DNA from: an uncultured bacterium
GTDB taxonomy: Bacteria; Bacillota; Clostridia; Oscillospirales; Oscillospiraceae
Assembly: GCA_947073515.1 (NCBI GenBank)
Contig: CAMTMC010000023.1
Coordinates: forward strand, 1-37,504
Length of the DNA stretch: 37,504 nt
Reading direction: 5' to 3'
The position numbers and the translations under genes were made by a program. The notes below the pieces were generated by a model. It was not told where the DNA came from. It saw only the letters and a list, made by a program, of their open reading frames with translations, and made no database searches. Of this stretch, positions 1-37,504 are shown piece by piece (positions within the stretch are counted from its first letter, which is position 1; every line of letters begins with the position of its first letter).

Positions 1-675
1 CTGGCTCATTGTGCCGCCGGAGGGCGCCGGCGCGGCCGGGGCCGGGGCGGGCGCCGGGGCGCTCTCCTCGTCCAGATCCAGGCCGAAGCCGGCCACCAGC
101 TCCCGGGCCAGCTCCACGGACATGACGTTCATGAACTCGCTCTTGAGCACGTCCTCAATGAACAGGTTAAAGCGGACAACCACCACCGGCCCCTGGGTCA
201 CCGGGAAGTGCTCCCGCTTCACTTTATCCAGGTCGTCCAGCTCAAAGGACTCGGGAGTGGAGATATTCACCACCCGGCCCAGCAGGTCGGACAGGGCGGT
301 GGAGGCGGAGCCCATCATCTGGTTCATCAGCTCACACACAGCGCTGATGGCCAGGTCGTTCAGCTCAAACTCCTCGTCCGGGGTCTCGGTGCCCAGCAGG
401 ATGTCAACGATCGCCTTCACGTCGCTGCGCTTGAGCATCATAATGTTGCTGCCGTCCAAGCCCTCGACATACTTGATCTCGACGCCCACCGCCGGCTCAA
501 TCCTGCCCAGCTCAAAGTCCTCCGCGTTGACCACCGTGACCGTGGGCGTGGTGATATCCACCCGGTGGTTCAGCATATTCGAGGCCGCCGTGGCCGAGGA
601 GCCCAAGCTGATGTTCATGATTTCGCCGATGGCGTCTATGACCATTGGGCTGAAAATATTATTTGTATCTTCCAT
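1..675 (-). CDS. fliY: Flagellar motor switch phosphatase FliY (3' part outside window)
   Basis: The first 225 codons are present and the gene runs off the left edge. FliY is a C-ring protein of Firmicutes that combines a CheC-like CheY-P phosphatase region with a C-terminal FliN domain. The visible part is CheC-like: a helix reading IGEIMNISLGSSATAASNML near residues 16-35, and a second region around LNDLAISAVCELMNQMMGSA near 105-125. It ends in an Ala/Pro-rich linker (APAPAPAPAAPAPSGG), where FliN should follow. The ATG has an AAAGGAG site about 8 nt upstream. It follows fliM by 14 nt as the last visible gene of the operon. A plain FliN is less likely because the N-terminus is too long and CheC-like. 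Confidence 0.9.
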   Translation of the reverse strand, partial: MEDTNNIFSPMVIDAIGEIMNISLGSSATAASNMLNHRVDITTPTVTVVNAEDFELGRIEPAVGVEIKYVEGLDGSNIMMLKRSDVKAIVDILLGTETPDEEFELNDLAISAVCELMNQMMGSASTALSDLLGRVVNISTPESFELDDLDKVKREHFPVTQGPVVVVRFNLFIEDVLKSEFMNVMSVELARELVAGFGLDLDEESAPAPAPAPAAPAPSGGTMSQ

Positions 676-689
676 CCAGATTCGCTCCT

Positions 690-1679
690 TTAAGCCTTGT
701 AGTAGGTCTCACCGATCTTGACGGCCACCTGCTTGTTGCTGGTGCCCATCCGCCCGTCGAACCACCTTCGTCCCCCTATGTTCAGGAAGATCGGGGAGTC
801 CTTGGGCCGCTTGATGTCCACCACATCACCTACATTCAAATGGTACAGGTCGCTGAGCAGGATGCGGGTCCGGGCCAGCTCGGCCACAATCTCCAGCTCA
901 GATTCCCGCAGGGAGTCGAAGATCTCCTCCGACTTGTCCTCACCGGTGCTCCTCCGGCTGGTGCTCTTACTGATCTCAGAAAATATATTGGTCAGCATCA
1001 CGCCGGGCAGGCACAGCGACATCCGCCCGGTGCAGTTGGGGAAGTTGATATTCAGGCCCACAATGACCACCGTCTCGTCGTAGCCGATGAGCTGGACCAG
1101 GGTGGGGTTCACCTCAGTTCGCACGTACTCAAACCGCAGGGTAATATAGTTCTCCCAGCTGTTGCCCAGAATGGAGATCAGGTCCCGGATCAGATCCTCA
1201 TACATATTCAGCTCCAGGTCGGTGAGCTTGTAGTCGCTGGGCAGGTTGCTGTCCGGCTCCCCCTCGCCGCCCATCAGCCGGTCCATCATGGACAGCAGCA
1301 CCGGCGTGGCCAGGTGGACCAGGATGGGGCTGTCTTCCTGGAGCTTCTCCAGGTCGATGTTGGCCAGGGACAGCACGTCGCTCTCAGTCAGGGCGTTGGA
1401 GAACTCGTAGTAGCGCTGCTCCTCCACCGAGTCCACCTCGATCTCACAGCTGGTGTGCAGCAGGGCGTTGATCCGGGAGTTGATGACCCGGGCGTACCCC
1501 TCAAAGATGCTGTTGAGCATCTTCAGCCTGTCCTTGGTGAACTTCCTTGGGCTGTAAAAGTCATATTTGCGGTATTTTTTCTCAGTTGATTCCTCTGACG
1601 GGGTGTCCAGATTCATTTCACCGCTTCTGGCCGCGTTCAGCAGGGCATCAATCTGACTTTGTGATAAGACTTCCGCCAT
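690..1679 (-). CDS. fliM: Flagellar motor switch protein FliM
   Basis: FliM is the C-ring subunit that binds CheY-P and transmits the switch to FliG. The N-terminus MAEVLSQSQIDALLNAARSG matches the conserved peptide that binds CheY-P (LSQxEIDALL). The middle domain contains MMDRLMGGEGEPDS, the usual FliM loop, and the C-terminal SpoA/FliN-like domain ends with NIGGRRWFDGRMGTSNKQVAVKI. At 329 aa it has the family length. The ATG has a GAGGAGA site about 6 nt upstream. It sits 30 nt after motB, so there is no room for a fliL gene, which many clostridia place here. Confidence 0.96.
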   Translation of the reverse strand: MAEVLSQSQIDALLNAARSGEMNLDTPSEESTEKKYRKYDFYSPRKFTKDRLKMLNSIFEGYARVINSRINALLHTSCEIEVDSVEEQRYYEFSNALTESDVLSLANIDLEKLQEDSPILVHLATPVLLSMMDRLMGGEGEPDSNLPSDYKLTDLELNMYEDLIRDLISILGNSWENYITLRFEYVRTEVNPTLVQLIGYDETVVIVGLNINFPNCTGRMSLCLPGVMLTNIFSEISKSTSRRSTGEDKSEEIFDSLRESELEIVAELARTRILLSDLYHLNVGDVVDIKRPKDSPIFLNIGGRRWFDGRMGTSNKQVAVKIGETYYKA

Positions 1680-1709
1680 AGTTGTCTCCTCATTCCAGGT
1701 ACGATATGG

Positions 1710-2561
1710 TCAGCTCGCCTCACCCGTCTGGACGGGAGCGGTCTGAGCGTCAGTCTGGTTCGTGGCGGGCGGAACGCTGGCGGCGTTCTCCCCTTCCCTC
1801 ATGGTGTAATATGTAGTAATGCTGTCGCTCAGGGCGTCGTCCAGGTCCTTGCCGGTGATCACCAGCTCCACCCGGCGGTTCTGATAGCGGGTGTCACTGG
1901 TGTTGGGGGCCACAGGCCGCCACTGGCCGTAGCCCACGCTCACCAGCCGGCCGGGCGCCAGCTGGTTGGGGTCGGTGTGCTCCTGGAAGTATACCGTCAC
2001 CACCGTGGCCCGGTTGGAGGCCAGGAAGCGGTCGGTTTCGGGCCTGTTGGGCGCATTCTCCACCGCCTGGGCGGTGTGGCCCAGAATCCGGACCTCGTCA
2101 ATAAAGGGTCCCGCCTGGTTAAAGGCCGGGATGATTTTGTCCAGAATCGCCTTGCCGTCAGAGCGCAGCTGGTAGCTGTCGCCGTCAAAGAACACGGTGT
2201 CGTTAAAGGACAGGAACACGTACCCGTCCCCCCGGCTCACCGCCACGGAGTCGTTGGCCACGGTCTCCTGAAGGTAGCGGTACAGCTCGTCCAGGGCCAC
2301 CTCCACCTCGTCCTGGGTCATGGGCATGTCGTTGCCCAGCCCCTCGTTATTCTCGCCCTCGGGGCCCTGGGGGGTGTCGTCCGTGCTGACAATCGCTTCT
2401 TTATTAAAGCTCTGCACCACCAGCATCCATTTGGTCTGGTCGATGGAAGAAATCGAGTACAGGAGGACAAAAAAGCACAGCAGCAGGGTGACCATGTCAC
2501 CGTAGGTATCCATCCAGTTGGCTCCGCCGCCGCCGCTGCTCTTTTTTCGTTTAATGCTCAT
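1710..2561 (-). CDS. motB: Flagellar stator protein MotB
   Basis: This is the peptidoglycan-anchored stator subunit. A basic, Gly-rich N-terminus (MSIKRKKSSGGGGANWM) precedes one membrane helix, YGDMVTLLLCFFVLLYSIS at residues 20-38. Asp22 is the expected ion-binding residue. A periplasmic OmpA-like domain follows, with the signature ETDRFLASNRATVV near residues 172-186 and GYGQWRPVAPN near 205-215. The last roughly 35 residues are a low-complexity Thr/Pro/Gln tail. It follows motA by 34 nt. Whether it couples to protons or sodium cannot be settled by eye. Its helix also resembles MotS, the sodium-type paralogue. Confidence 0.94.
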   Translation of the reverse strand: MSIKRKKSSGGGGANWMDTYGDMVTLLLCFFVLLYSISSIDQTKWMLVVQSFNKEAIVSTDDTPQGPEGENNEGLGNDMPMTQDEVEVALDELYRYLQETVANDSVAVSRGDGYVFLSFNDTVFFDGDSYQLRSDGKAILDKIIPAFNQAGPFIDEVRILGHTAQAVENAPNRPETDRFLASNRATVVTVYFQEHTDPNQLAPGRLVSVGYGQWRPVAPNTSDTRYQNRRVELVITGKDLDDALSDSITTYYTMREGENAASVPPATNQTDAQTAPVQTGEAS

Positions 2562-2595
2562 AGCTGCCGCTCACCTCAGTTCTGATGGGACGTTA

Positions 2596-3441
2596 TTACT
2601 TCTTGGCCTTTTTCTCCTTGGGGGCCTTGCCCTTCTTGCCGCCGCCCTCGCCTTCGGCGCCACGGTCCTTCTGGCTCATGAAGGTCAGCAGCTTCTCCCG
2701 CAGGAACTTGGGGTTGGCGCCGGACTGGATGGACATAATGCCCTCCACGATAATCTGCTTACACAGGACCTCCTCCTGGTCCCGGGCCCGGAGCTGGGAG
2801 GCGATGGGGGAGAAGATCATATGGGCCAGGATACAGCCGTACAGGGTGGTGATCAGGGCCACGCTCATGGCGGGGCCAATGTTGCCCGCTCCCTCGGCGG
2901 AATCCATGTCCATGCCCTTCAGCATGTTGATCAGGCCCACCAGCGTGCCGATCATGCCGAAGGCCGGGGCCTTGGCGGAACCGGTGTCGTACATGTTGGC
3001 CACATCCTCATGCCGGGCGGAGCTCTGCTCAATGTCGTTCATCATGATGTCTTTCACCTGGTCGGCGTCGTTGTTGTCCACGATGAGCATGATGCACTGC
3101 TTGAAGAAGGGATCCTCCTGCTGGTTGCCCTGTTCCTCCAGGGCCAGCAGGCCGTTCTTACGGGCCACCTGGGCCAGCTCCACCAGCTGGTCGATGTACT
3201 TCATGGGGTCGTACTTCTTGGTATTCATCAGGATACCGATGTGCTTGGGGATGGACTTCAGCGCCTCCGTGGGGAAGCTGGCGGCAAGAACCGCAATGGT
3301 GCAGCCAACGACAATGAACACGCTGGCCGGGTCGCCGAAGTTCAGAATCCGAAGAGGCACAAACTTGAGTCCGTCCAGCATCATGCCGATGATCATAACG
3401 ACAAAGGCGGCAACAATGCCGATGATATATACTATATTCAT
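2596..3441 (-). CDS. motA: Flagellar stator protein MotA/PomA type
   Basis: This is the membrane stator subunit that pairs with MotB and pushes on FliG. The 281 aa show four hydrophobic segments. The first is IIGIVAAFVVMIIGMML near the N-terminus and the second follows GDPASVFIVVGCTIAVLAA. The third and fourth are around APAFGMIGTLVGLINML and MSVALITTLYGCILAHMIFSPIA. The cytoplasmic loop between segments 2 and 3 carries ALKSIPKHIGILMNTKKYD. The C-terminus is very basic (GGGKKGKAPKEKKAKK). The ATG is preceded almost directly by AAGGA, an unusually short spacing, so the true start could be debated, though the homologous N-terminus fits. Confidence 0.94.
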   Translation of the reverse strand: MNIVYIIGIVAAFVVMIIGMMLDGLKFVPLRILNFGDPASVFIVVGCTIAVLAASFPTEALKSIPKHIGILMNTKKYDPMKYIDQLVELAQVARKNGLLALEEQGNQQEDPFFKQCIMLIVDNNDADQVKDIMMNDIEQSSARHEDVANMYDTGSAKAPAFGMIGTLVGLINMLKGMDMDSAEGAGNIGPAMSVALITTLYGCILAHMIFSPIASQLRARDQEEVLCKQIIVEGIMSIQSGANPKFLREKLLTFMSQKDRGAEGEGGGKKGKAPKEKKAKK

Positions 3442-3621
3442 TCCTTCACACCCATTGCTCTCCCCTTTGGGGAGTTTCTATTTCTTCCAAAAACTTCTTC
3501 CGGCCCGTGTCCCCGCCGGGCGGGGAGGCCGCTTGGTTCAGGCGCATTTGAAAGGGGCCGAAAGGGGCCTGGCCCACGGGGTGGACGCTCGGCGCCTGTC
3601 AAATACGCCCCGCATGTGGTG
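3442..3621 (-). other. Gap between flbD and motA
   Basis: This 180-nt spacer is the largest break inside the flgB-fliY operon. It is GC-rich with several short complementary runs (GGCGGGG/CCCCGCC and GGGGAG/CTCCCC), but I see no T-tract terminator and no convincing promoter. It may set a different transcript level for motA, motB, fliM and fliY. Confidence 0.4.
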
Positions 3622-3837
3622 TCACCGCTTGTCCTCGATGGAGAGGGCCCGGTGGACGTCCTGGATTTTGGCGGTGTACTCGGCGATCTTCCGGATGATC
3701 TCCTCGGGGGTCTCCTTCACGATGTAGTAGTCCCGGTTCATCATCACGATCTTGGACTCGGGGATCATCTCAACGCACTGGATCTGGTTGTGGTTGACCA
3801 GAAACTTCTCATTATTGCGCTTAGTCAGGACAATCAT
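3622..3837 (-). CDS. flbD: Flagellar FlbD/SwrD family protein
   Basis: A small protein (71 aa) of the FlbD/SwrD family, found next to flgE in Firmicutes flagellar operons. In Bacillus subtilis SwrD raises motor power. The sequence MIVLTKRNNEKFLVNHNQIQ matches the family start, and YYIVKETPEEIIRKIAEY matches the conserved VKE-(x)-EE region. The frame could extend three codons upstream to a GTG. That GTG directly abuts the AAAGGA site, whereas the ATG at 3837 has AGGAG at about 8 nt, so the ATG was chosen. It lies between flgE and the stator genes. Confidence 0.9.
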   Translation of the reverse strand: MIVLTKRNNEKFLVNHNQIQCVEMIPESKIVMMNRDYYIVKETPEEIIRKIAEYTAKIQDVHRALSIEDKR

Positions 3838-3983
3838 GGCGCGCACTCCTTTTTAATGGGGTAGCCCGGGCCGACGGCGGCGCCGGGCCCCAGGGGCTGG
3901 GATATCCGTGCCGGGACACCGGAGGCGCCCGGCACGGCGGGCGGGGCGGGGGGATTCCCCCCGCCCCACAGGGGATCCGGGAA

Positions 3984-5258
3984 TTACCGCTTCATGTTCA
4001 CCAACTCCTCCAGCATGGAGTCGGTGACGGTGATAATGCGGGTGTTGGCCTGGTAGCCGCGCTGGGTGGTAATCATCTCGGAGAACTCGGTGGCCACGTC
4101 GGTGGAGGAGGCCTCCAGACCGCTGTTCTTCAGCTCGCCGCTGTCGTCCTGGATGGCCTCGGAAACAGCGATCGTGTCTTTCGTGGGGTCGGCCACATAG
4201 CGGTTGCTGAGATAGCGGTTCTTCAGCACGCCGCCCATGGCGCCCACCCGGACATCGCCAGCGCCGCCCATGGCCTTGTAGTAGGGGCCGTCGGTGTGGG
4301 TGACGCCGTCGGGGCTGTCCACGCTGGCCACCGCCACGTAGCCCACCACGACGGTCTCACCGCCGTTCTTGTTGATGCCGATGATGGCGCCGGTCGGGTC
4401 GATACTCATGCTCTCCAGCTGGACGCACTTATTCTCGCCGTTAGCCGCAATACGGGTGGTGTCGAAAACTCCATCCGCATCAGGCGTCCAAGCGCCATCC
4501 TTCGGGCCCTTGGCTGCGGCGTCTCCCGCAATATTGGAAGCGGCCATATTATTGTTGGTGTCAGGCTCCCCGAGCACGGAATAGACTGGGGCGCCAGTCT
4601 GCCAATTCGGCTTGGCTGTGCCGGCGGCTATCTGGTCAGCGGTAGTGCCCGCGGGATAACCGCCATTCTCCACAGTGGGGACGGCCGCAGACAGGGGCAG
4701 GCGGAGGGGAACCAGCTCGGTGCTGATGATGGTGGGGTCCTTAAGGTAGCCGCTGCCATCGGGGTTCATGGCACCCTCAGCGGCATTTGGGTTATAATAG
4801 GGGTTCTGCACGGTGGCGAAGCCGTAGAGCACGTTGCCCCGGCGGTCGCAGATATAGCCGTCGTTGTCCACCCGGAAGTCGCCCAGGCGGGACAGGTTCA
4901 GGGAGGACAGGTCGGCGCTGGTGTTGACCGTGCCGTCCTTGGTGCCGGTGAGGAAGAAGCCCTCGTTCATCAGCATGCAGTCCAGGCCATAGCCGGTGGG
5001 GGCGTAGGTGGAGGGGGCCATGTTCAGGTCGATGGAGCCCACGCTGGAGCCGTAACCGATCTGGGAGGGGTTGTTGCCGCCCTTGGTCTCGCCGCCGTTG
5101 GAACCGGCCTTGGAGGTGTTGTACATGGACTCCTGGAAGGTCATGCGCTGGGTCTTATACCCATAGGTGTTCACGTTGGCGATGTTGTTGCCGATGACGT
5201 TCAGCTTGCTCATGTGGGATTTCAAGCCGCCGATGGCGGCGTACATTGCTCCGGTCAT
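3984..5258 (-). CDS. flgE: Flagellar hook protein FlgE
   Basis: This is the hook subunit. The N-terminal rod/hook signature SKLNVIGNNIANVNTYGYKT and the C-terminal helix SEMITTQRGYQANTRIITVTDSMLEELVNM are both intact. At 424 aa it is of average length. The middle, about residues 195-275 (DNA 4440-4680), is rich in Ala, Gly, Asn and Pro. There the DNA has less biased third positions than the gene's ends, which suggests an exchanged or fast-evolving surface domain. The start ATG has AAAAAGGAG about 10 nt upstream. It follows the TIGR02530-type gene, as in other Firmicutes. Confidence 0.95.
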   Translation of the reverse strand: MTGAMYAAIGGLKSHMSKLNVIGNNIANVNTYGYKTQRMTFQESMYNTSKAGSNGGETKGGNNPSQIGYGSSVGSIDLNMAPSTYAPTGYGLDCMLMNEGFFLTGTKDGTVNTSADLSSLNLSRLGDFRVDNDGYICDRRGNVLYGFATVQNPYYNPNAAEGAMNPDGSGYLKDPTIISTELVPLRLPLSAAVPTVENGGYPAGTTADQIAAGTAKPNWQTGAPVYSVLGEPDTNNNMAASNIAGDAAAKGPKDGAWTPDADGVFDTTRIAANGENKCVQLESMSIDPTGAIIGINKNGGETVVVGYVAVASVDSPDGVTHTDGPYYKAMGGAGDVRVGAMGGVLKNRYLSNRYVADPTKDTIAVSEAIQDDSGELKNSGLEASSTDVATEFSEMITTQRGYQANTRIITVTDSMLEELVNMKR

Positions 5259-5343
5259 GCTTTTAAAACTCCTTTTTCTGGCGCTGCCGGCCCCCTGTCA
5301 TTCGGACAGGGCGCCAAAGCATCCGCAAAGGTCCTGCTCTCTG

Positions 5344-5751
5344 TTATTTCAGCAGTACAGCGCCGTCGATATTGGTGAAGATGTTTTCCTCCATCTCCTC
5401 CTGGGACATGGTGGTGATCACCCGCCCGTGGGGGACGTTGATGATGAAGGCCCGGGTGGCGTCAAAAGCCAGGATGTTGGTGGCCCCTTTGGCCTGGGCC
5501 CGCTCCACAGAGTCAGCCAGCTGGCCCATTAGGGTGTCGTCCACCTGGATGCCCCGTTCCGCCGCGCGGCTCTGGGCGTGCTTGGAGAAGGAGATGGCGG
5601 GCTCCGCCGTCCTGTTCAGCTCCCGGTTCAGCAGAGCGCCAAACTGCCCGTCTTGGGGGGAATTGACCCGGCTCACCTGCTGGACCCGGTCCACGGGGGT
5701 GACGCCAGGGACTGGGGAAATGGGGAATACGCGTTCTGCCATATGATTCAC
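5344..5751 (-). CDS. Flagellar operon protein, TIGR02530 family
   Basis: A conserved 135-aa protein of unknown exact role, found between flgD and flgE in many Firmicutes. The family core is visible: ISFSKHAQSRAAERGI near residues 52-68, then a helix and GATNILAFDATRAFIINVPHGRVITT. The N-terminal roughly 45 residues look disordered. The start is ambiguous. A GTG at 5751 has GAGG about 6 nt upstream, while the in-frame ATG at 5742 is 15 nt away, so the GTG is preferred. Cytoplasmic, with no signal peptide. Its position suggests a role in hook assembly, which is inference. Confidence 0.85.
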   Translation of the reverse strand: MNHMAERVFPISPVPGVTPVDRVQQVSRVNSPQDGQFGALLNRELNRTAEPAISFSKHAQSRAAERGIQVDDTLMGQLADSVERAQAKGATNILAFDATRAFIINVPHGRVITTMSQEEMEENIFTNIDGAVLLK

Positions 5752-5813
5752 TTCTTTCCTCGCGGACTTCCTGTCCGCTGATTCAAAGCCGGAGTCCGTT
5801 CCGGCCGCCGGCT

Positions 5814-6527
5814 TTAGCCTACGGAGTTCTCATCGGGGGGAGTCTCTCCGTCACCGCCGGTTGCGGGGGGCGTCCCGTCGCCGCCCTCCACAGGGGGCTT
5901 GGTGCCGTCCTCACCGTCCACGGGAGGAGTTTTGTCCCCTTCACCGTCGCCGTCACCCTCGCCGTCCACGGGGGGCTTCTCGGGCTTCTCAGGCAGGCGG
6001 CCCACGGCCATGATGTCGCTGAGGAAGTAGCCCTCGCCGTTGTCCAGGTAGATAATCGGCTGGCCGTCGTAGGTGCCGGTACCGGTGACCTTGCCCACGA
6101 TCTCCTTCAGCTCCTTGTTCTCCGAGTCCCAAACGCCCACGGTAACTACTTTGTCCACCAGGGAAGCGGAGTAGGACATCACGTTGGCCAGGGTTAGCTC
6201 TTTCATCTGGGTGGTCATGTCGGTCATGGCCTGCATAGTGCTCATCTGGACCAGCTGGTTCATCATGTCGCTGGTGTCGGCCTGGTTGTCGATGGTCTGG
6301 TTCTGGAACTGGGCGATCATCAGGCCCAGCATGTCGGTGAAGGACAGGGTGCTCTTGTCCCGCTTGTCGCTATCCAGCTCAGCCCGCTCGTCCTCCGTGA
6401 TGCCGGAGGCGCTGGAGCCATTGGAAGCCTTGCTGGTGCCGGCAGTGGTGGTTGCGGGGGTCTGATACCGGCTGACCAGGTCCATCAGGCCGCTGTTTAC
6501 AGAATCTGTTGTTGGCATTGTGTTCAC
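5814..6527 (-). CDS. flgD: Flagellar hook capping protein FlgD
   Basis: This scaffold caps the growing hook. The conserved FlgD region is at residues 60-105: LSFTDMLGLMIAQFQNQTID, then MMNQLVQMSTMQAM. The second half has a short beta-rich part (VGKVTGTGTYDGQPIIYLDNGEGYF). From about residue 183 the protein ends in an unusual 55-residue acidic tail built of imperfect PPVDG/PPVEG-type repeats separated by Gly, Asp and Glu. The usual family C-terminus lacks this. The ATG has AGGAGGTG about 7 nt upstream. It follows fliK by 12 nt. Confidence 0.93.
   Translation of the reverse strand: MNTMPTTDSVNSGLMDLVSRYQTPATTTAGTSKASNGSSASGITEDERAELDSDKRDKSTLSFTDMLGLMIAQFQNQTIDNQADTSDMMNQLVQMSTMQAMTDMTTQMKELTLANVMSYSASLVDKVVTVGVWDSENKELKEIVGKVTGTGTYDGQPIIYLDNGEGYFLSDIMAVGRLPEKPEKPPVDGEGDGDGEGDKTPPVDGEDGTKPPVEGGDGTPPATGGDGETPPDENSVG
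5817..5990 (-). repeat. Imperfect Pro-Pro-(Val/Ala)-Asp-Gly repeats in the FlgD tail
   Basis: The 3' end of flgD encodes repeated KPPVDGE / TPPVDGED / KPPVEGGD / TPPATGGD units, about 9-16 residues each, in DNA that repeats the CC-CCC-GTG-GAC pattern. Copy number could vary by slippage. The repeats are visible directly; any function is inference. Confidence 0.7.
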
Positions 6528-6539
6528 CTCCTAGGGAAC

Positions 6540-7742
6540 TTAGATGGCCTCGCCCGGCTGGAACAGGCCCAGGCGGAGCTGCTGGAGGAAGTCGTCGCTG
6601 CGGGTGTGCTCCTCCCGCTGGCGCTGTTGGTGCTGCTGCTGGTTGTGGCCATCGGGGTCGGCCTGCTGGTTCAGTTGCTGCTGGGCCTGCTGGGCGTCCT
6701 CGTGGCGCTGGACCTCGATGTGGACCTGGTTCTGGTTCAGGCCCTGGAGGGCCAGGTTCAGGCTGTCCAGGTGCTGGGTCAGCAGGCTGGCGGCCTTGGC
6801 GCTGGTGGCGTGCAGGACCACGTGGAGGGCGCCGTCGCCGCTCTGGGTCAGCTGAATGGTCAGGTTGCCCAGGTTCTCCGGGGAGAGCTTGATCTGGATC
6901 TGTTTCAGCCCGGCCTCCGCCGCCTGGCGGATGGTGTTGGCCAGCTGGGCGTCCATATCGGGCTGCTCCGTGTCCAGCTGGAAGTTCTCGCCCACCTTCT
7001 CAGGCGTGCCCTCCAGGTCACGGAACAGGGGAGTCTCCACCCCGATTTCCAGCAGCTCTTCGTCCACCTCGGGGAAGTTGTCCTCGTCCATCCGGACAGC
7101 GGACTTCATCACGTCCACCATGCCCTTGACAGGGGAACCGTCCTTGGCGCTCATCTCGTCGATGGTCCGTAACAGGGAATCCAGCTTGTTCTCGGGAATC
7201 ACAGGGAACTCGCCGTTGTCCTTCTGCTCGGTGATCTTATCCAGCATGGCTTCGATCTCAGTCATGGAAACCATCACCCGGTCGCCGTCAGCGTTGATCG
7301 TCAGATAGCCCTCGGGCCGGGACCCGGACTGAACCGGAATCGTCTCAGCGCCCTCCAACTGCTGGTAGATAAACTTGCCGTCCTCCGTGATACCCAGGAT
7401 CTGGGCCGCCCCGGTGACCAGCGCCGCCAGCATGGGGCCGCTCAACTGATCCACCTCAACGGTGACCTTCATCTGGCCCGGCTCATCGCCGTCCGTGTTC
7501 ACCTTGCCGGCGGGTTTCTCGGCGGCCTGAGCCTTGTCGGGCTGCTCCTTGTTCTCCACAGGCTTGTCGGCGGCGGGGTCATCCTTCTTGACCTGGGCCT
7601 TGTTCATCAGGTCCTGGAAGCTCTCGCCCTTCTCCGTCTTGGAGGCGCTCTGGTTGTTCCGGCCGATGTCGGGGACGGAGGCGCTCATAGCGGCCATCAT
7701 ATCCTGCATCCGCTCCAGCATTTTTGTCTCTACGCTCTGCAT
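6540..7742 (-). CDS. fliK: Flagellar hook-length control protein FliK
   Basis: This secreted molecular ruler stops hook growth and switches export specificity. The C-terminal Flg_hook domain is recognisable from about residue 268: AEAGLKQIQIKLSPENLGNL, then a segment ending LLTQHLDSLNLALQGLNQ. A Gln/His-rich stretch (QQAQQQLNQQADPDGHNQQQ) sits near 355-375, and the end is DDFLQQLRLGLF. The N-terminal 100 residues are charged and disordered, as usual. The ATG lies 12 nt after AAAGGAGG. An ATG nearer the site is out of frame, and an in-frame TGA blocks any upstream extension. Confidence 0.92.
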   Translation of the reverse strand: MQSVETKMLERMQDMMAAMSASVPDIGRNNQSASKTEKGESFQDLMNKAQVKKDDPAADKPVENKEQPDKAQAAEKPAGKVNTDGDEPGQMKVTVEVDQLSGPMLAALVTGAAQILGITEDGKFIYQQLEGAETIPVQSGSRPEGYLTINADGDRVMVSMTEIEAMLDKITEQKDNGEFPVIPENKLDSLLRTIDEMSAKDGSPVKGMVDVMKSAVRMDEDNFPEVDEELLEIGVETPLFRDLEGTPEKVGENFQLDTEQPDMDAQLANTIRQAAEAGLKQIQIKLSPENLGNLTIQLTQSGDGALHVVLHATSAKAASLLTQHLDSLNLALQGLNQNQVHIEVQRHEDAQQAQQQLNQQADPDGHNQQQHQQRQREEHTRSDDFLQQLRLGLFQPGEAI

Positions 7743-7825
7743 CTCTTCATTTCACCTCCTTTCAATGGGATGCGGCCTTCCACCGCTGCTATATAGAGGA
7801 ACACCCTAGGGTGTAACTCCCGATC

Positions 7826-8278
7826 TCAGGCCTCCATGGCGGCCATGGCACGGGCGGTGGACACGAACTCGTCAATCATGAGCTCCTCGTCCTTCTGCGC
7901 CGCCTTGCGGTAGCTGTCCAGCTTCTTCTCCTTCAGCTTCTCGATGGAGGCGGTCTCCTGCCGGGCCTCTACCACTTTGGAGCGCTTCTCCTCCTCCTGG
8001 CGGCGGAGGAGCTCCAGCTTGTGGTTCTCTGTCCGGATTTTCTGCTCCATGGCCCGGAGATACTGCTCATACTGCATGGCCTCCAGCACGGTAAGCCCCT
8101 CCAGCTTGCGCTGGGTGAACTCCTGGTCCAGCTGGCTGTACTGATCTTCCAGGCCGGCGACCACCGCCTCCTGGGCACGGACCTGGGCCAGGATGGCCCC
8201 GTGCTCCGCCCGGAGGGCATCCAAGGCCTGCTGCTTGTAGTCCAGCACCGTCTCCAGGGAGAAGCGGAACTTCTTCAC
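7826..8278 (-). CDS. fliJ: Flagellar export chaperone FliJ
   Basis: A 150-aa, almost wholly helical, charged coiled-coil protein. FliJ acts as the central stalk of the FliI ATPase and helps hand over export chaperones. The start FRFSLETVLDYKQQALDALR is the FliJ family N-terminus. The rest alternates Glu, Gln, Arg and Leu in heptad-like fashion with no membrane segment. The start is a GTG with GAGGG just upstream. It follows fliI by 30 nt and precedes fliK, the standard order. Sequence identity within this family is low, so position carries much of the call. Confidence 0.92.
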   Translation of the reverse strand: MKKFRFSLETVLDYKQQALDALRAEHGAILAQVRAQEAVVAGLEDQYSQLDQEFTQRKLEGLTVLEAMQYEQYLRAMEQKIRTENHKLELLRRQEEEKRSKVVEARQETASIEKLKEKKLDSYRKAAQKDEELMIDEFVSTARAMAAMEA

Positions 8279-8308
8279 CGGCCCTCACCGCCTTTCTTCT
8301 GTGGTTAA

Positions 8309-9610
8309 TCACTGTAAAATCCTGTTCAACTGAGCCAGGCTGTCCTCATAGGAGAAGGATTCATCCACCGCCTGCATGAGGAACTGGTTGATGGCGTCCA
8401 TCTTGGTCAGGGCGTGGTCCAATTTGGGGTTGGTCCCCGCCTTGTAGGCCCCGATGGAGACCAGGTCGGCGTTTTTCTCATAAACCCCCATGATGTCTCG
8501 GAGCTTCGAGGCCAGCCGCCGGTGCTCCGGGGAGACAATCTCCACCATCAGACGGGAGATGCTGGCCCCCACGTCGATGGCGGGGAAGTGGTTGGCGTTG
8601 GCCAGCTGGCGGGACAGGACGATATGGCCGTCCAAAATGCCCCGGACCGTGTCGGCGATGGGCTCGTTGGTGTCGTCGCCCTCCACCAGAACGGTGTAGA
8701 CCCCGGTAATGGAGCCCTTCTCAAAGTTCCCGCTGCGCTCCAGCAGCTTGGGCAGCTCGGCGTAAATGGAGGGGGTGTACCCTCTGGCCACCGGCGGCTC
8801 GCCCACCGCCAGGCCGATCTCGCGCTGGGCCATGGCGAACCGGGTGAGGGAGTCCATCATCAGCAGGACATCATAGCCCTGATCCCGGAAGTACTCGGCG
8901 ATACTGGTGGCCACGCTGGGACACTTCATCCGCAGCATGGCGGGCTGGTCGGAGGTGGCCACCACCAGGACGGAACGGCGCATGCCCTCCTCCCCCAGAT
9001 CCTTGTGCATAAACTCCAGAACCTCGCGGCCCCGCTCGCCCACCAGGGCGATGACGTTGATGTCCGCCTTTACGTTCTTGGCGATCATCCCCATGAGCGT
9101 GGACTTGCCCACGCCGGAGCCGGCGAAGATCCCGATACGCTGGCCCTTTCCGATGGTCAGCAGGCTGTCAATGGCTTTGATCCCGAACTCCATCCGCTCC
9201 CGGATGGGGGGGCGGGCCATGGGGTTGATATAGCCGCTGTCCACAGAGAAGGTGTCCGCCCGGCCGAAGGGGTCCAGCCCGTCGATGGGCTGGCCCAGGG
9301 CGTTGATTACCCGGCCCCGGAGAAAGGGGCCCACCGGCAGGGTCAGGCGCTTGCCGGTGTTGCGGACAAAGTTGCCCGCTGAGATGCCGCTCATGTTGGC
9401 GTATGGCATCAGGAGGATGTGGTCATTTTTAAAGCCCACCACCTCGGCGGGGACCTGTCCTCCTGACTCGTTGGAATAGATTCGGCAGATATCGCCGATG
9501 GCGGCCCGGCCGCCGGAGGCCTCAATGGACATGCCCACGATATTCTCGATTTTCCCGGTCCGGCCCACCGTCTCGGCGGAGCGGACGGTGGGGATTAACT
9601 CCCGGAACAT
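8309..9610 (-). CDS. fliI: Flagellum-specific ATP synthase FliI
   Basis: This is the export-apparatus ATPase, homologous to the F1 beta subunit. The Walker A motif GSGVGKST is near residues 163-170, and Walker B VLLMMDSLTRFAMAQREI is near 244-262. ALVGERGREVLEF and the SGNFEKGSITGVYTVLVEGDD loop are typical. The ATG at 9610 gives 433 aa and has GAGG about 9 nt upstream. A GTG five codons earlier (9625) is possible but has a poor site. It follows fliH closely, and FliH, FliI and FliJ act as one complex at the membrane. Confidence 0.97.
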   Translation of the reverse strand: MFRELIPTVRSAETVGRTGKIENIVGMSIEASGGRAAIGDICRIYSNESGGQVPAEVVGFKNDHILLMPYANMSGISAGNFVRNTGKRLTLPVGPFLRGRVINALGQPIDGLDPFGRADTFSVDSGYINPMARPPIRERMEFGIKAIDSLLTIGKGQRIGIFAGSGVGKSTLMGMIAKNVKADINVIALVGERGREVLEFMHKDLGEEGMRRSVLVVATSDQPAMLRMKCPSVATSIAEYFRDQGYDVLLMMDSLTRFAMAQREIGLAVGEPPVARGYTPSIYAELPKLLERSGNFEKGSITGVYTVLVEGDDTNEPIADTVRGILDGHIVLSRQLANANHFPAIDVGASISRLMVEIVSPEHRRLASKLRDIMGVYEKNADLVSIGAYKAGTNPKLDHALTKMDAINQFLMQAVDESFSYEDSLAQLNRILQ

Positions 9611-9636
9611 ATCCCTATGCCTCACTTCTCAATATA

Positions 9637-10488
9637 TTACCACTCAAGCCCCAGCTGGTCATACAGCACGTCCTTGATCCGGGACATCTGGGTGGACACG
9701 CTGGCGTCCACGATCTCATCCGGGGTCTCGATGATGCAGGTTCCGCCCTCGTCGTCCCCCATGGGGACCACCTTGATGTGCTGGGACAGGGCCCCAAGGG
9801 TACTGGTCAGGGCGGGTGAGATCTGTGCCATCCCCCGGGCGTCGCAGCCTGAAATATAGATATGCACCCACTCCTGGCGCTTCATCCGCTCGGTGGCGGT
9901 CTGGATCATACGGACAATGACCTCGCTGCTGCTCTTCAGGCTCACCCGGACCACCTTCTCGGCCACGGCGATGCACAGGTCCAGCAGCTCGTCCCGGGTC
10001 TGGAGGAGCATCTCCTCCCGGGCCAGCGAGGCCTTTTCCAGGAAGACCTGGATATCCTTCTCCAGCCGGGCGGCCGTGGCCTCCCGGTCCCGGATGGCGT
10101 CCTCCATGGCCTTGGCGGTGCCCTGGGCGTAGCCCTCCCGGTAACCCTCGTCCCGGGCGCCCGCCCGGACATCCTCCGCCTCGGCGGCAGCCTGCGCCCT
10201 GGCCTGGTCCAAAATCTGCTGGGCCTCCTCCCGGGCCTGGCTCAAAATGAGCTCTGCCTGGAGCTGGGCGTAGTGGACCGGGGTGACGGGCTCGGTTTTG
10301 ACAGGCTCCTCCTGGGGGAGGCTGTCAAGGCCCGCCTCCTCAGGGAGGGGACCAGTCTCCGGCAGCTCCGCCCACTCGTCCAGCTCCTGGAGGAGTGGAT
10401 TATCCTCCCCGCTCTCAATGGAGTTGGCGTCTGGCAGAATATAGGTCTCAGCCTTTGGCTCCAGAAAGCCCTTGAGGATATTACGCAA
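9637..10488 (-). CDS. fliH: Flagellar assembly protein FliH
   Basis: This is the negative regulator and stator-like partner of FliI. The N-terminal 90 residues are acidic and Pro-rich. A long helical region from about 95 to 165 (AELILSQAREEAQQILDQAR onwards) carries an AxxxG-like pattern, and the C-terminal domain has LCIAVAEKVVRVSL. The start is a TTG inside the end of fliG: the two overlap by 8 nt (TTGCGTAA), with AAAGGA 8 nt upstream. No better start exists. The overlap suggests translational coupling to fliG. Confidence 0.92.
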   Translation of the reverse strand: MRNILKGFLEPKAETYILPDANSIESGEDNPLLQELDEWAELPETGPLPEEAGLDSLPQEEPVKTEPVTPVHYAQLQAELILSQAREEAQQILDQARAQAAAEAEDVRAGARDEGYREGYAQGTAKAMEDAIRDREATAARLEKDIQVFLEKASLAREEMLLQTRDELLDLCIAVAEKVVRVSLKSSSEVIVRMIQTATERMKRQEWVHIYISGCDARGMAQISPALTSTLGALSQHIKVVPMGDDEGGTCIIETPDEIVDASVSTQMSRIKDVLYDQLGLEW

Positions 10489-11506
10489 TGATATCGTCCT
10501 TTCCGCCCTTCAGGATCACGATCTCGTTCCGCTCCTCCAGGTCGCGGATCACGCCCACAATACGCTGCTGGGCGTCCTCCACGTCCTTCATGCGGACATT
10601 GCTCGTGATCTCCAGATCGTCCCGGATGCTCTCCGCCATACGGGCGGACATGTTGGTAAACAGCTTGTTGGCCACCTCGCTGTTGGCTGTCTTGAGGGAG
10701 AGCACCAGATCCCGCTGGTCGCAGTCCCGCAGGAAGCGCTGGACAGACCGGTCGTCCATGGTGACGATATCCTCGAAGACAAACATCCGCTTGCGGATCT
10801 CGTCGGCCAGCTCCTCGTTGTGGGCCGTCAGGCCGTCGAAGATGGACTTTTCGCTGGACCGGTCCAAATTGTTCATGATGCCGGCTACGTAGTCTATGCC
10901 GCCCACCTTCACATTGGAACTGGTAATGATGCTGGAGAACTTCCGCTCCATCTCCGCCTCAATGATCTTGATGGCGGCGGGGGAGGCGCTCTCCATGGTG
11001 GCGATGGCCTCCACCACCCGGATCTGCCGGTCGGGCTCCAGCTGCTCGATGACGCCGGCGGCCTTGTCCGGGTCCACATAGCTGAGGACCAGGGCCATGG
11101 TCTGGGGGCGCTCGTTCTGGAGGGCGGAGTACAGGGATTTCACATCCGCCTTGTTCAGGAAGGCGAACTCCCGGGTCTTCAGGGACTTGGTGACCTTCTC
11201 CAGCAGCTGCTGGGCCGTCTGGTTGCCGAAAGCCTTTTCCAGCACCGTCCGGGCGTACTCCAGGCCGCCCTCGGTCACCGCCTTGTTGGTGAGGCAGGCC
11301 TGGTAGAACTCCGTAAGGACTTCCTCGGTCTGGGCGGAATCCAGCATGCCCAGCCGGGCCACCTCCAACGTGAGGGTCTCAATGTCCTCCGGCTCCATGT
11401 ACTGGTACAGGCTGGAGGCTTTCTCCGCCCCCAGGGAGACGATCACCGCGGCTGCCTTCTGGGAGGCGCTCAGCTTTACAGCGGGTTGGGTCTGGGTCTC
11501 AGGCAT
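10481..11506 (-). CDS. fliG: Flagellar motor switch protein FliG
   Basis: This rotor protein links the MS ring to the C ring and receives torque from MotA. The N-terminal domain starts LSASQKAAAVIVSLGAEKAS. The middle domain includes GLEYARTVLEKAFG. The C-terminal torque helix is visible as MFVFEDIVTMDDRSVQRFLR and DQRDLVLSLK, with the charged residues expected at the MotA contact. It is 341 aa, full length. The ATG overlaps the fliF stop by 8 nt (ATGCCTGA), with GAGG just upstream of the ATG. Confidence 0.97.
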   Translation of the reverse strand: MPETQTQPAVKLSASQKAAAVIVSLGAEKASSLYQYMEPEDIETLTLEVARLGMLDSAQTEEVLTEFYQACLTNKAVTEGGLEYARTVLEKAFGNQTAQQLLEKVTKSLKTREFAFLNKADVKSLYSALQNERPQTMALVLSYVDPDKAAGVIEQLEPDRQIRVVEAIATMESASPAAIKIIEAEMERKFSSIITSSNVKVGGIDYVAGIMNNLDRSSEKSIFDGLTAHNEELADEIRKRMFVFEDIVTMDDRSVQRFLRDCDQRDLVLSLKTANSEVANKLFTNMSARMAESIRDDLEITSNVRMKDVEDAQQRIVGVIRDLEERNEIVILKGGKDDIIA

Positions 11507-13112
11507 CCTCGTTCTCCCCCTTCAGCCACATTTTCACGATCTGGGCCGCAATCTCCGGGTTGCTCTGGGCGAACTGCCGGACAGACTTACGCAGCTCCAT
11601 ACTCTTCTCGGTGTTGATCTCCATAATATCGGCGCCGGTGGTGACGGGGACGCTTGCCAGGATCGCCGCCGCCTCAGCGGCGGCCGCGGCGGCGGCCTCC
11701 TCCTCCAGGGCCAGCTGCTTGGCCTTCTTCTTCTTTTTCTTCTTCTTGAGGATCAGCAGGACAATCACCAGCACGATCAGGAACAGGACCAGGCCGCCGA
11801 TCCCGGCGTACAGCACCCAGGGCTCCAGCTGAATCCCAGCGGACGGGCCGGCCACAATCCCCTTCTCGAAGGGGGCGATCAGCACGGACACCCGGTTTTC
11901 CGGCATTTCCCCGCCGATGCCGGCGGCCATGGCCACATGGCCGCGCAGGGTGGCGGTGTCCACCGAATTGGCGTTGGGGGCGTCCTGGTTGATGGTGACA
12001 GACACGCTCACATCGGTGATGGTGCCGGCCATGACCTCCCGCTGTTCCACAGTGGTGTCGGTGTTATAGTCCTTGTCGGTCTGATTGCCCGCGTAGGTCT
12101 CATTTCCATTGAGGTCGGGCTCCCGGTTGGGGTAGGTGGGGAGATCGGCGTTGCTCTCAGTGCCCACGGGGCCGCCCACAGGCTCGGTGCCGTCCCGGAT
12201 GATCTCCCAGAAGATGTGCTCGCTGCCGATGAGCCCGGCGTTGGGGGCGGCCCCCTCCGGCTGGCGGTAGGCGGTGGACTCGATCACCCTCCGGTCCACG
12301 TCCACCACGCTGTTGACGGCCACCTTCACGTTGTCCCGGCCGTAGATGGCCCCCAGGGATTCCATCACCTGGGTGCGCACCCGGTTGTTGATCTGCTCCT
12401 CATACTGGAGCTTCAAGGCGCTGGCGTCCTGGATGCTGCTCAGCTCGCCGGTATATGTATTGCCCCGGTCGTCCACAATGGACACGTTGCCGATCTCCAG
12501 CCCCTCCTGGGCGTGGGACACGGCGTTGCGGATGGCGTTGGCCATCTGGTCGCTGATCCGGTTGACCCCGTTGTCCAGGAACAAGGTGACGCTGGCGCTG
12601 GCGGGGGTGGGGTCGTCAAACACGTAGGTCTGCTCCGAGCCCGGGGAGATCACCACATCCACGTCCCGGATCCCCTCCCACTTGCGGAAGATACCCTCCA
12701 GCTTCTCCATGGTGGAGATCAGGTAGGCCCGGTCCAGCTGGGAGTTGGTGGTCAGCCCGCCGGAATGTTCCGTGTAGTAGGGGAACAGGGCGCCGGTGGT
12801 GGGGTAGCCCGCCAGGGCCAGCTGGGCCTGGAGCTGGCTTACCTGGTTCTCCGGCACCAATATGGAGTCCCCGCTGACCTGGTAGTCCGTGATCCCATTG
12901 TCGCTCAGATAACCCATGATCGAGCTGGTCTCTGTGGACGACAGCCCGGTGTACAGCACGCCGTAGGGCTTGTTGCTGAGCATCACCGCCGCCGCGACGA
13001 TGAGGACCAGGATGATCCCCGCGCACACACCCAGCAGGATCCGGGTCTTCTTATTCATTTTTATAAAAAAAGCCTTTATCTTTTCCCAAAGACCTTTCAG
13101 CTTTGTATCCAA
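11499..13112 (-). CDS. fliF: Flagellar MS-ring protein FliF
   Basis: This membrane ring is the foundation of the basal body. There are two membrane helices: residues 24-45 (ILLGVCAGIILVLIVAAAVM) and about 432-455 (AGIGGLVLFLIVLVIVLLIL). The periplasmic ring-building motifs lie between them, for example SQLQAQLALAGYP. Right after the second helix comes a run of eight lysines, then an Ala-rich helix. The C-terminus, ENDA-like and ending ENEDA, is the FliG-binding tail. The start is TTG, with GGAGG 8 nt upstream. At 537 aa it is of normal length. Confidence 0.96.
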   Translation of the reverse strand: MDTKLKGLWEKIKAFFIKMNKKTRILLGVCAGIILVLIVAAAVMLSNKPYGVLYTGLSSTETSSIMGYLSDNGITDYQVSGDSILVPENQVSQLQAQLALAGYPTTGALFPYYTEHSGGLTTNSQLDRAYLISTMEKLEGIFRKWEGIRDVDVVISPGSEQTYVFDDPTPASASVTLFLDNGVNRISDQMANAIRNAVSHAQEGLEIGNVSIVDDRGNTYTGELSSIQDASALKLQYEEQINNRVRTQVMESLGAIYGRDNVKVAVNSVVDVDRRVIESTAYRQPEGAAPNAGLIGSEHIFWEIIRDGTEPVGGPVGTESNADLPTYPNREPDLNGNETYAGNQTDKDYNTDTTVEQREVMAGTITDVSVSVTINQDAPNANSVDTATLRGHVAMAAGIGGEMPENRVSVLIAPFEKGIVAGPSAGIQLEPWVLYAGIGGLVLFLIVLVIVLLILKKKKKKKKAKQLALEEEAAAAAAAEAAAILASVPVTTGADIMEINTEKSMELRKSVRQFAQSNPEIAAQIVKMWLKGENEDA

Positions 13113-13160
13113 CCTGGTCCCCTCCGGCCTAATCTCTTAAAACGCGGGCATAGCGGCCCA

Positions 13161-13472
13161 TTACAGGCTCATCCGCATCAGCTCGCTGTAGGCGTCCATC
13201 GCCTTGTTGCGCAGCTGGATCAGCAATTCCGAGGCGGTGCTGGCCTTGGCCGCAGCGATGCTGACCTCCGCCGGGTTGTCTACCTGGCCGGTGGCCAGGC
13301 CGTACAACAGGCGGTTGTGCTCATCGCTGGTCTGGCGCACATTGTCCACGGCGGAGCGGAAAATATCGGCGAAGATCAGCCCGGAGGCCTGCCCGTCTCC
13401 CTTGTCCTCCCCCCGCTGGGACAGCGGCTCCCACAGGGGCTGGATGGGGCTGATATGATTCATAAATTCCAT
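13161..13472 (-). CDS. fliE: Flagellar hook-basal body protein FliE
   Basis: A small rod protein joining the MS ring to the proximal rod. The C-terminal half matches FliE: FADIFRSAVDNVRQTSDEHN, then EVSIAAAKASTASELLIQLRNKAMDAYSELMRM. The open frame continues 26 codons further upstream with a hydrophobic stretch. That stretch is spacer DNA, since GGGAGG sits 7 nt before the ATG at 13472. The chosen start gives 103 aa, the usual size. It lies between flgC and fliF. Confidence 0.93.
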   Translation of the reverse strand: MEFMNHISPIQPLWEPLSQRGEDKGDGQASGLIFADIFRSAVDNVRQTSDEHNRLLYGLATGQVDNPAEVSIAAAKASTASELLIQLRNKAMDAYSELMRMSL

Positions 13473-13600
13473 GGAAAAACCTCCCACAATCAGTAAAATA
13501 CACCAAATGCCCAGGCTCTCAAAGCGCAGTACAAGGCCAGACCATTTCATGTCTTTTCAGGACTCCGCCTGCCGAACAAAAATATGCCTGGCCTAGACCA

Positions 13601-14065
13601 CTATTTGCCGATCTCCATTCCCTTGGCGATCACGCTCTTCAATAAATTAAAGGCCGTCACATTCGCGGAGTAGGCCTGGCTGGCCGCCATGCCATCGGTG
13701 ATCTCTTTCACCAGATCCACGTTTGGCAGCTCTACATACCCCTCCTCGTTTGCGTCGGGATCAGTGGGGTCATATTTCAGCTTAAAATCCGAGGGGTCCT
13801 CGGCCACCTCAGCCACACGCACGCCGCCCCGGGTCTCTGTGGCCAGCCGGCCTCCCCGGCCATTCCGGGTCCGGGCCAGCACGTCCGCAAAGCGGCCCAC
13901 CCCGTTGTCCGCCTCGAAGACGGTGATCTTCCTGCGGTAAGGGCCCTCACCCTCCTCGGTGCGGGTGGTGTTCATATTCACAATATTCTCGGAGATCACG
14001 TCCAGGCGCTGCTGCTGGGCAGTAAAGCCGGACCCAATCACATCAATGGAACTGACGAAAGCCAT
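13601..14065 (-). CDS. flgC: Flagellar basal-body rod protein FlgC
   Basis: A proximal rod subunit. The N-terminus SGFTAQQQRLDVISENIVNMNTT is the rod/hook family signature. The C-terminus YVELPNVDLVKEITDGMAASQAYSANVTAFNLLKSVIAKGMEIGK is typical of FlgC. It is 154 aa. The ATG has TTGGAGGG about 8 nt upstream. It follows flgB by about 108 nt, a fairly wide gap for this operon in which I see no terminator. Confidence 0.96.
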   Translation of the reverse strand: MAFVSSIDVIGSGFTAQQQRLDVISENIVNMNTTRTEEGEGPYRRKITVFEADNGVGRFADVLARTRNGRGGRLATETRGGVRVAEVAEDPSDFKLKYDPTDPDANEEGYVELPNVDLVKEITDGMAASQAYSANVTAFNLLKSVIAKGMEIGK

Positions 14066-14173
14066 ATCTCAGCCCTCCAAATTTAAATACGCCGGCCGCT
14101 GCCGGGCGGCCCTCCGCCAGGGAACGGCAAAACCCCTGTCTCTTTCTCGAGGAGACAAGGTTCATAGTCTCTC

Positions 14174-14566
14174 TTACTGGCCCCGGATGACACTGCGCAG
14201 GTTGGAAAAATAGCCGTTGATGGAGTCCATCACGTACTGCATCTGGTAGGCGGCCCGCACGGCCTCCACCTCCTGCTCCGCCACGTTGACGCCGTTGTCA
14301 TCCATGCGCATGCTCTCGTTGGAGGCCACATGGACCTGGGGCGCCGAGGCGCTGATGGCCGACCGGAGGGCGGACCTGGGCCTCTCCCGGTTTGCGGCGG
14401 CCCTGAGGCGGCTGTCAAACTCCTCCTCAAAGGTGACGTATTTGGCCTTGTAATTGGGCGTCTCGGCGTTGACAATATTCTCATTAATGGCACTCAGCTT
14501 GGTCCACTGGAAGTTCATAGAGCGCTCCAGCATCAAAAGCGAGTTGGAAAACAAACGGTCAGACAT
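14174..14566 (-). CDS. flgB: Flagellar basal-body rod protein FlgB
   Basis: A proximal rod subunit and the first gene of the long flagellar operon. It starts MSDRLFSNSLLMLERSMNFQ, followed by the rod signature LSAINENIVNAETPNYKAK. The C-terminus EQEVEAVRAAYQMQYVMDSINGYFSNLRSVIRGQ is typical of FlgB. It is 130 aa. GGAGGCAG lies about 6 nt upstream of the ATG. Two sigma-A-like promoters are visible 45-160 nt upstream. Confidence 0.96.
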   Translation of the reverse strand: MSDRLFSNSLLMLERSMNFQWTKLSAINENIVNAETPNYKAKYVTFEEEFDSRLRAAANRERPRSALRSAISASAPQVHVASNESMRMDDNGVNVAEQEVEAVRAAYQMQYVMDSINGYFSNLRSVIRGQ

Positions 14567-14610
14567 TTGGTCTGCCTCCTGTCTTGCTCAAGTTAAAATA
14601 TTTCTGTCCC

Positions 14611-14640
14611 AGTATAGCAGGAACACAGCGGGGCTGTCAA
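14611..14640 (-). promoter_or_regulatory. Sigma-A promoter P1 of the flgB operon
   Basis: On the minus strand the -35 box is TTGACA (14635-14640) and the -10 box is TATACT (14611-14616), with an 18-bp spacer. This is close to consensus and about 45 nt upstream of the flgB ATG. It suggests the early flagellar operon is read by the housekeeping sigma factor, as in Bacillus subtilis. Confidence 0.85.
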
Positions 14641-14675
14641 GGGCACAGTGCCCCTTCCCCACCAGCGGTGGGAAG
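14641..14675 (-). repeat. Two adjacent inverted repeats upstream of promoter P1
   Basis: GGGCACAGTGCCC (14641-14653) is a palindrome centred on A. Next to it CTTCCCCACC (14654-14663) pairs with GGTGGGAAG (14667-14675) with a one-base bulge. They abut the -35 box of P1. They could be a repressor or activator site, or RNA hairpins in a transcript from P2. Neither ends in a T-tract. Confidence 0.55.
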
Positions 14676-14699
14676 CCCTTTGAACATATTTCTATTGCA

Positions 14700-14728
14700 A
14701 TTATATTCTTTTTTCCGGCATAGCACAA
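14700..14728 (-). promoter_or_regulatory. Possible upstream promoter P2 of the flgB operon
   Basis: On the minus strand TTGTGC (14723-14728) is followed after 17 bp by a perfect TATAAT (14700-14705). It lies in an AT-rich block. RNA from it would pass through the two hairpins at 14641-14675 before reaching P1 and flgB. Confidence 0.5.
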
Positions 14729-14903
14729 GAGAAACGCAACAATTTTTTCAGTTTTTTATGTTGATATTATGTCCGCCCTGTTTCAGCCCTCAGCGACCCC
14801 GCCCGGCCCCGCTGTGCCCGGGAGCTCTGGCCGGGATGCGCCGCAGCTAATCTGTAGCATACAACATAATCGACTCCAATGCAAGGGGAATTTTTGGAAT
14901 GAC

Positions 14904-14937
14904 AGCGGCGGCAAAAGGGATATCCCCTGCCGCCGCT
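14904..14937 (-). terminator. Strong hairpin downstream of csrA
   Basis: AGCGGCGGCA (14904-14913) pairs perfectly with TGCCGCCGCT (14928-14937), and the loop contains its own GGGATATCCC palindrome. It lies 41 nt after the csrA stop. No T-tract follows on the minus strand, so it may be a transcript end that needs help, or an RNA-stabilising 3' structure. Confidence 0.5.
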
Positions 14938-14977
14938 CGTGTTTCGCCTATCATTTAGCTGGAGCCCGTGCCTATTG

Positions 14978-15220
14978 TTATGCGCTCCCCTCCGGGCCGC
15001 CCTCCTTGAGCACGCCCAGCAGCTCCAGGGGCGGGGCCTCCTCGTCCGCGGCCTCCCGGTTGGTCTGGGCGGCCACCTTCAGCTCGCTGCGCAGGATGGG
15101 CACGCTCCTGGGGGCCTGGATAGCCAGGCGCACCCGGCCGGCCTCCACTGAGAGGACTGAGATCTCCACATTGTCGCCGATGAGCAGGGACTCCCCCTCT
15201 TTCCGCTGGAGGATCAGCAT
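14978..15220 (-). CDS. csrA: Carbon storage regulator CsrA
   Basis: A small RNA-binding dimer that blocks translation at GGA-containing hairpins. In Bacillus subtilis its target is the flagellin mRNA. MLILQRKEGESLLIGDNVEI and RVRLAIQAPRSVPILRSEL match the family, including the VPILRxE region used for RNA and FliW contact. A 30-residue acidic, Pro-containing tail is longer than in minimal CsrA (80 aa against about 61-74). The ATG overlaps the fliW stop by 7 nt (ATGCTGA), so the antagonist and regulator are translationally coupled. Confidence 0.95.
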   Translation of the reverse strand: MLILQRKEGESLLIGDNVEISVLSVEAGRVRLAIQAPRSVPILRSELKVAAQTNREAADEEAPPLELLGVLKEGGPEGSA

Positions 15221-15669
15221 GGCCCATCCCCCTCTTTCCGCCCAAACTCCGACAGAAGGTGGTGCATGTGGTATTCCTTGTCCTCCAGGATCACCTGCAT
15301 GGCCCGGCGGGTGCCGTCATTGATCACCACGGGACAGCGCAGGTTCACCGTGCTGTCCGCCACCGGCCTGCGCACCACGCACAGGGTATAGAAGCACAGG
15401 TCCTCGCTGCGCTCCACCCCCATGGCCTTCAGCTCCGGAGTGGTCAGCCGAGGGGCATAGTCCGGCTTCAGGGAGAAGGGGTTCATGGCCACAAAGGCCA
15501 GTCCCGGGGTGGCCGCGCTCTGGAAGCAGAGCAGCGTCCCCTCGCTGTCCTCAAAGGGCAGGAGGAAAAACTCCTTCTCCTCCTCAAAGCCGAACAGCCC
15601 CTCGGGGAAGTGGAGCAGGTCCTCCTCCGGACAGTCGATCTCACCGAAATACTTGGTCTGTAAGCGCAA
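15214..15669 (-). CDS. fliW: Flagellar assembly factor FliW
   Basis: FliW binds CsrA or flagellin in turn, so that free flagellin controls its own translation. The family start is QTKYFGEIDCPEEDLLHFPEGLFGFEEEKEF. The core has TPGLAFVAMNPFSLKPDYAP and the later NLRCPVVIND. It is 151 aa. The start is TTG at 15669 with AGGAGG about 8 nt upstream. The gene precedes and overlaps csrA, the conserved pair order. Confidence 0.95.
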   Translation of the reverse strand: MRLQTKYFGEIDCPEEDLLHFPEGLFGFEEEKEFFLLPFEDSEGTLLCFQSAATPGLAFVAMNPFSLKPDYAPRLTTPELKAMGVERSEDLCFYTLCVVRRPVADSTVNLRCPVVINDGTRRAMQVILEDKEYHMHHLLSEFGRKEGDGPC

Positions 15670-15685
15670 GACAGTTCCTCCTAAA

Positions 15686-16294
15686 TCACGCCCTCACGTC
15701 CACCGGCTCGTAGTTGGGGTCGGAGGAGGGGGGCACATAGATGGGGCCGCCGATATACTTGATGACCACCTCAGGCCGCTGGGTCACGGTAAACTCGATA
15801 TCGCCGGGGGTAAACTCAAAGCTGGCCTGGTTCAGCTTCCAGTCGAAGTTCAGCTTATCCATCTCATAGCGGATATTCATCTCGCCGGGGTCCCAAGTGA
15901 TCTCAGGCCCGACCTTGGGCAGGAAGTCGATGCCCACGTTGGTCTTCACATCCTTCATCATGGTTTCCTCCGCGAACTGGGTGACCAGCTCCTCCCCCAC
16001 CTGGGTCTTCAGCAGCAGCTGGCCCTGGCGGGCGAAGGTGGCGGTGGCCTGATAGGCCGCCTGCTGCCCCTTCTGGGCCCCCTGGTCCAGATAGCGGGCC
16101 AGGGTGGGCGACAGGGAATTCCTCGCCTCAAAGGTGTCGATGTTCACCCGGATGGGCCGGCTCTTGATGCTCAGGCCGTTCTCCTCCCTGGTGACCTCCA
16201 TCTCGGCGGTGCCGCGGGCGTACTGCAGCTTGGCGTTGGTGGTCTTCATCTCGATTTGGATGGGTACCGTTGTAATTTCAATCAGTGATTTCAT
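15686..16294 (-). CDS. DUF6470 (YviE-like) flagellar-locus protein
   Basis: A 202-aa protein of unknown function matching the position and general character of Bacillus subtilis YviE, which lies between flgL and fliW. The N-terminal IQIEMKTTNAKLQYARGTAEMEV and the repeated I-x-T-F/V patterns fit DUF6470, and the Pro-rich C-terminus contains YVPPSSDPNYEPVDV. It has no signal peptide or membrane segment. The ATG at 16294 was chosen. A GTG at 16306 lies only one base after GGGAG, so neither start has ideal spacing. Confidence 0.8.
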   Translation of the reverse strand: MKSLIEITTVPIQIEMKTTNAKLQYARGTAEMEVTREENGLSIKSRPIRVNIDTFEARNSLSPTLARYLDQGAQKGQQAAYQATATFARQGQLLLKTQVGEELVTQFAEETMMKDVKTNVGIDFLPKVGPEITWDPGEMNIRYEMDKLNFDWKLNQASFEFTPGDIEFTVTQRPEVVIKYIGGPIYVPPSSDPNYEPVDVRA

Positions 16295-16380
16295 TGTGTG
16301 ACGCACGCTCCCTTCTGCTGTAATCTAGGCATCCATACCTTTATCCGCACACAATTTATCAATTTCCGGGCGCTCCCGGG

Positions 16381-17589
16381 TTATCTCATATAGTCGATCA
16401 GGGACTGGCTGAGCAGCTGGTTGCCGATCTTCAGCGCCGAATTGTAGCAGTACTGCTCCCAGGAGAAGTTGGTGATGGCGTCCGCCAGGTCCACCTGCTC
16501 CACGTTCAAAATCTGCTCGTTGAGGTTGACGGCCTGGTCCTGAAGGCGGCTACCGTTGGTCTTCAGGAAGCTGGAGTTGGCGTCCAGCTCCACATACTTC
16601 TCGGTGATGCTCTCCTGGGCCAGCTTCAGCTTAGTCATCAGCCGTTCGGCCTCGGCGGCCAGGCTCTCGGGGGTCTCATTGGTGCCCGGCGCGGGGACAT
16701 AGCCCTGGGGCTTGGCGTCCTCGCTCCACTGGCTGAATACCTGGCCCAGCCGCTTCATAATCATAGCCACGTTCTTGGGGTCGCCAAACTCATCGCTGTC
16801 GTCTATGCCGTAGCCCACGAACTTGATGCCGGCCAGGGCGGAGTTGAAGGCGCTGCCGTTCTTCAGCTTGCCGTCCGTGCCCTCCGCCATGCCCATGCCC
16901 AGATCCAGGAGCATCTCCTCGTCACACATCTTATCCAGTTTTTTCTTGTCGCTGCTGTCCTTGTAATACTTGATCCATTCCTTCTGATCGGCTGTCAGGG
17001 TGGGATCATCCTCTTTAGGCATATTCTCCGGCATACCGAAGTCATCCAAAGCGCCCCAGCCAGTAGGCTCCGGCGTAGCGGGCCTTTCCACCTTGCCGCA
17101 GTTGACATTGATCCCCCGGTAGTAGAGCTCCTCCCCCTTCCACTCGAAGGGGACGTTCAGCCCGTCGTTGCCGGCGAAGACGAACTGGTCGCCCAGCTTC
17201 TGGTTCATGGCATTGATGATGGTGTCGGCGGTCTCGTCCAGCACCTTGCCCAGGGCGATCCGGCTCTCGCCGGCGGTGCCGGTGACGCCGCCGATGGCGG
17301 ACATCCGGCCGTTGGCGTCGATCAGGTTGTTGACGATGCCCTTCAGGTTGGTCCAGGCCACGTGGAACTTATTATAGGTGGCGTCGTTGCTGTTGTACTG
17401 GTTGCTGGTGCTCCAGTAGTCCCGGCGCAGGCGGAAGGCCTGGGCGGCGGCGGCGGGATCGTCGGCGTAGCTGTTGAAGGTGCGCTGGGTGAGCACCATA
17501 TCCCGGGCGTCCGCCAGCTTGTTGGTGGAGCCCATCAGATTGTGCCGGTAGGTGTTCATCATCATGTTGGTGGTAATACGAAAGCCCAT
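16381..17589 (-). CDS. flgL: Flagellar hook-associated protein FlgL (HAP3)
   Basis: This junction protein sits between hook and filament. The flagellin-like N-terminus starts MGFRITTNMMMNTYRHNLMG, and the C-terminal helix includes DLADAITNFSWEQYCYNSALKIGNQLLSQSLIDYMR. At 402 aa it is about 100 residues longer than the common form. The extra part lies in the middle (roughly residues 165-230, DNA 16900-17095), is Asp/Lys-rich and has a less GC-biased codon pattern. The ATG has AAGGAGGG about 9 nt upstream. It follows flgK by 14 nt. Confidence 0.94.
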   Translation of the reverse strand: MGFRITTNMMMNTYRHNLMGSTNKLADARDMVLTQRTFNSYADDPAAAAQAFRLRRDYWSTSNQYNSNDATYNKFHVAWTNLKGIVNNLIDANGRMSAIGGVTGTAGESRIALGKVLDETADTIINAMNQKLGDQFVFAGNDGLNVPFEWKGEELYYRGINVNCGKVERPATPEPTGWGALDDFGMPENMPKEDDPTLTADQKEWIKYYKDSSDKKKLDKMCDEEMLLDLGMGMAEGTDGKLKNGSAFNSALAGIKFVGYGIDDSDEFGDPKNVAMIMKRLGQVFSQWSEDAKPQGYVPAPGTNETPESLAAEAERLMTKLKLAQESITEKYVELDANSSFLKTNGSRLQDQAVNLNEQILNVEQVDLADAITNFSWEQYCYNSALKIGNQLLSQSLIDYMR

Positions 17590-17603
17590 CTTTGATTCCC
17601 TCC

Positions 17604-19778
17604 TTATCTGATGGTGCCGTTGATCAGCTTATCCAGCATGGAGTCCAGGGTGGTCATAAGCTGGCAGGCGGCCGCGTAGGATTTCTGGTACTGCATCATG
17701 CTGGTGGCCTCCTCGTTCAGGTCCACGCCGGACACGCTCTGCCGGTTGTTCTCCAGGGCCAGGGCGTTGGTGGTATAGCTGGAGTACATGGTGTTCGTGA
17801 TCAGCTGGTCGGTGGCCAGGTTGTTGTTGACGCTGGCCAGCATCTCCTGGAAGGTGCCGCTGAAGTAGCGGCCGTCGGCCTCCGCGTCGGGCACCACGTC
17901 CCAGGCGTAGTAGTCCAGCTTGGTACCCATCATGGAGATGAGGTGGCCGATGTTGTCGTTGGCGGTGGTGTGCTCCACCACGGAGCCGTCCGCCAGCACC
18001 TCGTTGGGCTCCTTGGAGTTCAGGATCCGCACGTCGTGGACGCTCCAGCTCTTGGAGATGCTGATGTTGGCGGCGGTGATGCCGGTGGTGTCGTTGCCGT
18101 CGCCGGAGTTGCTGAACAGCGGGCCGCCGTCGTAGTACTCATACTCCTTGGTGAGCTGGCCATTCTTCCGGAGGGTCTCCAGGTTTTTGTAGGCCTGATC
18201 CTTGGCCATCTGACGCAGCTCGTTATCCGAAAGATCCTGATTGGCGGGGTCTGCCTTCAACGCGTCAAAAATCTTGGCTGTATCAAAGTCATCGGCTGTC
18301 AGCGGCCCCTGAGTGCCATCAGCCTTTGTTCCCGTAATCGTTCCGGGCGGGGTGGCGCCGTTCACAAACTCGCCGTCAGCGTTTACCTCGTAGTACTTCC
18401 CCACCTTATCCAGGTCCACCTGGTTGGACTGGTTGAAGGTCTCGGCGAACTTCCGGGCCAGGGCGTCCAGGGCCTTCTGGTAGTAGGGGATGCCCCGCTT
18501 GTCGGTGGCCTTGGGGTCAAAGGCCACGTCCGTCTCGCTGGCGAACTCGCCCTCCTCGGTGAGCAGTTCCCGCACCGCCTGGAGGGAGCCAAACAGGTCG
18601 TTGTCCCCCAGGTCCACCGTCTCGGTGATCTCCTGGTTGAACTCGTCCCGCATATAGCGGCCCTCCTTGTCCGTGAGGGCGGCCAGCCGCATCCACAGCC
18701 GGTTCTCGTCAGAGCCCTCCTTGGCGTTGTCCACTATTGCGGCATCGGCGGGATCGTCGGTGGGGTCTCCGTTTTCATCCAGATACTTCATGCCGGGCTC
18801 ATGGTCAGGATCATAGTCCAGGTTTTTCGTAGGATTCCCCTGCGCGTCCTTCGCCGCTTCCCGCAGGCTGTCGGTGGGCTTGCCGTCCCGGTCCAGATAT
18901 TGCATGCCCTTGGGATCGGTGGGGTCATATTCGGGGTTCCGGAGGTAGTCCTGCTCCGGCATATCCAGCTGGGTGGCGTAGATGCCGTCCACCAGCTTGG
19001 TGGGCGGGTTGCCCGAGTCGGCCAGGGTGATCACCAGCTTCTCCACCTCGGAGTACTGGTCGATCCGCTCCGTCTCATACTTCACGTCGATCTTCATATA
19101 GCTGGACAGCTCGTCGATAAACACGTTGCGCTGGTCCCGCAGCTCCAGGGCGTCGTCCCCGAAGATGCCCGCCTTGCGGATCTCGGCGTTCAGGTCCCGG
19201 ATCCTGGTGAGCAGGGTGTTGACGGTTTTCACGTCCTTTTTCAGGTCCTCCAGCTGGTTGTTCTTGGTGGTCTCCATGGCCTTGGCGTAGTCGTTCATCA
19301 GCCTGACCAGGGTCTGCGCGGAGGAACGGACAATGGTGTCGTTGTCCTCAGAGCCCACGGTGCGGTTGAGGATGTTCAGCTGCTGGAGCAGGTCGCTGAA
19401 CTGGGCCTCGATCACGCCGAACTCATTGTTGCCCTTGCCCACCTCGTCCAGGATGTGGGCAAGCTGCTGCAGGCCGTCCACCCGGGCCTCGGCGGCGCCC
19501 ACCTTGGAGTTCTCGTCCCGGTAGCGGATGTCCAGGAAGGGGTCCCGCAGCTGGGAGGCCCCGTCGGCCAGCACGCCGTAGCCGATATTCACCCCCAGCC
19601 CGTTGGCGTACCGGCTGTTGCCGGAGCCGTGGATGGACACCAGATCCAGCCGCTGGCGGGTGTATCCCTTGGTATTGATGTTAGCGATGTTGTTGCCCGT
19701 CACGTTCAAGGACGCCTGGGAGGCGTAGATGCCCAGACGCGCGGCGGTGAAAGAGCCAAATGTGCCGATAACAGCCAT
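17604..19778 (-). CDS. flgK: Flagellar hook-associated protein FlgK (HAP1)
   Basis: The first junction protein on the hook. The N-terminal rod signature is SLNVTGNNIANINTKGYTRQ. The C-terminus SSYTTNALALENNRQSVSGVDLNEEATSMMQYQKSYAAACQLMTTLDSMLDKLINGTIR is typical. At 724 aa it is well above the usual 450-600. Extra material includes two related units near residues 278-303 and 317-340 (GMQYLDRDGKPTDS and GMKYLDENGDPTDD). Another insertion near 470-530 has lower GC. The ATG has AAAGGAG about 7 nt upstream. Confidence 0.95.
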   Translation of the reverse strand: MAVIGTFGSFTAARLGIYASQASLNVTGNNIANINTKGYTRQRLDLVSIHGSGNSRYANGLGVNIGYGVLADGASQLRDPFLDIRYRDENSKVGAAEARVDGLQQLAHILDEVGKGNNEFGVIEAQFSDLLQQLNILNRTVGSEDNDTIVRSSAQTLVRLMNDYAKAMETTKNNQLEDLKKDVKTVNTLLTRIRDLNAEIRKAGIFGDDALELRDQRNVFIDELSSYMKIDVKYETERIDQYSEVEKLVITLADSGNPPTKLVDGIYATQLDMPEQDYLRNPEYDPTDPKGMQYLDRDGKPTDSLREAAKDAQGNPTKNLDYDPDHEPGMKYLDENGDPTDDPADAAIVDNAKEGSDENRLWMRLAALTDKEGRYMRDEFNQEITETVDLGDNDLFGSLQAVRELLTEEGEFASETDVAFDPKATDKRGIPYYQKALDALARKFAETFNQSNQVDLDKVGKYYEVNADGEFVNGATPPGTITGTKADGTQGPLTADDFDTAKIFDALKADPANQDLSDNELRQMAKDQAYKNLETLRKNGQLTKEYEYYDGGPLFSNSGDGNDTTGITAANISISKSWSVHDVRILNSKEPNEVLADGSVVEHTTANDNIGHLISMMGTKLDYYAWDVVPDAEADGRYFSGTFQEMLASVNNNLATDQLITNTMYSSYTTNALALENNRQSVSGVDLNEEATSMMQYQKSYAAACQLMTTLDSMLDKLINGTIR
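18755..18935 (-). repeat. Diverged tandem repeat inside FlgK
   Basis: Two copies of a unit of about 36-40 codons are visible in the protein: EYDPTDPKGMQYLDRDGKPT, then DYDPDHEPGMKYLDENGDPT. They resemble the short Tyr/Asp/Gly repeats seen in secreted proteins. The unit lies in the variable middle of FlgK. Confidence 0.65.
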
Positions 19779-19807
19779 AACAGTTCTCCTTTATCTCAGC
19801 CGGGCGC

Positions 19808-20263
19808 TCAGGCCCGGAAATCAGTCTGACGGTTCCTGCGCTCCTCCTCGGCCTGGGCGGCGTCCCCTGCCTGCTGGGCCTGGATGCGCTCAATCGCCCG
19901 GAGATTGACCTCCAGGGTGTCCCGGGCGGCCTGGCTGGCCGCCTGGAACACATCATACTGGCGGCGCAGCTCCTCTACAACGGCCTTGGTCTCCAGGTCC
20001 AGTCCCTCCGGGCTGTGGCTTTGCAGCTTGCTCAGGGGGACGCCCTTCAGCCCCAGGTCGGCCAGCATGGCCTCCCGCTTCTGGTCGCAGCCCCGCAGGG
20101 ACATGCTCAGGGCCTGCTCCCGCTTCATGCAGTCCTCCACTCCGGCCAGATCCCCCCTGGCGGCGGCGGCGTTCTTGTCCCGCTCCACCTGGGAGAGCTG
20201 TTCCAGGGTCTTGGACAGACCGGACAGCAGCTTTAAATAGTCCTGCCAACTCGTCCCCGCCAT
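19808..20263 (-). CDS. flgN: Flagellar export chaperone FlgN
   Basis: A helical 151-aa cytoplasmic chaperone for FlgK and FlgL, the two genes that follow it. WQDYLKLLSGLSKTLEQLSQVERDKNAAAARGDL and the long amphipathic helices (KAVVEELRRQYDVFQAASQAARDTLEVNLRAIERIQ) fit the FlgN family. It directly abuts flgM, with the flgM stop TAA followed at once by ATG. Family sequence conservation is weak, so context supports the call. Confidence 0.9.
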   Translation of the reverse strand: MAGTSWQDYLKLLSGLSKTLEQLSQVERDKNAAAARGDLAGVEDCMKREQALSMSLRGCDQKREAMLADLGLKGVPLSKLQSHSPEGLDLETKAVVEELRRQYDVFQAASQAARDTLEVNLRAIERIQAQQAGDAAQAEEERRNRQTDFRA

Positions 20264-20569
20264 TTACTCGCCCTCCGCCATCAGCAGCATGCGGGCGGCC
20301 GTCTCCCTGGCGTCGGGCCGGTACTGGCCGGAGGCCACCTGGCGGCGCAGCTCCTGGATTTTGCCGGTTGTGTTTACGGTACGCACCTGGCGGGACAGGT
20401 CGGACACCAGCGCCCGGAAGCTGCCGCTCTCCTCCCCGGGGCGGGCGGACAGGGTGATCTGGTCATAGTGCCCCTCCTGTACGCGGGCGCTCTCGCCGGT
20501 GTGGCCACCGGAGAAACGGACGGCGCCGGGCGCGGGGACAGGGAACCCCTCTCGTCTGGTAATCTGCAT
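20264..20569 (-). CDS. flgM: Anti-sigma-28 factor FlgM
   Basis: FlgM holds the flagellar sigma factor inactive until the hook is complete and FlgM is exported. The 101 aa have a disordered N-terminal half. The C-terminal sigma-binding helices include GSFRALVSDLSRQVRT, IQELRRQVASGQYRPDARETAARMLL. The frame is open further upstream, but GGAGG lies 7 nt before the ATG at 20569 (MQITRREGF), so that start was used. It is the first gene of the flgM-csrA operon and divergent from the PilZ gene. Confidence 0.92.
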   Translation of the reverse strand: MQITRREGFPVPAPGAVRFSGGHTGESARVQEGHYDQITLSARPGEESGSFRALVSDLSRQVRTVNTTGKIQELRRQVASGQYRPDARETAARMLLMAEGE

Positions 20570-20649
20570 AATATACCTCCATAAACCCGTCGGGACGGGC
20601 CTTGTAAATCCAACGCCCACAGGCGCAATAAGATACTCTTGTATTTATC

Positions 20650-20676
20650 CTATCGGTTTCTCCGGCCAAAAGATAA
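20650..20676 (-). promoter_or_regulatory. Possible sigma-28 (SigD) promoter of flgM
   Basis: On the minus strand CCGATAG (20650-20656) resembles the sigma-28 -10 box GCCGATAA, about 80 nt upstream of the flgM ATG. Fifteen bases further upstream is TTATC (20672-20676), a poor match to the TAAA -35 box. This is the only candidate I found for the operon. Confidence 0.35.
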
Positions 20677-20760
20677 CACACAGACAGAAATTTTTTTCCT
20701 CATTTCCGCCCGCCCCCCCAGACCCCGCTGGAGATTCCAAGAAAATATTTTGTTTTCCCG

Positions 20761-20789
20761 TTGCGTGGGGGAATGTTTTGCGCTATAAT
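20761..20789 (+). promoter_or_regulatory. Sigma-A promoter of the PilZ gene
   Basis: TTGCGT (20761-20766), a 17-bp spacer and a perfect TATAAT (20784-20789), about 50 nt upstream of the GTG start. Confidence 0.8.
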
Positions 20790-20841
20790 GTATTAACAGA
20801 ATAACCGCCAGCCGTGTTTTGGAAAGGGGGTGTAACTGTCT

Positions 20842-21471
20842 GTGTCGAACGCGCTCTATCACTGTAAAAAAGCGGAACTGCATCTTCCCGATGGCAAGGC
20901 GATCCCGGCCAAGGTGAGCATCGGCCCCATAGGCGGCCTGATCGTCGCCGCCGCCGAAAAGCCCGCCTACCAGCTAGGCACCCCCATTGAGATCTCCTTT
21001 TTCGATCCCATTATGGGTGTGGTCACCTGTATGTGCTCCCTCACCGCCCCCCTTGTGGACGAGGACCGCACCGAGTACTCCTACCGCTGCGAGATCCTGC
21101 AGCAGCTCTCCCAGGACCAGCGGCGGGAGGATATCAAGGTCCCTCTGGCCGCCACCGTCACCATCAAGCTGGAGGGGGGTACCGGCGCAGAGGCCCAGGC
21201 CACCCTGCGCAACATCAGCGCGGGCGGGGTGTACCTCATCACCTCCCTGGGGGCGGCGGTGGGCAGCCGGCTGTCCTTCATGTTCCATGGGGCGGGGGGC
21301 TCTTTGCCCCTCACGGCCCAGGTCCTGCGGGTGGAACAGGTGACTGACCGGCTGGGCCGGCCCCTGTTCGGGTACGGCTGTCAGTTTGTCCACCTGGCCT
21401 CCCGGTACGAGGCCCAGCTGCGCAGCTACGTCTTCTCGGAGGAACGGCGCCTGCATAAAATAGAAAAGTAA
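20842..21471 (+). CDS. PilZ-domain protein, YcgR-like candidate c-di-GMP receptor
   Basis: The 209-aa protein has an N-terminal beta-rich YcgR-like region (residues 10-85) and a C-terminal PilZ domain. The PilZ motifs are QRREDIKVP at residues 93-101 and NISAGG at 124-129, the latter a perfect D/NxSxxG. In the RRxxxR motif the last Arg is replaced by Lys99. PilZ proteins of the YcgR type bind c-di-GMP and slow the flagellar motor. Here the gene is divergent from flgM in a flagellar locus, so a brake role is a fair inference. The start is GTG after AAAGGGGGTG, and a strong terminator follows. Confidence 0.85.
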   Translation: MSNALYHCKKAELHLPDGKAIPAKVSIGPIGGLIVAAAEKPAYQLGTPIEISFFDPIMGVVTCMCSLTAPLVDEDRTEYSYRCEILQQLSQDQRREDIKVPLAATVTIKLEGGTGAEAQATLRNISAGGVYLITSLGAAVGSRLSFMFHGAGGSLPLTAQVLRVEQVTDRLGRPLFGYGCQFVHLASRYEAQLRSYVFSEERRLHKIEK

Positions 21472-21480
21472 AATCACCAA

Positions 21481-21515
21481 CAGGCCCGGACAGAGAGCTG
21501 TCCGGGCCTGTTTTT
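21481..21515 (+). terminator. Rho-independent terminator after the PilZ gene
   Basis: AGGCCCGGACAG pairs with CTGTCCGGGCCT around the loop AGAG, followed by G and TTTTT. It sits 10 nt after the PilZ stop. The stem may also serve the convergent methyltransferase gene, though the T-run is weaker on that side. Confidence 0.9.
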
Positions 21516-21531
21516 ATGTCACGTCAGTTCC

Positions 21532-22290
21532 TTACCCCGGCTTTTGGGCGATCACGCAGTACCAGTCCGTATCCTCGGTAAAGGCCCCGGCCTGGGCCGG
21601 GTTCTGGTACAACTCCACCTTCTGGTAGCCCATCACGGACAGCTTGTCCAGCAAAAGCTTTTGGGAAATCGGGTGGTAGTGCTCCCGGAACTCCTCCCGC
21701 TGCACGATCCGGTTGTCCCGCTCAAAGGTGTACAGCAGGTTGAAGTCCATGGAGCCGTCCGGGCAGTAATCCCACGCCTGCACCAGGTTGATCCGGATGT
21801 CGTCCCGGAAAAAGGGGGGATAGGTGTAAAATCTCTGCCTCGTACGGAGGATTTTGTCCCAGTTGCGCAGGTCAAAGCACAGCCAGCCCCCGGGGGAGAC
21901 CAGGGCGTCCATCTGCTCCAGCACGCCCAGCACCTGGTCATTTTCCACATATGGCAGGCTATTGCCGGTGCTGGCCACGCAGTCAAACCGCCCGCTGAAA
22001 TTCTGTTCCAGCTCCCGGAAGTCGCTCACCCGCAGGTCGATCTCACAGCCCCGCTCCGCCGCCTTCCTCCGGCACCGCTCCAGCATGGCCTCGCTCAGGT
22101 CGGAGCCGGACAGCCGAACCCCTAAGTCTAGCAGCGGTAAAGTCACACTGCCGCTGCCAATGCTCACGTCCAGCAGGGTGCGGACATTTTTGCCCGCCAA
22201 CAGGACCTCCCAGTTCCGTTTGGCGATCTCATACCTCCGCTCGTTCTCCAATAGGTCGTAAATTTCCGCTCTGTCATACAGGGACGGCAT
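21532..22290 (-). CDS. Class I SAM-dependent methyltransferase
   Basis: A 252-aa soluble methyltransferase of unknown substrate. Motif I is RTLLDVSIGSGSVTLPLLDLG at about residues 37-57. The acidic motif II region is LSGSDLSEAMLERCRRKAAE, and FDCVASTGNSLPYVENDQ is the usual post-motif loop. PGGWLCFDLRNWDK lies in the third strand region. The frame is open far upstream, but GGAGGAGGAG lies just before the ATG at 22290 (MPSLYDRAEIYDLL). It is the last gene of the ychF-chromate transporter run, 23 nt after the second transporter half. Confidence 0.88.
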   Translation of the reverse strand: MPSLYDRAEIYDLLENERRYEIAKRNWEVLLAGKNVRTLLDVSIGSGSVTLPLLDLGVRLSGSDLSEAMLERCRRKAAERGCEIDLRVSDFRELEQNFSGRFDCVASTGNSLPYVENDQVLGVLEQMDALVSPGGWLCFDLRNWDKILRTRQRFYTYPPFFRDDIRINLVQAWDYCPDGSMDFNLLYTFERDNRIVQREEFREHYHPISQKLLLDKLSVMGYQKVELYQNPAQAGAFTEDTDWYCVIAQKPG

Positions 22291-22313
22291 CGTCTCTCCT
22301 CCTCCATCTGATT

Positions 22314-22892
22314 TTAAAGCTGGAACACCACGCCCGCCACAGCGGCGGCGGCGATAAAGGCCACCGGGTGGAGCTTTTTCAACGGGGTATAGCGCATACA
22401 CACGAACACCACCCCGCACAGGATCACCGACGGCCAGCGAACGGCGATGGTATTCGCCAGCTCCCCCTGTCCGCCGCCCTGGGTAAAGAGAAAGAGAACC
22501 GCTCCGGCCACGGACAGCCCGGCGGAGGCGATCAGGGCCGTGGAGGCGGGCCGCAGGCCCTGAAACAGGGCGTCCACTGTCTTGGACTGGCGGAATTTTT
22601 GCAAAAACCCGGCGATCACCATGATGATGATGACGCTGGGGAAGATCAGCCCCAGGGTGGCGGCCACCGCCCCGGGGATGCCGGCGGTCTGATAGCCCAC
22701 ATAGGTGGCCATGTTCACCCCCAGGGGGCCGGGGGTGGACTCGGACACGGCGATCATAGTGGTCAGGTCGGTGTTGGTAAACCAGCCGGTGCCCGCCCCC
22801 ATGTCCTGGAGGAAGGGGATGGTGGCCAAGCCGCCGCCCACGGCGAACAGGCCGGTTTTGGCGAACTCGAAAAACAGCCGCAGAAGGGTCAT
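22314..22892 (-). CDS. Chromate transporter family protein, second half
   Basis: A 192-aa membrane protein with one CHR domain. The motif FAKTGLFAVGGGLATIPFLQD at residues 10-30 and the STPGPLGVNMATYVGYQTAG loop near 51-70 are diagnostic. Five or six hydrophobic segments follow. Short CHR proteins are usually encoded in pairs that together make one transporter, and its partner overlaps it by 4 nt (ATGA). Chromate export is known for some family members. The natural substrate here is not known. Confidence 0.88.
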   Translation of the reverse strand: MTLLRLFFEFAKTGLFAVGGGLATIPFLQDMGAGTGWFTNTDLTTMIAVSESTPGPLGVNMATYVGYQTAGIPGAVAATLGLIFPSVIIIMVIAGFLQKFRQSKTVDALFQGLRPASTALIASAGLSVAGAVLFLFTQGGGQGELANTIAVRWPSVILCGVVFVCMRYTPLKKLHPVAFIAAAAVAGVVFQL

Positions 22893-23485
22893 TTCCTCTC
22901 ACCGCCTTTCTTCCCCAGGCCCCAGACCACATAGCCGGCGATCCCGGCCAGCACGATCAGCACCGCCGGGGAGCTGAGCAGCTCAAACAGGGAGATCCCG
23001 CCAACACTGGCGTGGAAGACCCGGTTGGCGTTGCCCAGGGCCAGCACGCACAGGAAAATGGTGATAGAGGCCCCGTTTTTCAGGGTGGACTTGCCCAGCT
23101 TGATGACGCTGGAGGCGATGAGGGCCACCACGCAGGCGTTCACCCCCGCCAGGGCGTGGACCACCACCGGGAACTGGGCGAAATTGCTCAGGCAGGCGGC
23201 GATCACGGTGATGATCACCAGGGAGGGGAACACCAGCCCCAGCGTGGCCGCCACGCCCCCCAGCACCCCCCTCAGCTTATAGCCGATGAAGGTGGCGGTG
23301 TTGACGGCGATGATGCCCGGGGTGCACTGGCCAATGGCGAAGTAGTCGGTGAGCTCCTCGTCGGCGGCCCAGCCCCTCCCCTCCACCACCTCCCGCTGGA
23401 GGATGGGCAGCATGGCGTATCCCCCGCCGAAGGTGCATACCCCCACCTTGGCGAAGGTGAGAAAGAGATCAAAATAAATGTTCAA
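22889..23485 (-). CDS. Chromate transporter family protein, first half
   Basis: A 198-aa single-CHR-domain membrane protein. FAKVGVCTFGGGYAMLPILQREVV is the CHR signature, and CTPGIIAVNTATFIGYKLRG is the second conserved loop. Several hydrophobic helices follow (LGLVFPSLVIITVIAACL and others), with a basic C-terminus. It lies 14 nt after ychF, and its stop overlaps the next CHR gene. The pair would act as a heterodimer in the membrane. Confidence 0.88.
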   Translation of the reverse strand: MNIYFDLFLTFAKVGVCTFGGGYAMLPILQREVVEGRGWAADEELTDYFAIGQCTPGIIAVNTATFIGYKLRGVLGGVAATLGLVFPSLVIITVIAACLSNFAQFPVVVHALAGVNACVVALIASSVIKLGKSTLKNGASITIFLCVLALGNANRVFHASVGGISLFELLSSPAVLIVLAGIAGYVVWGLGKKGGERK

Positions 23486-23499
23486 CGCCGGCCCTCCTC

Positions 23500-24588
23500 T
23501 TACACATTAAACCGGAACAGGATGATGTCCCCGTCCTGGACCACGTACTCCTTGCCCTCGGAGCGGATCAGCCCCTTCTCCCGGGCCCCGGCCATGGCGC
23601 CGCAGGACATGAGGTCCTCGTAGGACACCACCTCGGCCCGGATAAAGCCCCGCTCAAAGTCGGAGTGGATCTTCCCGGCGGCCTGGGGGGCCTTGGTCCC
23701 CCGCCGGATGGTCCAGGCCCGGCACTCGTCCTCCCCGGAGGTCAGGTAGGAGATCAGGCCCAGCAGGGTGTAGCTGGCCTTCACCAGCCGGTCCAGGCCG
23801 GACTCCGTCACCCCCAGATCGTCCAGGAAGAGCTGCTTCTCCTCGGGCTCCAGCTGGGCGATCTCCTCCTCCAGCTTGGCGCACACCGGGATGACCTGGG
23901 CCCCCTGGGCGGCGGCCCGCTCCTCCACCTGCTTATAGTAGGGGACAGCCTGAGGGTCGGCGAACCCGGCCTCGTCCAGGTTGGCGGCGTAGATCACCGG
24001 CTTCAGGGAGAGCAGCTCGCAGTCCGGGTACGTCCCCCCGATGTCCACCTCCTCATAGGAGCGGGCGGACTTGCCGTCGTTGAGCCAGTCCCGCAGCCCC
24101 TCGAAGTCGGCCGCCTCCTGGAGGAAGGACTTGTCCCCTTTGGCGGCCTTTTTGGCCTTGTCAATCCGCCGCTCCACCATCTCCAGGTCGGCCATCACCA
24201 GCTCCAGGTCAATGGTGTCGATGTCCCGCAGGGGGTCGGTGGAGCCCTCCACGTGGATCACATTGTCGTCGTCAAAGCAGCGCACCACGTGGACAATGGC
24301 GTCCGTCATGCGGATGTTGCCCAAAAACTTGTTGCCCAGGCCCTCCCCCTTGGAGGCCCCCTTCACCAGGCCGGCGATGTCCACAAACTCAATCACCGCC
24401 GGGGTGGTCTTCTTGGGGTGGTACATCTGGCTGAGCTTGTCCAGCCGGGCGTCGGGCACCGCCACCATGCCCACGTTGGGGTCGATGGTGCAGAAGGGGT
24501 AGTTGGCGCTCTCCGCGCCGGCGTTGGTGATGGCGTTGAACAGGGTGCTCTTGCCCACGTTGGGCAGGCCTACGATGCCTAGTTTCAT
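23500..24588 (-). CDS. ychF: Ribosome-binding ATPase YchF
   Basis: A conserved Obg-family P-loop NTPase that binds ATP in preference to GTP. P-loop GLPNVGKST is at residues 7-15, switch II is DIAGLVKGASKGEGLGNKFL, and the ATP-selecting NxxE appears as ANLDEAG. A helical insert (KAKKAAKGDKSFLQEA) and the C-terminal TGS domain (AWTIRRGTKAPQAAGKIHSDFERGFIRAEV) are present. At 362 aa it is full length. The ATG has AAAGGAG upstream, and a plausible promoter lies about 65-95 nt upstream. Confidence 0.97.
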   Translation of the reverse strand: MKLGIVGLPNVGKSTLFNAITNAGAESANYPFCTIDPNVGMVAVPDARLDKLSQMYHPKKTTPAVIEFVDIAGLVKGASKGEGLGNKFLGNIRMTDAIVHVVRCFDDDNVIHVEGSTDPLRDIDTIDLELVMADLEMVERRIDKAKKAAKGDKSFLQEAADFEGLRDWLNDGKSARSYEEVDIGGTYPDCELLSLKPVIYAANLDEAGFADPQAVPYYKQVEERAAAQGAQVIPVCAKLEEEIAQLEPEEKQLFLDDLGVTESGLDRLVKASYTLLGLISYLTSGEDECRAWTIRRGTKAPQAAGKIHSDFERGFIRAEVVSYEDLMSCGAMAGAREKGLIRSEGKEYVVQDGDIILFRFNV

Positions 24589-24652
24589 AAGAGACGGTCT
24601 CCTTTATTGTCATTTCGTTCCGGGTTTAAGTCTGTTTTTTCCATCGCCCTCT

Positions 24653-24681
24653 ATCTTACACGATCGGGCGGGTTTTGGCAA
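24653..24681 (-). promoter_or_regulatory. Likely sigma-A promoter of ychF
   Basis: On the minus strand TTGCCA (24676-24681), a 17-bp spacer and TAAGAT (24653-24658) lie about 65 nt upstream of the ychF ATG. The two boxes match consensus at five and four positions. Confidence 0.55.
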
Positions 24682-24685
24682 TCGG

Positions 24686-25903
24686 TCATTTCGCCCCGGC
24701 GGCGTACTCCCCCACGCTTTTGGAGATGATCAGGTTGGCGGCGATGTCCCCCTCCACGTTGATGGTGGTAAAGGCCATGTCCAGCAGCCGGTAGAACCCG
24801 CTGATGGGCCCCATCAGATCCAGGGGCAGGCCCAGGATGGACAGGAAGGACGCCCCCAGCACCACGCCCCCGCCGGGGATGCCCGGGGCGGCCATATTGA
24901 TGAGGGTGGCGGTAAACACCAGGAACACGATGGTCCCCAGCGAAAGGCCAATTCCATAGAAGTCGGACACAAACACCGCCAGGCAGCAGAAGGAGCAGGC
25001 CCCGCCGCACATATTGATGGTACACCCCAGGGGGAGGGTAAATTTTGAGATGCCCTCCGGGGCGCCCAGATCCTCCACGCTCACCTGGATGGTGGTGGGC
25101 AGGGCGGCGGCGGACGAGGTGGTGGACAGGGTGACCAGGGCCACCTTGCCGCAGGCCCGGAGGAATTTTCCGGGCGGAACCTTGGCGTACAGGCAGGCGG
25201 GCAGTACCATCACCAGGAAAAACACCACCACGCAGCACAGCCAGCAGGCGCCGATATACTTGGCCAGCGCCCCAAAAATCCCCGCCCCGTACCGGGCCAG
25301 GGAGCAGGCCATCAGGGACATCACCCCCGCCGGGGACAGCTCCATAAACCAGCCCAGCATGGTGAAAAAGGCCTCGGACAGGCTGTTCATAAAGTCCAGC
25401 ACCGGCCTCCCCCGCTCCCCCATGCTCAGGATGGCCCCGGCGAACACCGCCGTAAACAGGATCACCGGCAGGGCGCTCCCCTCGGCGGCGGCCTGGATGA
25501 TGTTGGCGGGCACGATGGTGGTCAGAAAGCCGCTGACCGTGGGGGTAGTGACCGCCCCCTCGTACACCGGCGGGCTGTCAAACACCGTCCCCAGCCCCGG
25601 CCGGACGGCCCAGGCGATGGCCAGGGAGACCACAGCGGAGCAGACGAACATCCCCACATACAGGGCCACCGCGCGTACCCCCACCCGGCGCAGCAGGGCG
25701 CCGTCCTTGATGTTGGCAATGCCCCCGAACACGGCGCAGACCACAATGGGAATGATCATCAGCTTGATGAGGTTCAGATAGATGTCCCCCACCGCCTTGG
25801 TGGCGATGCTGAACCCCGGCAGGGCAAACCCCATCACAACCCCCAGGGCGAAGCCCAGCGCCACCCGCAGGAACAGATTTTCTTTTTTCAACAGCACTGC
25901 CAT
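24686..25903 (-). CDS. Dicarboxylate/amino acid:cation symporter (DAACS family)
   Basis: A 405-aa membrane carrier of the GltP/GltT/SstT superfamily. TLSTTSSAAALPTTIQVS near residues 255-272 is the serine-rich re-entrant loop. GCTINMCGGACSFCCLAVFVSDFYG is the NMDGT-like segment, with Cys-Gly-Gly-Ala in place of Asp-Gly-Thr. That change argues against a plain glutamate transporter. The later AAPGIPGGGVVLGASFLSILGLPLD is the second hairpin. It lies 31 nt after the TtcA-like gene. Confidence 0.9.
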   Translation of the reverse strand: MAVLLKKENLFLRVALGFALGVVMGFALPGFSIATKAVGDIYLNLIKLMIIPIVVCAVFGGIANIKDGALLRRVGVRAVALYVGMFVCSAVVSLAIAWAVRPGLGTVFDSPPVYEGAVTTPTVSGFLTTIVPANIIQAAAEGSALPVILFTAVFAGAILSMGERGRPVLDFMNSLSEAFFTMLGWFMELSPAGVMSLMACSLARYGAGIFGALAKYIGACWLCCVVVFFLVMVLPACLYAKVPPGKFLRACGKVALVTLSTTSSAAALPTTIQVSVEDLGAPEGISKFTLPLGCTINMCGGACSFCCLAVFVSDFYGIGLSLGTIVFLVFTATLINMAAPGIPGGGVVLGASFLSILGLPLDLMGPISGFYRLLDMAFTTINVEGDIAANLIISKSVGEYAAGAK

Positions 25904-25934
25904 GAAACGTTCTCCTCCTGAATCAGCCGGGCCC

Positions 25935-26699
25935 TCATTCCCCGATCTCCTCGGGGAGGGGGCGCCGCCGGCGCTCCACCGGCCCCCACTCGGGCAGGGG
26001 CAGCCGCTGCATAGCCCCGAAGGCCCGGGCCTTCAGCCCCGGGTAGCGGCCCTGGAGCTGGTAGATCAGCTCCTTGATCTCCTGGCGCTTGGTGTTGCCG
26101 TTGGCGGGACAGGGATTTTCCACCACTGGCAGCTCCAGCCGCCGGGCGGTGTGGCGGATCAGGCTCTCCCCGCAGTAGAGCAGGGGCCGGATCTGGGTGA
26201 TCCCCGTCCGGTCCAGATAGGTGACGGGCTGGAAACAGGACAGCCGCCCCTCGAAAATCAGGGACATAAAAAACGTCTCAATGGCGTCGTCGTAGTGGTG
26301 GCCCAGGGCGATTTTTCGGATGCCCCGCTCCTGGATGGCCTGGTGCAGGGCTCCCCGGCGCATCTTGGCGCACATGGAGCAGGGGTTCTTCTCCTTCCGC
26401 AGGTCAAAGATAATGTGCTGGATCTCACTATTTAATATAGTATAGGGCACGTCCAGCTCCTGGCACAGGGCGGCCACCGGGGAGAAATCCATCCCCGCCA
26501 CCCCGTCCGCATGGCCCATGTCCAGGGTGAAGGCCTCCACGGTGAAGGGCGCGGGGTAAAACTCCCGCAGCTTGGCCAGGGCCGCCAGCAGGGTCACCGA
26601 GTCCTTCCCGCCGGACACCCCCACGGCCACCCGGTCGCCGGGCTGGATCATATCGTAGTCCTCCACGCACCGGCGGGTCAGAGAGAGAATCTTGTTCAT
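25935..26699 (-). CDS. TtcA-like tRNA 2-thiolation family protein
   Basis: A 254-aa ATP-dependent PP-loop enzyme. SGGKDS is at residues 29-34. Cys107 and Cys110 (NPCSMC) form a CxxC, and Cys197 (NPCPANGN) is a candidate third ligand or catalytic cysteine. GHHYDDAIETFFMSL at 133-147 is typical of the TtcA group. Known members add sulfur to cytidine 32 in tRNA using an iron-sulfur cluster. The chosen ATG at 26699 has AAAGGAGG 6 nt upstream. An upstream in-frame start at 26723 has no site. It is divergent from rplM. Confidence 0.9.
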   Translation of the reverse strand: MNKILSLTRRCVEDYDMIQPGDRVAVGVSGGKDSVTLLAALAKLREFYPAPFTVEAFTLDMGHADGVAGMDFSPVAALCQELDVPYTILNSEIQHIIFDLRKEKNPCSMCAKMRRGALHQAIQERGIRKIALGHHYDDAIETFFMSLIFEGRLSCFQPVTYLDRTGITQIRPLLYCGESLIRHTARRLELPVVENPCPANGNTKRQEIKELIYQLQGRYPGLKARAFGAMQRLPLPEWGPVERRRRPLPEEIGE

Positions 26700-26872
26700 A
26701 GGCGGCCTCCTTTGGCGGGTCACTCCCCCTTTTCCGGGGGATTCGGGTCAAAAACCCGCCGAATCCAGTTGTGAAAAACAAAAATCGAACGTGAGATATC
26801 CAGAGCAATTTAATGAAAACAAGAGAAAACAGGAGCATAGGAAGTTTTCACTGAAAAATCACAAAAAAGCCG

Positions 26873-26901
26873 TTGACACCCGGCTACCCCCGTACTATAA
26901 T
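26873..26901 (+). promoter_or_regulatory. Sigma-A promoter of rplM-rpsI
   Basis: A perfect TTGACA (26873-26878), a 17-bp spacer and a perfect TATAAT (26896-26901). Confidence 0.95.
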
Positions 26902-26907
26902 ACAAAA

Positions 26908-26994
26908 CGCTCCGCTTGTACAGAGGAGCGTGTAAGAAAAATAAGGCGGGACCGGATTTTCGCGGGCTCGCTGCGAAAAATGGAGGTTTCACCT
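26908..26994 (+). promoter_or_regulatory. 5' leader of rplM with hairpin, possible L13 leader
   Basis: Right at the expected transcript start, CGCTCC (26908-26913) pairs with GGAGCG (26925-26930). An L13 leader class that regulates rplM is known in Firmicutes. I cannot confirm a match by eye beyond the position and the hairpin. Confidence 0.4.
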
Positions 26995-27426
26995 ATGTCC
27001 ACGTTTATGGCCAACAAGGGGAACATCGCGCGCAAGTGGTATGTGCTTGACGCCGCCGGCAAGCCCCTGGGCAAGACCGCCGCTCTGGCCGCCGACCTGC
27101 TGCGCGGCAAGCGGAAGCCCGAGTTCACCCCCAACGCCGACTGCGGCGACTTCGTCATCATCATCAACGCCGGGCAGGCTGTGCTCACCGGCAAGAAGCT
27201 GGACCAGAAGTACTACCGCACCCACTCCGGCTGGGTGGGCGGCCTGAAAGAGGTCAAGTACCGCACCCTGATGCAGTCCAAGCCCGAGCTGGCCATGCAG
27301 CTGGCTGTCAAGGGCATGATGCCCAAGAACACCCTGTCCAAGGACTCCCTGACTCGCCTGCACATCTACCGGGGCGGCGAGCACAGCCACGCCGCCCAGA
27401 AGCCCGAAGCCTGGGCCGCCGAGTAA
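26995..27426 (+). CDS. rplM: 50S ribosomal protein L13
   Basis: A large-subunit ribosomal protein of 143 aa. KWYVLDAAGKPLGKTAALAADLLRGKRKPEFTP is the family core, and KKLDQKYYRTHSGWVGGLKE with AVKGMMPKNTL are the diagnostic L13 segments. GGAGG lies 8 nt before the ATG. The frame is open for 100 codons upstream, but the promoter and leader lie there, so the longer form is ruled out. It is co-transcribed with rpsI. Confidence 0.98.
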   Translation: MSTFMANKGNIARKWYVLDAAGKPLGKTAALAADLLRGKRKPEFTPNADCGDFVIIINAGQAVLTGKKLDQKYYRTHSGWVGGLKEVKYRTLMQSKPELAMQLAVKGMMPKNTLSKDSLTRLHIYRGGEHSHAAQKPEAWAAE

Positions 27427-27440
27427 GGAGGATTTGAATT

Positions 27441-27845
27441 ATGTATAAGAGCAAGAAGCCTTATTTCTATGGCACCGGCCGCCGGAAGTCCTCCGTGGCC
27501 CGTGTCCACCTGTTCCAGAACGGCACCGGCGCCATCACCATCAACGGCCGTGATATCGACGACTATTTCGGCCTGGAGACCCTGAAGCTCATCGTCCGCC
27601 AGCCCCTGGTCACCACCGAGCAGCTGGGCAAGGTGGACATCGTGGCCACCGTCACCGGCGGCGGCGTCACCGGCCAGGCCGGCGCCATCCGCCACGGCAT
27701 CGCCCGTGCCCTGCTGCTGGCCAGCGAGGAGTACCGCCCCGCCCTGAAGGCCGCCGGTTTCCTCACCCGGGACCCCCGTATGAAGGAGCGCAAGAAGTAC
27801 GGCCTCAAAGCCGCCCGCCGCGCCCCCCAGTTCTCCAAGCGATAA
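27441..27845 (+). CDS. rpsI: 30S ribosomal protein S9
   Basis: A small-subunit protein of 134 aa. [21 protein letters not shown] and the basic tail [19 protein letters not shown], which reaches the decoding site, are both present. TAAGGAGG is placed well before the ATG, 14 nt after rplM. A mobile-element region begins just downstream. Confidence 0.98.
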
Positions 27846-27931
27846 TCGGCTGTTCAAACCGTATCAAAAATTGCTCAAAAACCCCGGAAAATCAAGGGTA
27901 AAAGGTAATAGGGAACTATTTCCGCAGAGGG

Positions 27932-27955
27932 CGTCGTGATCGCACGATCACGACG
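27932..27955. repeat. 11-bp perfect inverted repeat between rpsI and the broken recombinase
   Basis: CGTCGTGATCG (27932-27942) and CGATCACGACG (27945-27955) flank CA. The stop codon of the recombinase remnant (27948-27950) lies in the second arm. It may terminate rpsI transcripts (followed by TCTTTC, a weak T-run) or mark an element end. Confidence 0.6.
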
Positions 27956-29231
27956 TCTTTCTGCGTCCATAGGTAGTTTCGCTGATAACAGGTTCACCAA
28001 TTTCCGGCATATCCAGATCATCCAGGAAATTGAAGATAATCCTGACCTTCTGAATCCGCGTGGTCCCTTGCTTCTCTGGCGCATAGACGATGATCTTTTT
28101 GATAAACTCGTTTACAATGGTCGGTGTCAGCTCCGGGATGTCCACATATTTCTCGACCAAAGCGGCGAACTGGTCAAAGCCGTTGTCCATTTCCTCGCGG
28201 GTGGCTACCCAGTCCTCAAGGCCGATAATCTCATTGTTAAGATTGGCCTGCTCCGCTTCATAGCCTTCAGCCATTTTCTGGTAGCGTTCCTGGCTCAAAT
28301 TACCCAGCACCATGTCTTCGTAGATACGGGTCATAAGCACATCAATATCCGCTAGACGCTTCTTGGCCTGGGCCAGACGCCGCTTGTCCTCCCGGATAGA
28401 CTTTTCCTGCTCCTCTCTGCGGCAGTGCAGCCAATCCTCTTGAAAGCCCTCTACGTCAGAACGGATCATCTCCGTTACAGCCCGGATACGCTTCAGCACC
28501 ACATCCCGCAGCACTTCCTCTCGGATAATATGCCCCGAACAAGTCCCACGCCCGCTTCTGTATTTGGCGCAGACGTAGCGATCCTGCCTGCCCTCAAACC
28601 TTTTACAAGTGGCGAAGTTGAGCTTACTTCCGCAGTCGGCACAGAATAGAAGTCCCGAAAACAGTCCTTGCCGCTTACCCTTGGTGACGCGGCGCTTGTT
28701 CTTCCGCAGCTCCTGTACCCGGTCCCACTGTTCCTGCGGAACAATGGCCTCCTGTGTACCGGGCAGGATGAACATATCCTCTTTGGCGTTGGGAATGCGC
28801 TTTTTGAGCTTATAGGACTTGGAATAGGTCTTGAAGTTGCAGACACAACCAGTGTACTCCATCCGTTCCAGGATACCAACCACAGACTGCTCATGCCAGT
28901 GACAGGGACGCTCCGGCGCGGGCTTACCTTTACGCATAGCATAGAGGGCCTTGACCGTTGGCACTTGGTCAGCTTCGAGGATTCGGGCAATCCGGCATGG
29001 GCCGATTCCAGCAATCGTCAGGTCAAAGATACGCTTGACCACTGGTGCGGCTTCTTCGTCCAAAATCCAGTGGTCCTTGTCCTGCGGGTCAGAGCGGTAG
29101 CCATAAGGCGGTTTCCCCATATGTTTGCCGCTGGTGCCGCGGGCTTTCATCACGGAACGGACCTTTTTACTGGTGTCCTTGGCATAAAAATCGTTAAAAA
29201 GATTCCTTCTGTAGAGAAAAAAGATACACAT
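27948..29231 (-). pseudogene. Large serine recombinase lacking its catalytic N-terminus
   Basis: The readable homology starts at NLFNDFYAKDTSKKVRSVMKARG, which in full proteins follows the roughly 140-residue resolvase domain with the catalytic serine. That domain is absent, and the first nine residues (MCIFFLYRR) come from unrelated AT-rich DNA. What remains is the recombinase domain (GKPPYGYRSDPQDKDHWILDE), the zinc ribbon (LLFCADCGSKLNFATCK, then YVCAKYRSGRGTCSGHII) and the coiled-coil motif. The C-terminal part looks intact. It cannot recombine DNA as it stands. The junction is near 29205. Confidence 0.88.
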
Positions 29232-29262
29232 TCTCCAGATTTGAAATCAAAACCAGTTTTTG

Positions 29263-30180
29263 CTAGATATTGCGTTCCATTAGTTTTTCTCTTCTATCCG
29301 GGTGAATATAAATAATATACTCATTTGCTTTTTGGGCGTTGTTTATCATCCTATATGCATAGACAACCTTTGTCATAAACCACTCTACTGAATACGGTTC
29401 ATAAATAACATCTTTGATATGTTCAAACAACGAAACTATATCTGTCCACATTTTAAAACGAGAATAGACCGAAATAGCTGTATAAATGTGACGTTTAAAG
29501 TATGGTTCTATTTCAAGCATTCTTGATGTTAGTTCAATAATTTGATTGCGGTCACCTGGATTTTTTTCATCAAGTATGCACATCTTAGATCGGACATATG
29601 TTTCTATAACATTATCATCGTTTTCATTAATTTCAGCTAAATAGGATTGACATAGAACACATACTTGCTGCAATTTCTGTATGTCATTAGAATCTTTCCG
29701 TAAATTTATTTTTAGCAATAAAAGGGAAGCTTCTATGTTTGGCAGATAAATTCCACCAGTATTATCATCACCATCATCATTTAGGAATTCAACAACATTA
29801 AAAATTCCACAATATTCGTTGTCTAAATACGCAAATTCTTCTAAGTCTAAAAAGTCAGCAAAAATCGGAAGACTTCCTTTTTCGTTATATCCGTCATAAC
29901 GATAGGTCATTTTGGCAAGCCATCTATAATAATCATAGCAGTGCATACCGTGATATGGACCCATATCATTATGCTTTGTAATACCTGCTGCAAGTTTTTG
30001 ATCAAGGGGAATGCGCAAAACATAATGGCACAAACCACTTCTAGCATTAATTAGCTGATAAACTAGTTTGTAACCGCCTCCGCCAACTAAGTGTCCAATA
30101 ATGTACTCTTGTGAATTAATCCGAATTACTTTCCCTGGATATTCTTCAGGTAAATGTTCTTTAAGATTTAACAAGTCCAT
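29263..30180 (-). CDS. Unrecognised protein with kinase-like glycine loop and helical C-terminus
   Basis: A 305-aa protein I do not recognise. Residues 24-60 read like a protein-kinase N-lobe: EYIIGHLVGGGGYKLVYQLI, a Gly-rich loop ending in VY, then a strand YVLRIP with Arg56 where kinases have the ATP-binding Lys. No HRD or DFG motif follows, so it would be a pseudokinase or a different fold. The C-terminal half is helical and TPR-like (SRMLEIEPYFKRHIYTAISVY, VVYAYRMINNAQKANEYIIY). The DNA is AT-rich, unlike both flanks. It overlaps the upstream ORF by one base (TAATG). No good ribosome binding site is visible. Confidence 0.65.
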   Translation of the reverse strand: MDLLNLKEHLPEEYPGKVIRINSQEYIIGHLVGGGGYKLVYQLINARSGLCHYVLRIPLDQKLAAGITKHNDMGPYHGMHCYDYYRWLAKMTYRYDGYNEKGSLPIFADFLDLEEFAYLDNEYCGIFNVVEFLNDDGDDNTGGIYLPNIEASLLLLKINLRKDSNDIQKLQQVCVLCQSYLAEINENDDNVIETYVRSKMCILDEKNPGDRNQIIELTSRMLEIEPYFKRHIYTAISVYSRFKMWTDIVSLFEHIKDVIYEPYSVEWFMTKVVYAYRMINNAQKANEYIIYIHPDRREKLMERNI

Positions 30181-30377
30181 TATAGTTGCCCTCTTCCATC
30201 TTGAGTCATAGCCAAAAAAAGCGGTGAGCCATAAATCGTTTTATTTTCTGCATCAAAATTAGTAAGTATAAAGATTTTATAATTTCCAGCCCTAACCTTA
30301 TGTAACTCGGCAAATGGCGGCAATGCCTTGATTTTCAGGCGTTTCCGCCATTTGCCGTTTGGGAGAGTAATTCGCAT
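30180..30377 (-). CDS. Hypothetical ORF, probably the tail of an interrupted gene
   Basis: The last roughly 40 codons (HKVRAGNYKIFILTNFDAEN onwards) are AT-rich and look natural. The first 25 codons run through a GC-rich inverted repeat and have no ribosome binding site. This suggests the 3' end of a gene whose front was replaced by the end of the integrase element near 30307. Its stop overlaps the start of the next ORF (TAATG), so the two once formed an operon. Confidence 0.4.
   Translation of the reverse strand: MRITLPNGKWRKRLKIKALPPFAELHKVRAGNYKIFILTNFDAENKTIYGSPLFLAMTQDGRGQL
30308..30357. repeat. 20-bp-arm inverted repeat at the integrase end of the element
   Basis: The arms at 30308-30327 and 30338-30357 match at 18 of 20 positions, with the outer 13 (CGGCAAATGGCGG) perfect, around a 10-bp AT-rich centre. 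It lies where composition switches from AT-rich to GC-rich, 100 nt after the integrase stop. It may be the element terminus or a transcript end. No T-tract follows. Confidence 0.65.
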
Positions 30378-30411
30378 ATGTCGGCGTTTCCCGGCGTGAC
30401 TTTGCGCTGAA

Positions 30412-30434
30412 ACGTAGTACGGAAGTAGTAAAAG
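30412..30434. repeat. Direct repeats that may be integrase arm sites
   Basis: GTAGTA occurs at 30414-30419 and 30425-30430, exactly 11 bp (one helical turn) apart, just beyond the integrase stop. A complementary CTACTAC lies at 30454-30460. Tn916 integrase binds short direct repeats near the element ends. The resemblance here is inference. Confidence 0.4.
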
Positions 30435-30455
30435 CGCCTGTACGCTATCTTTCTA

Positions 30456-31643
30456 CTACGCGGCCAGCCGCTCCATCTCCGCCTTTACAGAACAGGCATC
30501 CACATGGGTGTAATAGTCCAGCGTCATGGTGATATTAGCGTGGCCCATGATGTACTGCAACGCTTTGGGGTTCATGCCAGCGTTCGCCATCCGGGAACAG
30601 AAAGTATGCCGGATGGAGTGCGGGGTGATGTTGGGCAACGGTTCCTTGTGATGCTTGTTGTACTTCTTCACAAGGCCCCTGACCATGTTGTTGTAGTTCA
30701 TCCCTACCTTGGGCAAGCCCTCCCGGTTCAAGAACAGAAAACCCGTGTAGCCGTCCACCGTGATTGTGGGCTTCTTTCCCCGGTTCTTCAGCACCCGCTT
30801 CAACGCCTGATAGACCGGCTCACTCATGGGGATTTCCCGGTAGCCGCTCTTGGTCTTGGGCGTTTCGATGTAGTAGCCGTTCTCACTGTCCCGCAAAAGC
30901 TGGTGGTCTACCCGGATCAGCCGGTTCTTAAAGTCAAGGTTTGTGGTCAGCCCGCAGAACTCGGAAATCCGCAGCCCTGTCCCAAGCAGAATGATGATCT
31001 CGTCGGCATACTTTTGGTACACCGGGTCATTCTGCATGAAGTCGATCAGGCTTGTTTCCTGCTCCGGCGTCAGCACGGTTTTCTCGCCACGGTCATCGTC
31101 CAGGACTTTGTTTAGGGCAAAGCTGAACGGGTTCTTACGAACGCAATCATCCTCTATGGCGATGAAAAATGCCGCCCGCAGGGAACGCTTGTAGTTGCTG
31201 ATGGACTGATAGCTAAACCCTTTTTCCCTCATGCGGATGGCCCACTCCTTGGCGTCGGACGGCTTCACAGCGTCAATGCTTTTGCCGCCAATAGGATCAT
31301 CCCGCAAAAGGCCCATCAGGTACTCCCGCTGTTTCTTGGTGCCCCGTTTCACATCCACCCTCTGACTGTTCTGCTTGGCGTAAAGCTGGCAGACAGTCAT
31401 TTTTTTGCCCACGGTGTCGATACCGTCCGCAATATCCCGGTTGATCTCCTTTTCCTTCTCCCGTAGGGAAACATCGTCCCGCTTGCCAGCCGGGGTCTTG
31501 TCCGTGGCTACCAGCTTCCAGGCATAGACGAATTGGGGCTTGCCGGTGCTGTCTGTGTACTTATATGCGTATCTCCCGTCTTTTCGCTGGCTCTCTCCAG
31601 TTCTTAAAATGCGGCCTTTGCTGTCACGTCGTTTCTCCGCCAT
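30456..31643 (-). CDS. int: Tn916/Tn1549-type tyrosine integrase
   Basis: A 395-aa site-specific recombinase. The N-terminal arm-binding domain starts MAEKRRDSKGRILRTGESQR, closely like Tn916 Int. A SAM-like core-binding domain follows (VKPSDAKEWAIRMREKGFSY). Catalytic residues are visible: Arg in LLGTGLRISEF, Lys in TPKTKSGYREI, HxxR in TPHSIRHTFC, His in IMGHANITMTLDYY, and nucleophile Tyr378 in DYYTHVD. All domains are present, so the enzyme is probably active. It ends 100 nt from the likely element end. Confidence 0.95.
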   Translation of the reverse strand: MAEKRRDSKGRILRTGESQRKDGRYAYKYTDSTGKPQFVYAWKLVATDKTPAGKRDDVSLREKEKEINRDIADGIDTVGKKMTVCQLYAKQNSQRVDVKRGTKKQREYLMGLLRDDPIGGKSIDAVKPSDAKEWAIRMREKGFSYQSISNYKRSLRAAFFIAIEDDCVRKNPFSFALNKVLDDDRGEKTVLTPEQETSLIDFMQNDPVYQKYADEIIILLGTGLRISEFCGLTTNLDFKNRLIRVDHQLLRDSENGYYIETPKTKSGYREIPMSEPVYQALKRVLKNRGKKPTITVDGYTGFLFLNREGLPKVGMNYNNMVRGLVKKYNKHHKEPLPNITPHSIRHTFCSRMANAGMNPKALQYIMGHANITMTLDYYTHVDACSVKAEMERLAA

Positions 31644-31730
31644 TGTAAAAACTCCTTTCCGAAACTGGAACGAGCCTTGATACGACTTGACTATATTCTA
31701 TCATATTTCCGGCTCAACACAAATCTGCGA

Positions 31731-31934
31731 TCAGATCACATCCAGGGAGTCAATGACCTTTTCAAACTGCCTGCGCTTGATCTGTATGCGGTTCCCGTTC
31801 ATTATCAGCCAGTTGGCGTCCGGGTTTTCCTCCGCCAGCTTCCGCAGCTTCTTTTCCCCGATACGGAAGTATTTAGCGGCTTCCTCAATGGTCAGTGTGT
31901 ACTTCTCCCAGATAGGCACATCAGGATAACTCAT
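31731..31934 (-). CDS. xis: Tn916-type excisionase Xis
   Basis: A 67-aa winged-helix DNA-binding protein that directs Int to excision. [31 protein letters not shown] and [26 protein letters not shown] are nearly the Tn916 Xis sequence. It overlaps the MazF-like gene by 4 nt (ATGA) and precedes int by about 87 nt, so the three are probably co-expressed. Confidence 0.95.
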
Positions 31935-32464
31935 ATCCGCGCCCCTCCTTTCGGCGTGACCAAATATTCCATACCAGGGCGCTGGCCGCAGTAGATGCAG
32001 ACTTCCTTTTCAGCCCGTCCTGGTGCGGCCTCCCGCAAAGCAAAAGCGCCTGTGCCGCGAAAAGCGTCAGCACAAGCGCCGCATAAGCAGAGGGTCAGTT
32101 TCGGGGGTACGGGTTCGATCAGGCCGATGCTGACCGCCAGGGCGTGGTTGATGCCCCGGATATGTTTTTCGTCCAGTCTGCCGATGTAGCCGGACAACCG
32201 CTGCTTGTCTATGGTGCGAATTTGCTCCAAAAGGACAAGCGAGGGCTGTGCCAGCCCGTTCCCGGCGTCCAGGTAGTAGTGGGTGGGCAGCTTGGCTTTG
32301 ACGTTGGCCTTGCTGGTGACGGCGGCGATAATGACGGTGGGGCTGTGCTTGTTGCCCACATTGTTCTGGATGATAACGACGGGCCGGGTGCCCTTCTGCT
32401 CCGAGCCGATCCCGTGGCCCAGGTCGGCGTAGTACAGTTCGCCGCGTAAATATGTCCTGCTCAT
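31931..32464 (-). CDS. MazF/PemK-like protein with cysteine-rich C-terminal extension
   Basis: Residues 1-118 are a MazF-type ribonuclease fold: [29 protein letters not shown] with the conserved Arg27, and AAVTSK with Thr50, the two residues used in catalysis by EndoA. A 55-residue extension follows with CLCGAC and CIYCG, suggesting a zinc-binding module that plain MazF (about 116 aa) lacks. No antitoxin gene is adjacent. The ATG at 32464 has GGGGAGG 9 nt upstream. The frame extends 21 codons further without a site. The coupling to xis suggests a role in element control or maintenance. Confidence 0.85.
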
Positions 32465-32704
32465 GGTGTTTGACCTCCCCATAAAGATTAGACGGCCTGC
32501 ACCGCCTATGTAGGAGCCGGACAGCATGACATATCAAGGTTGGCGGAGCATAAACGCTCCCGTTTCCATAAACCTGTCCCGCTGTCCGGCTTATATGAAA
32601 GCAAGCCTATTTGTCCGCGACACCCCGGCCCGCTATGGGAAGTCATCAAACGGCTGGCGGCGCGCCTAAAGGCATTTCCTTCGGGCACCAGCTCCACGGG
32701 AATT
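32465..32704. other. Non-coding stretch upstream of the MazF-like gene
   Basis: These 240 nt hold the nested hairpin and, at the edge, the perfect repeat CCGCATG/CATGCGG (32711-32729). I see no convincing gene, although short open frames exist on both strands. Confidence 0.45.
32515..32591 (-). promoter_or_regulatory. Nested RNA hairpin upstream of the MazF-like gene
   Basis: AGCCGGACAGC (32515-32525) and GCTGTCCGGCT (32581-32591) are perfectly complementary over 11 bp. Between them GGAGC and GCTCC form an inner hairpin (32545-32560). The structure ends 51 nt before the MazF-like start. It could be a leader or processing signal. No T-tract is present. Confidence 0.55.
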
Positions 32705-33067
32705 TCACCCCCGCATGGTTCTCATGCGGCTGCTCTCATTGCCTGCGACGGCTTCACGCTGGAAAACGCGATCACGCTCGGACTGTGACTGAACAGGAGT
32801 CTCATTGTCACCATCGCCGGTCGTGGCCGTACCGGGAGCCGCCCGGTATTTCATGGCCGCTGGTTCTCGCTCCATGCCGGACGGCAGACCGTGGACGAAA
32901 TGATAGTGTGGCATCCCGCTGTCGGCGTCCGGCACATCCTGGCGCAGCGTCAAAAGAGGCTTGCGGCGATGGGACTGTGCTTGATGAATGGGTATGAAGT
33001 TTTCAAAGGTCAAACCCATTCGCCGCACAAACGAGGAACAGGTGGAAGGCTTTCCATCGCCCTCCAC
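32705..33067 (-). CDS. Hypothetical 120-aa protein of the element
   Basis: I do not recognise this. MGLTFENFIPIHQAQSHRRK, then LLTLRQDVPDADSGMPHYHF and VHGLPSGMEREPAAMKYRAA read like a natural protein rather than a shadow frame. The second half is Thr/Ser/Glu-rich and probably disordered. The GTG at 33067 has GAGG 6 nt upstream. A start at the internal Met (MGLTFENF) is possible but has no site. It lies between the sigma-like and MazF-like genes in the same direction. Its first codons lie in a strong hairpin. Confidence 0.4.
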   Translation of the reverse strand: MEGDGKPSTCSSFVRRMGLTFENFIPIHQAQSHRRKPLLTLRQDVPDADSGMPHYHFVHGLPSGMEREPAAMKYRAAPGTATTGDGDNETPVQSQSERDRVFQREAVAGNESSRMRTMRG

Positions 33068-33077
33068 CTGTTTCCTC
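33033..33077 (-). promoter_or_regulatory. Long hairpin just after the sigma-like gene
   Basis: On the minus strand GAGGAAACAGGTGGA pairs with TCCACCTGTTCCTC with a single bulged A, and the stem continues inward with AGGGC/GCCTT. It begins 10 nt after the sigma-like stop and covers the likely ribosome binding site and start of the next ORF. It could gate expression of the downstream mazF-xis-int genes. Confidence 0.6.
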
Positions 33078-33086
33078 ACTCAAACG

Positions 33087-33608
33087 CTAAATTGTAACCT
33101 CCCCGGACAAGAAATTTTTAAGTTTCTTCAATGCAGAAGAAATTGACTTCATCACAGCAGGGTGCTTACATCCCTCCATATCCGCAATCTGCTCGTATGT
33201 AAACTCCCCAAAGTAGTACAGCACCAGGCGGCGGCGCTGCTTTTCAGGCAGATGGGCGATTGCCTGATGCAGCTTGTCCACCTCCATCCGCTGGGAAACG
33301 GTTTCTTCCACGCTCTCCTGGGGCTTTGCGGCCCGCCTGTTCAGCGTTGCCTCCGTCACCTCGGATTTCTCATAGTGCCTGTCCACTTCATTGAAAAAAG
33401 AAAGATCGTCCAGCTCAAACTCGTTGAACGCATCGAACAGGGTCTTGTCGATCTCCATCCAGCGTTTCACTCCGCCGCCGTCCTTGAAGAACAGATAGAA
33501 GCGCGGGTGAGCGGTGTTGATTCCAGCGGTATATATCTCGTAGGGACTGTCCTCGTCCCTCCGGCGCTTGGGCCGGGGGTCAAGATTTTTCGGATGGCTG
33601 TCTGCCAT
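33087..33608 (-). CDS. Sigma-70-like regulator of the element
   Basis: A 173-aa protein with a C-terminal sigma region 4-like helix-turn-helix: HLPEKQRRRLVLYYFGEFTYEQIADMEGCKHPAVMKSISSALKKLKNFL at about residues 118-166. The N-terminal half (YLFFKDGGGVKRWMEIDKTL) is typical of the sigma-like genes that Tn916-family elements carry upstream of xis and int. It has no clear region 2, so it may act as a partial sigma factor or activator. GGAGG lies 9 nt before the ATG, inside the edge of an inverted repeat. Confidence 0.85.
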   Translation of the reverse strand: MADSHPKNLDPRPKRRRDEDSPYEIYTAGINTAHPRFYLFFKDGGGVKRWMEIDKTLFDAFNEFELDDLSFFNEVDRHYEKSEVTEATLNRRAAKPQESVEETVSQRMEVDKLHQAIAHLPEKQRRRLVLYYFGEFTYEQIADMEGCKHPAVMKSISSALKKLKNFLSGEVTI

Positions 33609-33620
33609 TTTCTTTTACCT

Positions 33621-33650
33621 CCAGTCTAAATTTTTGAAAATTCAGACTGG
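33621..33650. promoter_or_regulatory. Inverted repeat overlapping the ribosome binding site of the sigma-like gene
   Basis: CCAGTCTAAATTTT (33621-33634) and AAAATTCAGACTGG (33637-33650) match at 13 of 14 positions around TG. On the minus strand the stem ends in ACTGG, the first bases of the ACTGGAGG ribosome binding site. It may be an operator or a translation-controlling hairpin. Confidence 0.65.
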
Positions 33651-33712
33651 ACGGCGGGCCGCGACAACCTACACCAAAGGCGGGCTTTTCATGCCCATCG
33701 ACTGAAAATGAC

Positions 33713-33746
33713 AAAAAACGCCCGGCAGGTCGTAAACCTACCGGGC
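33713..33746 (-). terminator. Rho-independent terminator ahead of the sigma-like gene
   Basis: On the minus strand GCCCGGTAGGT pairs with ACCTGCCGGGC over 11 bp (one G-U) around TTACG, followed by G and TTTTTT. It lies about 105 nt upstream of the sigma-like gene, so it would stop most transcripts before that gene. The TAG stop of the 47-codon ORF is inside the first arm. Confidence 0.88.
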
Positions 33747-33881
33747 GGGAAGGAGAATAAAATTTAGCTGTGGCGACATTGTATAGTTCATCTTCATGGC
33801 CGGAATATCCCTTGGCGGGGGACAGGCTTTTTTTGATGGATCACTCTTTGGCAAAATTGGTCGAAACTCTTTCGGCCTCAT
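33738..33881 (-). CDS. 47-aa leader ORF upstream of the sigma-like gene
   Basis: The ORF starts with ATG 7 nt after a strong AAGGAGGT and reads MRPKEFRPILPKSDPSKKAC followed by PPPRDIPAMKMNYTMSPQLN and FILLPAR. Its TAG stop lies within the 5' arm of the terminator at 33713-33746. That placement is the hallmark of translation-coupled attenuation: a ribosome reaching the stop would open the terminator. The CPPPR segment could slow ribosomes. I do not recognise the peptide. Tn916 uses a different leader peptide ahead of tet(M). Confidence 0.7.
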   Translation of the reverse strand: MRPKEFRPILPKSDPSKKACPPPRDIPAMKMNYTMSPQLNFILLPAR

Positions 33882-33904
33882 GGCGGCTACCTCCTTGAGC
33901 CGCC
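33882..33904 (-). promoter_or_regulatory. Hairpin with the Shine-Dalgarno sequence in its loop
   Basis: On the minus strand GGCGGCT and AGCCGCC form a perfect 7-bp stem around CAAGGAGGT, and the ATG of the 47-codon ORF follows at once. The GGA in the loop fits what CsrA recognises, but a ribosome-accessible site is the simpler view. Confidence 0.75.
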
Positions 33905-33921
33905 TTGGTTATTGCTATAAT
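33895..33921 (+). promoter_or_regulatory. Possible promoter of a plus-strand small RNA
   Basis: TTGAGC (33895-33900) and a perfect TATAAT (33916-33921) are 15 bp apart, a short spacer. The -10 overlaps ATTATA on the other strand, so divergent promoters may share this site. Confidence 0.4.
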
Positions 33922-33944
33922 TGCGCCTTGGTGCTGGAATAAAA

Positions 33945-33978
33945 GAACGGCGGCTTTCATTTGTGAAAACCGCCGTTC
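33945..33978 (-). terminator. Hairpin, possible minus-strand terminator
   Basis: GAACGGCGG and CCGCCGTTC form the outer stem, with TTTCA/TGAAA inside. On the minus strand the stem is followed by TTTTATTC, so it could end transcripts coming from the SDR gene before they reach the leader ORF. Confidence 0.55.
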
Positions 33979-34000
33979 ATAAAATGGGCATAACTATGGA

Positions 34001-34048
34001 CTGCTGCACGACGGTTTTTTTCTTTTGCCGTCGTGCGGCAGTTTTTTT
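34001..34048 (+). terminator. Rho-independent terminator on the plus strand
   Basis: CTGCTGCACGACGG (34001-34014) pairs with CCGTCGTGCGGCAG (34028-34041) with one G-U, around a T-rich 13-nt loop, followed by TTTTTTT. It is the strongest terminator here on the plus strand, yet no plus-strand gene precedes it. Confidence 0.85.
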
Positions 34049-34055
34049 GCTTATT

Positions 34056-34847
34056 CTATTTGTTTGGATGCTGATTATGGGTAGAGCTGTTTGCATAAGG
34101 AAACACCGGGGATCGTAGCTCGAATTTGAAAGTCTCCCGGTCTACGATACCAAGAGTGCAGTCGCTGTCGTATAGCCGCAACAGAAACTCGGCCATCTGC
34201 TGGCTTGTATGATAAGTGCCAAAGGCCCTATCATAATCATATTGCTCCACATTATTTGCCTTTTTACCGAACTCCGTCTGTGTCGCTGCCGGAGCCAGCA
34301 CCTTGGCCCGCATCTTTGCCCCACTCTCGATCAGCTCCCAGGCCAGCCCCTCGGTAAACGTGCTGACATAAAACTTTGTCGCGCAGTAGGTAACAGCGGT
34401 AGGAACGATGGTATAGCCGCCGCAGGAGGACAGGTTGATAAGCTGTGTTCCAGGGACATCCTTATAGTCCCGGACAAACAGGGAGGATAAGATGGTGAGG
34501 GCTTCGATGTTGAGCCGGAGCATGGCATCAATTTTTTCCAAATCCTGGTGAGCCACGCTGTCATAGTTCCCAAAGCCAGCGTTGTTGACCCACGTTTCAA
34601 GTTGAAAGTCTTTCAGCCCAGAATAGAACTGATACACTCCTTCCAGCGCGGAGAGGTCAACCGCTCTGATAAGAACATCCAATGCGGGGTGCTTCTCCAG
34701 GATTTCGTGTCTCAGGTGTTCCAGATTTGACTTGCGGCGGGCAGCAACGATCAGATTCTTACTACGATCCGCAAAGGCTTTCGCGGTTTCGTACCCTATG
34801 CCGGAACTGGCCCCGGTAATGACGGTGTACTTTTTTGCTGGTTGCAT
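34056..34847 (-). CDS. SDR family oxidoreductase
   Basis: A 263-aa NAD(P)-dependent short-chain dehydrogenase. TGASSGIG at residues 11-18 is the cofactor loop, AARRKSN after strand 2 suggests NADP, NNAG is in ETWVNNAGFG, Ser is in INLSSCGG, and the catalytic Tyr and Lys are in TYCATKF. The substrate is unknown. The ATG at 34847 has GGAGG 8 nt upstream. An ATG five codons earlier has none. It is divergent from a MerR gene with a MerR-type promoter between them, so the MerR protein probably controls it. Confidence 0.92.
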   Translation of the reverse strand: MQPAKKYTVITGASSGIGYETAKAFADRSKNLIVAARRKSNLEHLRHEILEKHPALDVLIRAVDLSALEGVYQFYSGLKDFQLETWVNNAGFGNYDSVAHQDLEKIDAMLRLNIEALTILSSLFVRDYKDVPGTQLINLSSCGGYTIVPTAVTYCATKFYVSTFTEGLAWELIESGAKMRAKVLAPAATQTEFGKKANNVEQYDYDRAFGTYHTSQQMAEFLLRLYDSDCTLGIVDRETFKFELRSPVFPYANSSTHNQHPNK

Positions 34848-34879
34848 TTGCAATTCCTCCATTTCTCAAGTATAATGTG

Positions 34880-34910
34880 AGCATACAATGTAGAGTAAAC
34901 TCTACGTCAA
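34880..34910 (-). promoter_or_regulatory. MerR-type promoter and operator of the SDR gene
   Basis: On the minus strand TTGACG (34905-34910) and TATGCT (34880-34885) are 19 bp apart, the long spacer of MerR-controlled promoters. The spacer holds the palindrome GTAGAGT-AA-ACTCTAC (34890-34905). MerR proteins twist such promoters to allow transcription. Confidence 0.8.
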
Positions 34911-34928
34911 GAGGATGGAGGGATTTTT

Positions 34929-35306
34929 TTGGATTATTCTATTGGGGAGTTTTCGGAAGTAACTGGGCTGGGGATTCATACTCTGCGCTACTATGAGCAT
35001 GAGAGTTTGATAACCCCTGTGCGAAATTCCAGTAACCGCCGCCGATACTCTGAGAAGGATATTACATGGATTGCTTTCATTAAACGGCTGAAAGCAACCG
35101 GGATGCCGATCAAGGAGATCAAGAGATATGCGGTGCTGCGGGCCAAAGGGAATTCTACCCTTACGGAGCGGATGGAAATGCTGATTCAGCACCGTCAATC
35201 GCTGAAAGACCAGATTAAGCAGTTGCAGGAGCATGAGGCCAAGCTGGAAGAAAAGATTGCTTTTTACCAGCAGGAGATTGAACACCACTGTTCAGATACA
35301 CCTTAA
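34929..35306 (+). CDS. MerR family transcriptional regulator
   Basis: A 125-aa regulator. The winged helix is YSIGEFSEVTGLGIHTLRYYEHESLITPVRNSSNRRRYSEKDI at residues 3-45. The dimerisation coiled coil (QHRQSLKDQIKQLQEHEAKLEEKIAFYQQEIE) lies near the end. The C-terminus ends HHCSDTP, with a single Cys and no metal-binding array, so the ligand is not a metal by any visible sign. The start is a TTG after GGAGGG. It is divergent from the SDR gene. Confidence 0.92.
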   Translation: MDYSIGEFSEVTGLGIHTLRYYEHESLITPVRNSSNRRRYSEKDITWIAFIKRLKATGMPIKEIKRYAVLRAKGNSTLTERMEMLIQHRQSLKDQIKQLQEHEAKLEEKIAFYQQEIEHHCSDTP

Positions 35307-36106
35307 ATTTGCAGTAACCTTTCGATATTGCCGCCCAACGCCATTTCTGTGGCGGAAGTGGACGGGCTGACAAATTCAATCAACTGCCTGCATAGCTTAG
35401 GCTCTCCGAACGGGGCATCCGAACCAAACAAGCACCGTTCCGGCACTTCGGTCAACGCCGTTTTGACGGACAGGGGCGTAAACGCCGCAGACAAGTCCAG
35501 ATATGCGTTTGCCTGCTCCTTTGCAAAGGCGATCACATCCATCCAGTTTGAGCCGCCCATGTGTCCAAAGATAACCGGCACGGTTGGATATTTCCGGCAC
35601 AGCTCCATGAGGATTTGAATGCCGTTCAGCGTGACAGGATTGAATGTGTGTACCCAAATAGGCAGGCCAGGATAATTGGCCAGGGCCTTGAACACAGATT
35701 CAAGCTGCGTGATCTGCGTTTCGGAACCAGGGGTAAATTCTCCGATGCCTTTGAATGAGTTTCCGATGATATGCTCCTTTACCCATTCGGCGGTATCGTT
35801 GTCAGCAAGTCCCAGCGGTACGGGGCCAAAACCATAGAACCGTTCCGGCGCATCCTGGATAGCTTGATTCAATTCCAGAATGGTGCCTTTCATTTTGGCA
35901 CTTCTGGCTTCGGGAGAATAGCCGCCCGCCAGAAGTTGATATAACACCTGCATTTCGGCACCGATTGCGTCTAAGGTTGCGGTTTTGGCTTTCTCAATGT
36001 GAGGGGTCGTTGTGAATAGAACCGCTTTGTCCACCCCGGCATCATCCATTTTCTGAATCTGCATGGAAGTGGGGAGCATAACGTGTTGATGGCTGTCTAC
36101 AATCAT
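35303..36106 (-). CDS. Amidohydrolase family protein
   Basis: A 267-aa metal-dependent hydrolase of the Amidohydro_2 type. MIVDSHQHVMLP carries the HxH metal motif at residues 6-8. PIWVHTFNPVTLNG has the third His, VIFGHMGGSNWMDVIAFAKE the fourth, and CLFGSDAPFGEP the late Asp. The substrate is unknown. The frame is open 72 codons upstream, but AAAGGA sits 9 nt before the ATG at 36106 and the HxH motif starts there. It is divergent from an HxlR regulator and converges with merR, their ends overlapping by 4 nt. Confidence 0.9.
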   Translation of the reverse strand: MIVDSHQHVMLPTSMQIQKMDDAGVDKAVLFTTTPHIEKAKTATLDAIGAEMQVLYQLLAGGYSPEARSAKMKGTILELNQAIQDAPERFYGFGPVPLGLADNDTAEWVKEHIIGNSFKGIGEFTPGSETQITQLESVFKALANYPGLPIWVHTFNPVTLNGIQILMELCRKYPTVPVIFGHMGGSNWMDVIAFAKEQANAYLDLSAAFTPLSVKTALTEVPERCLFGSDAPFGEPKLCRQLIEFVSPSTSATEMALGGNIERLLQI

Positions 36107-36193
36107 TAAGATCATTCCTTTCTTGCCTGGATGTGGCATCACCAAGGATACCACGGGTAAAAAGGATGAACAAGAACGCACATTTTGGGTATG

Positions 36194-36213
36194 TAGTGTC
36201 TTTTTTGATACTG
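36194..36213. promoter_or_regulatory. Possible HxlR operator
   Basis: TAGTGTC (36194-36200) and GATACTG (36207-36213) form an imperfect inverted repeat with a 6-bp spacer between the divergent amidohydrolase and hxlR genes. Confidence 0.3.
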
Positions 36214-36229
36214 CTATGGGGGAAATACT

Positions 36230-36571
36230 ATGGCAAAAGCAGTTGCAATTACCAACCAATGCCCTATGGAGATCGGGCTGAATATTTTGGGCGGCAAGTG
36301 GAAATTGAAAATCCTGTGGCAAATTTCCAAGGGGGCCGTGCGCTTCAATGAATTGCAGAGGCGGTTAGGGAAAATCACAACAAAAACTTTGACGCAGCAG
36401 CTCTGGGAGCTGGAAGATCAGAAAATCATTCAGAGGACAGTCTATCCAGACAACCCGCCGAAAGTGGAATATGCCTTAACAGAACTCGGTGAAAGTATTT
36501 ATCCCGTTTTGAAGTCACTGTGCGATTGGGGAACAAACTACCAAACCGCTGTACCACCAACCAGCAATTAA
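36230..36571 (+). CDS. HxlR family winged-helix regulator
   Basis: A 113-aa DNA-binding protein. NQCPMEIGLNILGGKWKLKILWQISKGAVRFNELQRRLGKITTKTLTQQLWELEDQKII is the full HxlR domain. Cys11 (NQCPM) is the conserved position that senses electrophiles or redox state in some members. GGGGGAA lies before the ATG. It is divergent from the amidohydrolase gene, and HxlR regulators usually control their divergent neighbour. Confidence 0.92.
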   Translation: MAKAVAITNQCPMEIGLNILGGKWKLKILWQISKGAVRFNELQRRLGKITTKTLTQQLWELEDQKIIQRTVYPDNPPKVEYALTELGESIYPVLKSLCDWGTNYQTAVPPTSN

Positions 36572-36580
36572 GGTGGGCTT

Positions 36581-37471
36581 TTACAGATGGCGCAGATTAA
36601 CACGGTACTCGCGCAAGGCCGCTTCGTCAGCAGTGCCAATTAAATTTTCCAAGTAGGCAACCAGTTTTTCCTTGTCAGCAGGCAGGTGTCCACGGACTTG
36701 AATAAGGTTGGATGCACCATCTGTCACAATCCTGGTGTCGATAGTCAGATTTTCAATAAGAGCCTTTAGCTCTGCCAGCTTTTCAATTTCCCCCTCCTCT
36801 TTCCAGTTGCCGCGCTGGATTTCCTGATATAGCTCGGAGGTTTTGTAAATTGTCAGCATAGACGATTCGATAATCTGTGGGTGGAGCTGATTGAACAGTT
36901 CCGCAGTCGCCTTTGCACCGATTTCGCCGCGGCCAGCGCCGGAAATACCAGTGAGATAGAAAAAGTTGTAGCTGATGTCAGCGGCCTCTAACTTTCTGCA
37001 TTGTTCAAGAACATCACTGGCCCGAAAGCCCTTGTTCATAAAAACCAGCGCCTCATCATCACCAGTTTCCACACCCAAGGTCAGTCCGTTATATCCTAAA
37101 GCACGAAGTTCTTTCAGTTCGTCCACTGTTTTCGTGGAAATGTCGGTGATCCTGCCAAAGCAGCCAATCGATGAATAATTGGGACAATACTTTTTCATCA
37201 TTTGAGCCAATGTTTTCAGTTTGTCGGTGGTCAGGACAAAGGGATTTGCGCCGGTGAAGAAAACCCGGAACCAGGGTGCGTCCTGGCAGTAGCGGCTCAC
37301 CGCAGCCAAATCTTCCTCCACCTCGGACGGCGGGGACATTCTGAACTTGAACGGCAAATCCTCATACAGCGTACAGAATTTGCAGGAGTGGTGTGTGCAG
37401 CCCGCAGTAACCTGAATCAGCAGGGACGCGGCCTCATAGGGCGGACGCCAGATTGTTCCATCAAAGTGCAT
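36581..37471 (-). CDS. Radical SAM protein
   Basis: A 296-aa protein with a 4Fe-4S cluster motif CTHHSCKFC at Cys25, Cys30 and Cys33, that is CX4CX2C rather than the common CX3CX2C. GVETGDDEALVFMNKGF is the usual SAM-binding strand, and FYLTGISGAGRGEIG is typical of the HemN/Elp3-like group. The substrate is unknown. The ATG has AAAAGGAG about 9 nt upstream. It converges with hxlR, ending 9 nt apart. Confidence 0.9.
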   Translation of the reverse strand: MHFDGTIWRPPYEAASLLIQVTAGCTHHSCKFCTLYEDLPFKFRMSPPSEVEEDLAAVSRYCQDAPWFRVFFTGANPFVLTTDKLKTLAQMMKKYCPNYSSIGCFGRITDISTKTVDELKELRALGYNGLTLGVETGDDEALVFMNKGFRASDVLEQCRKLEAADISYNFFYLTGISGAGRGEIGAKATAELFNQLHPQIIESSMLTIYKTSELYQEIQRGNWKEEGEIEKLAELKALIENLTIDTRIVTDGASNLIQVRGHLPADKEKLVAYLENLIGTADEAALREYRVNLRHL

Positions 37472-37504
37472 AGATCATATCTCCTTTTCAAAATCAATCA
37501 GGAA

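What the first reader, a model, noticed from the sequence alone, without database searches (positions are those of the whole stretch)
33713..33881. Translation-coupled attenuator ahead of the element's sigma-like gene
A 47-codon ORF with a strong ribosome binding site ends with its TAG inside the first arm of a strong terminator, which precedes the sigma-like gene. A ribosome finishing the ORF would open the terminator. The CPPPR codons could make the outcome depend on ribosome speed. This would link the element's int/xis control to the cell's translation state, or to ribosome-targeting antibiotics. It is analogous to the tet(M) leader in Tn916, but with a different peptide and target.
Basis: partly seen in the sequence, partly recalled or inferred. 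Interest (0 to 1): 0.75.

Follow-up and report, generated by a model that had tools for sequence, protein, structure and literature searches.

The report
Frameshift-gated switch for conjugative transposons
A short leader gene in front of the control gene of a mobile element carries a conserved slippery spot at which a slipping ribosome would be carried through a transcription stop signal up to that gene, and the same layout occurs in Tn916-type conjugative transposons, so a ribosome slip may help decide when these gene-spreading elements wake up.

Summary
In detail: a 47-codon ORF with a strong ribosome binding site ends inside the 5' arm of a 13-bp terminator ahead of an orf7-type sigma gene in a Tn916-family element. 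In 74 related loci (64 distinct leaders) the constant feature is an in-phase slippery run, exactly A7 in 73 (A_AAA_AAA). The normal frame usually stops 15 nt or more before the terminator. The -1 frame, which almost never has a start codon of its own, stays open through the terminator (72 of 74) and reaches the downstream gene's start (61 of 68). Start codon and Shine-Dalgarno sit in a covarying hairpin. The same leader precedes orf7-type genes in Tn916-type and vanB elements. Amino-acid constraint is weak and patchy in either frame; the reading-frame layout is kept. Best explanation: a -1 ribosomal frameshift carries ribosomes through the terminator to the sigma start, so recoding gates activation. 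Frameshifting is inferred, not measured; slippage by RNA polymerase is the main rival. My searches of open papers found no description; the nearest mechanism is ketolide-induced frameshifting in the ermC leader.

The parts
33882..33904 (-). RBS hairpin: stem GGCGGCT/AGCCGCC with the leader Shine-Dalgarno (33896-33890) in its loop; the start codon follows directly
   Evidence: base pairs counted on 24 chosen relatives, 6 of 10 pairs changed on both sides
33738..33881 (-). leader ORF, 0 frame, 47 codons, with stop TAG
   Evidence: a start with Shine-Dalgarno and an open 0 frame up to the slip site in 71 of 74 loci
33828..33834 (-). slippery heptamer A_AAA_AAA (TCA AAA AAA GCC), proposed -1 frameshift site
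   Evidence: in phase in 74 of 74 loci; exactly seven A in 73, nine in one
33799..33827 (-). hairpin directly 3' of the heptamer (GCC..GGC outer stem), possible frameshift stimulator
   Evidence: weak over 22 cluster representatives (mean z -0.61, Stouffer -2.86) and absent in some
33580..33834 (-). -1 frame entered at the heptamer: no start codon of its own, runs through the terminator and 26 nt into the sigma gene before TGA
33713..33747 (-). intrinsic terminator (13-bp stem, 3-nt loop, T6); the 0-frame TAG (33740-33738) lies in its 5' arm
33618..33650 (-). second hairpin that takes up part of the Shine-Dalgarno (33622-33618) of the sigma gene; the -1 frame crosses it
   Evidence: in the diverged relative L012 both sides of one pair change (read by eye)
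33087..33608 (-). orf7-type sigma-70 region 4 gene, the target
33945..33978 (-). upstream terminator that would close the cargo transcript before the leader
   Evidence: similar stretches seen by eye in most relatives printed
34001..34041 (.). long hairpin with an A-rich loop; T-run on the + strand, so it would stop transcripts coming from the element side
   Evidence: a look-alike in the Tn916-type locus lies inside the Rfam SQ2397 match (by eye)

Best explanation
A frameshift-gated transcription attenuator. Ribosomes initiate on the leader ORF, whose Shine-Dalgarno and start codon sit in a small hairpin. Most stay in frame and stop; in most relatives this is 15 nt or more upstream of the terminator, so the terminator folds and the transcript ends before the sigma gene. 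A minority slip by -1 on A_AAA_AAA. They pass the 0-frame stop, translate through the terminator and so keep it open, and arrive at the sigma start codon, where translation is coupled (or, in some relatives, fused in frame). The frameshift rate would thus set how often the sigma gene, and through it xis/int and transfer, is switched on, and would tie activation to the state of the ribosome. Shown: the layout and its conservation. Inferred: that slipping happens, that it is ribosomal, that it opens the terminator, and what changes its rate. In the window's subgroup the 0-frame stop has moved into the stem, so the terminator is probably leakier there.
For: 74 of 74 loci have the A-run in the same phase (xxA AAA AAA); 73 have exactly seven A and one nine, although Lys codons in the downstream genes are evenly split (AAA 318, AAG 313). 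Starting instead from sigma-gene homologues and accepting any phase, runs of seven or more A in ORFs with a start and Shine-Dalgarno were in this phase in 26 of 27 loci with such a run, among 56 read (which lists at most two hits per locus). The -1 frame is open for at least 118 nt after the run in 72 of 74 loci, against 4 for the 0 frame and 1 for +1; it reaches to within 25 nt of the downstream start or beyond in 61 of 68. Over 22 clusters (ungapped leader identity under 70% between clusters): -1 reaches the downstream gene in 16, 0 frame in 0, +1 in 1 (that one has A9); shuffles expect about 1 for -1; past the terminator the counts are 21, 1 and 1. No ATG/GTG/TTG opens the -1 frame within 60 nt upstream of the run in 73 of 74 (exception L061); in the first 51 loci, without that limit and with CTG counted, 50 (exception L052). 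59 of 64 distinct leaders have a terminator with its 3' end between +101 and +123 of the run (54 of 59 between +113 and +119), and the 0-frame stop is 15 nt or more before it in 49 of 59. In E. coli a stop 28 bp before a terminator left about 90% termination, a stop 5 bp before it under 10% (PMC4824070, one section). The -1 stop overlaps the downstream ATG as ATGA in L041, L052 and L059. The leader occurs in Tn916-type (L062, L069, L070, L115, L116) and vanB (L061) elements.
Against: No frameshifting, termination or expression was measured. A_AAA_AAA is a weaker shift site than A_AAA_AAG in E. coli (PMC5009743, passage). The hairpin 3' of the run is weak or missing in several clusters. A control failed to discriminate: an open frame (any of three) over -200 to -25 of the sigma gene is also common where no leader was recognised (16 of 30, against 18 of 25 with a leader). 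So the stronger statement is the choice of frame (16: 1: 0), not openness alone; some of the 30 hold leader remnants that my filter missed (L073, L074; L086, L088). Seven of 68 loci have a -1 stop 35-182 nt before the assigned downstream start. 29 of 56 sigma loci had no such leader run. L012/L013 have ACG in place of the start codon, L053 lacks the 5' half, and L088 has an interrupted heptamer. The clusters share ancestry, so the shuffle probability (1.5e-18) is too optimistic. Part of the A7 invariance comes from searching with a peptide that contains Lys-Lys. Some amino-acid signal exists (0 frame: four representatives p 0.0135; C group p 0.007), so a role of the peptide is not fully excluded.
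Confidence: 0.7

Rival explanations
1. Slippage by RNA polymerase on the A-run, not by the ribosome: a fraction of transcripts carry one A more or less, and normal translation then crosses the terminator.
For: Any homopolymer can slip. L067 has A9 and its downstream open frame is +1 instead of -1, which suits a one-nucleotide slip in either direction at a longer run.
Against: In 26 of 27 loci of the phase-blind survey the run sits in the one phase that allows tandem tRNA slippage; polymerase slippage needs no phase. A run of seven is short for it (recalled).
Confidence: 0.15
2. One reading: a translation-coupled attenuator of pyrBI/tet(M) type, in which 0-frame ribosomes ending in the stem open the terminator and pausing at CPPPR sets the outcome.
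For: In the window the TAG is inside the stem; PPP is a known pause motif (recalled); weak 0-frame amino-acid signal in some sets.
Against: 0-frame stop in or beyond the stem in 9 of 59 distinct leaders only; PPP not conserved; it explains neither the heptamer nor the -1 frame.
Confidence: 0.1
3. The -1 frame encodes a real fusion protein (it lies where orf10 of Tn916 is drawn), and the terminator inside it is incidental.
For: The -1 frame is open beyond chance; one lineage shows amino-acid constraint past the 0-frame stop (D group, p 0.005).
Against: No such -1 signal in the B, C or E groups; the terminator is read in different frames in different groups; the -1 stop follows the downstream start, which suits coupling and not a defined protein.
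Confidence: 0.05

Closest known systems
Ketolide-induced frameshifting in the ermC leader uORF (reviewed in PMC5009743, section 28)
   Same: Ribosomes that change frame in a short leader ORF go past its stop into the spacer, unfold the RNA there and switch on the next gene (passage read).
   Different: There an antibiotic induces the shift, and what is unmasked is a translation start. Here the candidate shift site is a conserved in-phase heptamer, the barrier is a transcription terminator, and the target is the sigma gene of a conjugative element.
tet(M) leader (orf12) attenuator of Tn916
   Same: Translated leader plus terminating structures in a Tn916-family element, with outcome tied to ribosome state (passages of PMC7288454 and PMC9632896).
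   Different: Other gene, other leader. The present leader lies in front of orf7 of such elements and uses a second reading frame.
pyrBI-type attenuators of enterobacteria (recalled)
   Same: A leader ORF that runs into the terminator, so that a close ribosome prevents termination.
   Different: Only the window's subgroup and a few others have the 0-frame stop in or beyond the stem; in most relatives only the -1 frame enters the terminator.
dnaX and IS-element -1 frameshift cassettes
   Same: Slippery A-run heptamer in phase (dnaX: passage of PMC5009743; IS elements recalled).
   Different: Those make protein products; here amino-acid constraint is weak and patchy, and the product seems to be the act of translating.
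canT antiterminator of Tn916 (PMC11658703)
   Same: Antitermination control of the same element family.
   Different: canT acts in cis between orf8 and xis and works on distant terminators; the present leader is upstream of orf7. The abstract and passages I saw name T1-T3, Porf7 and canT and no leader before orf7.

Membership tests
-1 programmed ribosomal frameshift cassette | slippery heptamer X_XXY_YYZ in the 0 frame, conserved | tested here: met
   74 of 74 loci in phase; 26 of 27 in the phase-blind survey
-1 programmed ribosomal frameshift cassette | new frame continues well beyond the 0-frame stop and cannot be entered otherwise | tested here: met
   72 of 74 open for 118 nt or more; no own start within 60 nt upstream in 73 of 74
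-1 programmed ribosomal frameshift cassette | stimulatory structure 3' of the shift site | tested here: inconclusive
   22 representatives: mean z -0.61, Stouffer -2.86, absent in several
-1 programmed ribosomal frameshift cassette | measured frameshifting | not testable with these tools
   needs a reporter, ribosome profiling or mass spectrometry
translation-coupled transcription attenuator | leader ORF with start signals followed by an intrinsic terminator before the regulated gene | tested here: met
   start with Shine-Dalgarno in 71 of 74 loci; terminator in 59 of 64 distinct leaders
translation-coupled transcription attenuator | termination depends on leader translation | not testable with these tools
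   no expression data
pyrBI-type (0-frame stop in the terminator stem) | 0-frame stop inside or just before the stem | tested here: not met
   met in the window itself, but 49 of 59 distinct leaders of the family have the stop 15 nt or more upstream
tet(M)/orf12 leader | precedes a tetracycline ribosomal protection gene | tested here: not met
   downstream gene is a sigma-70 region 4 protein
Tn916-family element | Tn916-type integrase and excisionase beside an orf7-type sigma gene | tested here: met
   Pfam Integrase_DNA, Tn916-Xis, Sigma70_r4
Rfam SQ2397 (RF03532) | match at the gathering score | tested here: not met
   no match in the window; the match in the Tn916-type locus L062 ends 13 nt into the leader ORF and does not cover heptamer or terminator

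The most novel reading that the evidence does not exclude
Tn916, Tn1549 and their many relatives share an undescribed leader in which a programmed -1 ribosomal frameshift gates a transcription terminator in front of the regulator orf7. A rare recoding event would be the trigger that starts excision and transfer, would help explain why only 0.1-3% of cells activate Tn916 and why translation inhibitors induce it, and would be the first natural attenuator whose switch is the reading frame itself.
Probability: 0.5. Interest if true: 0.93.

Novelty: new variant of a known kind. Interest (0 to 1): 0.82.

Why it matters
Tn916 and Tn1549 carry tetracycline and vancomycin resistance, and how such elements wake up in a small part of a population is an old question (recalled). 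Tn916 activates in about 0.1-3% of cells, and inhibitors of translation relieve its attenuation (PMC9632896, passages). A conserved shift site in front of orf7 gives a concrete, testable sensor of ribosome state in many of these elements, including ones without tet(M). It would also be a clear natural case of recoding used for the movement of the ribosome and not for the protein made.

Tried and rejected
Peptide as stalling or regulatory peptide: disfavoured, since most column-shuffle tests found no amino-acid constraint in either frame. Exceptions: four representatives, 0 frame, p 0.0135 and 0.034; C group, 0 frame, p 0.007 and 0.022 after the run and 0.020 and 0.048 before it; D group, -1 frame past the 0-frame stop, p 0.005. 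CPPPR as pause signal: not conserved. Promoter inside the leader: none in the scan or by eye. The 0-frame peptide had no relevant match in plasmids (5 weak unrelated Komagataeibacter records) or phages; the alignment found none in viral contigs. Real-sequence control for openness: did not discriminate, told under evidence against. Stimulatory hairpin: only weak. E. coli genomes: no match to the Tn916-type leader region in near mode. 'Further pair types' of the start hairpin did not exceed shuffles (88 of 500 as high).

Not in print: searched in the open-licence PMC library only; the 1998 Tn916 transcript study, the 2013 ermC study and the 2017 study of Tn916 induction were not seen. Seen: PMC11658703 abstract, outline, passages; PMC5009743, PMC7288454, PMC9632896, PMC7779021, PMC3649979 passages; PMC4824070 outline and one section; other papers as listings only.

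Rows left out: L001 and L049 (the window again); L004, L005, L006 (the places of L016, L027, L020); L007 (seen by eye to have a run of seven A, not carried into the counts); L079 and L114 (partial sigma matches); L089, L090, L091, L095, L096 (already counted as L050, L038, L040, L039, L043); L073, L074, L086, L088 (no start in my filter or no intact A7); matches without a locus; L117, L118, L119, L120 (read: two with an unrelated upstream gene by eye, one without the run, one vanB-type element with an insertion sequence in the leader). For six of the 74 no downstream gene was assigned (L019, L030, L033, L045, L046, L055). Downstream starts were chosen by script; those of L011, L060 and L116 were set by hand. 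The hairpin count used 20 of the 22 cluster representatives (L050 and L085 left out) plus four others.

Full report
What is there. The minus strand of the window reads, from the cargo towards the integrase: a cargo gene (short-chain dehydrogenase), a long hairpin with its T-run on the other strand, a terminator (33978-33945), a hairpin with the Shine-Dalgarno in its loop, a 47-codon ORF (33881-33741), a 13-bp terminator (33747-33719), a hairpin over part of the next Shine-Dalgarno, and an orf7-type sigma gene (33608-33087), followed by a match to Rfam pemK RNA, a PemK-like toxin gene, xis and int.

Relatives. The peptide was found in 5 of 149 related genomes, the window's own included, and with alignments of relatives in 25 loci of the genome collection, in 15 of 394 genomes of the order and in 6 of 391 of the class; the last two lists overlap. 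The ORFs upstream differ from group to group (only the dehydrogenase was tested with Pfam; ABC transporter, vanB and tet(M) cargo are named in plasmid records). Of ten downstream genes tested besides the window's, six pass Pfam's cut-off for sigma-70 region 4 (L015, L026, L038, L040, L044, L062), three have only weak helix-turn-helix or sigma matches below it (L012, L042, L061) and one has none (L056). The leader therefore seems to belong to the element's control module and to travel in front of more than one kind of regulator.

What is conserved. The peptide diverges, and two relatives have a stop soon after the lysines (L041, L052). The constant feature is TCA (or TTA) AAA AAA: in all 51 loci of the first set the run is exactly seven A, in the phase A_AAA_AAA. 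Reading on in the -1 frame gives an open frame through the terminator in nearly every locus, with no start codon of its own upstream in 50 of 51. It ends near or inside the downstream gene: 26 nt inside in the window, 94 or 64 nt inside in the two large groups, fused in frame in L028, L036, L037, L039 and L044, an ATGA overlap in L041 and L052, and 7 to 60 nt short in L012, L013, L040, L043 and L056. Of 22 hand-picked representatives, the -1 frame had no stop up to the downstream start in 18, the 0 frame in 0 and the +1 frame in 0.

Test from the other side. To avoid a search biased to Lys-Lys, I started from sigma-gene homologues and looked upstream for any A-run of six or more inside an ORF with a start and Shine-Dalgarno. 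Of 56 loci, 26 carried a run of seven or more in the same phase (one of them A9), one had a run of seven out of phase (L066), and 29 had no such run. The positives include Tn916-type elements (L062 from pCF10, L069, L070), a vanB element (L061, which I take to be of Tn1549 type, recalled), and strongly diverged leaders such as L071, L085, L092, L099 and L108. Two further loci with 77-78% DNA identity to the Tn916-type region, L115 and L116, keep the run, its phase and the terminator.

Joint numbers. Pooled, 74 loci (51 by the peptide, 23 by the sigma gene) hold 64 distinct leaders in 22 clusters. Run length: seven in 73, nine in one; phase: the same in 74. Leader start with Shine-Dalgarno: 71; -1 frame open 118 nt or more: 72, against 4 for the 0 frame and 1 for +1; -1 frame reaching the downstream start to within 25 nt or beyond: 61 of 68. 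By cluster: 16, 0 and 1 of 22 for -1, 0 and +1, with about 1 expected from shuffles for -1. The single +1 case is the A9 leader, in which two more A move the downstream frame. If one grants for other reasons that some frame must be open, 16 against 1 is still far from even. A terminator was scored in 59 of 64 distinct leaders (not in L045, L055, L071, L085, L092), its 3' end between +101 and +123 from the run, and the 0-frame stop is 15 nt or more before the stem in 49 of 59, 39 of them 15-25 nt.

The start hairpin. In 21 of 22 representatives (one contig was too short) the region around the leader start folds on average much better than shuffles (mean z -2.95, Stouffer -13.5). On 24 chosen relatives 87.9% of cells pair, six of ten pairs change on both sides, and no shuffle of 500 reaches the observed paired percentage, double changes or covariation score; the count of pair types is not exceptional (88 of 500). 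The first letter of the start codon takes part: all seven GUG starts have a partner (C in six, U in one) and 8 of 17 AUG starts have U opposite. The leader start is thus held in a structure, which should keep its use low or controlled; no ligand is known to me.

Mechanism. A stop far enough before a terminator lets it fold; ribosomes that come closer prevent it. In E. coli, moving a stop from 28 to 5 bp before a terminator by a one-base frame change lowered termination from about 90% to under 10% (PMC4824070). Most leaders are built so that the 0 frame keeps this distance and the -1 frame does not. Weak and patchy amino-acid constraint, together with the kept frame, stop and terminator, suggests that the act of translation matters more than the product. 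The rate of slipping would then set sigma expression. Layout, conservation and structure are shown by computation; slipping, its ribosomal nature, opening of the terminator, and the signal are inferred.

The window's own variant. In the window and its near relatives the 0-frame stop lies in the 5' arm of the terminator, so in-frame ribosomes should already weaken it.

Controls and failures. The openness of some frame before the sigma gene is common also without a recognised leader (16 of 30 against 18 of 25). Several of the 30 hold leader remnants that my filter missed, read by eye: L073 with ATA where the start should be and L074 with A_AAA_AAG, L086, which is the place of L053 without its 5' half, and L088 with an interrupted heptamer and a -1 frame still open. 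The control is therefore not clean, and I rest the case on the choice of frame, the phase and the stop-to-terminator distance. The hairpin 3' of the run is weak.

Known or new. A review of recoding (PMC5009743, passages) gives ketolide-induced frameshifting in the ermC leader as the case of a productive leader frameshift and calls pheL incidental. The 2024 study of termination and antitermination in Tn916 (PMC11658703, abstract and passages) treats terminators T1-T3 and canT; a search of its main text for 'frameshift', 'leader' and 'attenuation' found none. PMC7288454 lists orf10 between orf9 and orf7 (passages). Rfam has SQ2397 just upstream of the Tn916-type leader. I found no account of the present feature in the ten searches named under Tried and rejected; papers outside the open library were not seen. 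I rate it a new variant of a known kind, because attenuators and frameshift cassettes are both known and their combination as a gate on a terminator is what seems new.

Noticed in passing
window 32694-32808(-); L062 3433-3533; L061 3407-3504: Rfam pemK RNA (RF02913) matches where the canT antiterminator of Tn916 lies (between orf8 and xis), so the Rfam family and canT may be the same RNA.
   Followed up: partly
window 31931-32527(-): A PemK/MazF-like toxin gene lies between the pemK RNA match and xis and overlaps xis by 4 nt; no antitoxin was looked for.
   Followed up: no
L067, run at -242 from the sigma gene: Only leader with nine A; its downstream open frame is +1 and not -1, as if the need for a one-nucleotide slip had been kept.
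   Followed up: partly
L119 (E. faecium plasmid, same sigma protein accession as the vanB element L061): A transposase gene of ISEnfa3 lies upstream and the 5' half of the leader is missing.
   Followed up: no
G000 contig C22, 36563-36664(-) (L034, L064): The window's own genome holds a second copy of the leader ahead of another sigma gene, so it may carry at least two such elements.
   Followed up: partly
L003 and L006, contig starts: Two different leaders of one genome (G005) begin with the same stretch upstream, which suggests exchange of cargo exactly at this border.
   Followed up: no
L026 and L030 against the window: A closely similar dehydrogenase-MerR pair sits in front of leaders of a different group, another sign of cargo exchange at the leader.
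   Followed up: no
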